Source of the DNA: Pseudomonas sp. G.S.17
Lineage (GTDB): Bacteria; Pseudomonadota; Gammaproteobacteria; Pseudomonadales; Pseudomonadaceae
NCBI RefSeq assembly: GCF_038096165.1
Contig: NZ_CP151076.1
Span: 5,701,501 to 5,765,500 of the forward strand
Length of the DNA stretch: 64,000 bases
Direction of reading: 5' to 3'
In this document: piece by piece, positions 1 through 64,000 of the stretch
How positions within the stretch are numbered: the first letter of the stretch is position 1
Layout: every line of letters begins with the position of its first letter
The notes under the pieces: generated by a model
What the model was told of the DNA's origin: nothing
The model's database searches: none
Seen by the model: the letters and a program-made list of their open reading frames with translations, nothing else
Translations under genes and position numbers: made by a program

Positions 1-625
1 TTTCGGTGAGGTCGTGTTCGCCGCCGGTAATAAAGATTTTGCTGCCGGTTACCTTGTAGGAACCATCGCCTTGCGGTTCGGCCTTGGTGCGGATAATCCC
101 CAGATCAGTGCCGGCGTGGGCCTCGGTCAGGCACATCGAACCACACCAGATGCCCGCGTACATGTTGGGCAGATACGTGGCTTTCAGCTCTTCAGTGGCG
201 TGGGCGTTGATCGACACGCAGGCACCGGAGGTCAGCATCGGATACAGGCCGAACGCCAGGGTCGCGGAGTTGAGCATTTCCTCGACCTGGGCCGAGACCG
301 CCTTGGGCATGCCCATGCCGCCGAATTCCGGGTTGCCGCCAACGCCGACCCAACCGCCTTCGGCATAGGTTTGATAGGCCTGCACGAACCCGGCTGGCGT
401 GGTCACGACGGTGTCCTTCCAGTGGCAGCCTTCTTCATCGCCATTGCGGCTCAACGGCGCAATGCTCTTGCTGATGACTTTGCCCGCTTCTTCGAGGATC
501 GCTTCGACGGTTTCGGCATCGACAGTTTCAGCCAACGCCGGGAGCTGCGCCCAGAGTCGGGAAACGTCGAAGACTTCGTTGAGGACGAAGCGCATATCGC
601 GCAGCGGAGCTTTGTAGTCAGCCAT
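1..625 (-). CDS. acyl-CoA dehydrogenase, FadE-like, N-terminal part (runs off window)
   Basis: Reverse-strand reading from the ATG at 625 gives about 208 residues beginning [18 protein letters not shown] and containing the flavin-binding signature region MCLTEAHAGTDLG; the C-terminal two thirds lie beyond position 1. It is a close paralogue of the complete gene at 2438-4243, which starts [18 protein letters not shown]. The family oxidises fatty acyl-CoA to enoyl-CoA with FAD and passes electrons to ETF, the first step of beta-oxidation. The long (about 600 residue) subfamily is typical of Pseudomonas FadE1/FadE2-type enzymes. Chain-length specificity cannot be read from this fragment. Confidence 0.9.
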   Translation of the reverse strand, partial: MADYKAPLRDMRFVLNEVFDVSRLWAQLPALAETVDAETVEAILEEAGKVISKSIAPLSRNGDEEGCHWKDTVVTTPAGFVQAYQTYAEGGWVGVGGNPEFGGMGMPKAVSAQVEEMLNSATLAFGLYPMLTSGACVSINAHATEELKATYLPNMYAGIWCGSMCLTEAHAGTDLGIIRTKAEPQGDGSYKVTGSKIFITGGEHDLTE

Positions 626-790
626 GGCAAACCTCGCAAGAACAGGAGCAGTACGCCTGAAAGAGTGATCCGCAGACGCTGTGCGGACCTCGGTATCGAT
701 TGGGCTGAAGTGTAACTGAACACCGGGAGCGACACATAGGGTCAACTCGTGACTATTATCAATACTTTAGTCACATGTTTCCTGTGGACG

Positions 791-812
791 AAAAAAACTC
801 GGCGCTCGCCAG
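791..812 (-). terminator. possible intrinsic terminator downstream of the GGDEF gene
   Basis: On the minus strand an imperfect short hairpin (CTGGC / GCCGAG arms) is followed directly by a run of seven T. It lies about 30 bases after the stop codon of the diguanylate cyclase gene. The stem is short and has a bulge, so this is only a plausible call. Confidence 0.4.
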
Positions 813-840
813 CCTCCGTACCTTGGGAACTCCAGTGTGA

Positions 841-2139
841 TCAGCCTGCCGCGCCGACCATGCGTACCGCGCCACGTTTGTTGACGTTACCGTTGGACAT
901 GACGCAGTTGCGACCGGCGCCTTTGGCGGCATACAGCGCCTGGTCGGCGGCCTTGAGCACTTCTTCCGGCGTGCGATGCTCCGGCTGACGTTCGGCGACG
1001 CCAATGCTGATGGTCACTGACACGCTGGAAGCCTGGGCGGCACCCCGGCGCTGACGACCTTGATGGTCGTCTTGAGGTCGGTTGTCATTGTTGCGCAACA
1101 GGATGTCGTAGTTGGCGATGGACTCGCGGATCACTTCCAGATGCGGCAGGCATTCTTCCAGTGTCTTGGCCGCGAACACGATGGCGAACTCTTCACCGCC
1201 ATAGCGATAAGCCTTGCCGCCGCCGCTGGTGATCTTCGACAGCTTGCTGGCCACCAGCCGCAGCACCTGATCGCCTACGTCGTGGCCGTGGGTGTCGTTG
1301 AATTTCTTGAAGTGATCGACGTCGCCCATCGCCAGCACATAGTTGCGACCCAGGCGTTGCATCCGCTCGTTGAGCGCGCGCCGCCCCGGCAGGCCGGTCA
1401 GTTCGTCGCGGAAGGCCATTTGATAGGCTTCGTGAGCCACCGCTGCGGCAATCATCAACATCACCTGACTGCACAGGATGTTCAGGGTAAACGGCAGAAT
1501 GAAGGTTTTTGGCAGCGCCCAGAACAGCCCGATCAAGCCGACCAGCTGCGCGGCGTGCAGCGGCCTCGGTTTGCGCACGTACTGCACGACCAACAGGCTG
1601 AAGGTGATCAGGAACATCAGGTAAGAAAGCTGGATCAGGCTCATCCACGCGCCATGCAGCGCGGGCCAACGGATCTCGGCGAGCGAGCGAAGAACGGTGT
1701 CCGGATAACTTTGCTCCAGCCCCAGCGCAACAGCACCCACCGCAACCAGCACCGCGAGCCGGGCAATCATGTCCTGGAAAAGATGCGTGCGTTCTTCCCA
1801 GGCGGCGTACACACCGAACATCAACGGCAGCAGCAGGCACACCAGATGAAAGACCACTGCGGCGTCTTCGCGCACCTTGCCGAAGTCGCGGAAGTAATCG
1901 GTCTGGGTGTCGAGCAGGAAGTAGGCAATGTACACGGTGATCATCAGAAACAGCTCACGCTGGCGCCGATAAACCCCGCAATACGCACCGCCGAGCAACA
2001 GCACCAGGGTCGGCAGGACGTTGAACAGGGAGGTAAAAAATACGTTCAAATCTTTCACGTACGCAGCCGCAAGCCCCGCAAGCAGCAATACCAGCGATGG
2101 CAGGAAATGGCTCAGACGTGCAGATGAAGGACGCAGCAA
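841..2139 (-). CDS. membrane-anchored diguanylate cyclase (GGDEF)
   Basis: 432 residues. The first half is strongly hydrophobic with about seven predicted membrane segments (residues ~8-235), and the second half is a GGDEF domain with the active motif YGGEEF, so it should make cyclic di-GMP at the inner membrane. No RxxD inhibitory site is visible five residues before the motif, so product inhibition may be absent. A polar insertion rich in Asn, Asp, Gln and Arg sits between the helix after GGEEF and the strand VSVTISIGVA. The start is TTG at 2139, chosen because AGGAG lies nine bases upstream and no ATG is available before the first membrane segment. It stands between two acyl-CoA dehydrogenase paralogues. 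The signal sensed is unknown. Confidence 0.9.
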   Translation of the reverse strand: MLRPSSARLSHFLPSLVLLLAGLAAAYVKDLNVFFTSLFNVLPTLVLLLGGAYCGVYRRQRELFLMITVYIAYFLLDTQTDYFRDFGKVREDAAVVFHLVCLLLPLMFGVYAAWEERTHLFQDMIARLAVLVAVGAVALGLEQSYPDTVLRSLAEIRWPALHGAWMSLIQLSYLMFLITFSLLVVQYVRKPRPLHAAQLVGLIGLFWALPKTFILPFTLNILCSQVMLMIAAAVAHEAYQMAFRDELTGLPGRRALNERMQRLGRNYVLAMGDVDHFKKFNDTHGHDVGDQVLRLVASKLSKITSGGGKAYRYGGEEFAIVFAAKTLEECLPHLEVIRESIANYDILLRNNDNRPQDDHQGRQRRGAAQASSVSVTISIGVAERQPEHRTPEEVLKAADQALYAAKGAGRNCVMSNGNVNKRGAVRMVGAAG

Positions 2140-2269
2140 GGTGATTGTCTCCTACCCGGCATTGGGCAAAGATCTCAGTTGATGGCATTGTGCCCTCATA
2201 ACCCGATAGCAGGCTACATTCTTTAACGGCAGGAGACGGGAAAGGTTTATTGGCGCGCCCCGGTTAAAC

Positions 2270-2372
2270 GGTAGGAGGGGACTCGTCCCCGATGCGGTGG
2301 CACAGGCAGCGTTAATGTTTCGGGTCGGTTGTCGTCTGCAAGATAGCCTCGGGGACAAGTCCACTCCTACCC
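2270..2372. repeat. REP pair, GGTAGGAGGGGACTTGTCCCCGA family
   Basis: Two inverted copies of a GTAGGAGGGGAC..GTCCCCGA palindromic element, separated by about 50 bases, fill the gap between the GGDEF gene promoter and the acyl-CoA dehydrogenase 3' end. The same family recurs at 12019-12123 and as a single copy at 31923-31947. Confidence 0.8.
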
Positions 2373-2382
2373 ACAGCGTGCA

Positions 2383-2419
2383 CAAAAAAGCCGCTTCCCC
2401 CAACGGAGGAAGCGGCTTT
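2383..2419 (-). terminator. intrinsic terminator of the acyl-CoA dehydrogenase gene
   Basis: Perfect 12-base inverted repeat AAAGCCGCTTCC / GGAAGCGGCTTT with a nine-base loop, continuing into a T-run on the minus strand. It starts about 18 bases after the stop codon at 2438. Confidence 0.9.
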
Positions 2420-2437
2420 GGATAAAGCCAGCGGTGC

Positions 2438-4243
2438 TTAGTAAGCCAGGCCGAAGTCTTCTTCTTTCATGTCCATCAGGTTGCTGGCGCCCGACAGCAT
2501 GGTCGCGACGTGGGTGCGGGTACGCGGCAGGATGCGCTGGAAGTAGAAACGCGCGGTCTGCAGCTTGGCGGTGTAGAAGGCTTCTTCGGTGGTGCCCGCA
2601 GCCAGTTTTTCGGCTGCAATGCGCGCCATGTCAGCCCAGAAGTAAGCCAGACAGGCGTAACCGGAATACATCAGGTAATCCACCGAAGCGGCACCGACTT
2701 CTTCGCGATCCTTCATGGCGGCCATGCCGACTTTCATGGTCAGCTCGCCCCACTCTTTGTTCAACGCAGCCAACGGGGTGACGAATTCCTGAACGGCTTC
2801 GACGCCTTCGTTGTTCTGGCAGAACTTGTGGACGATCCTGGTGAAGCCTTTAAGCGCCTCGCCTTGGGTCATCAACACTTTACGGCCCAGCAGGTCCAGC
2901 GCCTGAATGCCGGTGGTGCCTTCGTACAGCATGGAAATGCGGCTGTCGCGAACGTTCTGCTCCATGCCCCACTCGGCGATGAAGCCGTGGCCGCCGTAGA
3001 TTTGCACGCCATGGTTGGCGGACTCGAAGCCCACTTCAGTCATGAACGCCTTGGCAATCGGCGTCATGAACGCCAGCAGTGCGTCGGCTTGTTTCTTGGC
3101 TTCTTCGTCCTGGCCGTACTTGACGATGTCCACCAGCTTGGCGGTGAAGTAGACCATCGCGCGGTTGCCTTCGGCGAACGCTTTCATGGTCAACAGCATG
3201 CGGCGCACGTCAGGGTGAACGATGATCGGGTCAGCGGCTTTTTCAGGCGCTTTCGGGCCGGTCAACGAGCGCATTTGCAGGCGATCGCGAGCGTATTTCA
3301 GGCCGCCCTGGAAGCCGATCTCGGCGTGGGCCAGACCTTGCAATGCAGTGCCCAGACGCGCGGTGTTCATGAAGGTGAACATGCAGTTCAGGCCTTTGTT
3401 CGCCGGGCCGATCAGGAAACCGGTGGCCGCGTCGAAGTTCATCACGCAGGTCGCGTTGCCGTGGATACCCATCTTGTGTTCCAGGGAACCGCAGGTCACC
3501 GCGTTGCGCTCGCCAACGCTGCCGTCAGCGTTGGGCATGAACTTGGGCACGATGAATAGCGAAATGCCTTTGGTGCCAGCCGGTGCGTCCGGCAGGCGGG
3601 CCAGCACGATGTGGACGATGTTATCGGCCATGTCGTGTTCGCCGGCCGAGATAAAGATCTTGGTGCCGCTGACACGGTAAGAACCATCAGCCTGAGGCTC
3701 GGCCTTGGTGCGCAGCATGCCCAGGTCGGTGCCGCAATGCGGTTCGGTCAGGCACATGGTGCCGGTCCATTCGCCGGACACCAGCTTGGTCAGATAGGCA
3801 TGACGCTGCTCTTCGGTGCCGTGCTCGGAAATGGTGTTCATCGCGCCATGGGACAAGCCTGGGTACATGCCCCACGACCAGTTGGCTTCGCCGACCATTT
3901 CGCTGACCGCAAGACCAAGAGACTCAGGCAAACCCTGGCCGCCATGCTCGATGTCATGGGCCAGGCTTGGCCAGCCGCCTTCGACGAATTGCTTGTAGGC
4001 TTCCTTGAAACCGGTTGGCGTCTTCACGCCCGATTCGCTCCAGGTACAGCCTTCGATATCACCGACACGATTCAGCGGCGCCAGAACCTGCTCACAAAAC
4101 TTGGCGCCTTCTTCAAGAATGGCGTCAACCATGTCGGGAGTAGCGTCCTGGCAAGCCGGCAGACTTTGATAGTGCGCTTCGTAGCCGAGCAGTTCGTCAC
4201 GAACGAAGCGAATATCACGCAAGGGGGCCTTGTAGTCAGGCAT
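2438..4243 (-). CDS. acyl-CoA dehydrogenase, long FadE-like
   Basis: 601 residues from the ATG at 4243 ([17 protein letters not shown]); a longer reading to 4315 would add 24 residues without family support. It shows the flavin/substrate motif [13 protein letters not shown], the C-terminal motif [20 protein letters not shown] that carries the catalytic glutamate in this subfamily, and an extended C-terminal domain. It should catalyse FAD-dependent alpha,beta-dehydrogenation of acyl-CoA in beta-oxidation. A terminator follows it and two dyads precede it, one resembling a PsrA site, consistent with control by fatty acids. It is a paralogue of the gene at 1-625. Confidence 0.93.
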
Positions 4244-4279
4244 AGCGATAAACCTCTGCTGTTGAATCCTGGAATGTAT

Positions 4280-4291
4280 GACCGATCGGTC
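4280..4291. promoter_or_regulatory. perfect 12-bp palindrome upstream of acyl-CoA dehydrogenase
   Basis: GACCGATCGGTC is a perfect palindrome 37 bases before the ATG at 4243, of the size bound by TetR-family repressors. No regulator is encoded nearby, so the partner is unknown. Confidence 0.4.
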
Positions 4292-4344
4292 GCTGCGGGA
4301 AGGTTCCCCAACCACCGGACAAACTCGGATGCCTAGCGGTCAAA

Positions 4345-4373
4345 CAGGTGTTTGAAACATACGTTTACGCCTG
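4345..4373. promoter_or_regulatory. candidate PsrA operator
   Basis: GAAAC-ATAC-GTTTA at 4354-4367 lies inside a wider dyad with CAGG/CCTG ends (4345-4348 and 4370-4373). The published PsrA consensus is roughly G/CAAAC-N2-4-GTTTG/C, and PsrA controls fatty-acid oxidation genes in Pseudomonas. It lies about 100 bases before the acyl-CoA dehydrogenase start. The rest of the gap 4244-4555 shows nothing else recognisable. Confidence 0.5.
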
Positions 4374-4555
4374 GGCCTTGTCAAGCGTGCCTAACGCGCC
4401 GTTCATCGTCGACTTCGCTACAAACCTTGCAGGCAAAGGGATGCAGCGCAGGATGAAGAATCCGTCGATGGCGTGAGTCTAGTTCAGCGAGTGGACGCAG
4501 CGGATTGGGCAGCAGATGGATAGAAGCGCGTGATGACAGGGGATTCAGCACGCAA

Positions 4556-4577
4556 CGCCGTGCACGATTGCACGGCG
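4556..4577 (-). terminator. perfect hairpin after the small rod/hook-like gene
   Basis: CGCCGTGCA-CGAT-TGCACGGCG is a perfect nine-base stem with a four-base loop, starting 11 bases after the stop codon at 4589. The downstream T-tract is weak, so it may terminate only partly or act as an mRNA 3' stabiliser. Confidence 0.5.
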
Positions 4578-4588
4578 AGAAGGGTCGA

Positions 4589-4885
4589 TCAGGCGTAAGT
4601 GTCGATCAAGGTACCGAGCGCTTCGTCGCTGGCTTTTTGCACGGCTGCGCCAGCTTGGAACTGGGACTTGGCCGATTCCAGCTCAACGATGTTGGCCGAG
4701 AGATCACTGCGCTGGGAACGGTCGACGGAACGCAGATTTTCCAGCTGGAAATCCGAAGACTGGCTTCTGCCGGAAACTTCGATATTGCTGCTGGCGATCT
4801 GAGTGGCCGCTTGATCGACACGAGATTGCCCAACCTCCATCGCGCTAAGGCCTGGATACAACGTGTTGTTCATACTGATTTGCAT
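4589..4885 (-). CDS. small protein with flagellar rod/hook-like ends, unknown function
   Basis: 98 residues, starting at the ATG at 4885, which has an excellent AGGAGG eight bases upstream. No signal peptide or membrane segment is visible. The N-terminal part (GLSAMEVGQSRVDQAATQIA, residues 12-31) resembles the amphipathic helix of flagellar basal-body rod and hook proteins. The C-terminal part (NIVELESAKSQFQAGAAVQK, then DEALGTLID) resembles their C-terminal helix. The middle domain normally found between these is reduced to about 30 residues. It is monocistronic, with a perfect hairpin downstream, and not near flagellar genes. Family membership is my inference from pattern; function is unknown. 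Confidence 0.75.
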   Translation of the reverse strand: MQISMNNTLYPGLSAMEVGQSRVDQAATQIASSNIEVSGRSQSSDFQLENLRSVDRSQRSDLSANIVELESAKSQFQAGAAVQKASDEALGTLIDTYA

Positions 4886-5219
4886 GTGTCGATCCTCCTG
4901 TTCTGATAACGAACACCTGCTATTGAAGCAGTAAAACTGGTAAATAGCCTGACAATTAGACTAATGGCACTTCGCCGCCTCATAGACTGAGTCTTGGCAC
5001 CCCCTGACTCAAGCACGCAAATGTTACCAAGCGTGGCAGAGAGTGACAGCTCAGTGCTCATTCGCCTGAAAACGGTGCACGACCCAGCGCGCTCGAATCA
5101 GGCTATACCTAGTCTACGCAGGCGCTCGTGGTGGTGATGGTCAAAATTTGTGCAGTGGCGCACATCCTGCATCTTTTCCTCAACCTCCTTCAGTGGATTC
5201 AGCCGACCCAAGCCCTCCC

Positions 5220-6029
5220 ATGCGCCCAAAGGAACTCAAACACTGGACCACCGGCATCGCCCACCTCCTCGATCTGCCGATGGGCGCCGCGCGGCTGAGC
5301 GGATTGAGCCAGTGGCTGAAGCAGATATGCCCGGTCGATCATTTCGTGCTGTTCGTTTATCAGGGCAATCACCGGCCGCTGGCCTTGTTCGATACCTTCA
5401 CGCCGGACAAGCGCAAGGTCTACGTCGATGATTATCAGTGCGGACCGTACCTGCTCGACCCGTTCTATCTGGCCTGCACCCGCCGCCAACCGCCCGGTCT
5501 GTGGCGCTTGCGGCAGTTTGCGCCTGATCACTTCTACCTGAGCGAGTATTACCTGGCGTATTACCAGCAGACCGGTCTGGCCGAAGAAGTGGCGTTTTTT
5601 GTCGATCTGGGCGACGACACCACGGCGGTTTTGTCGTTGATGCGCGCCACGTCCAGCTGCGCCTTCAGTCGGGACGAATTGCAGTTGATGGACTGCACGC
5701 AACCCATCGTCGAGCAGATCATCGGCGAGGCGTGGAGCCAGTTCCACGCCGACAAACCGCGTCCGGCGCAGGATCTGGACTTCAAGATCCACGCCGCATT
5801 CGATCATTTCGGCGCGCATATCCTGACCGGTCGCGAGCAGGAAATCGTCCGCCTGCTGCTGCGCGGCCACTCCAGCGCCTCGGTGGCTGAGCAACTGTCG
5901 ATCAGCCCCGGCACGGTGAAAATCCACCGCAAGAATATCTACGCCAAGCTGGGTATCTGCAGCCAGTCGGAGCTGCTCGGGTTGTTCATTCGCGAACTGG
6001 CCGGGCCGGAGATGGCGGCGACGGGGTGA
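5220..6029 (+). CDS. LuxR-family transcriptional regulator
   Basis: 269 residues from the ATG at 5220 (MRPKELKHWTTGIAHLL). An in-frame TTG at 5148 would add 24 residues, and neither start has a strong ribosome site. The C-terminal 65 residues form a GerE/LuxR helix-turn-helix (LTGREQEIVRLLLRGHSSASVAEQLSISPGTVKIHRKNIYAKLGI). The N-terminal 190 residues show no receiver aspartate and no clear acyl-homoserine-lactone motif, so the ligand is unknown. It lies just before and in the same direction as the ABC importer/aldehyde dehydrogenase genes, which makes it a likely regulator of that cluster. Confidence 0.85.
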   Translation: MRPKELKHWTTGIAHLLDLPMGAARLSGLSQWLKQICPVDHFVLFVYQGNHRPLALFDTFTPDKRKVYVDDYQCGPYLLDPFYLACTRRQPPGLWRLRQFAPDHFYLSEYYLAYYQQTGLAEEVAFFVDLGDDTTAVLSLMRATSSCAFSRDELQLMDCTQPIVEQIIGEAWSQFHADKPRPAQDLDFKIHAAFDHFGAHILTGREQEIVRLLLRGHSSASVAEQLSISPGTVKIHRKNIYAKLGICSQSELLGLFIRELAGPEMAATG

Positions 6030-6092
6030 ATACATCTAAGATCGCACGGCTGTAGATACGCTTTTGATGCTGGTTAGAACTTGCACACTTCC

Positions 6093-6185
6093 CGTAGGAC
6101 TGGCTTCAGCCGAGAGGAGTCCGGTACATCCGCAGCAGATCCTTCGTCAGCCTTTTCGCCCTCCCGGCTAAAGCCGGTCCTACGA
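6093..6185. repeat. REP pair, GTAGGACCGGCTTCAGCCGGGAG family
   Basis: Inverted copies of the GTAGGAC-GGCTT-AGCC element at 6093-6115 and 6161-6185. The left copy has drifted (GACTGG, CCGAGAGG). With the next pair it fills most of the gap between the LuxR gene and the ABC ATPase; nothing else is evident in 6030-6402 apart from the short promoter region before 6403. Confidence 0.8.
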
Positions 6186-6202
6186 GATGACCGCATTTCA
6201 AT

Positions 6203-6294
6203 TGTGGGAGCGAGCTTGCTCGCGAAAAGGCAGATACATCCGGCACATTTATCGATATGAAATACCGCCTTCGCAAGCAAGCTTGCTCCCACAA
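6203..6294. repeat. REP pair, TGTGGGAGCGAGCTTGCTCGCGAA family
   Basis: Inverted copies at 6203-6227 and 6268-6294, the right copy with CAAGCAAGCTTGC changes. This is the second REP family of the window, present at seven other places. Confidence 0.85.
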
Positions 6295-6402
6295 ATCCGT
6301 CCTTCTCTATCCCCCAAGGGATATATACAGCGCAAAACCCCGGTTGCTAGTTTGATCGCCATTGCAGAGACCGATGCACTGGAAATCACGCGAGCGCCGA
6401 CG

Positions 6403-7536
6403 ATGAGTGACAACAGCCACGCCAACGATATCGAGTTCCGTCACGTAGAGAAGCTCTACGGCAATCTGAAAGCCGTCAACGACCTGAGTTTTCAGGTGCG
6501 GCGCGGCACGTTCCATTCGTTTCTCGGCGGCTCCGGCTGCGGCAAGACCACCACGTTGCGGATGATTGCCGGCTTCGATCAGCCCAGCTCCGGGGAAGTG
6601 TTGCTGGCGGGCAAGAACGTCGCGGGTGTGCCGGCGTTTCAGCGGCAGGTGAACATGGTGTTCCAGCATTACGCACTGTTCCCGCACATGACCGTCGCCG
6701 AGAACATTGCCTACGGCCTGCGCTACAGAACCCCACGCCCGGACAAGAAAGAACAACGTCGCCTGGCGGATGAAGCGCTGGAGATGGTGCGTCTCAACGG
6801 CCTCGGGCATCGCAAGCCCAGCGAATTGTCCGGCGGCCAGCAACAGCGGGTGGCGCTGGCCCGCGCGCTGGTCAACAAGCCAACGGTGTTGCTGCTGGAC
6901 GAACCGCTGGCCGCGCTGGATCGCAAGTTGCGCAAGGAAATGCAGTCCGAACTGCTGCGCTTGCAGCGCGAAGTGGGGATCACTTTTGTGCTGGTGACTC
7001 ACGATCAGGAAGAAGCGCTGTCCATGAGCGACAGCATCAGCGTGATGCACAGCGGCTCGATCATTCAGACCGCCACCCCTGAACAACTCTACGAAGCGCC
7101 GGCCAATCGTTACGTGGCGGACTTCATCGGCGAATCCAATCTGTTCAACGGCACAGTCCGGCATTTGACTGGCAACTCGGTGGTATTGCGCACCGATCAC
7201 GGCCTTGAACTGACCAGCCCGCAAACCCCGACCGGCATGGCGCTGAGCGCCAACACACCGGGCTGCATCGCGGTGCGTCCGGAACTGATCAGCATTGCCG
7301 CGCCCAACGGTCTGCTGGCCCGCGATGTGACCCTGAACGGCTGCGTCGAGGACCGGATTTATCTGGGCAACCTCACTGAATACCGCGTACGCACCGAACC
7401 GTTCGGCATCGTCTGCGTCCGGGTGCCGCGCCATCTGGGCCAAGCCGGACCAGGCACTGATTTCGGCGGTTTTGAACACGGCGCCGCAGTGCGCGTTGGC
7501 TGGGATAACGCCAGTGGCCTGGCCATGGCTTTGTAA
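6403..7536 (+). CDS. ABC importer ATP-binding protein, PotA-like
   Basis: 377 residues. The ATG at 6403 is preferred because the longer reading upstream translates a REP element. Walker A is GGSGCGKT (residues ~42-49), the signature LSGGQQQRVALARAL begins near residue 142, Walker B is VLLLDEPLAALD, and the switch histidine lies in VTHDQEEALS. A C-terminal TOBE-type beta domain follows residue ~250. It energises uptake through the two permeases encoded downstream. The family points to polyamines or related amines, but the true substrate cannot be read from the ATPase. First gene of a five-gene cluster, 64 bases before the binding protein. Confidence 0.92.
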   Translation: MSDNSHANDIEFRHVEKLYGNLKAVNDLSFQVRRGTFHSFLGGSGCGKTTTLRMIAGFDQPSSGEVLLAGKNVAGVPAFQRQVNMVFQHYALFPHMTVAENIAYGLRYRTPRPDKKEQRRLADEALEMVRLNGLGHRKPSELSGGQQQRVALARALVNKPTVLLLDEPLAALDRKLRKEMQSELLRLQREVGITFVLVTHDQEEALSMSDSISVMHSGSIIQTATPEQLYEAPANRYVADFIGESNLFNGTVRHLTGNSVVLRTDHGLELTSPQTPTGMALSANTPGCIAVRPELISIAAPNGLLARDVTLNGCVEDRIYLGNLTEYRVRTEPFGIVCVRVPRHLGQAGPGTDFGGFEHGAAVRVGWDNASGLAMAL

Positions 7537-7600
7537 AAACTCACTTCACGCTGCTTCGAACACCGCTCACTTCGAACACACATCAGACCGGGAGATTGCC

Positions 7601-8752
7601 ATGGACCAGAAGACTTTTATCAAGACGATGCGCAGCTGGCAGAACGGCTCGATCAGCCGTCGCGAATTTCTCGGCCGCACCGGTCTGGGCGTTGCCGCCG
7701 CCGTGGTTGCGACCAACATGCCCGGCCTGTTGATGGGCACCAAGGATTCGAGCGCGGGTGCCGCAGAAAAGAATATTGGTGATCGTCTCGGCCTGGCGAC
7801 CTGGCCGAACTATCACAGCCAGGACAACCTCGATGCCTTCGCCAAAACCACCGGCGCTCGGGTGGCCATGAGCGTGTTCGGCTCCAACGAAGAAATGCTC
7901 GCCAAGCTGCAAGCCGGCGGCAGCGGTTGGGACGTAATGGTGCCGACCAATTACACCATCAGCACCTACGTGAAACTCGGTTTGATCGAGCCGCTGGACC
8001 TGTCGCGCATCCCCAATTTCGACCCGGCCGCTTTCCAGGAAAAATTCATGGCTCAGGGCACCGTCGATGGCAAGGTCTACGCCGTGCCGAAAAACTGGGG
8101 CACCACCGGCATGGCCTACGACAGCGCCAAGCTCAAGGCCAAACCGACGTCATGGAAAGAATTCTGGGCCCTGGCGCAAGGTGAAGGCAGCGGCCGCACC
8201 ATGATTCACGACTACCAACTGACCGCCATCGGCAACGCGCTGAAATCATTCGGCTACAGCTTCAATTCCCTTGACCCGAAGGAGCTGGCCGACGCGGAAA
8301 AACTGCTCATCGAGGTCAAGCCGCATCTGTTTGCGATCAACTCCGACATTCAGCCCTCGATGCGTAGCGGCGACGCGGTTCTGGCCATGTCGTGGACCGG
8401 CGATGCCTCGCAGCTGCATCGCGACATCCCGACCATGCAATACGCGCTGGGCAAGGAAGGCGGCGAGTTGTGGAGCGACTTCTTCGCCATTCCCAAAGGC
8501 GCCGAGCATCGCGATGCGGCCTACGCCTTCATCAATTACCTGCTCGATCCGCAGCACAACAAGCTTGAAGTGTTGAGCCACGGTTATCCGAGCGGCGACA
8601 AGCGCGTTGATGCGCTGCTGCCCACGGCGATGCTCAGCGACCCGATCATGTACCCGGCCGCCGAGCAGTTGAGCCCGCTGGAGTTCGGTGCAGCCGCAAC
8701 GCTGACCAGCCCGTTGCGTGCCGAACTGATGGCCCGTTTCAAATCCGCCTGA
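7601..8752 (+). CDS. ABC importer periplasmic binding protein, PotD-like, Tat-exported
   Basis: 383 residues from the ATG at 7601, preceded by GGGAGA. The N-terminus has a twin-arginine signal (SISRREFLGRTG, residues 17-28, then an alanine/valine-rich core), so it should be exported folded by Tat, which is less usual for this family than Sec export. The mature part is a spermidine/putrescine-type binding protein (LGLATWPNYHSQDNLDAFAK; DVMVPTNYTISTYVKLGLIE; AVPKNWGTTGMAYD). It would capture the substrate for the permeases encoded next. Substrate is not determined; the aldehyde dehydrogenase in the cluster suggests an amine whose deamination yields an aldehyde. Confidence 0.92.
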   Translation: MDQKTFIKTMRSWQNGSISRREFLGRTGLGVAAAVVATNMPGLLMGTKDSSAGAAEKNIGDRLGLATWPNYHSQDNLDAFAKTTGARVAMSVFGSNEEMLAKLQAGGSGWDVMVPTNYTISTYVKLGLIEPLDLSRIPNFDPAAFQEKFMAQGTVDGKVYAVPKNWGTTGMAYDSAKLKAKPTSWKEFWALAQGEGSGRTMIHDYQLTAIGNALKSFGYSFNSLDPKELADAEKLLIEVKPHLFAINSDIQPSMRSGDAVLAMSWTGDASQLHRDIPTMQYALGKEGGELWSDFFAIPKGAEHRDAAYAFINYLLDPQHNKLEVLSHGYPSGDKRVDALLPTAMLSDPIMYPAAEQLSPLEFGAAATLTSPLRAELMARFKSA

Positions 8753-8782
8753 CCCATCGCCATGCGTAGCAAGGACCCGTCC

Positions 8783-9715
8783 ATGAACGCCGTAGCCTCA
8801 TCCGAAACGCTTCTTGATGAAGCCGACGCCTCGCCTGCGCAACTTGCCCAGGCCCAAGGCAAGCGCCGCAGTCTGCGGCGACGCATCACGATGCTGATGT
8901 TGCTGCCGTCGACGCTGTGGTTCTTGCTGCTGTTGGTGATGCCGCTGCTGATCATTCTGGTCTTCAGCTTCGGTGAGCGCAGCGCCGTCGGCGGTTATGC
9001 CGGCGGCTTGACGCTGGCCAACTACATGAATCTGAGTTCCCGCGCCGCCGCGTTCAGCAACACGCTGATACTGGCGCCGCTGGGGACGTTGGTGTGTTTG
9101 CTGGCAGCTTATCCGCTGGCCTATTTCCTCGCAGTGCGCGCTGGCAAAAATCGCTCGCTGCTGCTGACGCTGGTGATCGTGCCGTTCTGGACCAGCTTCC
9201 TGATTCGCACCTACGCGTGGATTTTCATCCTCAGCGGCAAAGGCATCCCGGCCATGCTCGCCAGCCTCGGGCTGGACGGCGTGCGCCTGATCAACACGCC
9301 GACTGCGGTGCTGATCGGCATCGTGTACGGCTACTTGCCGCTGATGGTGTTCCCGATCTACGTCAGCCTGGAAAAGCTCGACAAACGCCTGCTCGAAGCC
9401 TCCGCCGATCTGGGCGCCAGCGCGTTCGAAAGCTTTCGGCGTATCACCTTGCCGTTGTCGGCACCGGGGATCATCACCGGGGTCATGCTGGTGTTCATCC
9501 TGTTGATGGGCGAATTTCTGATCCCGGCGATTCTCGGTGGCGGCAAAGTGTTTTTTGTCGGCAATGCGCTGGTCGACCTGTTCCTGCAATCGCGCAACTG
9601 GCCATTCGGCAGTGCGCTGGCCATGACACTGGTGGCAATCATGCTGGCAATCATCGGCATCTACCTGAAACTGGTGAAACGCTACGGCGGCACCCCCGGC
9701 GATGGAGCCTTGTGA
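8783..9715 (+). CDS. ABC importer permease, PotB-like
   Basis: 310 residues. The ATG at 8783 is chosen over 8762 because AAGGA lies eight bases upstream. About 35 polar residues precede six predicted membrane segments (first: MLMLLPSTLWFLLLLVMPLL). The cytoplasmic EAA loop that contacts the ATPase is visible as LLEASADLGASAFESFRRITLP. It forms the inner-membrane channel with the next gene product. Confidence 0.92.
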   Translation: MNAVASSETLLDEADASPAQLAQAQGKRRSLRRRITMLMLLPSTLWFLLLLVMPLLIILVFSFGERSAVGGYAGGLTLANYMNLSSRAAAFSNTLILAPLGTLVCLLAAYPLAYFLAVRAGKNRSLLLTLVIVPFWTSFLIRTYAWIFILSGKGIPAMLASLGLDGVRLINTPTAVLIGIVYGYLPLMVFPIYVSLEKLDKRLLEASADLGASAFESFRRITLPLSAPGIITGVMLVFILLMGEFLIPAILGGGKVFFVGNALVDLFLQSRNWPFGSALAMTLVAIMLAIIGIYLKLVKRYGGTPGDGAL

Positions 9716-9716
9716 C

Positions 9717-10535
9717 ATGTGGCTACGCAGCTATTCAACCTCGCTGTACCTGTTCCTCTACGCGCCGATTGCGCTGATCATGCTGTTCAGCTTCAACGCC
9801 GGGCGCAGCGGGCTGGCGTTCGAATGCTGCTCGGTGCAGTGGTTCGGCCGCGCGTTCAGCAACCCGTTCATCATGGAGGCGCTGGGCAACAGCGCGATGA
9901 TCGCCACCTGTTCGGCCGTGCTGGCGACGCTGTTCGGCACCTTGGCAGTGTTCGGCCTGCAACGCGCCGGACGCAAGATCCGCCTGCTGTTCGACGTGCT
10001 GACCTATTGCTCGATCATCATTCCCGGCATCGTCATCGGCATCTCGACGCTGATCGCCTTCATCAGCCTGTTCGATGTACTCAACCCGTTGCTCGCCAAT
10101 CTGATGCCGGGCTTCCCACGTCTGAACATGGGTTTTTTCACGGTCATCGCCGCGCACTCGTTGTTCACCATGGCGCTGGTCATGGTCATTGTCCGCAGCC
10201 GGGTGGATTCGCTGGATAAAGCCCTGCAGGAAGCCTCTGCCGATTTGTACGCGCCGCCGCTGGAAACCTTCTGGCGCGTGACCTTGCCGCAAATCACCCC
10301 GGCAATCATGGCCGGCTTCCTGCTGGCGTTCACCTTCAGCTTTGACGATTTCATCATTGCGTTCTTTGTCGCGGGGCCGGAAACCACCTTGCCGATCTAC
10401 ATCTTTTCCTCGATCCGCCGGGGCGTGACGCCCGAGATCAACGCGGTTTCCACGGTGATCATCTGCGTGTCACTGGCGCTGCTGTTCACCTCCCGTTATT
10501 TGCAGAATCGCCGCACAGGAGCCTCACATGCGTGA
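9717..10535 (+). CDS. ABC importer permease, PotC-like
   Basis: 272 residues from the ATG at 9717, one base after the stop of the previous permease. Six membrane segments are predicted, and the EAA loop reads LQEASADLYAPPLETFWRVTLPQ. It is the second channel subunit of the importer. Its last eight bases overlap the start of the aldehyde dehydrogenase, which indicates co-translation of transport and catabolic functions. Confidence 0.92.
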   Translation: MWLRSYSTSLYLFLYAPIALIMLFSFNAGRSGLAFECCSVQWFGRAFSNPFIMEALGNSAMIATCSAVLATLFGTLAVFGLQRAGRKIRLLFDVLTYCSIIIPGIVIGISTLIAFISLFDVLNPLLANLMPGFPRLNMGFFTVIAAHSLFTMALVMVIVRSRVDSLDKALQEASADLYAPPLETFWRVTLPQITPAIMAGFLLAFTFSFDDFIIAFFVAGPETTLPIYIFSSIRRGVTPEINAVSTVIICVSLALLFTSRYLQNRRTGASHA

Positions 10536-12000
10536 TCAGTTGTACATCAACGGCGAGTGGGTCAGCCCCGACCTGGGCGGCTATCTGGAGGTCATCGATC
10601 CGGCGACCGAGCAGACGTTGCAACGGGTCGCGGCAGGCACCGAAGAAGACATTGATCATGCGGTGCGCGCCGCACGTCGGGCATTCGACAGTGGCTGGAG
10701 CCAGAGCAGCGGCGCCGCGCGCGCGGTGTGGCTGGAAACCCTGGCGGACGAACTGCAAAACAGTCAGGACAGCATCGCCCGGCTGGAGGTCAGTGATAAC
10801 GGCAAGCCGCTGCCCGAAGCGCAATGGGACATCGCCGACGCGATTGGCTGTTTTCGTTATTACGCAGGCCTCGCGCGGGAGCTGGACGGTCGGCAGGATC
10901 AGCCGCTGGCGCTGCCGGACGCGCGTTTTCGGTGTCGCACGCGCCTTGAGCCGATCGGCGTTGCCGGGCAGATCATTCCGTGGAATTACCCGCTGCTGAT
11001 GGCCGCCTGGAAAGTCGCACCGGCGCTGGCGGCTGGCGCGGCGGTGGTGTTGAAACCGTCGGAGCTGACCCCGCTGACCGCCCTGGAACTGGCGGCCGCT
11101 GCCGACCGCATCGGCTTGCCCGCTGGCGTGCTCAACGTGGTGACCGGGTTGGGCAGCGATGCGGGCAGCCCGCTGACGTTGCATCCCGGCGTCGACAAAC
11201 TGGCCTTCACCGGCAGCGTGCCGACCGGCGCGAAAATCATGTCGGCAGCGGCCCGCGACATCAAGAACATCAGCCTGGAGCTGGGCGGCAAATCGGCGTT
11301 CATCGTGTTTGATGACGCGGATGTCGAGGCGGCGGTGGAATGGATTCTGTTCGGGATTTTCTGGAATCAGGGCCAGGTGTGCAGCGCCACGTCGCGCTTG
11401 CTGGTGCAGGAAAGCATTGCGCCGCGGCTCATCGAAAGACTGGTCGAGGAGGCGCGCAAGATCACCATCGGCCCGGGCATGGAACCGGGCGTATTGCTCG
11501 GCCCGCTGGTGAGCAAAAGCCAATACGACAAGGTGCTGGGCTTTATCGATCAGGGCCAGGCCAGCGGCGCCAAGCTGCTGACCGGCGGCAAACGCCCGGC
11601 GCATCTGGGGCAAGGCTATTTCATGGAGCCGGCAATCTTTGACGAGCCTGCCGAAAACAGCATCGTCTGGCGCGAAGAAATCTTCGGCCCGGTGCTGTGC
11701 ATCAAGCGCTTCAAGGATGAACAGCAAGCCCTGCAAATGGCCAACGCCAGCCGCTTCGGCCTCGCCGCCGCCGTGATGAGCGCCGACCCGCAACGCGCCA
11801 CCCGCGTCGCCAACCAGCTGCGCGCCGGGATCATCTGGGTCAACTGCTCACAACCGACCTTCGTCGAAGCGCCCTGGGGCGGCATGAAACACAGCGGCAT
11901 CGGCCGCGAACTGGGCCAATGGGGCCTGGATAATTACCTGGAGGTCAAACAAGTCACCGAATACATCGGCGAAGAGCCTTGGGGTTGGTATTTGAAATGA
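10528..12000 (+). CDS. NAD(P)-dependent aldehyde dehydrogenase, betaine-aldehyde type
   Basis: 490 residues, the normal length for the family. The general base glutamate is E251 in LELGGKS and the nucleophile is C285 in GQVCSA; the cofactor-site region IIPWNYPLLMAAWKVAPALA is intact. It oxidises an aldehyde to the acid. It overlaps the permease gene by eight bases, so the substrate probably derives from whatever the ABC system imports, for example an aminoaldehyde formed from a polyamine. No aminotransferase or amine oxidase is in the cluster, so the preceding step must be encoded elsewhere. Sequence resembles betaine-aldehyde and gamma-aminobutyraldehyde dehydrogenases about equally to my eye. 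Confidence 0.9.
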   Translation: MRDQLYINGEWVSPDLGGYLEVIDPATEQTLQRVAAGTEEDIDHAVRAARRAFDSGWSQSSGAARAVWLETLADELQNSQDSIARLEVSDNGKPLPEAQWDIADAIGCFRYYAGLARELDGRQDQPLALPDARFRCRTRLEPIGVAGQIIPWNYPLLMAAWKVAPALAAGAAVVLKPSELTPLTALELAAAADRIGLPAGVLNVVTGLGSDAGSPLTLHPGVDKLAFTGSVPTGAKIMSAAARDIKNISLELGGKSAFIVFDDADVEAAVEWILFGIFWNQGQVCSATSRLLVQESIAPRLIERLVEEARKITIGPGMEPGVLLGPLVSKSQYDKVLGFIDQGQASGAKLLTGGKRPAHLGQGYFMEPAIFDEPAENSIVWREEIFGPVLCIKRFKDEQQALQMANASRFGLAAAVMSADPQRATRVANQLRAGIIWVNCSQPTFVEAPWGGMKHSGIGRELGQWGLDNYLEVKQVTEYIGEEPWGWYLK

Positions 12001-12018
12001 ACCTGCAACGGCAGATCC

Positions 12019-12123
12019 GGTAGGAGGGGACTTGTCCCCGAAGGCGCCAGTTCAGGCGACAATGCTTTTTCGGATGATCTCGTTGCCAATTCAATTGCAT
12101 TCGGGGACAAGTCCCCTCCTACC
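12019..12123. repeat. REP pair, GGTAGGAGGGGACTTGTCCCCGA family
   Basis: Well-conserved inverted copies at 12019-12042 and 12100-12123 in the convergent gap between the aldehyde dehydrogenase and bioD, where they can also act as a bidirectional transcript end. Confidence 0.9.
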
Positions 12124-12156
12124 GATCCTCAGCAATAGGCGGGAATAATCCCAGTC

Positions 12157-12837
12157 CTAATCCAGCAACTCCAGATGCAGATACTCCGCCACCCCTTCGG
12201 CGCTGGGTTTCTTCAGGCGTGGTACGCGGCCCAGGCAGGGCGCGGGCAGGCGCTCGGCGAGGGTCGCTAGGTTTTCTTCCAGGCGCGAAGTCTTGGCGTC
12301 GACGATATTGGCAACCCAACCCGCCAGTTGCAGCCCGTCCTGAGCGATGGCCTCGGCGCTCAGCAGCGCGTGATTGATGCAACCCAGGCGCACACCAACC
12401 ACGAGAATAACCGGCAATTGCAGCGCGACAGCCAGATCGGACAGGTTGGCCTGATCCGCCAATGGCACACGCCAGCCGCCAGCGCCTTCGATCAGGCTGA
12501 AATCCGCGTTGCGCGCCAACAACAACCGCATCGGCTTGAGCAAACCTTGCACCGTCAGCGCCACGCCCGCTTCCCGCGCCGCCAGATGCGGGGCGATGGC
12601 TGGCTCGAAGGCCACGGGGTTGACCTCGTCGTAACTCACGGCAACCGAGCATTGCGCCAGCAGGGCCAGCGCGTCGTCGTTGCGCAAGCCATTGGGAGTC
12701 ACCGCGCAGCCGGAAGCAACCGGTTTGCCCGCCACAGTGCTCAAACCTGCCTGTCGCGCGGCGTACAACAGGCCAGCGGCGACCGTGGTCTTGCCCACGT
12801 CGGTGTCGGTTCCCGCGATGAAGTACGCACGGCTCAT
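12157..12837 (-). CDS. bioD: dethiobiotin synthetase
   Basis: 226 residues from the ATG at 12837 (MSRAYFIAGTDTDVGKTTVA); seven extra residues upstream are not supported by the family. The P-loop GTDTDVGKTT and the substrate-site EGAGGWRVPL are intact. It carboxylates 7,8-diaminopelargonate with ATP to give dethiobiotin, the step before BioB. Last gene of the bioB-F-H-C-D operon, 28 bases after bioC. bioA is not in the window. Confidence 0.95.
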   Translation of the reverse strand: MSRAYFIAGTDTDVGKTTVAAGLLYAARQAGLSTVAGKPVASGCAVTPNGLRNDDALALLAQCSVAVSYDEVNPVAFEPAIAPHLAAREAGVALTVQGLLKPMRLLLARNADFSLIEGAGGWRVPLADQANLSDLAVALQLPVILVVGVRLGCINHALLSAEAIAQDGLQLAGWVANIVDAKTSRLEENLATLAERLPAPCLGRVPRLKKPSAEGVAEYLHLELLD

Positions 12838-12865
12838 CTCGGCTTTCCTCTGCTGCATCCTAAGT

Positions 12866-13678
12866 TCACCGGCTTTTTTCCAGCACGGTGTAGACCACCT
12901 GATACGTCGCGGGCAAGCCTTCAGGCTGACGGAAGCCCTCGTAAGCGTTGATCAGCGCCAGTATCCGCGCCCGCCCGGTCAAGCCGCCAGGCCTGCCCGG
13001 ATTGAGATTGTGTGCGCCCAAGGCTTTCAGCTCGTGGGTCAGGCTGCGCACGTCCGGGTAATGCAAAACATGCGGCTGCACCTGCAGAGAGCTTAGGCGC
13101 AACCCGCTCGCCGCGCACAACTGCTGATAATCCTGCAACTGCCGGAAGCGGTTGACGTGCACCAGACCGTCGACGGTTTGCCAGCTGTCACGCAGCTCAA
13201 ACAGCGTACCGACGCACAAACTTGCGAAGGCGAAAACCCCGCCCGGCTGCAATACACGCCTGACTTCGCTGAGCACTGCGGCAAAATCCGCGCACCACTG
13301 CACCGCCAGGCTGGAGAAAATCAGCTCGCAGCTGGCATCCCGCAACGGCAAGCGCTCGGCGTCACCGGCGACAAAATGTTCAGCGCCACCCAAAGGCTGC
13401 GCATGCCGCAACATGCCTTCGGCGATATCCAGCGCCACGCCGTGACCCCGGGGGAATTTTTCCGCCAGCACCCGGCTGAAATAACCGGTGCCGCAGCCCA
13501 GATCCAGCCAGCGTTGCGCTTGCAAACCTTGCGGCAAACGCGACAGCAGCTCGCCGCCCACGTCGCGCTGCAACTGAGCGACGCTGTCGTAACTGCCCGC
13601 CGCGCGGGAAAACGATGCGGCTACCTGGCGTTTGTCAGGCAAACCGCCTGGCAACTTCGGATGGGATAAATCAGTCAT
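12866..13678 (-). CDS. bioC: malonyl-ACP O-methyltransferase
   Basis: 270 residues from the ATG at 13678 ([20 protein letters not shown]). The SAM-binding motif [15 protein letters not shown] and the DIAEGML strand are clear. It methylates malonyl-ACP so that the fatty-acid enzymes can build the pimeloyl chain of biotin. It overlaps the end of bioH by eight bases, the usual coupling of carboxyl methylation and its later removal by BioH. Confidence 0.95.
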
Positions 13679-14402
13679 CACCGGACTCATGTAGAAACGC
13701 CTGGATCGCCGCCGCGACACCGTGAGGATTTTCCAGGAGGAAGGCGTGGCTGGCCTGCTCGATGACGCCGACTTCGACGTCCGGCAACAGCGCCAGCAAA
13801 TCGCCCGCGGCTTCAGCGGGCACGAAAGCATCAAGCCCGGCAAACAGGTGCAGCTGCGGCCCGCGATAGGTTTGCAAGGCGCTGCGCGTATCCAGTTGCT
13901 CCAGCAATTGCAGGCTGTGGACCAGCGCCGCACTGGATCCATGCGGTGCGCCAGCCTTGAGCAGGCGCGCAATACCGCGCGGATCTTCTGCACCCTGGGC
14001 GCACAACAGGCTGAAACGCTTGAGCGTGCCATCGGGATCGTCGATGCAACCGGCCAGGAACGCCTCGAAATCCCCGGCCGCCATCGCGTTGGGCCAGGCG
14101 CCGCGCGTCACGAAACAGGTATTGCTCGCCAGCGTCACCAGCCCGCAGCAACGCTCGCCGCGCCGCGCCGCCAGTTCGGCGGCCAACATGCCACCCAACG
14201 ACCAGCCGCCCAGCCAGGCGTTGTCCGGCAGATTGGCGTCCAGTTCGTCGAGCCATTCCTGCGGGTCGCTGCTTTCCAGCTCAGGCAGCGGCTCGATTTC
14301 CACGCGCAAATGCTCGTCCAGGCCACGCAATGCAGCGGCCAATGGCTCCAGCGGCGAAATGCCCAAACCCCAACCGGGTAGCAGGATCAACTGATCACGC
14401 AT
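13671..14402 (-). CDS. bioH: pimeloyl-ACP methyl ester carboxylesterase
   Basis: 243 residues, alpha/beta hydrolase fold. The nucleophile is S68 in GGWSLGG; the acid lies in GLDAFVP and the histidine in [12 protein letters not shown]. It removes the methyl ester introduced by BioC and so ends pimeloyl synthesis. It overlaps bioF by eight bases upstream and bioC by eight downstream. Confidence 0.95.
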
Positions 14403-15585
14403 GATGTGGCTCCACCGAATCGCGCTTATCCAGCAGCGGGTAACACTGCGCCAATGCATTCAACAATAGCTGCACTTGCGCCTGCGTGTGGGCGGCGGAA
14501 AAGGTGACCCGCAAACGCGCGCTGCCCGCAGGCACGGTGGGCGGCCGGATCGCCGTCACCAGCACGCCGCAATCACGCAACATCTGCGACAGGCGCATGG
14601 CGCGGCCGGCGTCGCCGATCAGGATCGGCTGGATCGGAGTAAAACTGTCCAGCAAGGTCAGGCCGATCTGTTCGGCACCGCTGCGAAACTGGGCGATCAA
14701 GCGCGCCAGATGCTCACGGCGCCAATGCTCGGTGCGCAGCAGTTCGAGGCTTTTCAGCGTTGCGCAGGCCAATCCCGGTGGCTGGCTGGTGGTGTAGATG
14801 TACGGACGGGCGAACTGAATCAGGGTTTCGATCAGCTCTTCGCTGCCCGCAACAAACGCCCCGGCAGTGCCGAACGCCTTGCCCAGCGTGCCGATCAACA
14901 CCGGCACGTCGTCCATGCCCAGGCCAAAATGCTCGACGATACCGCCGCCATTGGCACCCAGCGGGCCGAAGCCATGCGCGTCATCGACCATCAGCCAGGC
15001 GCCTTTGGCTTTCGCCGCTTGCGCCAGCGCCGGCAGGTTGGCCAGATCGCCGTCCATGCTGAACACGCCATCGGTGACCACCAGCGTATCGCCGCTGGCT
15101 TTCTCCAGACGCGCGGCCAGGCTCTCGCCATCGTTGTGCAGATAACGGGAAAACCGTGCGCCGCTGAGCAAACCGGCATCGAGCAGCGAAGCATGATTGA
15201 GCCGGTCTTCCAGCACCGTATCGCCCTGCCCGACCAGCGCCGTCACGGCACCGAGGTTGGCCATGTAGCCATTGGAAAACAGCAGCGCCCGCGGGCGGCC
15301 GGTCATTTCCGCCAGCGCCACTTCGAGTTCGTGATGCGGGCCGCTGTGGCCGATCACCAGATGCGAAGAACCGCCACCGACGCCCCATTTTTCAGCACCG
15401 GCCTGCCAGGCAGAGATGACTTCGGGATGATTGGCCAGGCCCAGATAATCGTTGTTGCAGAACGCCAGCAACGGCTGACCATCCACCACCACATCCGGCC
15501 CTTGCGGGCTTTGCAGCAGCGGGCGCTGGCGATAGAGATTGTCAGCACGGCGGGCAGCGAGACGTGCGAGAAGATCGAAGGACAT
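14395..15585 (-). CDS. bioF: 8-amino-7-oxononanoate synthase
   Basis: 396 residues, PLP enzyme of the alpha-oxoamine synthase family. The PLP lysine lies in [13 protein letters not shown], and the region [16 protein letters not shown] binds the cofactor. It condenses pimeloyl-ACP or -CoA with L-alanine. Second gene of the operon; the 105-base gap to bioB holds a REP pair. Confidence 0.96.
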
Positions 15586-15611
15586 GCAGGCCTCGGGGGA
15601 AATTTAAGCTC

Positions 15612-15682
15612 CCGTAGGACCGGCTTCAGCCGGGAGCGGGCCAGTCAGGAAAGAGGCCCTCCCGGCTGAAGCCGGTCCTACG
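15612..15682. repeat. REP pair inside the bio operon, GTAGGACCGGCTTCAGCC family
   Basis: Inverted copies CGTAGGACCGGCTTCAGCC at 15613-15631 and its complement ending at 15682, between bioB and bioF. The transcript would fold into a strong hairpin here, which could attenuate or stabilise bioB relative to the distal genes. Confidence 0.9.
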
Positions 15683-15690
15683 GTCGGTAG

Positions 15691-16746
15691 TCAAACCGCA
15701 GCGTTATAAAACTGCGCGCTGCTCTTCTGTTCGACCAGCGCCTGTTCAATGGCGGCCTGATGCACTTCGTCAGCGTGTTCTTCGCGGGCTTCGGGTTTGA
15801 TACCCAGGCGCGAGAACAACAGCATGTCCTTGTCGGCTTGCGGGTTGGCGGTGGTGAGCAGTTTGTCGCCGTAGAAAATCGAGTTGGCTCCGGCGAAGAA
15901 TGCCAGCGCCTGCATCTGCTCGTTCATCGCTTCGCGACCGGCCGACAGCCGCACATGGGATTGCGGCATCAGGATGCGGGCCACGGCGAGCATGCGGATG
16001 AAGTCGAACGGGTCGATGTCTTCGGCGTTTTCCAGCGGCGTACCGGCAACCTTGACCAGCATGTTGATCGGCACCGATTCCGGATGCTCCGGCAGATTGG
16101 CCAGCTGGATCAGCAGATTGGCGCGGTCGTCGAGGGATTCGCCCATGCCGAGAATGCCGCCGGAGCAGATTTTCATCCCCGAATCACGCACGTAGGCCAA
16201 GGTTTGCAGGCGCTCGCCGTAAGTACGGGTGGTGATGATGCTGGAGTAGAACTCTGGCGAGGTGTCGAGGTTGTGGTTGTAGTAATCCAGACCCGCCGAA
16301 GCCAGCGCTTCGGTCTGATCCTGATCCAGACGACCCAGGGTCATGCAGGTTTCCAGGCCCAGGGCTTTCACGCCTTTGACCATCTCCAGCACGTAAGGCA
16401 TGTCTTTGGCCGAAGGATGCTTCCAGGCCGCGCCCATGCAGAAGCGCGTCGAACCGATGGCCTTGGCGCGCGCGGCTTCTTCGAGAACCTTCTGCACTTC
16501 GAGCAGTTTTTCTTTCTCAAGGCCGGTGTTGTAGTGGCCGGACTGCGGACAGTACTTGCAGTCTTCCGGGCAAGCGCCGGTCTTGATCGACAGCAAGGTC
16601 GAGACCTGCACGCGGTTGGCGTCGAAATGAGCGCGGTGCACGGTTTGCGCCTGAAACAGCAGGTCATTGAAGGGCTGTACAAACAGCGCCCGAACTTCGG
16701 CTAAATTCCAGTCATGACGCAAAGTGGCGGTAGTGCTGGCGCTCAT
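15691..16746 (-). CDS. bioB: biotin synthase
   Basis: 351 residues, radical SAM enzyme. The 4Fe-4S cysteines are C59, C63 and C66 in CPEDCKYC; the region [12 protein letters not shown] is the conserved YNHNLDT block, and RLSAGRE is present near the C-terminus. It inserts sulfur into dethiobiotin. First gene of the operon, with a promoter and BirA-type operator 95-150 bases upstream. Confidence 0.97.
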
Positions 16747-16840
16747 CGGGCGGCTCCTCGGGATTTTCTTTTAGCAGGCGACCGGCAGCTCAGCATTATG
16801 CAAACGCTTAAAGTCCACAGGCGCGACACGGATGTTCGGC

Positions 16841-16895
16841 ATATTTAAGGAAGAGCCATGCGCTGTCAACCACAAAGCCAATACCCGGTTTACAT
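16841..16895 (-). promoter_or_regulatory. bioB promoter with overlapping BirA-type operator
   Basis: On the minus strand TGTAAACC (16887-16894) and GGTTGACA (16864-16871) are separated by 15 bases, closely matching the BirA operator TTGTAAACC-N14-16-GGTTTACAA. The right half contains a perfect -35 TTGACA (16864-16869), and an AT-rich -10 candidate (TAAATA, 16842-16847) follows after 16 bases. A transcript would start about 85 bases before bioB. The site also covers codons 3-13 of the divergent comF. Confidence 0.7.
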
Positions 16896-17592
16896 CTGGT
16901 TAAAAAACAAACAAATCTGTTTGCTGTGCGATGAACGTACCGATTCACTGTTTGCCATCTGCGTACCTTGCGAAGCGGAGCTGCCGTGGCTGGGCGATCA
17001 ATGTCGGCATTGCGCCCTGCCGCTGGCAATGGCCGATCTGAGCTGCGCGCAATGCTTCAACCATCCGCCTGCGTTTGATGAAGTGTTGGTGCCGTGGCTC
17101 TACGACTTCCCCGTGGACAGCCTGGTGACGCGCTTCAAGCATCAGGGCAATTGGCCCATGGGCCGCCTACTGAGCGAACTGCTCGGACAATTCCTGCAAC
17201 ACCGCTTCGACGAAGGTCAACCGAAGCCAGACGTGCTGCTGCCGGTGCCGCTGGCCAGCAAACGCCTGCGTCAGCGCGGCTATAACCAGGCCGCAATGCT
17301 CGCCGACTAGCTTGGCCAACAATTACAGCTGCCGGTACAACCTCGCTTGCTGATCCGCACCCGGGAAACCCCGGCGCAACAAGGCCTGAACGCCAAAGCC
17401 CGCAAACGTAATCTGCGTGGCGCCTTTGCCTTGGTCGAAGCTGAGAAAATCACCGGCCAGCATGTGGCGCTGATCGATGACGTACTGACCACCGGCTCCA
17501 CCGCCGATGCCATTGCGCAGGTGCTGCTAAAGGCCGGGGCGCGGCGGGTGGATGTCTATTGCCTGGCGCGAACGCCCAAGCCGGAGGATTAG
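16858..17592 (+). pseudogene. comF: ComF family phosphoribosyltransferase, interrupted by in-frame amber stop
   Basis: One frame runs from the ATG at 16858 (AAGGAAG seven bases upstream) to the TAG at 17308-17310 (150 residues) and then continues open in the same frame to 17592. The first part has the CxxC zinc motifs (CLLCDE, CVPC, CRHC, CAQC) and the PVPLASKRLRQRGYNQ block; the part after the stop holds the PRPP-binding loop VALIDDVLTTGSTADA. Together they make a full-length ComF, a protein involved in DNA uptake. A single base change (for example from TGG, CAG or GAG) explains the break. The truncated product lacks the PRPP site. It could be a recent pseudogene, a sequencing error or a read-through gene. 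Confidence 0.85.
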
Positions 17593-17613
17593 CAGTCACG
17601 AGGATATTCAAGG

Positions 17614-17696
17614 TGGTGAGCTTGCTCGCGAAGGCAATATTCCAGGCTCGAAAGATTCAGGGTACCGACTCCTTCGCGAGCAAGCTCGCTCCCACT
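17614..17696. repeat. REP pair, GGGAGCGAGCTTGCTCGCGAA family
   Basis: Degenerate left copy at 17614-17634 and a good right copy at 17670-17696, in the gap between comF and the ModE-type gene. Confidence 0.75.
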
Positions 17697-17784
17697 GGGA
17701 TATCGCAAACTGTGCCCCGGTTTTTTCCCCAACATTTATTTTTTCCTTACACTCGCCCTCATCATCAAACAAAAAGCCGCGCCC

Positions 17785-18549
17785 ATGCCCCTTCCTTCCT
17801 TGCTCACCCAACACATGGTCCGTCGCCCGCAGCGCATTGCGTTGTTGCAGCACATTGCCGAGCAGGGTTCGATCACCCGCGCGGCGAAAAGCGCAGGGCT
17901 GAGTTACAAGGCGGCGTGGGATGCCATCGATGAGCTGAACAATCTGGCGCAAAAGCCGTTGGTCGAGCGCAGCGTTGGCGGGCGTGGCGGCGGTGGCGCG
18001 AAACTTTCCGCTGAAGGCGAGCGCGTCTTGCGCCTTTATCATCGCCTGCAAGCCTTGCAGGCCCAGGTGCTGGAAGCCACCGAAGAAAGCACCGACCTGG
18101 AACTGCTCAGTCGCCTGTCATTACGCACCAGCGCGCGCAATCAACTGCTCGGCCGCATCGAGGCGATAACCGCTCACGGTCATAACGATCTGGTGCGCCT
18201 GCGTCTGGCTGGCGATCTGTTCATTAATGCGCAGATCACCCACGACAGCACGCTGCGCCTGGACCTGACAATTGGCACCGATGTCGTCGCGCTGATCAAA
18301 GCCGGATGGCTGAGTTTGCTCGGCCCCGACCAGCCCGCAACAACTGGACACAATTCACTTCACGGCACAATCGACGCCATTCTCGGTGCCGAGGACGGCC
18401 CCAGCGAGGTCCGCATCGCCCTGCCCAGCGGCCAGACATTGTGCTCGCTGGCCGAGCCCGCGCAGCTTGCCGCGCTGGAGCTGGTTGTCGGTAGCCCGGT
18501 GCAGGCGCAATTTGCCCCCTCACTGGTTCTGCTGGGCACCGCGCAGTAG
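17785..18549 (+). CDS. modE: molybdate-responsive regulator, ModE type
   Basis: 254 residues. The N-terminal winged helix (RIALLQHIAEQGSITRAAKSAGLSYKAAWDAIDELNNLA, residues ~18-53) is the ModE/LysR-like DNA-binding domain, followed by a glycine-rich wing and two molbindin (MOP/TOBE) domains (residues ~120-190 and ~195-254) that bind molybdate or tungstate. In other bacteria ModE represses the modABC importer when molybdate is present. No mod genes are in the window. Confidence 0.85.
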   Translation: MPLPSLLTQHMVRRPQRIALLQHIAEQGSITRAAKSAGLSYKAAWDAIDELNNLAQKPLVERSVGGRGGGGAKLSAEGERVLRLYHRLQALQAQVLEATEESTDLELLSRLSLRTSARNQLLGRIEAITAHGHNDLVRLRLAGDLFINAQITHDSTLRLDLTIGTDVVALIKAGWLSLLGPDQPATTGHNSLHGTIDAILGAEDGPSEVRIALPSGQTLCSLAEPAQLAALELVVGSPVQAQFAPSLVLLGTAQ

Positions 18550-18627
18550 CCGCAGCACGTCACCCTTTCGAAATGTTTTCGTCATAAAGCCTGACTAAGG
18601 TAGCTGCCACATCTGCTGGGAGCCGTG

Positions 18628-20532
18628 ATGATGAAACTATTAGAAGAAAACCAAAGCACCGATCTGGAAAACATGGTCGGCCTCACTCGTCGAGGTTTCA
18701 TCAGCGCGGGCGCCTTGTGCGGCGCCGCGATGTTCCTCGGCGGTAACCTGCTGAGCCGCAGCACAATCGCCGCCAGTGTCAGCGCCGCCTCCGGCACCTT
18801 GCTGGGTTTCGACAGCATTCCCGCCGCCACTGCCGACAGCATCAGCTTGCCGCCCGGCTATAAGTCATCGGTCCTGATCAGTTGGGGCCAACCGCTGCAC
18901 AGCGACGGCCCGGGGTTCGATGCCAGCGGCAAAGGCAGCGCCGAGGCGCAGGAAGTGCAGTTCGGCGACAACAACGATGGCATGAGCCTGTTCCCGATGC
19001 CGGGCAAGCCAGACCGCGCGTTGATGGCAATCAACAACGAATACACCAATTACCGCTACCTGTTCGATCACGGCAAAGACCCGCAATCCGCCGAGGAAGT
19101 GCGCAAGGCGCTGGCCAGCGAAGGCGTGTCGGTGATCGAAGTCCAGCACAAGGACGGCAAATGGCAGTTCGTGCAGGACTCGAAATACAACCGCCGCATC
19201 CATGGCAACACGCCGATCAACCTGAGCGGCCCGGCTGCCGGGCACGACTGGCTGAAAACCGCCGCTGACAGCACCGGCAAAAAAGTGCTCGGCACATTCC
19301 AGAACTGCGCCAACGGCAAGACGCCGTGGGGCACTTACCTGACCTGCGAAGAAAACTTCACTGACTGTTTCGGCAGCAGCGACGCCGAGCAGAAATTCGA
19401 TGCCGGCATCAAGCGTTACGGCGCGGTTGTCGCCAGCAAAGAGATCAACTGGCACCACCACGATCCGCGCTTCGATCTGGCGAAAAACCCCAACGAGCTA
19501 AACCGCCACGGCTGGGTCGTGGAGATCGATCCGTTCGATCCGAAATCCACGCCGGTCAAACGCACGGCGCTGGGTCGCTTCAAGCACGAAAACGCTGCCC
19601 TGGCCGAAACCAAAGGCGGCCGCGCAGTCGTGTACATGGGCGACGACGAGCGCGGTGAGTTCATCTACAAATTCATCAGCCGCGACAAGATCAATCACAA
19701 CGACCCGAAAGCCAACCGAGACTTGCTCGATCACGGCACGCTGTATGTCGCGCGTTTCGATAACGGCGACGGCAATCCGGACCGGCCCAAAGGCAAAGGC
19801 GAGTGGATCGAACTGACCCACGGCAAGAACGGCCTGGACGCTGCCGCAGGTTTTGCCAATCAGGCTGAAGTGCTGATTCATGCGCGTCTGGCTGCCAGCG
19901 TCGTGAATGCCACGCGCATGGACCGCCCGGAATGGATCGTGGTCAGCCCCAAGGATGGCCAGGTTTATTGCACGCTGACCAACAACGCCAAACGCGGCGA
20001 CGACGGGCAACCGGTTGGCGGGCCGAACCCGCGCGCGAAAAACCAGTACGGGCAGATCCTGCGCTGGGCGGAAAACGAGGGCAATGCCTCGGCCATGGAG
20101 TTCGACTGGGATCTGTTCGTGGTCGCGGGCAACCCGACAGTTCACAGCGGCAAACCCCAGGGCGGTTCAAGCAATATCAATGCGCAGAACATGTTCAACA
20201 GCCCGGACGGCCTGAGTTTCGACCAGGCCGGTCGTCTATGGATCCAGACCGACGGCGACTCCACCAACAAAGGTGATTTTGCCGGCATGGGCAACAACCA
20301 GATGCTCTGCGCCGACCCGCAAAGCGGCGAGATTCGCCGTTTCATGGTCGGCCCGATTGGCTGCGAAGTCACCGGCATCAGCTTCGCACCGGACTACAAG
20401 ACGCTGTTCATCGGCATCCAGCACCCCGGCGAAAACGGCGGCTCGACCTTCCCCGAACACCTGCCAGACGGCAAGCCGCGTTCGTCGGTGATGGTGATTA
20501 CCCGGGAAGATGGCGGCGTGATCGGCGCTTGA
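18628..20532 (+). CDS. PhoX-family alkaline phosphatase, Tat-exported
   Basis: 634 residues from the ATG at 18628; GTG at 18625 and ATG at 18631 are also possible behind GGGAG at 18618. A twin-arginine signal (LTRRGFISAGALCGAAMFLGG, R21-R22) precedes a long mature part with PhoX/DUF839 blocks: GKTPWGTYLTCEENFTDCFG, INWHHHDPRFDL, GRFKHENAALAE, VYMGDDERGEFIYKF, and FNSPDGLSFDQAGRLWIQTD. PhoX enzymes use Ca and Fe and release phosphate from phosphomonoesters in the periplasm or outside the cell. The gene stands alone between REP regions. No Pho box could be identified with confidence. Confidence 0.85.
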   Translation: MMKLLEENQSTDLENMVGLTRRGFISAGALCGAAMFLGGNLLSRSTIAASVSAASGTLLGFDSIPAATADSISLPPGYKSSVLISWGQPLHSDGPGFDASGKGSAEAQEVQFGDNNDGMSLFPMPGKPDRALMAINNEYTNYRYLFDHGKDPQSAEEVRKALASEGVSVIEVQHKDGKWQFVQDSKYNRRIHGNTPINLSGPAAGHDWLKTAADSTGKKVLGTFQNCANGKTPWGTYLTCEENFTDCFGSSDAEQKFDAGIKRYGAVVASKEINWHHHDPRFDLAKNPNELNRHGWVVEIDPFDPKSTPVKRTALGRFKHENAALAETKGGRAVVYMGDDERGEFIYKFISRDKINHNDPKANRDLLDHGTLYVARFDNGDGNPDRPKGKGEWIELTHGKNGLDAAAGFANQAEVLIHARLAASVVNATRMDRPEWIVVSPKDGQVYCTLTNNAKRGDDGQPVGGPNPRAKNQYGQILRWAENEGNASAMEFDWDLFVVAGNPTVHSGKPQGGSSNINAQNMFNSPDGLSFDQAGRLWIQTDGDSTNKGDFAGMGNNQMLCADPQSGEIRRFMVGPIGCEVTGISFAPDYKTLFIGIQHPGENGGSTFPEHLPDGKPRSSVMVITREDGGVIGA

Positions 20533-20545
20533 TTAAATAGTCGCA

Positions 20546-20821
20546 GCTGTTGGAGCGAGCGGGCGCCTTGGTGGCCCAGATCCACCGCGTCATCGTTCTT
20601 CGCGAGCAAGCTCGGCTCCCACAGGTCCAGATCGTTGGAGCGAGGCTTGCCCGCGAATCAGGCGACTCGGTGGCCCAGATTCACCGCGTCATCGTTCTTC
20701 GCGAGCAAGCTCGGCTCCCACAGGTCCAGATCGTTGGAGCGGGGCTTGCCCGCGAATCAGGCGCCTCGGCGGTCCAGATCCAACGCGTCATCGTTCTTCG
20801 CGAGCAAGCCTCGCGCCAACG
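20546..20821. repeat. composite REP array, three ~100-base units
   Basis: The block CGCGTCATCGTTCTTCGCGA recurs at about 20585, 20685 and 20785, a 100-base period. Each unit joins one arm of the CTTCGCGAGCAAGCTC family to one arm of the TTGGAGCGAGGCTTGCCCGC family through GGTCCAG. The first unit has lost part of its left arm. It fills the whole gap between the PhoX gene and the phosphodiesterase gene. Confidence 0.9.
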
Positions 20822-20833
20822 GGTTATCGCCGC

Positions 20834-21667
20834 TCAATCAATCAACCCATTCCCGTCATAAAACGGATACGGCCCCGGATACGCGCCGAACACCGCGTTA
20901 TGGGTGACCAAGCCCTCCACGGGATGCCAGCGGTGCAACAAGTAACCCGCTGGCTCCAGATTGAAATGTGCCGGGGCGTCTTCCTGTAGATCGAGCACGA
21001 TCTGATGTGAAGTGCCGGGGCAGATGCAGCTCAAGCTCCCGGCGAAACGCCGCTGCATCGGCCGGTGCAAATGCCCGCAGAGTAGACGCTCGACGTGTGG
21101 GTGCCGAGCAACCACTTTTTCAAACTCAGCCCGATTGATGAACGGCTCGCGGTCCATATGCCCGATGCCGGTGATGAACGGCGGATGATGGAGAATCAAC
21201 ACGGTCGGCGTATTCGGGCGCTGGGCCAACTGCTCATCCAGCCAGACCAACTGACTCTCCATCAGTTGCCCGCCATGGGAGCCGGGAATGCTGGTGTCCA
21301 GTCCGATCAGGCGCACGGGGTATTCCTCGACGACCCAATCCAGCGGCTGGTCGTGACGGATTGGCAGATAAGCCTGATCGGCAAATTCAGCCAGCAGGTG
21401 CGCGCGATCATCATGATTGCCCGGCACCAGATAAAACGGCATGTGCAGCCGATTGAGTTGCGGATGCAGCACGGCGTATTCGTCCGGGCGACCGAAATCC
21501 ACCAGATCGCCGCTGATGACCACAACATCGGGGCGCGGCACGCTGGCGTTCAGATGATCAACCGCACGACGCAAGGCGCCCAAGGTGTCGACGATTCCGT
21601 AGGTCAGTTTTTGACCGGCTTTAAGGTGCAGATCGCTGATCTGCGCAATGAGGAATGGGTGGTTCAA
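20834..21667 (-). CDS. GpdQ-like metallophosphodiesterase
   Basis: 277 residues. The TTG at 21667 is preferred (MNHPFLIAQISDLHLKAGQ), with GGAAA seven bases upstream, because extension to 21772 translates a REP element. The binuclear metal motifs of calcineurin-like phosphoesterases are in order: SDLH, SGDLVDFG, GNHDD, HHPPF and GHLHRP. The pattern, including LTYGIVDT near the start, is closest to GpdQ/CpdA enzymes, which cleave glycerophosphodiesters or cyclic nucleotides. It is the last gene of the lacI/ABC operon, after a REP pair, so a phosphodiester imported by that transporter is a reasonable substrate. Confidence 0.85.
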   Translation of the reverse strand: MNHPFLIAQISDLHLKAGQKLTYGIVDTLGALRRAVDHLNASVPRPDVVVISGDLVDFGRPDEYAVLHPQLNRLHMPFYLVPGNHDDRAHLLAEFADQAYLPIRHDQPLDWVVEEYPVRLIGLDTSIPGSHGGQLMESQLVWLDEQLAQRPNTPTVLILHHPPFITGIGHMDREPFINRAEFEKVVARHPHVERLLCGHLHRPMQRRFAGSLSCICPGTSHQIVLDLQEDAPAHFNLEPAGYLLHRWHPVEGLVTHNAVFGAYPGPYPFYDGNGLID

Positions 21668-21709
21668 AATAGGTTTCCATAACTGAAAGCTGCTGAACTG
21701 ATTTGGTTC

Positions 21710-21802
21710 TTGTGGGAGCGAGCTTGCTCGCGAAGAGGCCGGTGCATCCGGAAAATTTCCAGAACCTGACAAATTGCTTTCGCGAGCAAGCTCGCTCCCA
21801 CA
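21710..21802. repeat. REP pair, TGTGGGAGCGAGCTTGCTCGCGAAGAG family
   Basis: Inverted copies at 21710-21736 and 21778-21802 between the ABC ATPase and the phosphodiesterase genes, inside one likely operon. Confidence 0.9.
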
Positions 21803-21823
21803 CAGTCTGCATAGGTCAATCTT

Positions 21824-22849
21824 TCACAAGGTAAACAACACCTGCGGCTCGACCGCCAGGGCAATCAGTGCACCCGGCAAATGAATGACGTTGTCGGTGC
21901 TGTCGACCAGCAACGGCTGCGCGGCGCCGATATCCACCAACAGGCGACTCTGCGCGCCCTGGAAAAACTGTCCGACCAGACGCCCGCGCACGTGACCTTC
22001 GCCGTCCATTACCCGCAGATGCTCCGGGCGGCAATACACGGTTGAAGGCAGGTTCGAGCCCGTCCACGGCAGCTCGCCACCGCTGACTTTCAGGCCATCA
22101 GCCGTGCGACCGTCCACGGCAAATGCATTGAGATTGCCGACAAAACCGGCGACGAAGGCGTTGGCTGGTTGCTGATAAATTTCTCGCGGGGTCGCCAGTT
22201 GCGCGACGCGGCCTTGCTCCATCACCAGAATGCGGTCGCCCAGCGCCATGGCTTCGCCCTGATCGTGGGTGACGAACACGGCAGTGATGCCGAGCCCGCG
22301 CAACAGCTGATCCAGCTCGCTGCGCAAACGCTCACGCAACTGGGCATCGAGGGCCGCCAGCGGTTCGTCGAGCAGCAGCACCCGAGGCCGTGGCGCCAGG
22401 GCGCGAGCCAGGGCAACCCGCTGGCGCTGGCCGCCGGACAGCTCATGAATGCTGCGCTTGCCGTGTGCCTGCAAACCGACCAGTTCCAACAATTCGGCAC
22501 AGCGCTTGTTGCGTTCGGCGGGCGACATGCCGCGAATCTTCAGGCCGTAAACAATGTTGCCGGTCACATCCAGATTCGGGAACAACGCGTAATTCTGGAA
22601 CACCATGCCGACATCGCGCTTTTCGATGGGCAGGCGAGTGACGTCAGTGTCATCGAAAAACACCTGCCCGACGTCCGGACTTTCCAGCCCGGCGATCAGC
22701 CGCAATGTGGTGGTTTTACCGCAGCCGGACGGACCGAGAATCGCGAGGGTTTCGCCAGGTTCGATGGTCAGGTTCAGGTCCTGCACGGCGACGGTGCCGT
22801 CAGCGAATGCCTTGCGGCAGCCCTGCAGGCGAATGGTGGTTCCGGTCAT
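21824..22849 (-). CDS. ABC importer ATP-binding protein (PotA/FbpC type)
   Basis: 341 residues. Walker A is GPSGCGKTTT (residues ~38-47), signature LSGGQRQRVALARALAP, Walker B VLLLDEPLAALD, switch VTHDQGEAM, with a C-terminal TOBE-like domain containing VYCRPEHLRVMDG. It overlaps the upstream permease gene by four bases and powers the importer encoded by the three preceding genes. Confidence 0.92.
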   Translation of the reverse strand: MTGTTIRLQGCRKAFADGTVAVQDLNLTIEPGETLAILGPSGCGKTTTLRLIAGLESPDVGQVFFDDTDVTRLPIEKRDVGMVFQNYALFPNLDVTGNIVYGLKIRGMSPAERNKRCAELLELVGLQAHGKRSIHELSGGQRQRVALARALAPRPRVLLLDEPLAALDAQLRERLRSELDQLLRGLGITAVFVTHDQGEAMALGDRILVMEQGRVAQLATPREIYQQPANAFVAGFVGNLNAFAVDGRTADGLKVSGGELPWTGSNLPSTVYCRPEHLRVMDGEGHVRGRLVGQFFQGAQSRLLVDIGAAQPLLVDSTDNVIHLPGALIALAVEPQVLFTL

Positions 22850-23640
22850 CGACTCTCTCCACGGGAAAGACGGGCGCTGATGGCCTGCAACGCAATCAAC
22901 AGCGGCACGATCATCAGCAGAAATATGAGGGTGTAGGCGCTGGCGACTTCCAGCCGCGCCGAGGCATAGCTGTCGGCCAGCCCCACCGGCAGGGTTTTGG
23001 TCATGGGCGTGTGCAGCATCCAGGTCAGGTTGAATTCACCCAACGACAAGGTGACGACCATCAACACCCCGGCGAGAATCCCGGCGCGGCAATTGGGCAC
23101 CACAACGCTGAAGAAGCGCTTGATCGGCCCCGCACCCAGACTGGCGGCAGCCTCCTCCAGCGTCGGTAAATGCTGGCGCTGCATCACCGCCATCACCGGG
23201 CGCACCAGAAAAGGCAGCGTGAACAACACGTGGCCGACCAGAATGAACAACCAACTGCTGCGAAACCCGCCGAACTGGCCGTAAGTCAGCAGCAACGCCA
23301 GGGCGCTGGCCAGACCGGGCATGGCCACCGGCAAGACCATCAACTCTTCGAAGGCGCGGCTGAAGCGATTGTTCATGCGTACCAGCGCGTAAGCCGCTGG
23401 CACGCCAATCACGCAAACGCATACCGCGCAGGCCAGCGCCAGTTGCAGCGACAACCAGACCGTGGGCGAGTACGCCTGCCAGACTTGAATCAGCCAGTCG
23501 AATGTCAGCCCACTCGACAAGCCCTGAAAATAATTGCGCGTCAGCCCGGCCAGCAAGGACATAACCACCGGCACCAACATGAAGGCGCAGACCAACAAGG
23601 TAAACAGCAGCTGCGCGATAAACAGTGTGGAACGCTTCAC
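22846..23640 (-). CDS. ABC importer permease 2
   Basis: 264 residues with six predicted membrane segments, the first being TLFIAQLLFTLLVCAFMLVP. The EAA loop reads LEEAAASLGAGPIKRFFSVVVPN. It is overlapped by four bases on both sides by its transporter partners. Confidence 0.92.
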   Translation of the reverse strand: MKRSTLFIAQLLFTLLVCAFMLVPVVMSLLAGLTRNYFQGLSSGLTFDWLIQVWQAYSPTVWLSLQLALACAVCVCVIGVPAAYALVRMNNRFSRAFEELMVLPVAMPGLASALALLLTYGQFGGFRSSWLFILVGHVLFTLPFLVRPVMAVMQRQHLPTLEEAAASLGAGPIKRFFSVVVPNCRAGILAGVLMVVTLSLGEFNLTWMLHTPMTKTLPVGLADSYASARLEVASAYTLIFLLMIVPLLIALQAISARLSRGESR

Positions 23641-24503
23641 AGAACAGTCCCCGAATTTTTCACCAGCCGTCGAGCCAGCAACAGCACGGCCCAGGTCACC
23701 GCGCCCAGCACCACCGACAACGCCGCAGCAACGGCGAAATTCGCGTAATTGGTGAACACGTTGTAGATGGCAATCGGCGTCACGTTAAGCCGGGTGCCCA
23801 GCGTGAAGGCGGTGCCGAACGCGCCCATGGAGGTCGCGAAACAGATCGCACCGCAGGACACCAACGCTGGCGCAAGGCCCGGCACGATCACATCGCAGAC
23901 CACTCGCCAATGCCCGGCACCCAGGGAATGGGCAGCTTCTTCCAGGCTGCGGTCGAGACTTTCACAGGCGGCCATCACCGTGAGGATCACCCGTGGAATC
24001 GAGAAGTACAGGTAACCGATGAACAGGCCGGTCAGCGAGTAAGCAAATATCCATCGCTCCCCCGCCAGCTCCATGCCCAGCATGGCGAACAAACCTTGAC
24101 GACCCGCCAGCAGGATCACCAGAAAACCGACGACCACACCGGGAAATGCCAAGGGAAAGGTCAACAAGGCAACCAGCGCCGAGCGGCCGAAAAACCGCTG
24201 CCGGGCAAGAAAAACCCCGCTGATGCCACCGACCAGCAACGCCGCAAGCGTCACCACCACGGCGAGCACGCAGGTCTGCACCAGGCTGCCCAGATATTGC
24301 GCGCTGCTCAACACTTGCCAGTAACCGCTGCTGCCGTCGCGGTTTTCGCCGCCCAGCAAAACCAGATGCGCCAATGGCAGCAGCCAGAAGGCGAACAGCA
24401 CGGCCATTGCCGGAGCCAGCGCCCAGGCCGCAGTCGGACGCAGACGCAAAACTGCGCGTCTGCCCGAACCAGCGGCCTGAACCTTCAGAACCGAAACGGT
24501 CAC
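23637..24503 (-). CDS. ABC importer permease 1
   Basis: 288 residues with about six membrane segments after a basic N-terminus; the EAA loop is LEEAAHSLGAGHWRVVCDVIVPG. It begins immediately after the binding-protein stop codon and overlaps the next permease by four bases, so it is part of a tightly coupled operon. Confidence 0.92.
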   Translation of the reverse strand: MTVSVLKVQAAGSGRRAVLRLRPTAAWALAPAMAVLFAFWLLPLAHLVLLGGENRDGSSGYWQVLSSAQYLGSLVQTCVLAVVVTLAALLVGGISGVFLARQRFFGRSALVALLTFPLAFPGVVVGFLVILLAGRQGLFAMLGMELAGERWIFAYSLTGLFIGYLYFSIPRVILTVMAACESLDRSLEEAAHSLGAGHWRVVCDVIVPGLAPALVSCGAICFATSMGAFGTAFTLGTRLNVTPIAIYNVFTNYANFAVAAALSVVLGAVTWAVLLLARRLVKNSGTVL

Positions 24504-25508
24504 TTATTTGACCTCACTCAGATAGCGCGCGGCGAAAGCTTCCTGAACAGCGGCCATGTGCTCGTAATTCACCACTCCGGCGCGGGCGTAATCATTGTCC
24601 GGAAGAAATTGCGCGGCGACATCGGCAGGGATTTTCACGTCACGCACCGGGCGCAGGTAAGCCTTGGCCCACAGCGCCTGACCTTGATCGGAGAGGGTGA
24701 AATCCAGCACTTTCTCGGCATTGGCCCGATGTGGCGCGTTGTCGACGATGCTCATCACGTACGGCACGCTGATGCTGCCTTCCTGAGGGATTACGAAGGC
24801 GACGTTGGCCTTGTCCTTGTAACGAGCGCGATAGGCGTTGAAATCGTAATCCACCAGAATCGGCAGCTCGCCGGACAGCACTCGGGCATAAGCCGTCTGC
24901 TTGGGAACGATGGGCGAGTTTTTCGCCAGTTTCTGGAAGTAATTGATGGCCGGCCCGAAGTTATCCAGTGTGCCGCCCATGGCCTGGTTGATCGCCACGG
25001 CGGACACGTAACCGACAAAGGCGCTGGACGGATCGAGGTAGCCGACCATACCTTTGTATTCAGGCTTGAGCAGATCGGCCCAGCTTTGCGGAACCGGCAA
25101 ACCGCCCAGCGCATCGACGTTGACCATGATGCCCAAGGTCCCGGAGTGAATGGCAAACCAGTGGCCTGCCGGGTCTTTCAAACCGACCGGAATCTGCTCC
25201 CAGCCCTTGGGTTTGTAAGTACCGACCACGCCGGCCTTCTGCGCCTGCAAGCCGAAGGTCACGCCGTAATACACCACGTCAGCCACTGGCGCGGCTTTTT
25301 CCGCGACGATTTGTGCCAGCGACTGGCCGGAATTCTTGTTGTCCAGCGGCACCTGCACACCTGTGGTGTCGGCGATTGCCTTGAGCTGCGCGCCCCAATC
25401 CGCCCATTCCGGTGGGCAGTTGTAACAAATGGCCGTTTCGGCAGCCTGAGCCAGACCGGCTACGCCGCACAACAACAGGGCTGCCAGAGTTTTACTGAAG
25501 CGGATCAT
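24504..25508 (-). CDS. ABC importer periplasmic binding protein, FbpA/phosphonate type
   Basis: 334 residues from the ATG at 25508. A Sec signal peptide (MIRFSKTLAALLLCGVAGLAQA) ends at about residue 22. The mature protein starts AETAICYNCPPEWADWG and is of the FbpA/PotD-like class 2 fold (ADVVYYGVTFGLQAQKAGVV; SWADLLKPEYKGMVGYLDPSSAFVG). Residues binding iron in FbpA are not obvious, so an organic substrate is more likely; the phosphodiesterase at the operon end suggests a phosphodiester or phosphonate. The gene overlaps the end of lacI by 17 bases. Confidence 0.88.
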   Translation of the reverse strand: MIRFSKTLAALLLCGVAGLAQAAETAICYNCPPEWADWGAQLKAIADTTGVQVPLDNKNSGQSLAQIVAEKAAPVADVVYYGVTFGLQAQKAGVVGTYKPKGWEQIPVGLKDPAGHWFAIHSGTLGIMVNVDALGGLPVPQSWADLLKPEYKGMVGYLDPSSAFVGYVSAVAINQAMGGTLDNFGPAINYFQKLAKNSPIVPKQTAYARVLSGELPILVDYDFNAYRARYKDKANVAFVIPQEGSISVPYVMSIVDNAPHRANAEKVLDFTLSDQGQALWAKAYLRPVRDVKIPADVAAQFLPDNDYARAGVVNYEHMAAVQEAFAARYLSEVK

Positions 25509-26511
25509 GGAGCGTCTCCTCGTAGGGCTGTGTACTTTCACCCGGCCGGATATGGCAAGGCAGGCAATGGGAAATCGGTGCAGCGCCAGCAATCTGGGCC
25601 AGCAACTGATCGATCACAGTGCTGGCCAATGTCGCAATGGGTTGCACGACGCTGCACAGCGTCGGATGCATTTGAGTGCCGAGGGCGATGCCGTCAAAGC
25701 CGATGACCGAAAGCTGGCCCGGAACGCTCCAGCCGTTGCGGCGCAGCTCGGCAATCAGGCTGATCGCCAGCAAATCGTTGGAACAGACCAAGGCGCTCGG
25801 CGCGTTCGGGCCGCGCAATGACGCCTCGATCACGGCGAAATCAGCTTGTGTATGCGCAGGCATTTCGATCACCGGCAGGCTCGGCAAATCTCGCTCAGCC
25901 ATGGCGTCGCAATAACCGGCGTAGCGCAGGCGGGCGCGGTCTGACTGCAACGCGGGACCGGCCACCATGCCGATCCGGCGATGGCCGCAATCGAGCAGGT
26001 AGCGTGTCGCCAACGCCATACCGGCGCGGTTATCCACAGACACGGCGCTGTAATGCGGATTGCCCGGCTGGTGATAAGCCAGCACGAACGGCGTGTCTTC
26101 ACTGACCAGGCTTTCCAGAACCCGATTGCTCTCGGCATCGGTGACGGTCAGCACCAGGCCATCGACCCGCTGGCGCAGCAATTCCTCGACCACCGCGCTC
26201 TCGCGTTCGCTGCTGTAGTCGGTGGTTGCCAGTAGCAAGTTGTAACCCTTTGCCCGCGCAGCACGTTCCATCGCCTGGAACTGCTCGGCGAACACCGGGT
26301 TAAGCAGATTGGGCACGATCACGCCGATCAGATTGGTGGTTTGCAGACGCAGCTGGCGGCCTAGACGATTGGGTCGGAAACCCAGTTGCCGGGCGGCGGC
26401 GAACACCTGGTCGCGTGTCGCAGGACGTACCACGTCGGGGGAAGCAAAGGCGCGCGCGGCAGTCGCCCGGGAAACCCCGGCCAGCCGCGCCACCTCTTTC
26501 AAATCACTCAT
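25492..26511 (-). CDS. LacI-family repressor of the ABC/phosphodiesterase operon
   Basis: 339 residues from the ATG at 26511, with AAAGGCG five bases upstream. The N-terminal LacI helix-turn-helix is MSDLKEVARLAGVSRATAARAF, the hinge helix PNRLGRQLR, and the periplasmic-binding-protein-like effector domain starts at NLIGVIVPNL. It is the first gene of the operon and overlaps the binding-protein gene, so it probably represses itself and the transporter until a ligand, likely a sugar- or glycerol-type compound, is bound. Confidence 0.9.
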   Translation of the reverse strand: MSDLKEVARLAGVSRATAARAFASPDVVRPATRDQVFAAARQLGFRPNRLGRQLRLQTTNLIGVIVPNLLNPVFAEQFQAMERAARAKGYNLLLATTDYSSERESAVVEELLRQRVDGLVLTVTDAESNRVLESLVSEDTPFVLAYHQPGNPHYSAVSVDNRAGMALATRYLLDCGHRRIGMVAGPALQSDRARLRYAGYCDAMAERDLPSLPVIEMPAHTQADFAVIEASLRGPNAPSALVCSNDLLAISLIAELRRNGWSVPGQLSVIGFDGIALGTQMHPTLCSVVQPIATLASTVIDQLLAQIAGAAPISHCLPCHIRPGESTQPYEETLHDPLQ

Positions 26512-26523
26512 GTTCACGCCTTT

Positions 26524-26602
26524 GAGATCGATCTCATTGGCGACGACACTACTGCTGCAACATGGCGTTACGGCGAACAAACGATGACAGTTTGGTTGCA
26601 GC
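26524..26602. promoter_or_regulatory. candidate LacI-type operators in the lacI/srkA divergent gap
   Basis: A perfect palindrome GAGATCGATCTC lies at 26524-26535, directly before the lacI ribosome site. Further away are nested dyads: GCTGCAAC (26554-26561) with GTTGCAGC (26595-26602), and CAAAC-N7-GTTTG (26578-26594). Any of these could bind the LacI protein. Confidence 0.4.
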
Positions 26603-26697
26603 GAAAGACTTTGCTGTAAAGCCGACGACCCATGCGACCCCGGTCTGCGCTACCATCACGGGCCCGACGCGGCAGCCTGCTGCGCGCAGGAGTAAGC

Positions 26698-27672
26698 ATG
26701 GCTCACCCGTTTGCAACACTTACGCCGGACCTGGTCCTTGATGCCGTTGAAAGCATCGGGTTTCTCAGTGACGCCCGCATTCTCGCGCTCAACAGCTACG
26801 AGAACCGCGTCTATCAGGTTGGCATCGAAGACGGCCAGCCGCTGATCGCCAAGTTCTATCGACCGCAGCGCTGGACCAACGAAGCGATCCTTGAAGAGCA
26901 CAGCTTCACCTTCGAGCTGGCGGAAGTGGACATCCCGGTCGTCGCGCCCATGGTGCACAACGGCGAAACGCTGTTTGAACACGCGGGCTTTCGCTTCACC
27001 CTGTTCCCGCGTCGCGGCGGCCGGGCTCCGGAGCCGGGCAATCTTGACCAGCTGTATCGTCTCGGCCAATTGCTGGGGCGGATTCATGCAGTGGGCGCGA
27101 CCAAACCCTTCGCGCATCGCGAAGCACTGGGCGTGAAAAACTTCGGTCAGGACTCGCTGGATTTCCTGTTGCAAAACAACTGCATCCCGCGCAGCCTCTT
27201 GCCGGCTTACGAGTCAGTGGCCAAGGATCTGCTCAAGCGCGTCGAAGATGTCTACGCCGCAACGCCGCATCAGAACATCCGCATGCATGGCGATTGCCAC
27301 CCTGGCAACATGATGGCCCGCGACGAGATGTTCCACATCGTCGATCTCGATGACTGTCGGATGGGGCCTGCGGTGCAGGACATCTGGATGATGCTCGCGG
27401 GGGATCGTCAGGAATGTCTGGGGCAGTTGTCGGAATTGATGGACGGCTACAACGAATTCCACGACTTCAATCCGCGCGAACTGGCGTTGATCGAACCCTT
27501 GCGTGCGCTGCGTCTGATGCATTACAGCGCCTGGCTGGCGCGGCGCTGGGATGACCCGGCGTTCCCGCACAGTTTCCCGTGGTTCGGCACCGAGCGTTAT
27601 TGGGGCGACCAGGTGCTTGCCCTGCGCGAGCAATTGTCGGCCCTCAATGAGGAACCGCTGAAGCTGTTCTGA
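26698..27672 (+). CDS. srkA: stress response kinase A (YihE/RdoA family)
   Basis: 324 residues from the ATG at 26698, with AGGAG eight bases upstream. It has the aminoglycoside-kinase-like fold: catalytic loop HGDCHPGNMMARD and metal site VDLDDCRMGP, with the ATP region SYENRVYQVGIEDGQPLIAKFYRP. E. coli SrkA is a Ser/Thr kinase that protects against envelope stress and MazEF-mediated death. It is transcribed alone, divergent from lacI. Confidence 0.92.
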   Translation: MAHPFATLTPDLVLDAVESIGFLSDARILALNSYENRVYQVGIEDGQPLIAKFYRPQRWTNEAILEEHSFTFELAEVDIPVVAPMVHNGETLFEHAGFRFTLFPRRGGRAPEPGNLDQLYRLGQLLGRIHAVGATKPFAHREALGVKNFGQDSLDFLLQNNCIPRSLLPAYESVAKDLLKRVEDVYAATPHQNIRMHGDCHPGNMMARDEMFHIVDLDDCRMGPAVQDIWMMLAGDRQECLGQLSELMDGYNEFHDFNPRELALIEPLRALRLMHYSAWLARRWDDPAFPHSFPWFGTERYWGDQVLALREQLSALNEEPLKLF

Positions 27673-27775
27673 TTTCCGGCATGCCGCGCTTGCCAAGGCG
27701 CGGCAACGCTGTGAAGGACACTGCGTTTACAGAATCAATCTTGCACACAACGACAACCTGCCAACAGGACCCCTT

Positions 27776-28663
27776 ATGCAAGCTGCCAACCCGCGTCGCG
27801 GGTATATTCTCGGCCTGAGCGCCTACACCATCTGGGGCCTGTTCCCTCTTTATTTCAAAGCCATTGCCGAAGTGCCATCGGTGGAAATCATCGTCAACCG
27901 AGTGCTTTGGTCGGCGTTGTTCGGCTCTTTATTGCTGATGGTCTGGAAGCATCCAGGCTGGTGGCGCGAGTTACGCGAGAATCCACAGCGCTTCGCGGTG
28001 CTAGCCGTCAGCGGCTCTTTGATCGCCGGCAACTGGCTGGTGTATGTCTGGGCGGTGAATAACGGGCGCATGGTGGAAGCCAGCCTCGGCTACTACATCA
28101 ACCCGATAGTTAACGTGTTGCTGGGGATGGTGTTGCTCGGCGAGCGCCTCAGGCGTCTGCAATGGCTGGCGGTGATTCTGGCTGCAACCGGCGTTGCGCA
28201 ACAGGTCTGGCATTTTGGCAGCCTGCCGTGGGTGTCGCTGGTGCTCGCGCTGACCTTCGGCTGCTACGGGCTGATCCGCAAAAAAGCGCCGGTCGCGGCG
28301 TTGCCGGGTCTGGTGGTGGAAACCTGGTTGCTGGTGCCGCTGGCGGCGGGCTGGTTGCTGCTCAATCCCATGGCGCACAGCGCGCAACCGGAATTCTGGA
28401 CCACCTCCCAGGCGATCTGGCTGGCAGCGGCCGGACCGGTGACGTTGGTGCCCCTGGTGTGTTTCAACGCAGCGGCACGTCACTTGCCTTATACGACGCT
28501 GGGTTTCCTGCAATACGTCGCACCCACGCTGGTGTTGGCGCTGGCCGTGCTGGTGTACGGCGAACAGCTGACCACCGCCACGCTGATCACCTTCGCATTC
28601 ATCTGGAGCGGGCTGGCGATTTATAGCGTTGATGCCTGGCTGACCATGCGCCGCAGGGACTGA
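27776..28663 (+). CDS. rarD: RarD-type EamA family transporter
   Basis: 295 residues with about ten membrane segments in two EamA repeats. The start YILGLSAYTIWGLFPLYFKA and the block VNNGRMVEASLGYYINPIVN are typical of RarD. Members export metabolites or drugs; the RarD name comes from chloramphenicol-sensitivity phenotypes, and the real substrate is not known. Confidence 0.9.
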   Translation: MQAANPRRGYILGLSAYTIWGLFPLYFKAIAEVPSVEIIVNRVLWSALFGSLLLMVWKHPGWWRELRENPQRFAVLAVSGSLIAGNWLVYVWAVNNGRMVEASLGYYINPIVNVLLGMVLLGERLRRLQWLAVILAATGVAQQVWHFGSLPWVSLVLALTFGCYGLIRKKAPVAALPGLVVETWLLVPLAAGWLLLNPMAHSAQPEFWTTSQAIWLAAAGPVTLVPLVCFNAAARHLPYTTLGFLQYVAPTLVLALAVLVYGEQLTTATLITFAFIWSGLAIYSVDAWLTMRRRD

Positions 28664-28680
28664 TCAAAAAACAAACACCC

Positions 28681-28771
28681 CGTTGGAGCGAGGCTTGCCC
28701 GCGAATCAGGCGCCTCGCTGGACCAGATCCACCGCGTTATCGTTCTTCGCGGGCAAGCCTCGCTCCAACGG
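28681..28771. repeat. REP pair, GTTGGAGCGAGGCTTGCCCGCGAA family
   Basis: Near-perfect inverted copies at 28682-28706 and 28746-28771 in the convergent gap between rarD and the ACT-domain gene. The middle part matches the spacer found in the composite arrays at 20546 and 35301. Confidence 0.92.
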
Positions 28772-28788
28772 GTAAAGCTCCAAACAGA

Positions 28789-29307
28789 TCAAAGCTCGGT
28801 GCGCAGCACCAGATCCACCATCAAATCATCCGCCAGGGTTTCCAGACGTTCCTGCAATAGATCCAGAGAAAGCGTCAGCGGTACGCCAAGTATCGCTTCA
28901 GCGTGGAACAGCGGCTCGCTGCTCATGGGCGCGGGATTGACTTCGGTAACCAGCTTTTCGACGTTGACGCCCAGTTTGGTCAGCAACCCGGTGATGTCGC
29001 GGACGATGCCGGGGCGATCATTGCCCACCAGCTCCATGCCAATGGATTTCCAGCCCACCAAAGGTTCGGTGCTGCTTTCAGCAAACAACACACGAATGTC
29101 CTGCTCGGCCAGCGCCTGCAATGCGCTCTTCAATTCTTCCCGGTTATCCGCCGGCACCTGCACACGCACGATCCCGGCGAATTGACCGGCCATTCGCGAC
29201 ATACGGCTTTCCAGCCAGTTGCCGCCATGTTGCGCAATGCAATCGGCGATGCGCTCGACCTGGCCTGGTTTATCCGGTGCAACAACAGTGACGACAAAAT
29301 GATCCAC
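28789..29307 (-). CDS. GcvR-like protein with two ACT domains
   Basis: 172 residues from a GTG at 29307, supported by AAGGAG six bases upstream. Two ACT domains are visible: residues ~1-75 (MDHFVVTVVAPDKPGQVERI) and ~90-165 (SIGMELVGNDRPGIVRDITG). This is the layout of the glycine cleavage repressor GcvR, which binds glycine and blocks the activator GcvA in enterobacteria. In Pseudomonas the partner is uncertain. Confidence 0.85.
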   Translation of the reverse strand: MDHFVVTVVAPDKPGQVERIADCIAQHGGNWLESRMSRMAGQFAGIVRVQVPADNREELKSALQALAEQDIRVLFAESSTEPLVGWKSIGMELVGNDRPGIVRDITGLLTKLGVNVEKLVTEVNPAPMSSEPLFHAEAILGVPLTLSLDLLQERLETLADDLMVDLVLRTEL

Positions 29308-29506
29308 AGGTAACTCCTTCTGCTGACGGGTAGTCGTCGAGCAAGTATAGGCAAGGCTGACAAGAGCACCTCACGACGCTTGAATAACCAGACTGTGTAC
29401 GATTTCCAGATTTAACTGGAACAACTGCGCACGATTTTGAGAACATCCTGCTCTTTATCGTGACCGTCCATGTAAATCCAGTCGCTTGGTGACATATTTA
29501 GTCTCG

Positions 29507-29535
29507 TTTTCACCCGACGGCGCTTCATGTAGTAT
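29507..29535 (+). promoter_or_regulatory. possible sigma-70 promoter of glcB
   Basis: TTTTCA (29507-29512) and TAGTAT (29530-29535) are separated by 17 bases, each matching four of six consensus positions, and would give a leader of about 80 bases before glcB. The rest of the 316-base gap 29308-29623 is fairly AT-rich upstream of it, but I see no other gene or repeat. Confidence 0.35.
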
Positions 29536-29623
29536 GCCGCGTCGCGCACTACACAACGTTGATCCCTAATAAAAGAGCGCTCCCCTTCGAGCGTAAAAAG
29601 CTGAGCAGAGTGAGGCAAGTGCA

Positions 29624-31801
29624 ATGACTGAACACGTTCAAGTCGGTGGCCTGCAGGTCGCCAAGGTGCTGTTCGACTTCGTGAACAACGAAGCGATTCC
29701 CGGAACCGGTCTGAATACTGAAGCGTTCTGGGCCGGTGCAGACAAGCTCATCAACGAGCTGGCACCCAGGAACGAAGCCCTGCTCGCCAAACGTGATGAC
29801 TTGCAGGCGCAAATCGACGCCTGGCATCAATCCCATGCCGGACAGGCTCACGACGCCGCGGCCTATAAAAGTTTCCTTCAGGAAATCGGTTACCTGCTGC
29901 CAGAAGCCGCAGATTTCCAGATCACGACGCAAAACGTCGACGAAGAAATTGCCCGCATGGCTGGCCCGCAACTGGTGGTGCCGGTGATGAATGCCCGCTT
30001 CGCCCTCAACGCGTCGAATGCCCGCTGGGGCTCGCTGTATGACGCACTCTATGGCACCGATGCCATCAGCGAAGCCGACGGCGCCGAGAAAGGCAAAGGC
30101 TACAACAAGGTACGCGGCGACAAGGTCATCGCCTTTGCTCGGGCCTTTCTTGATGAAGCCGCGCCATTGGCTGCCGGCTCGCACGTGGATTCCACCGGTT
30201 ACAAATTGATCGACGGCAAACTGGTGATCAGCCTCAAGGGCGGCAGCAATACCGGCCTCAAGGACGACACCCAGCTGATCGGCTTCCAGGGCGACACCCC
30301 CGCGCCGTTCGCCGTGCTGCTCAAGCACAACGGCCTGCACTTCGAAATCCAGATCGATGCGACCAGCCCGGTGGGTCAGACTGATCCGGCCGGCGTTAAA
30401 GACGTGCTGATGGAAGCCGCGCTGACCACCATCATGGACTGCGAAGATTCCATCGCCGCCGTCGATGCCGACGACAAAGTCGTGGTCTACCGCAACTGGC
30501 TGGGCCTGATGAAAGGCGATCTCGCCGAACAGGTTGCCAAGGGCGGCGAAACCTTTACCCGCACCATGAACGCCGACCGCGTCTACACCGCACCGAATGG
30601 CGAACAAGTCACGCTGCACGGTCGCTCGCTGCTGTTCGTGCGTAACGTCGGTCACTTGATGACCATTGACGCGATTCTCGACCAACAGGGCCAGGAAATC
30701 CCCGAGGGCATTCTTGATGGCTTGTTGACCAGCCTCGCCGCGATTCACAGCCTCAACGGCAACAATACCCGCCGCAACAGCCGCAGCGGATCGGTCTACA
30801 TCGTCAAACCAAAGATGCACGGCCCGGAAGAAGCGGCCTTTACCAACGAACTGTTCGGTCGCATCGAAGATGTCCTCAACCTGCCGCGCAACACGCTGAA
30901 GGTCGGGATCATGGACGAAGAGCGCCGCACCACGGTCAATCTCAAGGCCTGCATCAAGGCAGCGAGCGAGCGTGTCGTGTTCATCAACACAGGTTTCCTC
31001 GACCGCACGGGCGATGAAATCCACACGTCCATGGAAGCTGGCCCGGTCGTGCGCAAGGCGCAGATGAAGGCGGAAAAGTGGATCGGTGCCTACGAGAACT
31101 GGAACGTCGATATCGGCCTGAGCTGCGGCCTGCAAGGTCGGGCCCAGATTGGCAAGGGCATGTGGGCCATGCCGGACTTGATGGCAGCAATGCTCGAACA
31201 GAAAATCGCTCACCCGCTGGCCGGTGCCAACACCGCCTGGGTGCCATCGCCAACCGCTGCTGCGCTGCACGCGTTGCACTATCACAAGGTTGACGTGTTC
31301 GCGCGTCAGGCGGAACTGGCGCAGCGAACCCGCGCATCGGTGGACGACATCCTGACCATCCCGCTGGCCACCAATGCCAACTGGACGCCGGAAGAGATCC
31401 AGAACGAACTGGACAACAACGCCCAGGGCATCCTCGGGTATGTGGTGCGCTGGATCGATCAGGGCGTGGGTTGCTCGAAGGTGCCGGACATCAACGACAT
31501 CGGCCTGATGGAAGACCGCGCGACGCTGCGTATCTCCAGTCAGCACATGGCCAACTGGCTACGTCACGGCGTGGTCGATCAGACTCAGGTGATGGACAGC
31601 CTCAAGCGCATGGCGCCCGTGGTTGACCGACAGAACGCCAATGATCCGCTGTATCGCCCTTTGGCACCGGACTTCGATAGCAATATCGCATTCCAGGCTG
31701 CAGTGGAGCTGGTCATCGAAGGCAGCAAACAGCCGAACGGCTACACCGAGCCGGTCTTGCACCGTCGGCGTCGGGAGTTCAAGGCTAAAAACGGGTTGTA
31801 A
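29624..31801 (+). CDS. glcB: malate synthase G
   Basis: 725 residues, the length of the monomeric isoform G (about 723 in E. coli). Conserved blocks include [24 protein letters not shown] (here [20 protein letters not shown]), [34 protein letters not shown] and [13 protein letters not shown]. It condenses glyoxylate and acetyl-CoA to malate in the glyoxylate bypass and glycolate use. It is monocistronic with GAGG before the ATG. Confidence 0.97.
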
Positions 31802-31814
31802 ACACGCACCGCGC

Positions 31815-31868
31815 CGTAGGACCGGCTTTAGCCGGGAGGGCAATCTCCCGGCTAAAGCCGGTCCTACG
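31815..31868. repeat. REP palindrome, CGTAGGACCGGCTTTAGCCGGGAG family
   Basis: A perfect 24-base inverted repeat with a very short loop, 14 bases after the glcB stop, likely also its transcript 3' end. Confidence 0.93.
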
Positions 31869-31922
31869 AATCGTGTATCAGTCGGGGCTGCCGAGAAAGA
31901 TCTTCAGCGTTTGCACCGTCCT

Positions 31923-31947
31923 CTTCGGGGACAAGTCCCCTCCTACC
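31923..31947. repeat. single REP, CTTCGGGGACAAGTCCCC family
   Basis: One copy of the GGGGACAAGTCCCCTCCTACC element just before the receiver gene's 3' end. Confidence 0.75.
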
Positions 31948-31963
31948 GGGGTGTATACCCCCT

Positions 31964-32410
31964 TCACACCAACCCCAACTCCCGCTTGACCAACTTCAGC
32001 AACTGCTTGGTGTTGATCGGCTTGAGCAGGAAATCCACCACGCTCAAATGCATCGCATCGATGGCATCGCGCACGTTGGCGTCGCCGGAAATGATGATGA
32101 TCGGCAACGAAGCGCGTTCGGATTCACGCACCTTGCGGATCAGGTCCAGGCCGTTGCATGGGGCCATGCGCAGGTCGGTGATCAGCAGTCCGATGGACTC
32201 CCGCGTTTCGATCAAGTGCATGGCGCTGGTGCCGCCAGCGGCGGTCATACAGCTGATGTCATTGAGGCTGAGAATCTCGGCCAACAACTCACGAGCATCG
32301 CGATCGTCGTCGACGATCAACACCCGCTGCGGCGAATCGGGCAATGCGGCGAGCATCACTTCGTTTAGCGCTTCGCGCTCTTCATCGCTCAAAATATCGT
32401 AATCGAACAT
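31964..32410 (-). CDS. single-domain response regulator
   Basis: 148 residues from the ATG at 32410. After a 28-residue leader comes a receiver domain: acidic pair in RVLIVDDDRDAR, phospho-acceptor D79 in LLITDLRM, and the conserved lysine in VVDFLLKPI. There is no output domain and no kinase next to it, so it probably acts through protein contacts. It is divergent from the cNMP/CBS/DUF294 gene. An upstream reading to 32599 adds 63 low-complexity residues and is not favoured. Confidence 0.88.
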   Translation of the reverse strand: MFDYDILSDEEREALNEVMLAALPDSPQRVLIVDDDRDARELLAEILSLNDISCMTAAGGTSAMHLIETRESIGLLITDLRMAPCNGLDLIRKVRESERASLPIIIISGDANVRDAIDAMHLSVVDFLLKPINTKQLLKLVKRELGLV

Positions 32411-32651
32411 CTGCGCCTGATTCCCTTGCCCTGAGACTGGCAGCCAACCGGACACCTGGCCGGTTACGTCTGCATGCTGTGGTCGGCGTCCTGCCGGCGA
32501 TTGTTTGCTGTCCAAAGCCTTCGCGTAACTGCTTTTTACACCATGCCGCTGGTCGCTAGAAATCTTTTCGTCAATGTAAGACTTACGTCCAATGGGCACT
32601 GTCCGACAAGCGGACGACCATGACCATCAATAAGAAGACGCGGTACAGGTC

Positions 32652-34586
32652 ATGAGCAAAGCGGATGCATTCGCCCAGGCGGGCAAAACAGCGGTGTTGC
32701 AGAACATCCACGGCACCATGCAGTTCCTGCAAAAATTCCCGCCATTCAACCAGATGGAGAGCGCTCATCTCGCGTATCTGGTCGAACAATGCCAGCTGCG
32801 TTTTTACGCGGTGGACGAAAGCATCATCAAGCCTGCTGATGGTCCAGTAGAGCACTTTTATATCGTCAAGCAAGGACGTGTCGTCGGCGAGCGGCCGCAC
32901 ACCGCCAAGGGCGGAACCGAAACCACCTTCGAAATCACCACCGGCGAATGCTTCCCGCTGGCCGCATTGCTGGGCGAACGCGCCACGCGCACCGAGCATC
33001 TGGCGGCCGAAGACACCTTCTGCCTGCAACTGAACAAACAGGCGTTCATCAAGCTGTTCGCGCTGTCGACCACCTTCCGTGACTTCGCCTTGCGTGGCGT
33101 CAGCAGCCTGCTCGACCAGGTGAACCAGCAAGTCCAGCAGCGCGCGGCGGAAACCCTTGGCACCCAGTACTCACTGAACACCCGCCTTGGCGAGCTGGCC
33201 ATGCGGCATCCGGTCATGTGCAGCCCGCAAACGCCGCTGCGTGAAGCCGTGAAACTCATGCATGAACAACAGGTCGGCAGCATCGTGATCGTCGATGCGC
33301 AGCAAGCGCCGCTGGGGATTTTCACTCTGCGCGACTTGCGCGAGGCGGTGGCCGAGATCGATACCGACTTCAGCCAGCCGATCCAGTCGCACATGACCCA
33401 AGCGCCGTTCCACCTCAGCCCGGACGCCAGCGCGTTCGATGCCGCCATCGCCATGACCGGTCGGCACATCGCCCACGTGTGCCTGGTCAAGGATGGGCGG
33501 CTGTGCGGCGTGGTGTCCGAGCGGGATCTGTTTTCCTTGCAGCGGGTCGACCTGGTGCATCTGGCGCGGACCATCCGCAACGCGCCACGCATCGAAAGCC
33601 TGAGCAACCTGCGCGGCGACATCGTGCAGTTGGTGGATCGCATGCTCGCCCACGGCGCGTCCTCGACCCAGATCACCCAGATCATCACCCTGCTCAACGA
33701 TCACACGGTGTGTCGTGTGATCGAGCTGACCCTGGAAGAAAAAGGCGACCCAGGCATTCCGTTCAGCTGGTTGTGTTTCGGCAGCGAAGGCCGCCGCGAG
33801 CAAACGCTGCACACCGATCAGGACAACGGCATTCTTTTCGAAGCCCGGGACTTTGCCGAAGCGACGCAGATTCGGGCGCTGCTGCTGCCGATTGCCGAAC
33901 GCATCAATCAGAGCCTGGCGCAGTGCGGGTTCACGCTGTGCAAAGGCAATATCATGGCGGGCAACCCGGAGCTGTGCCTGTCACGCGTTGAATGGTCCCG
34001 GCGCTTCGCCGCATTCATCCGCGAAGCGACACCAGAGAACCTGCTGGCCTCCAGTATTTATTTCGACTTGCGCGTGGTCTGGGGCGACGAGCACGGCTGC
34101 GACCAGTTGCGCCGTAGCGTGCTGGAACAGGTCGGCGACAATCGGTTGTTCCAGCGCATGATGGCCGAGAACGCCCTGCGCCAACGCCCGCCAGTGGGGC
34201 GCTTCAAGGATTTCGTGCTGGCCCGCAAAGGCAGCGACAAAGACACTCTGGATCTCAAGACCCAAGGCCTGACACCATTTGTCGACGGTGCCCGCTTGCT
34301 GGCGCTGGCCAATGGCATCGAAGCCAATAACACCCTGGAACGCCTGCGCCAACTGGTGGAGCGCGAGGTGATCGACCGGCTGGACGGCGCCGCGTACGAA
34401 GAGGCTTACCACTTCATCCAGCAGACCCGTATGCAGCAGCATCAATTGCAGAGTCGCCAGAACCTGCCGTATTCCAACCGGATCGATCCGGACACCCTCA
34501 ATCATCTGGACCGCCGCATCCTGCGCGAATCCCTGCGCCAGGCCCAACGTCTGCAAACCAGCCTGACCCTGCGCTATCAACTATGA
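32652..34586 (+). CDS. cNMP-binding/CBS/DUF294 nucleotidyltransferase-like protein
   Basis: 644 residues. Residues ~25-145 form a cyclic-nucleotide-binding domain (FYIVKQGRVVGERP), ~180-300 two CBS motifs (MRHPVMCSPQTPLREAVKLM; HIAHVCLVKDGRLCGVVSERDLF), ~330-480 a DUF294 nucleotidyltransferase domain with the GSEGRREQTLHTDQDNGI active-site motif as in GlnD, and a C-terminal DUF294_C helical region. It overlaps the exonuclease gene by four bases, a pairing seen in other proteobacteria, often near acetate permease genes, which are absent here. The nucleotide substrate and target are unknown. Confidence 0.88.
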   Translation: MSKADAFAQAGKTAVLQNIHGTMQFLQKFPPFNQMESAHLAYLVEQCQLRFYAVDESIIKPADGPVEHFYIVKQGRVVGERPHTAKGGTETTFEITTGECFPLAALLGERATRTEHLAAEDTFCLQLNKQAFIKLFALSTTFRDFALRGVSSLLDQVNQQVQQRAAETLGTQYSLNTRLGELAMRHPVMCSPQTPLREAVKLMHEQQVGSIVIVDAQQAPLGIFTLRDLREAVAEIDTDFSQPIQSHMTQAPFHLSPDASAFDAAIAMTGRHIAHVCLVKDGRLCGVVSERDLFSLQRVDLVHLARTIRNAPRIESLSNLRGDIVQLVDRMLAHGASSTQITQIITLLNDHTVCRVIELTLEEKGDPGIPFSWLCFGSEGRREQTLHTDQDNGILFEARDFAEATQIRALLLPIAERINQSLAQCGFTLCKGNIMAGNPELCLSRVEWSRRFAAFIREATPENLLASSIYFDLRVVWGDEHGCDQLRRSVLEQVGDNRLFQRMMAENALRQRPPVGRFKDFVLARKGSDKDTLDLKTQGLTPFVDGARLLALANGIEANNTLERLRQLVEREVIDRLDGAAYEEAYHFIQQTRMQQHQLQSRQNLPYSNRIDPDTLNHLDRRILRESLRQAQRLQTSLTLRYQL

Positions 34587-35296
34587 ATCTGTTTGAATGG
34601 CTGCGGCCGCGTCCGCCAAAACCGACCCTGGAGCACCGCGACAAACAGCGTCTGGCCAACCTTGCGCCCGTCGCGGCGCTCAGCGAAGATTCGCTGCGCA
34701 AGCAACGCTGGGTGGTGTTCGACCTGGAAACCAGTGGCCTGAACATGAATCGCGATCAGGTGCTATCCATCGGTGCCGTGGTGATCGAAGACGGCGCCAT
34801 CGACCTGAGCCAACAGTTCGAACGCACCTTGTTGCGCGTCGACCACAAGCTGAGCCCGGCGGTATTGATTCACGGGCTCGGGCCTAGCGCCATTGCTGCC
34901 GGCAGTGAACCGGTGCAAGCGCTGCTGGATTTCATGGAGTTCGTCGGCAACAGCCCGCTGCTGGCGTTTCACGCGCCATTCGATCAGCACATGCTTGGCC
35001 GGGCCTTGAAGGAAAGCCTCGATTACCGCCTGGAGCAGCGTTTTTTCGACGTGGCGGAAATCGCTCCGATGCTCTTCCCCCAGGCGAATCTGCGCCAGGC
35101 CGGACTGGATGACTGGACCGCCTTCTTTGGCCTGCAAGCCGAAGAACGCCACAACGCCAGCGCCGACGCCCTGGTGACCGCCGAACTGGCGATGATCCTC
35201 TTCAGCCACGCCCGCCGCCAACAGATCGACAGCCCCGCGCAGCTGGAGCAGTGCTTGAGCCAGTGGCGTCGGCGGCAGCGGAGTCATTCGTTTTAA
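34583..35296 (+). CDS. DnaQ-like 3'-5' exonuclease
   Basis: 237 residues. DEDDh exonuclease motifs are present: Exo I WVVFDLETSGLN, Exo II LAFHAPFDQHML, and Exo III with RHNASADALVTAELA. About 45 residues precede the domain. It starts within the last four bases of the DUF294 gene, so the two are translated together. It resembles the Pol III epsilon family but is not the replicative dnaQ by context. Confidence 0.88.
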   Translation: MNLFEWLRPRPPKPTLEHRDKQRLANLAPVAALSEDSLRKQRWVVFDLETSGLNMNRDQVLSIGAVVIEDGAIDLSQQFERTLLRVDHKLSPAVLIHGLGPSAIAAGSEPVQALLDFMEFVGNSPLLAFHAPFDQHMLGRALKESLDYRLEQRFFDVAEIAPMLFPQANLRQAGLDDWTAFFGLQAEERHNASADALVTAELAMILFSHARRQQIDSPAQLEQCLSQWRRRQRSHSF

Positions 35297-35300
35297 CCTG

Positions 35301-35553
35301 CCGCGTTATCGCTCTTCGCGAGCAAGCTCGGCTCCCACAGGTCCAGCGGTCCATTGGAGCGAGGCTTGCCCGCGAACCCGGCGCCTCGGTGCACCAGACC
35401 TACCGCGTTATCGCTCTTCGCGAGCAAGCTCGGCTCCCACAGGTCCAGCAGTCCAGCGGTCCGTTGGAGCGAGGCTTGCCCGCGAACCAGGCGCCTCGGT
35501 GCACCAGACCTGCCGCGTTATCGTTCTTCGCGCGAGAGCCTCGCTCCAACGGG
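35301..35553. repeat. composite REP array, three units
   Basis: The block CCGCGTTATCG recurs at about 35301, 35403 and 35513. The units again join a CTTCGCGAGCAAGCTCGGCT arm to a TTGGAGCGAGGCTTGCCCGC arm through GGTCCAG, the same hybrid structure as at 20546-20821. The second unit carries a small duplication (CCAGCAGTCCAGCGGTCC). Confidence 0.9.
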
Positions 35554-35584
35554 CATAGTTGTTAACAATCCTTGTTAACCAGTC

Positions 35585-36119
35585 TGTGGATAACATGTTC
35601 GCTCATCCCCAAAACCCATACAATCCGCCCTCTCCAGCCCACTGATCGAATTCTGACCAGCGTAAACCCTTGAATTACCGAGCTTCCTGCTGTGGATAAA
35701 CATCCGCCACTCATCAATAGTTGCCCACAAAGTCTGTTGGCGCTTCTGTGGACAAGTTGTTCGCTAACCGCTGCACGCCTTTAATTACTTGCCCTCCAGA
35801 CAATCGTACAAAAAACAATCAATCGCTGTCGAATAAGCAGCATCCCGGTTTGTCCACCGCTAAATACAGCCATTTCAGTAGTTTTCCACAGATGAAACCC
35901 GATCCCCGCAAAGTTGCCCCCAAACTCTGTTGGCGCTTCTGTGGATAAGGTGTTTGCGGTCCTCTACACACCTTTAAAACCGTGGCCTTTCGGGGATTGA
36001 TCAAATAATAGGCAATAGCTGTCCAGAAGTGACAATCTGGATAAGTCACGGTTTTTTATTAGGTTTTTTGGGGCTTCAGACGGGTTTCCCACAAGGACTG
36101 CGGGCGACTCTGTGGATAA
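35585..36119 (+). other. cluster of co-oriented DnaA boxes in a degenerate repeat
   Basis: Four exact TGTGGATAA sites (the complement of the DnaA box TTATCCACA) lie at 35585, 35691, 35940 and 36111, all in the same direction. Near-matches are TGTGGACAA at 35747 and, reversed, TTTTCCACA at 35882 and TTGTCCACC at 35849. Three boxes sit in a longer repeat with GTTGCCCACAA ahead and TGTTGGCGCTTC directly before the box (35719, 35912, 36084). The stretch is visibly richer in A and T than its neighbours and has no credible gene. dnaA and gyrB are not nearby, so it is probably not oriC. Confidence 0.7.
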
Positions 36120-36141
36120 GTTGTTGGTATCTACGTATAAC

Positions 36142-36163
36142 GTGTGGGAGCTCGCTCCCACAC
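36142..36163. repeat. short REP-like palindrome downstream of gbcA
   Basis: GTGTGGGAGCTCGCTCCCACAC lies 20 bases after the gbcA stop codon and could end its transcript. It looks like a collapsed TGTGGGAGCGAGC REP pair. Confidence 0.65.
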
Positions 36164-36182
36164 TGGGCCTATCAGATTTACC

Positions 36183-37481
36183 TCACTCGTGATTAACCGC
36201 TACACCCTTCAGATACGGCGCCGGTTCAGCACCGAGGTTTTCCAGCATGCGGGCGCTGTACCAGTCGATGAAGTTGACCACGCCGAACTCGTAGGTCTTG
36301 GAGTACGGGCCTGGCTGGTAGGCGGTGGAGTTGATCCCGCGCTGGTTTTCTTCGGCCAGACGGCGGTCCTGGTCGTTGGTGGCGTCCCAGACTTGCCGCA
36401 GCCGCGCGACGTCGTAGTCAACGCCTTCCACGGCGTCCTTGTGCACCAGCCACTTGGTGGTGACCATGGTTTCCTGGGCGCTGATTGGCCACACGGTGAA
36501 CACGATGACGTGATCGCCCATGCAGTGGTTCCAGGCGTGGGGCAGGTGCAGGATGCGCATCGAACCCAGATCCGGATTCTTGATCCGGCCCATGAGCTTC
36601 TTGCTGCCTTGCTTGCCGTCCATGGTCATGGACACGGTGCCCTTGAGCAGCGGCATGCGCACGATGCGGTTACGCAGGCCGAAGCTGGCGTGGGCATAAG
36701 GAATCTGTTCGGCATCCCAGGCAGCGGCCGACTCGGCGACGTGGTCCTTGAACGACTGGGTGGCGCGCGGATCGGTGACGTCATCCCATTCCAGCAACGT
36801 GTTCAGCAGTTCCGGGTGCGACGCGTTGCAGTGGTAGCACTCGCGGTTGTTTTCCAGCACCAGCTTCCAGTTGGCCTTTTCCATCAAGGTGCTTTGCACT
36901 GCCACCTTGGTGTTTTCCATGTCGTAGGGTTCCATGTAGTGCTTGAGCGTCTGCAGGAACTCATCGATGGCCGGAGGGTTTTCCGCCAGGCAGATGAAGA
37001 TGTAGCCGCCAGCGGTCTTGACGTTGATCGGCTTGAGGCCGAATTTGCTCATGTCAAAATCGCTGCCCATCTCGCTGCCGGCGAACAACAGACGGCCGTC
37101 CAGCTCGTAGGTCCACTGGTGATAATGGCAAACCAGCTTGGCGACCTTGCCTTTCTCACCGGTGCAAAGCCGCGAGCCACGATGGCGGCAGACGTTGTGG
37201 AACGCATTCACCACACCATCGGAGCCGCGCACGATCAGCACTGGATTCTTGCCGATCTGCAACGTCAGGTAGTTGCCCTTGGCCGGGATCTCGCAGGTCA
37301 TGCCTGCAATCAGCCACTCTTTGTGAAAGATTTCCTGCATGTCGATTTCATGCAGCCGCTCATCACTGTAGAAAGGCTGCGGCAGCGAATACGTGCGCTC
37401 GCGATTCTGCAGCATTTCGGCAGTGGCCTTACGTGCAGGTTCCAGCGGATCGCCCAAGCTCAAGGTTGCGGTGACGTCCAT
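36183..37481 (-). CDS. gbcA: glycine betaine monooxygenase, Rieske oxygenase subunit
   Basis: 432 residues from the ATG at 37481 (MDVTATLSLGDPLEPARKAT), with GAGGA nine bases upstream; the 25-residue extension is not favoured. The Rieske cluster is bound by CRHRGSRLC (C-x-H) and CHYHQW (C-x-x-H), and the C-terminal ring-hydroxylating domain has the mononuclear-iron region NNRECYHCNASHPELL. With GbcB it demethylates glycine betaine to dimethylglycine and formaldehyde. It is divergent from gbcB, and in P. aeruginosa both are activated by GbdR. Confidence 0.96.
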   Translation of the reverse strand: MDVTATLSLGDPLEPARKATAEMLQNRERTYSLPQPFYSDERLHEIDMQEIFHKEWLIAGMTCEIPAKGNYLTLQIGKNPVLIVRGSDGVVNAFHNVCRHRGSRLCTGEKGKVAKLVCHYHQWTYELDGRLLFAGSEMGSDFDMSKFGLKPINVKTAGGYIFICLAENPPAIDEFLQTLKHYMEPYDMENTKVAVQSTLMEKANWKLVLENNRECYHCNASHPELLNTLLEWDDVTDPRATQSFKDHVAESAAAWDAEQIPYAHASFGLRNRIVRMPLLKGTVSMTMDGKQGSKKLMGRIKNPDLGSMRILHLPHAWNHCMGDHVIVFTVWPISAQETMVTTKWLVHKDAVEGVDYDVARLRQVWDATNDQDRRLAEENQRGINSTAYQPGPYSKTYEFGVVNFIDWYSARMLENLGAEPAPYLKGVAVNHE

Positions 37482-37591
37482 CGTTGAAGTCCTCATGACC
37501 GTGTCTTCTAACGGTCGGCGAATGTGGCTGATACGGTTCTTTGCAACGGTTTGCACGCAAGGCGACGATTGTTTTATCGCTCATGCTCAAG

Positions 37592-37645
37592 AATAGTTTT
37601 TTTGGTAACTATTGAGTGGCGAGTGTGAAGTTCGGCGCAAACTTC
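37592..37645. promoter_or_regulatory. two dyads in the gbcA/gbcB divergent promoter region
   Basis: AATAGTT-N8-AACTATT at 37592-37613 and GAAGTT-N7-AACTTC at 37627-37645 sit near the middle of the 330-base gap. They are candidates for activator or nucleoid-protein binding. I cannot match them with certainty to the GbdR site. The right third of the gap shows nothing else clear. Confidence 0.4.
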
Positions 37646-37811
37646 GCCTTATCCATGGGCGACATGGCCGAATCCGTTCCCGACGCGCGAACCCCGGCAG
37701 CAAAGGGCTGGTCGCGATAAGTACGCCGATGTCGCTGATAGGTAAGTGGGCTGTCTGCGCCTTACGCAGAATTCGCATCATGAGGCCGACAGTCGGCCGT
37801 GGAGATTCAGC

Positions 37812-38912
37812 ATGTCCCAAAGCTTCCTCAGCCCGGTAAATACCCAGACATGGGCCAACGGCCGTCACCTGGTTCGCGTCGTCAAAGTGATTCAGGAAAC
37901 CTGGGACGTGCGCACCTTCTGCTTCATGGCCGACCAGCCGATCCTGTTCTTCTTCAAGCCCGGCCAGTTCGTGACCCTGGAGCTGGAAATCGACGGCGTG
38001 CCGGTAATGCGCTCTTACACCATTTCCAGTTCGCCCTCGGTGCCGTACAGCTTCTCGATCACCATCAAGCGCGTGCCGGGCGGCAAGGTTTCCAACTGGC
38101 TGCACGACACGCTGCATGAAGGCCAGGAACTGGCCGTCCACGGGCCGGTGGGCCTGTTCAACGCCATCGACTTCCCGAACCCGAAGATTCTCTACCTCAG
38201 CGGCGGCGTCGGCATCACGCCGGTAATGTCCATGGCGCGCTGGTTCTACGACACCAACGCCAACGTCGACATGGTCTTCGTGCACAGTGCGCGCTCGCCC
38301 AAGGACATCATTTATCACCGCGAGCTGGAACACATGGCGTCGCGGATCGATAACTTCAGCCTGCATCTGGTCTGCGAAAAACACGGATTGGGTGAGCCCT
38401 GGGCCGGTTATCGCGGCTATCTGAACCAGAAAATGCTGGAACTGATGGCCCCGGACTTCCTCGAGCGCGAAGTGTTCTGCTGCGGACCGACGCCGTACAT
38501 GAACGCAATCAAGCGTCTGCTGGAGAGCAACGGCTTCAATATGGCGCAGTACCACGAGGAATCCTTCGGCCAGACGCCGCCGGAAGCCCGCGCCGACGCC
38601 GTGGAACAAGCGGAAATCGCCGCCGACGCACCAGAAGTCGATGCCTCGGAGCTGCATCAGGTGGAATTCACCGACACCGGCAAGAGCATCCGCGTGGCAC
38701 CGGGCGAAACCGTCCACGCCGCAGCCGCCAAACTCGGCCTGATGATCCCCAAAGCCTGCGGCATGGGCATCTGCGGCACCTGCAAGGTCATGAAACTAAG
38801 CGGCGAAGTGGAAATGGAACACAACGGCGGCATCACCGACGAAGATGTCGAAGAAGGCTACATCCTGTCGTGCTGCAGCGTGCCCAAGGGTGATGTGCGG
38901 ATCGAGTATTAA
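37812..38912 (+). CDS. gbcB: glycine betaine monooxygenase, reductase subunit
   Basis: 366 residues from the ATG at 37812, with GGAG eight bases upstream. Domains in order: FAD-binding (RSYTISSSPS), NAD-binding (LYLSGGVGITPVMSMARWF), and a C-terminal plant-type 2Fe-2S ferredoxin (ACGMGICGTCKV and a later cysteine pair in ILSCCSVPKG). It passes electrons from NAD(P)H to the Rieske centre of GbcA. Confidence 0.96.
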   Translation: MSQSFLSPVNTQTWANGRHLVRVVKVIQETWDVRTFCFMADQPILFFFKPGQFVTLELEIDGVPVMRSYTISSSPSVPYSFSITIKRVPGGKVSNWLHDTLHEGQELAVHGPVGLFNAIDFPNPKILYLSGGVGITPVMSMARWFYDTNANVDMVFVHSARSPKDIIYHRELEHMASRIDNFSLHLVCEKHGLGEPWAGYRGYLNQKMLELMAPDFLEREVFCCGPTPYMNAIKRLLESNGFNMAQYHEESFGQTPPEARADAVEQAEIAADAPEVDASELHQVEFTDTGKSIRVAPGETVHAAAAKLGLMIPKACGMGICGTCKVMKLSGEVEMEHNGGITDEDVEEGYILSCCSVPKGDVRIEY

Positions 38913-38922
38913 TCGCCTGAGG

Positions 38923-39028
38923 TGTAGGACCGGCTCGTAGGACCGGCTTTAGCCGGGAGGGCAGCCGCTCCAACAACGCACATGTGGCGTATGGAATGGT
39001 CATCTCCCGGCTAAAGCCGGTCCTACGG
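38923..39028. repeat. REP pair with a partial extra copy, GTAGGACCGGCTTTAGCC family
   Basis: The left side holds a truncated copy (GTAGGACCGGCTC) followed by a full one; the right copy is at about 39002-39028. It fills the convergent gap between gbcB and the chemoreceptor gene. Confidence 0.88.
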
Positions 39029-39043
39029 GATTGCGGTGTATCC

Positions 39044-40669
39044 CTACAAACTAAACCGCGCAACCATACTGTTCAGATCAACCGCCAGGCGCGTCAGCTC
39101 GCCGCTGGCCGCGCTGGTCTGGTTGGCGCCGTCTGAGGACTGCGCCGACAGGTCGCGGATGTTGACCAGATTGCGATCCACTTCCCGTGCAACCTGCGCC
39201 TGTTCTTCCGCCGCGCTGGCGATCACCAGGTTGCGCTCATTGATCTCGACGATGGCGGTATTGATGGTGTCCAGCGCCAGGCCAGCGCCTTTGGCGATGT
39301 TCAAGGTCGACTCGGCCCGTTCGGTGCTGTTGCGCATGGAGTTGACCGCTTGTTCGGTGCCGCCCTGAATGCTGCCGATCATGCGTTCGATTTCGCTGGT
39401 GGACTGCTGCGTGCGATGGGCAAGCGCCCGCACTTCATCGGCAACCACCGCAAACCCGCGCCCGGCTTCACCGGCCCGTGCAGCTTCGATGGCAGCGTTG
39501 AGGGCCAGCAGGTTGGTCTGATCCGCAAGACCGCGAATCACGTCCAGCACCTTGCCAATATCCCGGGATTCATTGGCCAGGTTGCCGATCAACTCCGCAG
39601 TGCTCTGCACGTCGCCGCTCATGCGCTCGATGGCGCTGACCGTTTCCATGACCAGATCACGACCATCGCCCGCTGACGTGGTCGCGCTTTTCGATGCGTC
39701 AGAGGTGCTGATCGCATTGCGCGCAACTTCTTCCACGGCGCTGGTCATTTCATTGACCGCAGTGGCTGCCTGCTCGATTTCGTTGTTCTGTTGGGTCAGG
39801 CCGCGCGCGCTTTCATCGGTGACGGCGTTGAGTTCTTCAGCCGCAGACGCCAGTTGCGTCGCCGAGCCGGAAATATGCATCAGTGTGTCGCGCAGTTTTT
39901 CCTGCATTTTCTGCATCGCCGCCAACAAGCGACCGGCTTCGTCCGTACCGTCGACCTTGATCGGGCGAGTCAGATTGCCTTCAGCGATAGTTTCCGCAGC
40001 TTCCAGCGCCGCCGCGATTGGCTGAGTGATGCTCTTGGTCAGCAGCCAGGCGAACAGCATGGTCAGAATCGTGGCGGCGATCAGCAGAGCGACCACCAGA
40101 TTGAACGCCGATGAATATTCCTTGGCAGCAGCATGGTTGGTGACGGTCAATTGCTTGCTGTTGAGGTCGGACAGCTTGCCCAGGACCACATTCATCTTGT
40201 CCGAGTTGGCTGCGGATTCGCCATTGAGCAGCCTGGCCATCTCCTCGACATTGCCCGCGCGGCTCAAGCCAATGATGCGTGCTTCAATCTGGCGGTACTC
40301 ACCCAGCAGCTGCACATACTCGGTGTAGGCCGTCCGCTCTTCAGGAGACGAGATCAATTTTTCATAAATCACCTGAGCATCGCTTATCTGACGGTTGCGC
40401 TCAGCAAACAATCCGATGGTCTTCTCCTGGACATCCGCCTCACGATTGGTGAGCAGACGATAGGACAGAACCCGCATGCGGATACCCGCCACAGTGAGAC
40501 CGTTCAGGCTCTGGATGCTGGGGACGTTGTCTTGCGCGACCTGATCACCAGCATCGCGAATCTTGCTCATCTGCGTCAGCGCGAAAATACCGAGGATCAG
40601 CATCAAGGCACCGATGAAAGAAAACCCGAGGAATGCGCGCGGGGCAATGTTCATGTTACGTAGGGACAT
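39044..40669 (-). CDS. methyl-accepting chemotaxis protein
   Basis: 541 residues from the ATG at 40669, with GGAGA seven bases upstream. It has two membrane segments (residues ~10-32 and ~190-212), a helical periplasmic sensor of the four-helix-bundle class between them, a HAMP domain, and the cytoplasmic signalling hairpin [20 protein letters not shown] with EVRALAHRT. Lying between gbcB and the ltaE/glyA/sox genes, it could sense a related amine or amino acid, but the ligand is not known. A FliA-like promoter is visible upstream. Confidence 0.93.
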
Positions 40670-40735
40670 AATATCTCCAGAAGTGGCGGCGCATTCCTTG
40701 CGAGCGGAAGAGCAAATGCAGCGGATTGCCATGCC

Positions 40736-40761
40736 TATCGGTCGCGGCGCCGAAGACTTGA
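40736..40761 (-). promoter_or_regulatory. candidate FliA (sigma-28) promoter of the chemoreceptor gene
   Basis: Minus strand: TCAAGT (40756-40761), 13 bases, ACCGATA (40736-40742), against the Pseudomonas FliA consensus TCAAGt-N12-GCCGATA. It would start transcription about 60 bases before the chemoreceptor gene. The remainder of the gap 40670-41018 shows no other feature I can support. Confidence 0.6.
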
Positions 40762-41018
40762 GGCGCCCCGGATAAAAGGAGCTGCGGCGTTAGGTCACAA
40801 CCACGCTGGAAGACTGACAAAAGGTGCCGGTCTGACGAGTAGCCGGAACCAGATCGCCAAACGGCAGTCAACAAGGGTCCTTATGCGTTTACCTCGTTGA
40901 GGAGGCTCGCGCGCTGAAGTACCGGTATTTGAAGGGCCGACGGTCCTGATAAAGTCTGGCATGCGCAGTGACTTTTCTTTATCGTGTGCGCCCGTTGAAA
41001 TCAGCTAGAGAATTCAAA

Positions 41019-41252
41019 ATGTTGGAAGCATCCCTGAGCCAATTGGAACAACTTGTAGGAGACCTGGTGCAACAGAACCAGCAACTGCAAAACACGAACG
41101 CGCAGCTCAGCGCCGAACTGGCTCAAGCCAAGGATGACAACGACAGTCTGCAACTGAGTCTGATGGAGCAGGAAGAAAAGCAAGGCGCCACCGCCGCCCG
41201 CATCCAGGCTTTGGTTGACCGCGCCACCAGCGCCAGCGCCGTCAGCGCATGA
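41019..41252 (+). CDS. small coiled-coil protein, TIGR02449/ZapB-like
   Basis: 77 residues from the ATG at 41019. Almost the whole chain is a heptad coiled coil (MLEASLSQLEQLVGDLVQQN then QNTNAQLSAELAQAKDDND). The family is found next to zapA and resembles ZapB in form. Its stop overlaps the start of the ZapA-like gene by four bases, so the two are co-translated and probably interact. The ribosome site is poor. Confidence 0.8.
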   Translation: MLEASLSQLEQLVGDLVQQNQQLQNTNAQLSAELAQAKDDNDSLQLSLMEQEEKQGATAARIQALVDRATSASAVSA

Positions 41253-41551
41253 GTACTCATGGAAACGGGGTGACGGTCGTTTCGATCATGGGTAACGACT
41301 ACTCGATCAAGGCGCCGGCCGGGGAAGAACAAACCCTGCTGCAGGCAACGGCCATGCTCAAGGCCTCATTGATCGACACCAAGCGTAAATACCCAAGCCT
41401 GATCGGCGACCGCCTGCTGGTCCTGGCCGCGCTGAACCTGTGCTCGCAGCAGGTCGAACTGAAAAAGCAGCATCAGGTCGAGCTCGACCGCTGCCAGCAG
41501 CAGATCGACGCGACGGTGGAAGTGATTTCCAAGACCATCGCGCAGAGCTGA
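41249..41551 (+). CDS. ZapA-like cell division protein
   Basis: 100 residues. The N-terminal beta part (VTVVSIMGNDYSIKAPAGEEQTLLQATAML) and the C-terminal coiled coil (residues ~60-100) fit ZapA, which binds FtsZ and bundles protofilaments. The central block IGDRLLVLAALNLCSQQ matches the family. The sequence looks diverged from canonical Pseudomonas ZapA, and the 6S RNA plus formyl-THF cyclo-ligase genes that usually follow zapA are absent; a REP pair follows instead. It may be a second copy. Confidence 0.8.
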   Translation: MSTHGNGVTVVSIMGNDYSIKAPAGEEQTLLQATAMLKASLIDTKRKYPSLIGDRLLVLAALNLCSQQVELKKQHQVELDRCQQQIDATVEVISKTIAQS

Positions 41552-41578
41552 AGCAACCGATACCACCTGTGCAGACTG

Positions 41579-41672
41579 TGTGGGAGCGAGCTTGCTCGCG
41601 AAGAGGCCAGTACATCCAAAGAGCATTTTTGGAATCTGAATAACGCCTTCGCAAGCAAGCTTGCTCCCACAA
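41579..41672. repeat. REP pair, TGTGGGAGCGAGCTTGCTCGCGAAGAG family
   Basis: Inverted copies at 41579-41606 and 41647-41672 in the convergent gap between the ZapA-like gene and ltaE. Confidence 0.92.
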
Positions 41673-41694
41673 GATCAACACCGCGCCAACAATC

Positions 41695-42735
41695 TCAAGC
41701 CCCCATCACCAACCGAATATCTGCCGCCAGCTCGCGCACGCGGTCTTCTTCGGTGTCCCACGAACACATGAAACGTGCGCCGCCGTTGCCGATGAAGGTG
41801 TAGAAGCGCCAGCCCTTGGCGGTAAGCGCCGCGATGGCCGGTTCCGACAATTGCAGAAACACGCCGTTGGCCTGCACCGGGAACATCAGCTCCACGCCGG
41901 GAATATCCTTGACCAGTTCAGCCAGCAACTGCGCGCAGTGGTTGGCGTGCCGTGCGTGTTTGAGCCAGGCGTCGTTTTCCAGCAAGCCGACCCAGGGCGC
42001 AGACAGGAAGCGCATTTTCGACGCCAGTTGCCCGGCCTGTTTGCAGCGATAGTCGAAATCTTCAGCCAGGTCATGGTTGAAAAACAGAATCGCCTCGCCC
42101 ACCGCCATACCGTTCTTGGTGCCGCCAAAGCACAACACGTCGACCCCGGATTTCCAGGTCAGCTCGGCTGGCGAACAATCCAGGAAAGCGCAGGCATTGG
42201 AAAACCGCGCGCCGTCCATGTGCAGATTCAGGTTCAGCTCTTTGCAGGTGGCGCTGATCGCCTTGAGTTCTTCAGGCTGATAGACGCTGCCGACTTCCGT
42301 GGCCTGGGTCAACGTCACGACACGCGGTTTGGGGTAATGAATATCCTGACGCTTGAGGGCGACTTCGCGGATCGATTCCGGCGTCAGCTTGCCGTTTTCG
42401 CTGCGGGCGGTCAGCAGCTTGGAGCCGTTGGAGAAAAACTCCGGCGCGCCGCATTCGTCAGTCTCGACGTGGGCGGTTTCCGAACAGATAACGCTGTGAT
42501 AGCTCTGGCACAACGATGAAAGTGCCAGGGAGTTGGCCGCCGTACCGTTGAAGGCGAAAAACACTTCACAGTCGGTTTCGAACAGTTTGCGGAAATCATC
42601 CGAAGCGCGGGCGGTCCATTGGTCATCGCCATACGCGCGTTGGTGGCCATGGTTGGCCTGTTCCATGGCAGCCCATGCCTCGGGACAGATACCCGAATAG
42701 TTGTCGCTGGCAAACTGCTGGCTTTTATCGGTCAT
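41695..42735 (-). CDS. ltaE: low-specificity L-threonine aldolase
   Basis: 346 residues from the ATG at 42735 (MTDKSQQFASDNYSGICPEA). PLP-dependent; the lysine lies in VLCFGGTKNGMAVGE, and the DGARFSNACAFL block is typical. It splits L-threonine or L-allo-threonine into glycine and acetaldehyde, which fits its place in a glycine/one-carbon region. P. aeruginosa carries its homologue at the same relative position. Confidence 0.93.
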   Translation of the reverse strand: MTDKSQQFASDNYSGICPEAWAAMEQANHGHQRAYGDDQWTARASDDFRKLFETDCEVFFAFNGTAANSLALSSLCQSYHSVICSETAHVETDECGAPEFFSNGSKLLTARSENGKLTPESIREVALKRQDIHYPKPRVVTLTQATEVGSVYQPEELKAISATCKELNLNLHMDGARFSNACAFLDCSPAELTWKSGVDVLCFGGTKNGMAVGEAILFFNHDLAEDFDYRCKQAGQLASKMRFLSAPWVGLLENDAWLKHARHANHCAQLLAELVKDIPGVELMFPVQANGVFLQLSEPAIAALTAKGWRFYTFIGNGGARFMCSWDTEEDRVRELAADIRLVMGA

Positions 42736-42798
42736 GGCCGGTTCCTTGTCATTGATTATGGTGCGCACTGTAGCGAAGATCGCGAGGTTTCAAAACCG

Positions 42799-42888
42799 GT
42801 TGGAGCGAGGCGTGCCCGCGAATAACTATAACGAGATATACCTGTCCCACCGCGGCGACTGATTCGCGGGCAAGCCTCGCTCCAACGG
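42799..42888. repeat. REP pair, GGTTGGAGCGAGGCGTGCCCGCGAA family
   Basis: Inverted copies at 42799-42822 and 42864-42888 in the divergent gap between ltaE and the TraX-like gene, an unusual place because REPs here mostly follow genes. Confidence 0.88.
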
Positions 42889-42918
42889 GCTTGAAAAATT
42901 TAACCAAACAGGAGCGCT

Positions 42919-43662
42919 ATGGATCTGTCGAACCCGCCTTACCTGCCTGGACGCGACAAGGCGCTGGACCTGCTCAAGTGGCTGGCAATGTTGAGCATGG
43001 TGCTCGATCACCTGCGCTATGTCGGCTGGTCGGTAAACGTTCTGTACGTGCCGGGGCGCTTCGCCTTTCCGTGGTTCTGCCTGGCGATTGCCGTGAATCT
43101 GGGGCGCAAGACTGCGCTGTTCCCCGATCCGAAAGTGCAGTGGCGCTATCTGGGCTGGCTGCTGTTGTTCGCCGGGCTTTCCGAAATTCCTTATCGCCTG
43201 TTCATGCACGATGCCGACACGCTAAACGTGCTGCCGACGTTGATACTCGGCTTGCTGGTCGCCCAAGGCTGGCGCCATCCGCTGCCGATCACCCGGGTGC
43301 TGGCCATTGCTGCGCTGCTGGTCGCGGCCGTATTGCAGCAGCAACTGATGTTCGGCTTTTTCGGCGTGCTGCTGCCGGTGGCTTTTTTGCTGGTGCTGCG
43401 CCGCCCGCTGTGGTTCGCGGCACTGCCCGGCGCGGTCTGCCTGGCGGGCAATGCCTGGCCGCAGATGTTCGCGGGCGCGGCCTGGGGCGATCCGATTTCC
43501 ATTGGGTCGATGGTTGCGTGTCTGATCGCGCCGTTATTGGGTCTGGCGTTGCTGCGTCGGCGATTACCTTTTCCGGTCAAACCCATGCGTCGCTGGGCCT
43601 ATGCAATTTATCCGCTGCATTTTCTGTTGTTGTTGGGGTTGAGAGAATTGCTGGCGCTTTGA
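42919..43662 (+). CDS. TraX-family membrane protein
   Basis: 247 residues, start ATG at 42919 after AGGAGCG. About seven membrane segments are predicted. The block [26 protein letters not shown] and the final [15 protein letters not shown] are typical of TraX, first known as an F-pilin acetylase but common on chromosomes. No conjugation genes are nearby, so a membrane acyltransferase role unrelated to pili is more likely. Confidence 0.88.
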
Positions 43663-43675
43663 ATTCGAATCCATC

Positions 43676-43766
43676 CCGTAGGACCGGCTTTAGCCGGGAG
43701 GCCGTCATTGGCACCCGCGCACAACTCGACGGCGAACGCTGCTCGCGGCTGAAGCCGCTCCTACGG
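43676..43766. repeat. REP pair, GTAGGACCGGCTTTAGCCGGGAGG family
   Basis: Left copy at 43676-43702; the right copy at 43740-43766 is of a slightly different subtype (CTCGCGGCTGAAGCCGCTCCTACG), so the pair is mixed. Confidence 0.88.
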
Positions 43767-43892
43767 TCTCGCGTCGAATTTGGCATCTGCTCTAGACAAA
43801 ACGCCATCAGCGCCTTTATCTTCCGCACAGGCCACCGCATGTGGCCAACGTCGCTCGGACGGTTCCGGGCGCTTACGTCTTCAGAGGCCTCC

Positions 43893-45110
43893 ATGGCAGA
43901 CTTACCTTCGCCGCGCCGTTTTGCGCGCATCGATCGACTTCCCCCGTACGTATTCAACATCACCGCCGAGCTGAAAATGGCCGCTCGCCGTCGTGGTGAA
44001 GACATCATCGACTTGAGCATGGGCAACCCGGACGGGCCAACCCCACCGCATATCGTCGAAAAACTGGTCACCGTTGCCCAACGTGAAGACACTCACGGCT
44101 ACTCGACTTCGCGTGGCATTCCGCGTCTGCGTCGGGCGATTTCCAACTGGTACAAAAAACGCTACGACGTCGATATCGATCCGGAAGACGAAGCCATCGT
44201 CACCATCGGCTCGAAAGAGGGCCTGGCGCATTTGATGCTGGCGACCCTGGATCAGGGCGACACGGTGCTGGTGCCGAATCCGAGCTATCCGATTCATATC
44301 TACGGCGCCGTAATTGCTGGCGCCCAGGTCCGTTCGGTACCGCTGATTCCGGGCGTGGACTTCTTTGCCGAGCTGGAAAAAGCCATTCGCGGCTCGATCC
44401 CCAAGCCGAAAATGATGATTCTCGGCTTCCCGTCCAACCCCACCGCGCAGTGCGTCGAGCTGGATTTCTTCGAGCGCGTGGTGGCGCTGGCCAAGCAGTA
44501 CGACGTGCTGGTGGTTCACGACCTGGCCTACGCCGACATCGTCTACGACGGCTGGAAAGCCCCGTCGATCATGCAGGTGCCCGGCGCCAAGGACATCGCG
44601 GTGGAGTTTTTCACCCTGTCCAAGAGCTACAACATGGCGGGCTGGCGGATCGGTTTCATGGTCGGCAACCCGGAACTGGTCAACGCCCTGGCGCGGATCA
44701 AGAGTTACCACGACTACGGCACCTTCACCCCGCTGCAAGTGGCGGCCATCGCTGCGCTGGAAGGCGATCAGCAATGCGTGCTTGATATCGCCGAGCAGTA
44801 TCGCCAGCGCCGCAATGTGCTGGTCAAAGGCCTGCATGAACTGGGCTGGATGGTGGAAAACCCGAAAGCCTCGATGTATGTCTGGGCCAAGATTCCTCCG
44901 GCTTACGCCCACATGGGTTCGCTGGAATTCGCCAAGAAGCTGCTGGCCGAGGCCAAGGTCTGCGTGTCGCCGGGTGTCGGTTTTGGTGAATACGGCGACG
45001 ATCACGTGCGCTTCGCCCTGATCGAAAACCAGGACCGCATCCGCCAGGCGGTACGCGGGATTCGCGGGATGTTTCGGGCAGATGGACAGTTGCCGGGTAA
45101 GTCTGTCTGA
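43893..45110 (+). CDS. alaC: alanine-forming glutamate-pyruvate aminotransferase, AlaC type
   Basis: 405 residues from the ATG at 43893, with AGAGG upstream. From my knowledge of E. coli AlaC the match is very close across the whole chain, for example [20 protein letters not shown] and the PLP-lysine block [12 protein letters not shown]. It transfers amino groups between glutamate and pyruvate. The frame is open far upstream (to 42891) by chance, through the TraX-like gene. A strong terminator follows. Confidence 0.93.
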
Positions 45111-45130
45111 TTGCGACATGATGTGACCAA

Positions 45131-45161
45131 AATCCCCCGGCGTTCCCGGGGGATTTTTTTT
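45131..45161 (+). terminator. intrinsic terminator of alaC
   Basis: AATCCCCCGG-CGTTC-CCGGGGGATT, a perfect ten-base stem with a five-base loop, followed by a run of T. It lies 21 bases after the alaC stop. Confidence 0.95.
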
Positions 45162-45180
45162 GCCTGAGCGAATGCGATTT

Positions 45181-45235
45181 CCGTAGGAGCGGCTTTAGCC
45201 GCGAGGGCGCGCTCCCGGCTGAAGCCGGTCCTACA
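45181..45235. repeat. REP palindrome, mixed CGTAGGAGCGGCTTTAGCC subtype
   Basis: A left arm with GGAGCGGCTTTAGCCGCGAGG faces a right arm with CTCCCGGCTGAAGCCGGTCC; the arms come from two subtypes, so pairing is imperfect. Confidence 0.85.
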
Positions 45236-45316
45236 AGCTCTATTTATCCCTCCCCGCCAACCCATGTCGTAAACGCACCTTTGCGTGGCGTCCGTAGGCA
45301 TTTGGCGTCTTTGGTC

Positions 45317-45366
45317 CGGCCCTACCATCGCATCAAAGGGCACTGTCTTCAGACTGCGGCCCTACC
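45317..45366. promoter_or_regulatory. direct repeat in the glyA promoter region
   Basis: CGGCCCTACC occurs at 45317-45326 and again at 45357-45366, exactly 40 bases (about four helical turns) apart and 40-90 bases before glyA. It could be the site of the activator of the glyA-sox operon (SouR or GbdR in P. aeruginosa). Confidence 0.4.
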
Positions 45367-45406
45367 CTCATAAGTCAGGCGCCACGCCGCCGCTGGGAGA
45401 ACCGCG

Positions 45407-46660
<1,254 letters not shown>

Positions 46661-46677
46661 GTCAGGAGTAGTCACTC

Positions 46678-47928
46678 ATGCAGCATTACTCAGGCTTCGG
46701 CCTTCTGAAACACTCCCTCAGCCACCACGAAAACTGGCAGCGCATGTGGCGCACGCCGACCCCGAAAAAGGTCTACGACGTGGTTATCGTCGGCGGCGGC
46801 GGGCACGGTCTGGCCACGGCTTATTACCTGGCTAAAGAGCACGGCATCACTAACGTGGCCGTGGTCGAGAAAGGCTGGCTGGGCGGCGGCAACACGGCGC
46901 GCAACACAACTATCGTGCGTTCCAACTATCTGTGGGACGAATCGGCGCATCTGTACGAACACGCGATGAAACTGTGGGAAGGCCTGTCTCAGGACCTGAA
47001 CTACAACGTGATGTTTTCCCAGCGTGGCGTTTACAACCTGTGCCACACCTTGCAGGACATGCGTGATTCCGAGCGTCGGGTCAGCGCCAACCGCCTCAAT
47101 GGCGTGGACGGCGAATTGCTCAACGGCAAACAGGTCGCGGACGAAATCCCGTACCTGGACTGCTCGAAAAACACCCGTTACCCGATCATCGGCGCAACCG
47201 TGCAGCGGCGCGGCGGCGTGGCCCGTCACGACGCCGTGGCCTGGGGCTTTGCCCGTGCCGCCGATGCCTTGGGCGTGGACTTGATCCAGCAGACCGAAGT
47301 GATCGGCTTCCGTAAGGAAAACGGCGTGTGTGTCGGCGTGGAAACCAATAAAGGCTTCATCGGCGCCAAGCGCGTCGGCGTGGTAACGGCCGGTAACTCC
47401 GGGCATATGGCGAAACTGGCCGGCTTCCGTTTGCCGATCGAATCCCACCCGCTGCAAGCGCTGGTGTCCGAGCCGATCAAGCCGATTATCGACAGCGTGA
47501 TCATGTCCAACGCCGTACACGGTTACATCAGCCAGTCCGACAAGGGCGACCTGGTGATCGGTGCCGGTATCGACGGCTACAACGGCTATGGCCAGCGCGG
47601 CTCTTATCCGGTGATCGAACACACCGTGCAGGCCATCGTCGAGATGTTCCCGGTGCTGTCCCGGGTACGCATGAACCGTCAGTGGGGCGGCATCGTCGAC
47701 ACTACGCCGGACGCTTGCCCGATCATTTCCAAGACGCCAGTGCCGAACATGTTCTTCAACTGCGGTTGGGGCACCGGTGGCTTCAAGGCCACGCCGGGCT
47801 CGGGCAACGTGTTTGCCGCCAGTCTCGCCAAGGGCGAAATGCACCCGCTGGCAAAACCTTTCTCCATCGACCGTTTCCACAACGGTGCGTTGATCGACGA
47901 ACACGGCGCAGCGGCTGTCGCCCACTAA
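46678..47928 (+). CDS. soxB: sarcosine oxidase beta subunit
   Basis: 416 residues. The N-terminal dinucleotide-binding fold is [20 protein letters not shown], and the covalent-FMN region of heterotetrameric sarcosine oxidase follows in the chain. It carries the sarcosine-oxidising flavin site. The enzyme turns sarcosine, oxygen and THF into glycine, hydrogen peroxide and methylene-THF. Second gene of the operon, 14 bases before soxD. Confidence 0.97.
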
Positions 47929-47942
47929 CAGGAGAAATCCCT

Positions 47943-48269
47943 ATGTTGCATATCTTCTGTCCTCACTGTGGCGAACTGCGCTCCGAAGAGGAATTCCACG
48001 CATCCGGCCAGGCGCACATTCCGCGTCCGCTGGATCCGGGCGCTTGCACTGACGAGCAATGGGGCGACTACATGTTCTTCCGCGATAACCCGCGCGGCCT
48101 GCATCACGAACTGTGGATCCACGCCGCCGGTTGCCGTCAATACTTCAACGCCACCCGCGACACCGTGACTTACGAAATTCTCGAGACCTACCCGATTGGC
48201 GCCAAGCCGCAGTTCACTAACAAGGCATTCGGCAACCAGGCAGCCAGCGGCGAGGGAGACAAGGTATGA
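47943..48269 (+). CDS. soxD: sarcosine oxidase delta subunit
   Basis: 108 residues from the ATG at 47943 with AGGAGA upstream. It begins MLHIFCPHCGELRSEEEFH, with the zinc-binding CPHC pair and further histidine/cysteine ligands (GCRQYFN). A small structural subunit. Its stop overlaps the soxA start by four bases. Confidence 0.96.
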   Translation: MLHIFCPHCGELRSEEEFHASGQAHIPRPLDPGACTDEQWGDYMFFRDNPRGLHHELWIHAAGCRQYFNATRDTVTYEILETYPIGAKPQFTNKAFGNQAASGEGDKV

Positions 48270-51200
48270 GCCAGAATAATCGACTGCCCAACGGCGGCCG
48301 CATCGACCGCAGCAAGGTGCTGAATTTCACCTTCAACGGCCAGACCTACCAAGGCTTTGAAGGCGACACCCTGGCCGCTGCATTGCTGGCCAACGGCGTC
48401 GACATCATCGGCCGCAGCTTCAAGTATTCCCGTCCACGCGGCATCTTCGCCGCCGGTTCCGAGGAGCCGAACGCGGTGCTGCAAATCGGCGCGACCGAAG
48501 CCACGCAAATCCCCAACGTGCGCGCCACGCAACAGGCGCTGTATTCGGGCCTCGTCGCGACCAGCACCAATGGCTGGCCGAGCGTCAACAATGACGTGAT
48601 GGGGATTCTCGGCAAGGTCGGCGGAAAGCTGATGCCGCCGGGTTTCTACTACAAAACCTTCATGTACCCGCAATCGTTCTGGATGACTTACGAGAAGTAC
48701 ATTCGTAAGGCCGCCGGCCTCGGTCGTTCGCCGACTGAAAACGATCCGGACACCTACGACGCGATGAACCAGCACTGCGACGTGCTGATCGTCGGCGCTG
48801 GCCCCGCCGGTCTGGCAGCGGCACTGGCGGCTGCACGCAGCGGCGCCCGGGTGATTCTCGCCGATGAACAGGAAGAGTTCGGCGGCAGCCTGCTGGACAC
48901 TCGCGAAAGCCTCGACGGCAAGCCTGCCGCTGAATGGGTCGCGACGGTTATCGCCGAACTGAAAGGCCTGAAGAACGTGGTGCTGCTGCCACGCGCCACG
49001 GTCAATGGCTACCACGACCATAATTTCCTGACCATTCACGAACGCCTCACCGATCACCTCGGCGACCGCGCGCCAATCGGCCAGGTGCGTCAGCGCATGC
49101 ACCGTGTGCGTGCCAAGCGCGTGGTGTTGGCGTCCGGTACTCACGAACGTCCGCTGGTTTACGGCAACAACGACGTGCCGGGCAACATGCTGGCGGGCGC
49201 GGTTTCCACTTACGTTCGCCGTTACGGCGTGGCACCGGGCAAGAAACTGGTGCTGTCCACCAACAACGATCACGCTTACCGCGTCGCGCTGGACTGGCTC
49301 GACGCCAGCCTGCAAGTGGTGGCGATTGCCGATGCCCGTCACAACCCACGTGGCGCGCTGGTTGAAGAAGCCCGCGCCAAAGGCATTCGCATCCTGACCG
49401 GCAGCGCCGTGATCGAAGCGCGCGGCAGCAAACACGTGACCGCAGCGCGCATTGCCGCTATCGACGTCAAAGGCCATCGCGTCACCAGCCCTGGCGAATG
49501 GCTCGATTGCGATCTGGTCGGCAGCTCCGGCGGCTACAGCCCAATCGTTCACCTCGCTTCGCACTTGGGCGGCAAGCCGGTCTGGCGTGAAGATATCCTC
49601 GGTTTCATACCGGGTGAAGCGCCGCAGAAACGCGTTTGCGTCGGCGGCGTGAACGGCGTTTATGCACTCGGCGACGCACTGGCCGATGGTTTCGAAGGTG
49701 GCGTACGCGCCGCCAACGAAGCCGGGTTCAAAGCGGTCGAAGGCGTGTTGCCAAAAGCCTTGAGCCGCGCGGAAGAGCCGACGCTGGCGCTGTTTCAGGT
49801 GCCGCACGACAAAACCACCGCTCGCGCGCCGAAGCAATTCGTCGACCTGCAAAACGACGTCACCGCTGCCGCCATCGAACTGGCAACCCGCGAAGGCTTC
49901 GAGTCGGTCGAGCACGTCAAACGCTACACCGCGCTGGGCTTCGGCACCGATCAGGGCAAGCTGGGCAACGTCAACGGTCTGGCCATCGCCGCCCGTTCGC
50001 TGAACGTGACCATCCCGGAAATGGGCACCACCATGTTCCGCCCGAACTACACGCCGGTGACGTTCGGCGCTGTGGCCGGTCGTCACTGCGGGCACATCTT
50101 CGAGCCGGTGCGCTTCACCGCGCTGCACGCCTGGCACGTCAGGAACGGCGCCGAGTTTGAAGACGTCGGCCAGTGGAAACGTCCGTGGTATTTCCCGAAA
50201 AAAGGTGAAGACATCCATGCCGCCGTTGGCCGCGAATGCAAAGCCGTGCGCGACAGCGTCGGCCTGCTGGATGCCTCGACCCTTGGCAAGATCGACATTC
50301 AAGGCCCGGATGCCCGGGAGTTTCTCAACCGCATCTACAGCAACGCCTGGACCAAGCTCGACGTGGGCAAGGCGCGCTACGGCCTGATGTGTAAAGAAGA
50401 CGGCATGGTTTTCGACGACGGTGTTACCGCCTGTGTCGCCGACAACCATTTCATCATGACCACCACCACCGGCGGCGCGGCACGCGTGCTGCAATGGCTG
50501 GAAATCTATCAACAGACCGAATGGCCTGACCTGAAGGTGTACTTCACTTCCGTGACCGACCATTGGGCGACCATGACCCTGTCCGGGCCGAACAGCCGCA
50601 AGCTGCTCGCCGAAGTGACCGACATCGATCTGGGCCGTGAAGCGTTCCCGTTCATGACCTGGAAGGAAGGCTTGGTCGGCGGCGTTCCGGCGCGGGTGTT
50701 CCGCATCTCGTTTACCGGCGAGCTGTCGTACGAAGTCAACGTCCAGGCCGACTACGCCATGGGCGTGCTGGAAAAAATCGTCGAAGCCGGCAAGAAGTAC
50801 AACCTGACGCCGTACGGCACCGAAACCATGCACGTGCTGCGCGCCGAGAAGGGCTTCATCATCGTTGGCCAGGACACTGACGGCTCGATGACCCCGGACG
50901 ACCTGAACATGGGCTGGTGTGTCGGTCGCACCAAACCGTTCTCGTGGATCGGCTGGCGCGGGATGAATCGCGAAGATTGCGTGCGTGAGCAACGCAAGCA
51001 GCTGGTTGGCCTGAAACCGGTTGATCCGACCAAATGGCTACCCGAAGGCGCGCAACTGGTGTTCGATACCAAACAAGCGATCCCGATGCAGATGGTCGGC
51101 CACGTGACGTCGAGCTACGCGGTGTCTTCGCTGGGTTATTCGTTCGCCATGGGCGTGGTCAAAGGCGGCTTGAAGCGCATGGGCGAACGCGTGTTCGCAC

Positions 51201-51283
51201 CGTTGGCCGATGGCAGCTTCATCGAAGCCGAAATCGTGTCTTCGGTGTTCTTCGATCCGAAGGGCGAGCAGCAGAACGTTTGA
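48266..51283 (+). CDS. soxA: sarcosine oxidase alpha subunit
   Basis: 1005 residues. Domains in order: a 2Fe-2S-like N-terminal fold without the cysteine set (residues ~1-110), an FAD/NAD-binding domain (CDVLIVGAGPAGLAAALAAA, ~165-185), and a C-terminal GcvT-like folate-binding domain (~600-1005). It houses NAD and the tetrahydrofolate site, where the methyl-derived carbon becomes methylene-THF. It spans the largest reading frame of the window. Confidence 0.97.
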   Translation: MSQNNRLPNGGRIDRSKVLNFTFNGQTYQGFEGDTLAAALLANGVDIIGRSFKYSRPRGIFAAGSEEPNAVLQIGATEATQIPNVRATQQALYSGLVATSTNGWPSVNNDVMGILGKVGGKLMPPGFYYKTFMYPQSFWMTYEKYIRKAAGLGRSPTENDPDTYDAMNQHCDVLIVGAGPAGLAAALAAARSGARVILADEQEEFGGSLLDTRESLDGKPAAEWVATVIAELKGLKNVVLLPRATVNGYHDHNFLTIHERLTDHLGDRAPIGQVRQRMHRVRAKRVVLASGTHERPLVYGNNDVPGNMLAGAVSTYVRRYGVAPGKKLVLSTNNDHAYRVALDWLDASLQVVAIADARHNPRGALVEEARAKGIRILTGSAVIEARGSKHVTAARIAAIDVKGHRVTSPGEWLDCDLVGSSGGYSPIVHLASHLGGKPVWREDILGFIPGEAPQKRVCVGGVNGVYALGDALADGFEGGVRAANEAGFKAVEGVLPKALSRAEEPTLALFQVPHDKTTARAPKQFVDLQNDVTAAAIELATREGFESVEHVKRYTALGFGTDQGKLGNVNGLAIAARSLNVTIPEMGTTMFRPNYTPVTFGAVAGRHCGHIFEPVRFTALHAWHVRNGAEFEDVGQWKRPWYFPKKGEDIHAAVGRECKAVRDSVGLLDASTLGKIDIQGPDAREFLNRIYSNAWTKLDVGKARYGLMCKEDGMVFDDGVTACVADNHFIMTTTTGGAARVLQWLEIYQQTEWPDLKVYFTSVTDHWATMTLSGPNSRKLLAEVTDIDLGREAFPFMTWKEGLVGGVPARVFRISFTGELSYEVNVQADYAMGVLEKIVEAGKKYNLTPYGTETMHVLRAEKGFIIVGQDTDGSMTPDDLNMGWCVGRTKPFSWIGWRGMNREDCVREQRKQLVGLKPVDPTKWLPEGAQLVFDTKQAIPMQMVGHVTSSYAVSSLGYSFAMGVVKGGLKRMGERVFAPLADGSFIEAEIVSSVFFDPKGEQQNV

Positions 51284-51287
51284 TCGA

Positions 51288-51339
51288 TTCGCGAGCAAGC
51301 TCGCTCCCACAGTTGTGGGAGCGAGCTTGCTCGCGAAAG
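51288..51339. repeat. REP palindrome inside the sox operon
   Basis: TTCGCGAGCAAGCTCGCTCC..GGAGCGAGCTTGCTCGCGAA is a perfect, almost loop-less inverted repeat of about 24 bases per arm between soxA and soxG. Confidence 0.95.
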
Positions 51340-51394
51340 CCGCGCCGTAAATGTTCAGCCCTATGAAACAACAGAATTCAGGAACAGGTGCTCT

Positions 51395-52027
51395 ATGACC
51401 ACAGCCAACGTTTACCAGCAGCGGCCAACGACCGGCGAAAAAGCCGAGTCACCGCTGTTTCATGCCGATCTCAACAAGCTGGTCGGTAAAGGCCGCGCCA
51501 ACCCTGGCGTGCTCCTGCGCGAGAAGAAACTGCTCGGCCATCTGACGATTCGTGGCGATGCCCACGATCCGGCGTTCGCTGCTGGCATGGCGACCGCCAC
51601 CGGCATGGAACTGCCCAAGGCCTTGACCGTGGTCATCAACGGCGAAAGCTCGCTGCAATGGCTCGGCCCGGATGAATGGCTGCTGATCGTGCCCAGCGGT
51701 GAAGAGTTTGCCGCCGAACAGAAGCTGCGCGCAGCGCTGACCGGTTTGCACATTGCCATCGTCAACGTCAGCGGCGGTCAGTCGATCCTTGAACTGACCG
51801 GCTCGAAAGTCCGCGAAGTGCTGATGAAATCCACCAGCTACGACGTGCACCCGGACAACTTCCCGGTGGGCAAGGCGGTTGGCACGGTGTTCGCCAAGTC
51901 GCAACTGGTCATCCGCCGTACGGGCGAGGAAACCTGGGAACTGCTGATCCGCCGCAGCTTCGCCGATTACTGGTGGATGTGGTTGCAGGATGCCAGTGCC
52001 GAGTATGGCTTGAGCATTCAGGCTTGA
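51395..52027 (+). CDS. soxG: sarcosine oxidase gamma subunit
   Basis: 210 residues, start ATG at 51395. The chain resembles the folate-binding GcvT-like fold in small form (LQWLGPDEWLLIVPSGEEF; SGGQSILELTGSKVREVLMK). It completes the SoxBDAG heterotetramer. A REP palindrome in the 111-base gap after soxA may lower or adjust its transcript level. Confidence 0.95.
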   Translation: MTTANVYQQRPTTGEKAESPLFHADLNKLVGKGRANPGVLLREKKLLGHLTIRGDAHDPAFAAGMATATGMELPKALTVVINGESSLQWLGPDEWLLIVPSGEEFAAEQKLRAALTGLHIAIVNVSGGQSILELTGSKVREVLMKSTSYDVHPDNFPVGKAVGTVFAKSQLVIRRTGEETWELLIRRSFADYWWMWLQDASAEYGLSIQA

Positions 52028-52030
52028 TAT

Positions 52031-52098
52031 TGCTCGCGGCTAAAGCCGCTCCTACGGGCGACATACAGGCTCCGTAGGAGCGGCTTCAGCCGCGAGCA
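52031..52098. repeat. REP pair, GTAGGAGCGGCTTCAGCCGCGAGCA subtype
   Basis: Inverted copies at 52031-52055 and 52073-52098, between soxG and purU. Confidence 0.9.
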
Positions 52099-52129
52099 GC
52101 GCCGACACATTTCCAACAAGGATTAACCA

Positions 52130-52987
52130 ATGAGCCGCGCCCCCGACACATGGATTCTGACTGCTGACTGCCCAAGCGTACTGGGCACGGTGGACGCGGT
52201 GACCCGCTATCTGTTCGAGCAGGGCTGCTACGTCACCGAGCACCATTCTTTTGATGACCGGCTCTCCAGCCGCTTCTTCATTCGCGTGGAATTCCGTCAG
52301 CCCGATGGTTTTGACGAGCAGGGCTTTCGCGACGGTCTGGCCGAACGCGGGCAAGCCTTCGGCATGATCTTCGAGCTGACCGCGCCGAACTATCGCCCGA
52401 AAGTGGTGATCATGGTCTCCAAGGCCGACCACTGCCTGAACGACCTGCTCTACCGCCAACGCATCGGCCAGTTGTCCATGGACGTGGTCGCAGTGGTGTC
52501 CAACCATCCGGATCTCGAACCGTTGGCGCGCTGGCACGAAATTCCGTACTACCATTTCCCCCTGGACCCGAACGACAAGCCGGCGCAGGAGAGCAAAGTC
52601 TGGCAAGTGATCGAAGAGTCCGGCGCCGAACTGGTGATTCTCGCCCGCTACATGCAAGTGCTGTCGCCGGACCTGTGCCGCAAGCTGGACGGCAAGGCGA
52701 TCAACATTCATCACTCGCTGCTGCCGGGCTTCAAGGGCGCCAAACCGTACCATCAGGCCTACAACAAGGGCGTGAAACTGGTCGGCGCCACCGCGCATTA
52801 CATCAACAACGATCTGGACGAAGGCCCGATCATTGCCCAGGGCGTCGAAGCGGTTGATCACAGCCATTACCCTGAAGACCTGATCGCCAAGGGCCGGGAT
52901 ATCGAAGGCCTGACCCTGGCTCGGGCCGTGGGGTATCACATTGAAAGGCGCGTGTTTTTGAATGCCAACAGAACGGTAGTGCTGTAA
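52130..52987 (+). CDS. purU: formyltetrahydrofolate deformylase
   Basis: 285 residues. An N-terminal ACT domain (WILTADCPSVLGTVDAVTRY) is followed by the formyltransferase-like catalytic domain with INIHHSLLPGFKGAKPYHQA and the final DHSHYPEDLIAKGRDIE. It hydrolyses 10-formyl-THF to formate and THF, which returns THF to sarcosine oxidase. Placed after soxG as in P. aeruginosa (purU2). Confidence 0.95.
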   Translation: MSRAPDTWILTADCPSVLGTVDAVTRYLFEQGCYVTEHHSFDDRLSSRFFIRVEFRQPDGFDEQGFRDGLAERGQAFGMIFELTAPNYRPKVVIMVSKADHCLNDLLYRQRIGQLSMDVVAVVSNHPDLEPLARWHEIPYYHFPLDPNDKPAQESKVWQVIEESGAELVILARYMQVLSPDLCRKLDGKAINIHHSLLPGFKGAKPYHQAYNKGVKLVGATAHYINNDLDEGPIIAQGVEAVDHSHYPEDLIAKGRDIEGLTLARAVGYHIERRVFLNANRTVVL

Positions 52988-52999
52988 ACGCAATCCCCT

Positions 53000-53052
53000 G
53001 TAGGACCGGCTTTAGCCGGGAGGACGTCCTCCCGGCTAAAGCCGGTCCTACG
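53000..53052. repeat. REP palindrome, TAGGACCGGCTTTAGCCGGGAGGAC family
   Basis: Perfect inverted repeat with a tiny loop between purU and fdhA. Confidence 0.93.
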
Positions 53053-53096
53053 GGATCGCAAACATCAATATCAAGCAAGCACCCCAGAGCAATCAG

Positions 53097-53127
53097 TGCG
53101 TTGCTGCTACACCGACAAAGCAACGCA
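53097..53127. promoter_or_regulatory. perfect inverted repeat upstream of fdhA
   Basis: TGCGTTGC (53097-53104) and GCAACGCA (53120-53127) are perfect inverted halves separated by 15 bases, 37 bases before the fdhA ATG. It may be an operator or a leader hairpin, and it is not part of any REP family here. Confidence 0.5.
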
Positions 53128-53164
53128 TTTCCCCGCGACATAACAACAAAATCGAGGTGAAAGC

Positions 53165-54364
53165 ATGTCTGGCAATCGTGGTGTGGTGTATCTCGGCGCT
53201 GGCAAGGTCGAAGTACAGAAAATTGACTATCCAAAAATGCAGGATCCGCGCGGTCGCAAGATCGAGCATGGCGTCATCCTGCGCGTGGTCTCTACTAACA
53301 TTTGCGGCTCGGACCAACACATGGTGCGCGGCCGTACAACCGCACAGACCGGCCTGGTGCTGGGGCATGAAATCACGGGGGAAGTGATCGAAAAAGGCAC
53401 CGGCGTCGAGAACCTGAAAATCGGTGATCTGGTGTCGGTTCCTTTCAACGTGGCGTGCGGCCTGTGCCGTTCATGCAAGGAGCAACACACCGGTGTCTGC
53501 CTGTCGGTCAACCCGGCTCGTCCCGGCGGCGCTTATGGTTACGTCGATATGGGCGACTGGACCGGTGGCCAGGCGGAATACGTGCTGGTGCCGTATGCCG
53601 ACTTCAACCTGCTGAAGCTGCCTGACCGTGACAGGGCCATGGAGAAAATTCGTGACCTGACTTGCCTGTCCGACATTCTGCCGACCGGTTATCACGGTGC
53701 CGTGACTGCGGGCGTTGGGCCAGGCAGTACGGTGTATATCGCGGGGGCAGGCCCGGTCGGTCTGGCCGCAGCGGCATCGGCGCGCCTGCTGGGCGCCGCA
53801 GTGGTGATCATCGGTGACGTGAATCCGGCCCGTCTGGTCCACGCCAAAGCTCAGGGTTTCGAGATTGCCGACCTGTCGCTGGACACCCCGCTGCACGAAC
53901 AGATCGCCGCGCTGCTGGGCGAACCGGAAGTGGATTGCGCGGTTGACGCCGTAGGCTTTGAAGCCCGCGGCCATGGCCACGCAGGCGTGCAACATGAAGC
54001 TCCGGCGACCGTCCTCAACTCGTTGATGGGCGTGGTGCGCGTTGCAGGCAAGATCGGTATTCCCGGCCTGTACGTGACGGAAGATCCGGGCGCAGTGGAC
54101 GCCGCAGCAAAAATGGGCAGCCTGAGCATCCGCTTCGGCCTGGGCTGGGCAAAATCCCACAGTTTCCACACCGGCCAGACCCCGGTCATGAAGTACAACC
54201 GCCAACTGATGCAAGCCATCATGTGGGACCGCATCAAGATCGCAGACATCGTGGGTGTCGAAGTCATCAGCCTCGACGACGCACCACGCGGTTACGGCGA
54301 GTTCGATGCGGGTGTGCCGAAGAAGTTTGTGATTGATCCGCACAAGTTGTTCAGCGCGGCGTAG
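53165..54364 (+). CDS. fdhA: glutathione-independent formaldehyde dehydrogenase
   Basis: 399 residues, matching the P. putida enzyme (398). It is a zinc-dependent long-chain dehydrogenase: catalytic site NICGSDQHMV and GHEITGEV, structural zinc CGLCRSCKEQHTGVC, NAD fold VYIAGAGPVGLAAAASAR. It oxidises formaldehyde released by betaine and sarcosine demethylation to formate. GAGGTG precedes the ATG. It has its own leader, so it can be transcribed separately from the sox operon. Confidence 0.96.
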   Translation: MSGNRGVVYLGAGKVEVQKIDYPKMQDPRGRKIEHGVILRVVSTNICGSDQHMVRGRTTAQTGLVLGHEITGEVIEKGTGVENLKIGDLVSVPFNVACGLCRSCKEQHTGVCLSVNPARPGGAYGYVDMGDWTGGQAEYVLVPYADFNLLKLPDRDRAMEKIRDLTCLSDILPTGYHGAVTAGVGPGSTVYIAGAGPVGLAAAASARLLGAAVVIIGDVNPARLVHAKAQGFEIADLSLDTPLHEQIAALLGEPEVDCAVDAVGFEARGHGHAGVQHEAPATVLNSLMGVVRVAGKIGIPGLYVTEDPGAVDAAAKMGSLSIRFGLGWAKSHSFHTGQTPVMKYNRQLMQAIMWDRIKIADIVGVEVISLDDAPRGYGEFDAGVPKKFVIDPHKLFSAA

Positions 54365-54397
54365 CTCGTCCAGGCGGCAAACGTCGGTCCTACGGCT

Positions 54398-54487
54398 GTA
54401 GGACCGGCTTTAGCCGGGAGCAGGTCTGTAGATTCGTCGCATGGCTAAAGCATAAAAGACGCTCTCCCGGCTAAAGCCGGTCCTACG
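54398..54487. repeat. REP pair with decayed extra arms, GTAGGACCGGCTTTAGCC family
   Basis: Left copy at 54398-54421 and right copy at 54463-54487; a partial complement (CGGTCCTACGGC) precedes the left copy, and GCTAAAGC remains in the middle, suggesting an older third element. Confidence 0.85.
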
Positions 54488-54615
54488 ACCGAGGGGAATC
54501 GTCCAACGGTGCATCCCCCCAACAGACGAACGCAAGGAACATTCCCCCGCCCAACCCTGTCAAACACGTGTTTTTACCGGCTTGCCGGATTTTTTCCGTC
54601 TGAGGGGTTGTTTCA

Positions 54616-55185
54616 ATGAAGATTTCACGCGGTGTAGCACTGGCATCGTTGATGGCTCTGGCCGCAAGTCCGGTGTTCGCCTTCAACCTGAACGACGCAG
54701 CCAATGCTGTCTCCAACGCCACCAACGGCAATCAGAAAGCGACCGCTGCGCCGGAAGCCGCTGGCCTGCTGAACTTGCTGGGCAGCAATCTGAATGTCAC
54801 TCCGGAACAAGCCGTCGGCGGTACTGGCGCGCTGTTGGGTCTGGCCAAGAACAAACTCGCCGGCAACGATTACAGCCAACTGACCAAATCGGTGCCGGGC
54901 CTGGATCAACTGGCCGGGACCAGCGCCTTGAGCAGTCTGGGCAGCCTCAATGGGCTGGGCAATGTATTGGGCGGTTCCGGCAACAGTGCCAGCAGCTCGA
55001 TCCTGAATAGCGCGTTGGGCAACGTGCAAAGCATGGCGGACGTGAACAAGGCGTTCTCCGCGCTGGGCATGGACAGCTCGATGGTCAGCCAGTTTGCCCC
55101 GCTGATTCTGCAATACCTCGGTCAGCAAGGTGCCGGTGGCTCTGCGCTGCAAAGCTTGGGCAGCCTGTGGGGCAGCGGCAGCTGA
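54616..55185 (+). CDS. secreted DUF2780 (VcgC/VcgE) protein
   Basis: 189 residues. A Sec signal peptide (MKISRGVALASLMALAASPVFA) ends near residue 22. The mature part is low in complexity, rich in Gly, Ser, Leu and Asn, with the repeating LSSLGSLNGLGNVLGGSGNS segment and the helical NVTPEQAVGGTGALLGLAKN block of DUF2780. Function is unknown. It is transcribed towards the acyltransferase gene and probably ends at the hairpin at 55198. Confidence 0.8.
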   Translation: MKISRGVALASLMALAASPVFAFNLNDAANAVSNATNGNQKATAAPEAAGLLNLLGSNLNVTPEQAVGGTGALLGLAKNKLAGNDYSQLTKSVPGLDQLAGTSALSSLGSLNGLGNVLGGSGNSASSSILNSALGNVQSMADVNKAFSALGMDSSMVSQFAPLILQYLGQQGAGGSALQSLGSLWGSGS

Positions 55186-55186
55186 T

Positions 55187-56080
55187 TCAGTCTGCCAGCG
55201 CATCGCCCCGCAACAGGGCGATGCGCGCATCTTTGTCCAGCCACAGCTGGTTGACCCAGCCCTGCACTTTTTCGCGAAACAGCGGATCGTTTTCGTAATC
55301 GCCTTGCCACAACGCGGGATCGAGTTCCCGGGTCTGGATATCGATGATCACGCGCGGCACGCCTCCGCAGAGTAAATCCCAGAAGCCCGGAATCCGCTCG
55401 CTCGGGTAAACCACGGTCACGTCCAGAATCGCGTCCAGCTGTTCGCCCATGGCGGCAAGGACGAATGCCACGCCGCCAGCCTTGGGTTTGAGCAAGTGCA
55501 CATAAGGCGAGTTTTGCTGCGTCTGTTTCGCCGCTGTGAAGCGCGTACCTTCCAGATAGTTGACCACCGTGACCGGCTGAAGCTTGAACAGCTCGCAGGC
55601 CTGCCGCGTGATGTCCAGATCGTGGCCTTTCAGTTCCGGGTGTTTAGCCACGAACGCCTTGCTGTAGCGCTTCATGAACGGGTAATCCAGCGCCCACCAG
55701 GCCAGGCCCAGCAGCGGCACCCAGATCAATTCCTTTTTCAGGAAGAACTTGAAGAACGGCGTACGGCGGTTCAACGCTTGAATCAACGCCGGGATATCTA
55801 CCCAGGATTGATGGTTGCCGATGACCAGATACGACGTGTCGTTACGCAGCTTTTCATCGCCGCGCACTTCCCAGCGCGTCGGTATGCACAGGGCGAAAAT
55901 CAGCTTGTCGATCTCGGCCCAGGTCTCGGCGATCCACATCACCGCGGCGGACATGTGATCGCGCATATGCCCCTGAAAGATCAGTTTGAGCAGGGCAAAA
56001 ACCAGCAGCGGGCCGATCATGACCAGTGTGTTGAGCAGCAACAGCAGCGTGACAAAACAGCCGGTGAGCAGGCGGCGCAT
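55187..56080 (-). CDS. 1-acyl-glycerol-3-phosphate acyltransferase family protein (YihG-like)
   Basis: 297 residues. A long N-terminal hydrophobic segment (residues ~5-35) precedes the acyltransferase motifs: NHQSWVDI (the HX4D catalytic box) and VNYLEGTRFT (the EGTR substrate box). It should acylate lysophosphatidate or a similar lipid at the inner membrane. E. coli YihG is a minor PlsC-like enzyme affecting fatty-acid composition and motility. Confidence 0.9.
   Translation of the reverse strand: MRRLLTGCFVTLLLLLNTLVMIGPLLVFALLKLIFQGHMRDHMSAAVMWIAETWAEIDKLIFALCIPTRWEVRGDEKLRNDTSYLVIGNHQSWVDIPALIQALNRRTPFFKFFLKKELIWVPLLGLAWWALDYPFMKRYSKAFVAKHPELKGHDLDITRQACELFKLQPVTVVNYLEGTRFTAAKQTQQNSPYVHLLKPKAGGVAFVLAAMGEQLDAILDVTVVYPSERIPGFWDLLCGGVPRVIIDIQTRELDPALWQGDYENDPLFREKVQGWVNQLWLDKDARIALLRGDALAD
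55198..55226. terminator. perfect hairpin at the convergent 3' ends
   Basis: GCGCATCGCCC-N7-GGGCGATGCGC, an 11-base perfect stem lying inside the last codons of the acyltransferase gene and 13 bases after the DUF2780 stop. There is no T-run, so it may act as a processing barrier rather than a classic terminator. Confidence 0.4.
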
Positions 56081-56229
56081 AAAGAACTCTTACAATTTTT
56101 CGGGCCGCCATCATAAAGAGACCGGGCATCAACGCCAAATCCATTGGTCGTCGACAAATGTTTCACCAGGTTACGATTAGGCTGTAAGCAGCGAACGAAG
56201 TTGAGTCCTGATGTCTAAAACCGCAACTA

Positions 56230-56339
56230 TTGTGGGAGCGAGCTTGCTCGCGAAGACCCTGGTTCAGCTTCCGCAGATGTTTCGGGGGTGCTGGTCTCTT
56301 CGCGAGCTTACTCGCTCCCACCAAAGCTCGCTCCCACAG
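56230..56339. repeat. REP cluster, TGTGGGAGCGAGCTTGCTCGCGAAG family
   Basis: A left copy at 56230-56255, a right copy at about 56298-56321, and a third partial arm (AAAGCTCGCTCCCACAG) ending at 56339. It occupies most of the 305-base divergent gap 56081-56385; I see no other feature there. Confidence 0.88.
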
Positions 56340-56385
56340 ATAATGGCGTTCCAACTCAGTCTGTCTGACAAGAGGTACCTCCCAC

Positions 56386-56886
56386 GTGAAATCAATCCTG
56401 GCGCTATTGTCTCTGTTGGCCCTGCCGGTCATGGCCGCCGAGCCGACGTTGTATGGTCGTTACGAATACATCAAGGTCGCGGAATTCGGCGAGACGTTCA
56501 AAGCCAAGATGGACACTGGCGCGCTGACCGCGTCGTTGTCGGCCAAGGACATCGAACTGTTCCAGCGCGACGGCGATGACTGGGTGCGCTTCCGTCTGGC
56601 CACCAAGGACGCGAGCAACAAGGTGTACGAACACAAGGTCTCGCGCATCAGCAAGATCAAAGGTCGCTCCGATGGCGAGGACGACGACGAAGCGGTTGAT
56701 CCGACCAAGCGCCCGGTAGTCGATCTGGAGCTGTGCCTGGGTGATAAAAAACAAACCGTCGAGGTCAACCTGGTCGACCGCAGCCACTTCAACTATCCCC
56801 TGTTGATCGGCGCCAAGGCCCTGCGCGAGTTCGGCGCGGCAGTCAATCCGGCCCGACGCTATACCGCTGACAAACCCGATTGCTGA
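56386..56886 (+). CDS. periplasmic retropepsin-like protein (DUF785)
   Basis: 166 residues from a GTG at 56386, with AGAGG about ten bases upstream. A signal peptide (MKSILALLSLLALPVMAAE) is clear. The mature part has the aspartic-protease-like motif KMDTGALTASL (aspartate near residue 42) and the second family block FNYPLLIGAKALREF. Databases often call the family 'ATP-dependent zinc protease', but the DTGA motif points to an aspartic fold; RimB is a cytoplasmic relative. It stands before creBC. Confidence 0.83.
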   Translation: MKSILALLSLLALPVMAAEPTLYGRYEYIKVAEFGETFKAKMDTGALTASLSAKDIELFQRDGDDWVRFRLATKDASNKVYEHKVSRISKIKGRSDGEDDDEAVDPTKRPVVDLELCLGDKKQTVEVNLVDRSHFNYPLLIGAKALREFGAAVNPARRYTADKPDC

Positions 56887-56944
56887 TTGACGTTCGCCGC
56901 TGATCCCGGCACCGTTTCGTCCTCACCTCAAGTGCTCGGATGCC

Positions 56945-57625
56945 ATGCCGCATATTTTGATTGTCGAAGACGAAGCGGCGATTGCCGACACCCTGATCTA
57001 TGCCCTGCAAAGTGACGGTTTCACCACGTCCTGGCTGGGCCTCGGTCAGGCGGCGGTGGAGCATCAACGGCGCACGCCGGCGGACCTGATCATCCTCGAC
57101 ATCGGCTTGCCGGATATCACCGGCTTCGAGGCCTGCAAGCAACTGCGGCGTTTCAGCGAAGTACCGGTGATGTTCCTCAGCGCACGCAATGGCGAGATCG
57201 ACCGGGTGGTCGGGCTGGAGATCGGCGCCGACGATTACGTGGTCAAGCCGTTCAGCCCGCGTGAAGTGACGGCGCGGGTTCGGGCGATTCTCAAGCGCAT
57301 GCTGCCGCGCCCGATTGCCGTCGCGCCGAGCGAAGTGTTTCAGATCGACTCCGAACGGGTGCAGATCAGCTATCGCGGCCAGCCGGTAAGCCTGACCCGC
57401 CATGAGTTTCGTTTGCTGCACTGCTTGCTGGAACAGCCCGAACGGGTGTTCAGCCGCGAGCAATTGCTGGATGCCGTGGGCGTGGCCGCTGACGCCGGTT
57501 ATGAGCGCAGCATCGACAGCCACATCAAGAGCCTGCGCGCCAAGCTGCGCCTGATTGCCGCCGACGCCGAGCCGATCCAGACCCATCGCGGCCTCGGCTA
57601 CAGCTTCAGCCCTGGACACAGCTGA
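56945..57625 (+). CDS. creB: response regulator CreB
   Basis: 226 residues, OmpR type. Receiver with acidic pair E8-D9, phospho-acceptor D52 in LIILDIGLPD, then a winged-helix DNA-binding domain (VSLTRHEFRLLHCLLEQPER; SIDSHIKSLRAKL). It overlaps creC by one base. In Pseudomonas CreBC responds to penicillin-binding-protein inhibition and controls creD and beta-lactam tolerance. Confidence 0.93.
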   Translation: MPHILIVEDEAAIADTLIYALQSDGFTTSWLGLGQAAVEHQRRTPADLIILDIGLPDITGFEACKQLRRFSEVPVMFLSARNGEIDRVVGLEIGADDYVVKPFSPREVTARVRAILKRMLPRPIAVAPSEVFQIDSERVQISYRGQPVSLTRHEFRLLHCLLEQPERVFSREQLLDAVGVAADAGYERSIDSHIKSLRAKLRLIAADAEPIQTHRGLGYSFSPGHS

Positions 57626-59043
57626 TGTCCCTCAGCCTGCGGATTTTTCTGGTGTACGCGGTGTTCATCGGCCTGACCGGTTACTTCGTACTCAGCACCG
57701 TCATGAAGGAAGTGCGCCCCGGCGTGCGCCAGTCCACCGAAGAAACCCTGGTGGATACGGCCAACCTGCTGGCGGAAATCCTGCACGACGACGTCAAGTC
57801 GGGCACCTTGAGCCAGAGTCGCTTCCCCGACGCGCTCCAGGCCTATGGTTTGCGCCAGCCCGCCGCGACCATCTGGGGTTTGCCGAAGAATCAGGTCAAT
57901 AACCGCATCTACGTGACCGACGCCAAAGGCATCGTGCTGCTCGATTCCAGTGGTGAAGCGGTCGGCGAGGATTACTCGCGCTGGAACGATGTGCTGCTGA
58001 CGTTGCGCGGCGAATACGGCGCGCGCTCGACTCGCAGCGATGCCAACGATCCGAACTCGTCGGTGATGCATGTCGGCGCGCCGATTCGCGATAACGGCAC
58101 GATCATCGGCGTGGTCACCGTGGCCAAACCCAACAGCTCGCTGCAGCCGTATGTCGACCGCGCCGAGCGGCGCTTGCTGTGGTACGGCGGCGGCTTGATG
58201 GCGTTGGGGCTGCTGCTGGGCGCGCTGTTTTCCTGGTGGCTCAGCTCGGCGTTGCGACGCCTGACCGATTACGCCCAGGCGGTCAGCGAAGGGCGGCGCG
58301 CCGAGTTGCCGCATTACCGTGGCGGCGAGTTCGAGCAGTTATCCACAGCCGTGGAACACATGCGTACACAGCTGGAGGGCAAGGCCTACGTCGAGCGCTA
58401 TGTGCATACCCTGACCCATGAATTGAAAAGCCCGCTGGCGGCGATTCGCGGCGCGGCCGAGCTGTTGCAGGACGACATGCCCGCCGACCAGCGCCAGCGC
58501 TTTATCGGCAACATCGAAGGTGAAAGCGCGCGCATGCAGCAGTTGATCGAACGCCTGCTGAATCTGGCGATGGTCGAGCAGCGTCAAGGGCTGGAAGAAC
58601 GGGTCGCCGTGCCGCTGGACGAACTGATCGATGAACTGCTCAACGCTCAAAGCGTGCGTATCGAACGGCTGCAGCTGCGGATTGAAAAAGACATCGCCCA
58701 CGACCTGCAACTGATCGGCGAGCGCTTCCTGTTACGCCAGGCGCTGGCCAATCTGCTGGAAAACGCTCTGGACTTCACGCCCCACGGCGGGCTTTTGCGC
58801 TTTGGCGCCGAGCGAAGTGCCGGCGGGATTCAATTCAGCCTGTTCAACAGCGCCGCACCGATCCCCGACTACGCCCTGCCGCGCCTGAGCGAACGTTTCT
58901 ACTCCCTGCCCCGCCCCACCAGCGGCCGCAAAAGCACCGGATTGGGGCTTAACTTCGTCGAAGAGGTGATGCAGCTGCACGCCGGCGAGATGCACATCGG
59001 CAACGTTGAGGGTGGGGTTCTGGTGACGCTGCTGTTGCGCTGA
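57625..59043 (+). CDS. creC: sensor histidine kinase CreC
   Basis: 472 residues. Membrane segments at ~5-28 and ~185-208 enclose a periplasmic sensor, followed by HAMP, a HisKA domain with H265 in LTHELKSPLAAIRG, and an HATPase domain (LLENALDFTPHGG; KSTGLGLNFVEEVM). It phosphorylates CreB. Confidence 0.93.
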   Translation: MSLSLRIFLVYAVFIGLTGYFVLSTVMKEVRPGVRQSTEETLVDTANLLAEILHDDVKSGTLSQSRFPDALQAYGLRQPAATIWGLPKNQVNNRIYVTDAKGIVLLDSSGEAVGEDYSRWNDVLLTLRGEYGARSTRSDANDPNSSVMHVGAPIRDNGTIIGVVTVAKPNSSLQPYVDRAERRLLWYGGGLMALGLLLGALFSWWLSSALRRLTDYAQAVSEGRRAELPHYRGGEFEQLSTAVEHMRTQLEGKAYVERYVHTLTHELKSPLAAIRGAAELLQDDMPADQRQRFIGNIEGESARMQQLIERLLNLAMVEQRQGLEERVAVPLDELIDELLNAQSVRIERLQLRIEKDIAHDLQLIGERFLLRQALANLLENALDFTPHGGLLRFGAERSAGGIQFSLFNSAAPIPDYALPRLSERFYSLPRPTSGRKSTGLGLNFVEEVMQLHAGEMHIGNVEGGVLVTLLLR

Positions 59044-59050
59044 ATCCTGC

Positions 59051-59140
59051 TTGTGGGAGCAAGCTTGCGAAGAGGCCCCTACACCCGACGGATTTTTTAT
59101 TTTATTTAGAAGGTCTTCGCGAGCGAGCTCGCTCCCACAG
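59051..59140. repeat. REP pair, degenerate TGTGGGAGCAAGCTTGCGAAGAGG
   Basis: Left arm at 59051-59075 lacks four bases of the usual GCTCGC core; right arm at 59114-59140 is CTTCGCGAGCGAGCTCGCTCC. Between creC and creD. Confidence 0.8.
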
Positions 59141-59157
59141 GTCCCGGCGAGCTCGAT

Positions 59158-59197
59158 CTCCACACAATCCCCACAAACCCCACATCAACCCTCCACA
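59158..59197. promoter_or_regulatory. CYCCACA direct repeats upstream of creD
   Basis: CTCCACA or CCCCACA occurs at 59158, 59169, 59178 and 59191, 40-80 bases before creD. The published CreB tag TTCAC-N6-TTCAC is not seen in this gap, so these repeats are an alternative, unproven control site. Confidence 0.3.
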
Positions 59198-59238
59198 CAC
59201 GGCTCGCAGACTCTCCCCATCAAAACAGGGAGAGACCC

Positions 59239-60615
59239 ATGAATCGAAGTCTGGCTGTAAAACTGGGAATGATTGCGCTGTTGATCGTTCTGCTGCTGAT
59301 TCCGTTGTTGATGATCGGCGGACTGATTGGTGACCGGCAGGCGCAGCGTGATGGGGTGTTGCGGGATATCGCGCGCAGTTCCAGCTTCAGCCAGCAGTTG
59401 GCCGGGCCGATTCTGGTGGTGCCGTTTCGCAAGACCGTGCGCACATGGAAGACTGACCCCAAGACCAACGAACGCGTTCAGGAAACCGCCCAGGAACGCG
59501 GCGATCTGCATTTTTTGCCGGACCTCTTTGAGCTCGACGGCAAGGTGCAGACCGAACTGCGCTCCCGGGGGATTTACGAAGCGCGGCTGTTCCACGCGGA
59601 TAACCGGGTCAGCGGCCATTTCCAAGTGCCGGAATTTTTCGGGATTACCGAGGACTTCGCCGACTACCAGTTTGACGCGCCGTTTCTGTCAGTCGGGATC
59701 AGCGATATTCGCGGCATCGAAAATGCCCTGAAGTTGCAGCTCGACGATCAGCAACTGGACTTTGTTCCCGGTTCGCGCCTGCAATGGCTCGGCGAAGGCG
59801 TCAGCGCCAGCTTGCCCATTCTGGATGGCAAACACGCGAAACAACTCAACTTCGCCTTCGACTTGAAGCTGCAAGGCACCGAATCGTTGCGGGTGCTGCC
59901 GGTGGGCAAATCCAGCACGGTGCAGTTGTCCGCCGACTGGCCGCACCCGAGTTTTATTGGCAACTATCTGCCGACCCGACGGGAGATTTCCGCTGAAGGT
60001 TTCAACGCCAGCTGGCAGGCTTCGTTCTTCTCCACCAACCTTGAAGAAGCGCTGAGTCGTTGCCTGCAAACGTTGCAGTGCAACGACTTCAACCAGCGCA
60101 CCCTGGGCGTGAGCTTCATCGATCCGGTGGATCAATACCTGAAGAGCGACCGCGCGATCAAATATGCGCTGTTGTTCATCGCGCTGACGTTCGCCGGTTT
60201 TTTCCTCTTCGAAGTACTCAAGAGCCTGGCGGTGCATCCGATCCAGTATGCGTTGGTCGGCGCGGCGCTGGCGTTGTTTTATCTGATGCTGCTGTCGCTG
60301 TCCGAACACCTGGGCTTTGCCTTGGCATATTTACTCTCGGCCAGCGCTTGCGTGTTGTTGATTGGCTTTTATGTGTGTCACGTGTTGCGCAGTGTGCGCC
60401 ACGGACTGGGTTTCGCCTTGGCGTTGGCGGCGCTTTACGGCTTGCTTTACGGCCTGTTGAGTGCCGAAGACTACGCGCTGCTGATGGGTTCGCTGCTGCT
60501 GTTCGGCCTGCTCGGCGTGTTCATGGTGTTGACCCGCAAACTCGACTGGTACGGCCTCACGCCAGACAAACCCGCCAAACCCCTGGAGTTCGACATCGAG
60601 GCCGCCCATGAGTAA
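59239..60615 (+). CDS. creD: inner-membrane protein CreD
   Basis: 458 residues, with GGGAGA before the ATG. The N-terminal membrane segment (MIALLIVLLLIPLLMIGGLI) is followed by a large periplasmic domain (residues ~40-300, with LQWLGEGVSASLPILDG) and a C-terminal bundle of five to six membrane segments. CreD is strongly induced by CreBC in response to cell-wall stress; it helps maintain envelope integrity by an unknown mechanism. Confidence 0.93.
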   Translation: MNRSLAVKLGMIALLIVLLLIPLLMIGGLIGDRQAQRDGVLRDIARSSSFSQQLAGPILVVPFRKTVRTWKTDPKTNERVQETAQERGDLHFLPDLFELDGKVQTELRSRGIYEARLFHADNRVSGHFQVPEFFGITEDFADYQFDAPFLSVGISDIRGIENALKLQLDDQQLDFVPGSRLQWLGEGVSASLPILDGKHAKQLNFAFDLKLQGTESLRVLPVGKSSTVQLSADWPHPSFIGNYLPTRREISAEGFNASWQASFFSTNLEEALSRCLQTLQCNDFNQRTLGVSFIDPVDQYLKSDRAIKYALLFIALTFAGFFLFEVLKSLAVHPIQYALVGAALALFYLMLLSLSEHLGFALAYLLSASACVLLIGFYVCHVLRSVRHGLGFALALAALYGLLYGLLSAEDYALLMGSLLLFGLLGVFMVLTRKLDWYGLTPDKPAKPLEFDIEAAHE

Positions 60616-60778
60616 CTGGCTCGGATTACGCGAAGATCAGGCCCAGGCGAGAAACCTGGTGCTCAGAATTGCCAGCCTGTTTCCTGCGCCGCCTCCTGCA
60701 ACGGGTGTTCAGCGACCTGGAGGCGGCCGCTCAATTAGACGCTGGGCTGAGTCGCCAACATCGAAGGCCGTTGACTGA
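60608..60778 (+). CDS. possible small ORF after creD (doubtful)
   Basis: An ATG at 60608 overlaps the creD end (ATGAGTAA) and opens 56 codons, MSNWLGLREDQAQARNLVLR then a Pro/Gly/Arg-rich tail. The stop lies inside the opposite-strand glutathione S-transferase gene. The first half looks like real coding and the second like chance sequence, so it may be the stub of a deleted gene. No family recognised. Confidence 0.2.
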   Translation: MSNWLGLREDQAQARNLVLRIASLFPAPPPATGVQRPGGGRSIRRWAESPTSKAVD

Positions 60779-61364
60779 CTTCGGCGTACCAGTTGGCCAG
60801 GCGCGGATAGCTGCTGCGCCAGCCGAGGTCAGGCTGGCGGAAGTCGAGATAACCCAAGGCCGCCGCGACGCTGATGGACGCCACGTCGAAGGCTGAACTG
60901 AGTTCGGTGATGGCGTCCTGCTCGAAATAACTGAGACTGCGGGCGATTTTTTGCTGCTGGTTATCGAGCCACAGATCCCAATGTTTCTCCACTGGGCGCA
61001 AGGCGGTTTCATAGCGGATCAGCAGTGCGGCATCCAGCAGCGCATCGGCCAGGGATGCCAGGGTCAGCCGCCGCCAGCGCGCGGAGCCTTCGCGAGGGAT
61101 CAGTGGATTGCCGACGTGCTGGTGGTCCAGGTAATCGAGAATCACCCGGCTGTCGTAGATCACGTTGCCATCGGCCAGACGCAAGGCCGGGATCTTGCCA
61201 GCCGGGTTGTCGAGGTTGAGTTCGGCAACCGGATTAACCGGCGTCAAGGCCGTCGGCAGCAGTGCCACTCGGTCCAGCTGGCCGGTTTCATGCAGCAGGA
61301 CCATAACCTTGCGGGCAAAGGGCGAAGCAGCGTTGGTGTACAACGTCATGGTCGGTGCGGACAT
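60735..61364 (-). CDS. glutathione S-transferase family protein
   Basis: 209 residues. N-terminal thioredoxin-like domain (MTLYTNAASPFARKVMVLLHETGQ; GKIPALRLADGNVIYDSRVI, where P and the DS pair bind glutathione) and an all-helical C-terminal domain ending in WRSSYPRLANWYAEVSQRPS. Detoxification or a related thiol reaction is likely; the substrate is unknown. Confidence 0.9.
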   Translation of the reverse strand: MSAPTMTLYTNAASPFARKVMVLLHETGQLDRVALLPTALTPVNPVAELNLDNPAGKIPALRLADGNVIYDSRVILDYLDHQHVGNPLIPREGSARWRRLTLASLADALLDAALLIRYETALRPVEKHWDLWLDNQQQKIARSLSYFEQDAITELSSAFDVASISVAAALGYLDFRQPDLGWRSSYPRLANWYAEVSQRPSMLATQPSV

Positions 61365-61430
61365 GGGTGTTCCTCAAATGAGACGGCTGTCTAGACTAGC
61401 CAGCGCCCTGCCGGTCTGCAATGGCTGGTT

Positions 61431-61607
61431 TCAGGTCCTGCGCACCAGCAAACCGCGAAAGCTCAAGATTGCCGCAATGCCCATTCCCAGCCAGGCCAGC
61501 GTGTCCCACCAGCCATCGCCGAGCAAGGCGGCGAACAGGCCGAACGCGATCAATATGCCGATCAGCAGCGGCATGGCAAACACGTGGCGCATGGTCGAAC
61601 GCTTCAT
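61431..61607 (-). CDS. small two-helix membrane protein
   Basis: 58 residues from the ATG at 61607, overlapping the stop of the PepSY gene by four bases (ATGA). Two hydrophobic segments, FAMPLLIGILIAFGLFAALL and TLAWLGMGIAAILSF, with a basic end. It probably forms part of the siderophore-uptake operon with the PepSY protein. A longer reading to 61667 is not favoured. Confidence 0.75.
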   Translation of the reverse strand: MKRSTMRHVFAMPLLIGILIAFGLFAALLGDGWWDTLAWLGMGIAAILSFRGLLVRRT

Positions 61608-62746
61608 TGCACGGTTTCCGCTTGCGGGACGCTGACCGGCCGCGCGGCCTTGCGCCGCACCCACCACAAATAAACACCGCTGCCGAGGACGATAATGGTC
61701 AGCACATCCAGCGCCGCCCAGAGGATCTTCATCGGCATGCCGCCGTAATCACCGAAGTGCAACGGCTGCGACATGCCCAGCGCGTCCATGTACCAGGGCC
61801 GCTCGACCACGGCGGTGACGTCCAGGGTTTTCGCGTCGATCAACACCGGCGTCGCCAGGTGCTTGGTCAAATGCGTATTGCCCTTGAGGAACACCGCGTA
61901 ATGGTGCTCGCTGGAAAAGCGTGTGCCGGGGAACGCAATGAAATCCGCTTCCATGCCCGGCGCGGCAGCTTCGGCGATGCTCAGCAGGTTGGTCGCCGGG
62001 GCGCGCTGGGTCAACGCGGGCGCATCCTTATAAGGGGCGATCATCGCCGCCAGACTGTCGTTGCGCCATGACGAAATCAACAGGTCGGCGCAGGCGCTGA
62101 TCACGCCGGTGACGCCCACTACCAAGGCCCAGGTCAGGGTCACGACGCCGATCAGGTTATGCAGGTCGAGCCAGCGCATGCGCGTGGATTTGTCCGCGCG
62201 CACGGTGGCGAACTTGAGTTTGCGCATGAACGGCGCATACAGCACCGTCCCGGAAATAATCGCCAGCACGAACAGGAAACCCATGAACGCCAGCAGCAAT
62301 TTGCCGGTCAGCCCGGCGTACATGTCCACGTGCAGGCGCAGCATGACCATCATGAAACCGCCGTTGGCCGACGGTATTTCGTAGGCCTGGCCGGTGCGCG
62401 AATCCATCATGAACGAGTGGGAAGAATTGGGCTCGGTGCCCGCCGTCTTGGCCATGATCGCCCAGACGCCGTTGGCGTTATCCTCGTCCCAGCCGAAATA
62501 CTGCATGACGTCGCCTGGCCGATACGCTTCAGCGGCTTCCACCAGTTTTTCCAGGTTCAGGTGCGGCGTGTCGGCCGGCATCTCCTTGAATTCCGGCTCG
62601 TTGCCCAGCAGGTGATCGATTTCATGGTGAAAAATCAACGGCAACCCGGTCACCGCCAGCATCAGCAGGAACAGGGTGCAGATCAGGCTGGTCCAGGTAT
62701 GGATGAACGACCAGCGACGCACGGTTTGGCTTTTCATGTGTTTCAT
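61604..62746 (-). CDS. PepSY-domain membrane protein, iron-uptake associated
   Basis: 380 residues. The start WSFIHTWTSLICTLFLLMLAVTGLPLIFHHEI and later WLDLHNLIGVVTLTWALVVGVTGVISA contain the histidines typical of PepSY-TM/PiuB proteins, which are thought to reduce ferric siderophores at the inner membrane. Four membrane segments; periplasmic PepSY parts lie between. It follows the TonB-dependent receptor gene with a gap of 62 bases. Confidence 0.9.
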   Translation of the reverse strand: MKHMKSQTVRRWSFIHTWTSLICTLFLLMLAVTGLPLIFHHEIDHLLGNEPEFKEMPADTPHLNLEKLVEAAEAYRPGDVMQYFGWDEDNANGVWAIMAKTAGTEPNSSHSFMMDSRTGQAYEIPSANGGFMMVMLRLHVDMYAGLTGKLLLAFMGFLFVLAIISGTVLYAPFMRKLKFATVRADKSTRMRWLDLHNLIGVVTLTWALVVGVTGVISACADLLISSWRNDSLAAMIAPYKDAPALTQRAPATNLLSIAEAAAPGMEADFIAFPGTRFSSEHHYAVFLKGNTHLTKHLATPVLIDAKTLDVTAVVERPWYMDALGMSQPLHFGDYGGMPMKILWAALDVLTIIVLGSGVYLWWVRRKAARPVSVPQAETVQ

Positions 62747-62808
62747 TCCAAATGCAAAAGGCCGCCGCGTGTGCGGAGGCCCTTGTCTTCACTGGCGAAT
62801 CCGTTAAA

Positions 62809-64000
62809 TCACCATTTGTAATTGACGCTGGCCAGCACGTTGCGACGGTCGCCGTAGTAGCAGTAGAAGCCGTCACAGGTCGACAGGTATTCCTTGTCGA
62901 ACACGTTGTTGGCGTTGACTGCGACGCTGACGCCTTTGAGCGAATTGTTCAGGCGACCCAGGTCGTAATGCACGGCGGCATCGTACACGGTATAGGAATC
63001 GGTATGGCCGTCGGACTTGTCGCGCACATACGCCAGACTGCCCAGCGCGACGTTGTCGGTTTCGCCGATATAGCGCACGCCGAAGCCCAGGCCGAAACCA
63101 TCGAGAACGCCAGTGTGCCAGGTGTAATCAGCCCAGATCGACGCCTGGTTTTCCGGGGTCAGCGGCAATGGACGGTTCTTGTCCAGCGGATCGCCGACCT
63201 TGGTCATCTTGCTGTTGGCGTAGGTGTAGGACGCGGTCAGCTTGAGGTTTTCGTTGACGTTGCCCACTGCTTCCAGCTCGACGCCGCGAACCTGGGCTTC
63301 ACCCAATGGACGGCTGACGCCGAACGTATCGCTGAGCACGATGTTCTTGCGGGTCAGGTCGTACAACGCCGCAGTGAACAACATGCTGCTGCCCGGCGGT
63401 TGGTACTTGATGCCCAGTTCGTATTGCTTGCCGGTGCTCGGTTCGTAGGCTTCGCTGGTGGCGGTGTTGCCGCCCTGCTCGGCCTGGAACGACTCGGCGT
63501 AGGAAATATATGGCGCGAAACCGGAATCGAACACATAGCTCAACGCTGCGTTGCCGCTGAAGGCGTTATCGCTGCGGGTGTCCTTGATACCGGTCTCATG
63601 GAAATCTGTGTCGGTATCCAGCCAGTCCTGACGACCGCCCAGGGTCAGACGCCAGTTATCCAGAGCGATCTGGTCTTGCAGATACAGGCCGGTGTCGCGG
63701 GTTTTCTGGCTGTAGTTCTGAAAAGCGCTATAAGCGACGTTGCTGAAGTCCTGACCGTAGACCGGATTGATGATGTTGCTGGTCGGCGCGCTGCCATACA
63801 ACCATTTGTAGTTGTGGTTGATGCGCTGGTGATCGAGGCCGATCAACAGCGTGTGCTTGAGCACGCCGGTATCGAAGTCGGCCTGGAAGTTGTTGTCCAC
63901 GGCGAACTGGCTGATGTCTTCGTTGACCACGTTGGCGCCACGCGACAAGGTGCCATCGGCGGCAACCGAACCGTAGAAACCACCGGCCGTGATGCCCTGG
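62809..64000 (-). CDS. TonB-dependent siderophore receptor, C-terminal part (runs off window)
   Basis: About 397 residues are visible, reading into the window from its right edge; the signal peptide, plug and TonB box are outside. Beta-barrel strands such as LYLQDQIALDNWRLTLGGRQ and the block PYISYAESFQAEQGGN are typical of ferric-siderophore receptors of the FoxA/FpvA/FhuA class, and the chain ends in the aromatic RRNVLASVNYKW. The extracellular loop with CDGFYCYYGD holds a possible disulfide. Followed by PepSY and a small membrane protein, so an uptake-plus-reduction unit for a siderophore (probably xenosiderophore) is likely. Confidence 0.92.
   Translation of the reverse strand, partial: QGITAGGFYGSVAADGTLSRGANVVNEDISQFAVDNNFQADFDTGVLKHTLLIGLDHQRINHNYKWLYGSAPTSNIINPVYGQDFSNVAYSAFQNYSQKTRDTGLYLQDQIALDNWRLTLGGRQDWLDTDTDFHETGIKDTRSDNAFSGNAALSYVFDSGFAPYISYAESFQAEQGGNTATSEAYEPSTGKQYELGIKYQPPGSSMLFTAALYDLTRKNIVLSDTFGVSRPLGEAQVRGVELEAVGNVNENLKLTASYTYANSKMTKVGDPLDKNRPLPLTPENQASIWADYTWHTGVLDGFGLGFGVRYIGETDNVALGSLAYVRDKSDGHTDSYTVYDAAVHYDLGRLNNSLKGVSVAVNANNVFDKEYLSTCDGFYCYYGDRRNVLASVNYKW

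Follow-up and report, generated by a model that had tools for sequence, protein, structure and literature searches.

What a compact group of DnaA boxes does on a Pseudomonas chromosome, at a distance from the replication origin, is the question raised by this locus. The window, by which we mean the whole stretch of 64,000 nucleotides that was analysed, corresponds to C1:5701501-5765500 of a 6.24 Mb chromosome, and the array of boxes occupies C1:5737085-5737619, inside an 886-bp gap between an exonuclease gene and a gbcA-like gene.

Arrangement of the boxes in the gap next to gbcA

Exact TTATCCACA boxes start at 35585, 35691, 35940 and 36111, the four of them on the minus strand and in non-coding DNA, and one-mismatch boxes lie at 35747 and 36036 (minus strand) and at 35882 (plus strand), as a sequence-only reading of this DNA had described. 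Its estimate that chance would give far less than one exact box in such a stretch also agrees with the genome, in which TTATCCACA occurs 123 times and the same pattern read backwards, used as a control, 22 times; at the genome's own density of exact boxes, about 0.01 is expected per 535 bp. Over the window as a whole, 15 boxes with at most one mismatch were counted against 5.6 expected, a number reached in 0 of 100 shuffles. Gene calls and Pfam agree in placing the locus, as that reading did, between the exonuclease gene (34583..35296, plus strand, Pfam RNase_T) and a gene with Rieske and ring-hydroxylating alpha domains (36183..37496, minus strand), whose 3' end borders the array and which, following the naming in the sequence-only reading, we take to be gbcA. 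Since the two genes converge on the array from either side, neither of them starts at it. Directly adjoining the array, at 35301-35565 of the window, there is also a 53-bp repeat in three copies, which resembles the REP elements of Pseudomonas.

The repeat analysis returned a 42-bp element in four copies, at 35558, 35720, 35913 and 36084. The degenerate repeat announced earlier is thus real, with four copies and not the three given for it (35719, 35912 and 36084); the accompanying claim that each of those three carries an exact box did not hold, because the copy at 35720 carries TTGTCCACA and the exact box at 35691 therefore falls outside the repeat. A consensus built from 18 aligned arrays, and then from 237 units of 55 arrays, describes a rigid unit that reads, in this order, TTTTTTGATCA, TG.AAGCC, GGCCT.CAG, GCGAACA.C, TTATCCACA, 6 bases, CCAACAG, 3 bases and TTGTGGGCAA. 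In terms of DnaA boxes, a strong box III is followed after 3 bp by a weak box II in the same direction and after a further 5 bp by a weak box I that is opposed to the other two, with starts at 0/12/26 (14 and 12 bp apart).

Four such units are reported in the window, all on the minus strand, by R1, a sequence-only model made from 72 gbcA-linked units. Unit 1 (36081..36129, E 3.3e-8), which adjoins gbcA, consists of the core only, with box III at 36111-36119 (exact), box II at 36099-36107 (5/9), the facing box I at 36085-36093 (7/9) and no Fis-type site at the expected place. Unit 2 (35910..36016, E 8.8e-23) has box III at 35940-35948 (exact), box II at 35928-35936 (4/9), a facing box I at 35914-35922 (6/9) and a full putative Fis-type site (6/6) at 35999-36013, whose centre is 58 bp from box III. 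The boxes of unit 3 (35718..35824, E 1.5e-22) are at 35747-35755 (III, TTGTCCACA), 35735-35743 (II, 4/9) and 35721-35729 (I, 7/9, facing), and those of unit 4 (35555..35660, E 4.9e-13) at 35585-35593 (III, exact), 35573-35581 (II, 5/9) and 35559-35567 (I, 6/9, facing); both units have a putative Fis-type site of 5/6, at 35806-35820 and 35644-35658, respectively. The values for boxes I (6-7/9) and boxes II (4-5/9) are matches of sequence only. The extra exact box (35691..35699, minus strand) falls in the interval from unit 4 to unit 3, at 106 bp from the unit 4 box, and in relatives boxes are again found 104-107 bp from the last unit. Near unit 2, TTTTCCACA (35882..35890) stands on the opposite, plus strand, and a box-like word in this position, at offset 47 (-), recurs after the second unit in relatives.

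The surroundings of box III were scored at 208 places, each an offset with an orientation. Over the 237 units, which like those for the consensus and the spacing counts had been picked by exact or TT[AG]TCCACA boxes, the facing position at +26 matched a DnaA box best (5.8/9) and the +12 position came third (4.3/9). In first units these two positions rank first and second among the 208, and among second and third units the +12 position, that of box II, falls outside the five best. When sites were chosen by their flank only, 189 of 224 had a box with at most one mismatch exactly where box III is expected, a count that includes 72 units used to train the flank profile. At its AT-rich start, the unit agrees with the Fis consensus GnnYAnnnnnTRnnC, as given in the accessible part of PMC8682772. 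With an AT-rich centre, this consensus has 119 full matches in 57 arrays against 7.5 in shuffles that preserve base composition only, and 113 of the 118 matches with a downstream box have their centre 58-59 bp from box III. IHF sites, counted against shuffles of the same kind, were not enriched in the arrays (3 exact versus 1.2). The genome also has a gene for Fis (59% identity over residues 21-96). From one box to the next, the distances fall into groups at 149-150, 160-161, 171-172, 181-183 and 192-194 bp, and also at 55-56, 65-66 and 104-107 bp. A Rayleigh test on the 26 distinct spacings peaks at 10.5 bp (R 0.56, p ~3e-4, neighbouring values not being independent), and this spacing of the boxes in whole helical turns points to a protein-DNA complex.

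Conservation in Pseudomonas and spread in the class

The sequence-only reading had named a search of related Pseudomonas for conserved boxes next to gbcA as a check, and conservation is what was found. In 80 Pseudomonas loci fetched via gbcA, many relatives show three to six exact boxes downstream of the gene, in one direction and at recurring distances, and units are present near gbcA in 66 of the 80, a count that includes the loci on which R1 was trained and that comes from related genomes, which are not independent. Three of these 66 (L021, L030 and L032) have their units on the other side of gbcA, seven or more of them in L030 and L032, and L015 has a single weak unit match. The other 14 loci, including that of the closest gbcA relative (L001, 98%), have no unit within the stretch covered around gbcA, and other genes follow gbcA there wherever ORFs were listed. 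The interval separating gbcA from the array looks like a spot for insertions, with ORFs of differing size after gbcA (L009, L010, L013, L001, L012, L016 and L070) and, at some of these loci, the array beyond these ORFs. Within the stretch covered, only 2 of the 80 loci have the exonuclease gene beyond gbcA, and this gene is therefore not considered part of the system. A chance cluster is ruled out by conservation together with box spacing. Two further candidates were also discarded: the gap has no near match in the plasmid collection, as a plasmid origin might, and no known RNA family of Rfam matched.

In the genome itself, R1 reports eight units at E up to 1.1e-6, the next match being at E 0.025. 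Besides the four in the window, there is a pair at C1:5566788-5567094, flanked by UPF0029 and ABC transporter genes, and another pair at C1:737447-737927, with an SDR gene on one side and, on the other, a 342-aa ORF whose family is unknown; the Fis-type site of these four units is 6/6 in two and 5/6 in two, always at -58. Among the stretches fetched, three more genomes have the second type of locus next to UPF0029, and one has the third type next to both the SDR gene and the 342-aa ORF. Only the three loci accepted by R1 were counted as members, and not the other box clusters of the genome, many of which are inside ORFs. A pair of exact boxes in opposite directions, with starts 259 bp apart and inside ORFs (L103:2839-3106, that is C1:5769838-5770105), recurs beyond the array in many relatives.

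The position of the cluster away from oriC, which had been proposed from the letters alone, agrees with the map of the chromosome. The dnaA gene is at C1:30-1532 and the presumed oriC, with six exact boxes, at C1:6237179-6237451, and proximity to oriC was rejected, as both are about 500 kb from the array. Over 14 genomes, the distance between array and dnaA is 6.2-9.2% of the chromosome, with a median of 8.4%. These 14 belong to a set of 19, in which no array of this type was listed for G003, G066 and G080, and G057 (array and dnaA on different contigs) and G052 were left out of the distances. Adjacency to gbcA was given for 5 of the 14 and seen in 7 of the other 9, and in 2 gbcA was not within the 10 kb fetched. 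The distances from oriC in E. coli are 10% for datA, 21% for DARS2 and 33% for DARS1. In our genome, exact TTATCCACA boxes are concentrated around dnaA, none being more than 2.5 Mb away among 100 of the 123 that were listed, and many of those near the origin are inside ORFs.

A short pattern has matches in 57 of 59 genus genomes and in 95 of 119 family genomes, with 1 and 2 matches in the respective backwards controls; some of these matches are found repeatedly at places distant from dnaA and could be coding. R1 has matches in 40 of 116 order genomes (E <=1e-4) and in 87 of 232 class genomes (E <=1e-3), and at 27 distant loci 18 matches are clear of ORFs of at least 90 aa and 9 overlap one partly or wholly. 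The facing pair, TTATCCACA followed after 0-20 bases by TGTGGATAA, was found in 159 of 370 class genomes, the backwards control giving 2. Among the 75 matches listed (a hand count, in which two overlap others), the spacer is 5 in 71 and 17, with the same layout inside, in 4, and no other spacer occurs. Thirty of the facing-pair loci were examined, chosen by the pair alone without considering the flank; 29 of them are intergenic, and 76% of random places fall in ORFs. At these loci, a third box of at least 6/9 is found at -12 in 28 of 30, with a maximum of 8 at the other 28 offsets, and 20 of the 60 core-orientations have a Fis-type site (5/6 or better) centred at -71 from box II, which is -59 from box III, against at most 3 at any other offset. 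Full Fis matches number 5 at -71, 1 at -72, 3 at -60 and 3 elsewhere.

In distant class genomes, priA accounts for 9 of the 20 flanking ORFs tested (one per locus, not a random choice). A DARS-like element adjoins this gene, which encodes the replication restart helicase, at L160, L161, L163, L167, L169, L172, L174, L180 and L133, and the literature search found no paper on a DnaA box upstream of priA. A further core was found in our own genome at C1:4530223-4530245, with exact boxes I and II and a spacer of 5 (L100:1224-1258, that is C1:4530223-4530257), a weak box III where one is expected and, at -59, a 5/6 Fis-type site. This core is 1.7 Mb (27%) from dnaA, adjoins an FKBP-type isomerase gene and is not reported by R1. 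Therefore, having a core with exact boxes elsewhere, the chromosome may carry both the classical and the array type.

Comparison with DARS1, DARS2 and datA of E. coli

DARS sites promote the release of ADP from ADP-DnaA, and their deletion delays initiation; the core of DARS1 is accompanied by some 50 bp of stimulating flank. datA acts on DnaA by promoting its ATP hydrolysis or by titrating it. According to the accessible portions of the papers cited here, box I of DARS is opposed to boxes II and III, with a spacing common to DARS1 and DARS2 (PMC5742627), and the active part of the E. coli DARS is the facing box pair (PMC10380432). DARS2 uses Fis (PMC4245941) and needs IHF (PMC4245941, PMC5742627), datA needs IHF between its DnaA boxes (PMC4585315), and the conservation reported for DARS in those portions concerns E. 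coli-related species (PMC4245941, PMC8682772, PMC5742627). A search of titles and beginnings of abstracts, mostly of open-licence papers, found no description of a datA or DARS counterpart in Pseudomonas, and the portions of PMC8203912 and PMC4285127 at hand contain none of such a site.

Profiles of the Pseudomonas units were compared with 170.5 kb of MG1655, comprising the regions of DARS1, DARS2, datA and oriC as well as two further stretches. With the full gapless profile (72 units), DARS1 came first, at 2.2 bits versus -16.0 for the next, a score reached nowhere in 4.64 Mb of Markov sequence. The 36-bp core profile again put DARS1 first (16.5), with a core of 14/12 spacing in the DARS2 region next (13.8), and gave the datA region a lower score than either; the scores of the two DARS cores were reached at 1 and 5 random places, respectively. 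R1 with filters off also placed DARS1 first in the 170.5 kb, but at 11.4 bits versus 8.5 for the next, and with default filters it gave no E. coli match. The same model aligns the conserved Pseudomonas flank to the DARS1 flank, but in the E. coli set neither a flank-only profile nor the core without its strong box singled out DARS1.

As in the array, the three boxes of DARS1 are intergenic and start at 0/12/26 in the same orientations, and DARS1 shares with the Pseudomonas consensus the word TGCAAGCC 43 bp before box III. It differs in being a single copy, in the bioD-uvrB gap and 33% from oriC, with box II as the strongest, whereas the array has four tandem units, with box III as the strongest, at 6-9% from dnaA; the Fis-type site at -59 that accompanies the array is found in neither E. 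coli DARS. DARS2, beside mutH, is like the array in having a core with 14/12 spacing, by which we took this core to be the published one, and in its reported use of Fis (PMC4245941, in part). It has one core and needs IHF, whereas the array has four units, which we do not file as a DARS2 because IHF sites are not enriched. datA is also a box cluster outside oriC and near it in relative distance (10% versus 6-9%), but its boxes are described as flanking an IHF site (PMC4585315, in part), and the array units differ from datA in their third, facing box and their Fis-type site. Boxes III and II, being in the same direction and 3 bp apart, likewise resemble the double DnaA box, preferred by DnaA in vivo in E. 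coli as far as the accessible text of PMC11317965 goes; unlike that element, the pair in the array belongs to a longer unit that is repeated and that also holds a third box, facing the pair, and a Fis-type site.

By its layout, the array belongs with the DARS sites. The proposal of the sequence-only reading, a non-origin DnaA cluster of the datA or DARS kind, is supported by the conservation of units near gbcA and by their distance from dnaA, and it is the DARS alternative that gains directly, because orientation and spacing match the E. coli core and a profile made from Pseudomonas alone finds DARS1. The comparisons also suggest that DARS-type sites occur widely across the class and include a third element, at constant distance, which the E. 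coli sites lack.

Possible recharging or holding of DnaA at the array

We lean towards the reading that this stretch is a tandem, Fis-coupled, DARS-type array of four units near the origin, probably one that recharges DnaA, a function read from the sequence comparisons. From the same analysis we infer that DnaA and Fis bind at the array and that nucleotide exchange takes place there. DnaA would bind the strong box III and, cooperatively, the weak boxes II and I of each unit, so that on the facing boxes it would stand head to head, an arrangement by which, in E. coli, ADP-DnaA loses its ADP. Fis, which is abundant in growing cells, would bind at its fixed place 58 bp away and aid the formation of the complex and, since the units line up along one face of the helix, several complexes could work jointly. 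The freed DnaA would then reload ATP and could start the next round at oriC. Counted against a recharging array are the weakness of boxes I and II, the strong box being III, the low rank of the box II position in second and third units, the lack of enrichment of IHF sites, a place nearer to the origin than those of DARS1 and DARS2, the missing Fis-type site in unit 1 and in both E. coli DARS, the profile and R1 comparisons that did not pick out DARS1, and the 14 gbcA loci with no unit in the stretch covered.

The weak boxes, the IHF result and a distance from the origin like that of datA also make a titrating or datA-like role a serious rival to recharging. On this explanation, which we consider unlikely and nevertheless weighty, the array would be a high-capacity DnaA sink near oriC in which DARS-derived units serve in the opposite sense, by titration or by datA-like inactivation; copied soon after initiation, it would lower free or ATP-bound DnaA. 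Each unit with its strong box, the extra exact box, the weakness of the facing boxes I and II and a location at 6-9% from dnaA, like datA and unlike DARS1 and DARS2, are consistent with such a sink, as is the higher density of exact boxes towards dnaA, which the available part of PMC12371093 also reports for E. coli. The core with strong facing boxes at C1:4530223 could, in that case, do the recharging. A sink, however, could do without a fixed three-box layout, a Fis-type site at constant distance and helical phasing, and all three are conserved here, and a datA-like layout, with the IHF needed between the datA boxes (PMC4585315, in part), was rejected as IHF sites are not enriched.

The remaining explanations fit the data less well. 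Control of transcription of a neighbouring gene by DnaA and Fis, which we regard as improbable, would recall the position of DARS1 and DARS2 upstream of uvrB and mutH, and the similar elements beside priA in distant class members (9 of the 20 flanking genes tested, a non-random choice) would accord with it, but no neighbour in the window has its start at the array, the far-side neighbour changes (exonuclease in 2 of 80 loci) and several species have other genes between gbcA and the array. It is most improbable that the locus is a second or remnant replication origin, in spite of the clustered boxes with AT-rich words alongside, given that an oriC with six exact boxes adjoins dnaA, that units recur at three loci and that no clear GC skew switch was seen in the window in 2-kb steps, a weak test at such a scale. 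We give equally little credit to a structured RNA or a mobile repeat in which box-like words occur by chance; the units are repeated and have other repeats directly alongside, but no Rfam match was obtained in 34000-38000, the units are at only three genome loci, their helical-turn spacing points to a protein-DNA complex and the profile recovers DARS1.

Returning to the DARS-type array, we tentatively propose, as a possibility that we put below the reading of the locus itself, that the class has an extended DARS made of three boxes and a Fis-type site 58-59 bp from box III, of which the E. coli sites would be worn-down versions, and that pseudomonads made of it tandem, helically phased arrays near the origin, in which the strong box moved from II to III. 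If so, what was a single recharging site would now be a DnaA station close to the origin and gated by growth, with a classical DARS-like core at a greater distance (C1:4530223), and this station possibly holds DnaA instead of recharging it. The array offers exact, conserved and deletable sites, with which the timing of chromosome copying in pseudomonads becomes directly testable; its deletion is predicted to give fewer origins per mass if the array recharges DnaA and more if it titrates it.
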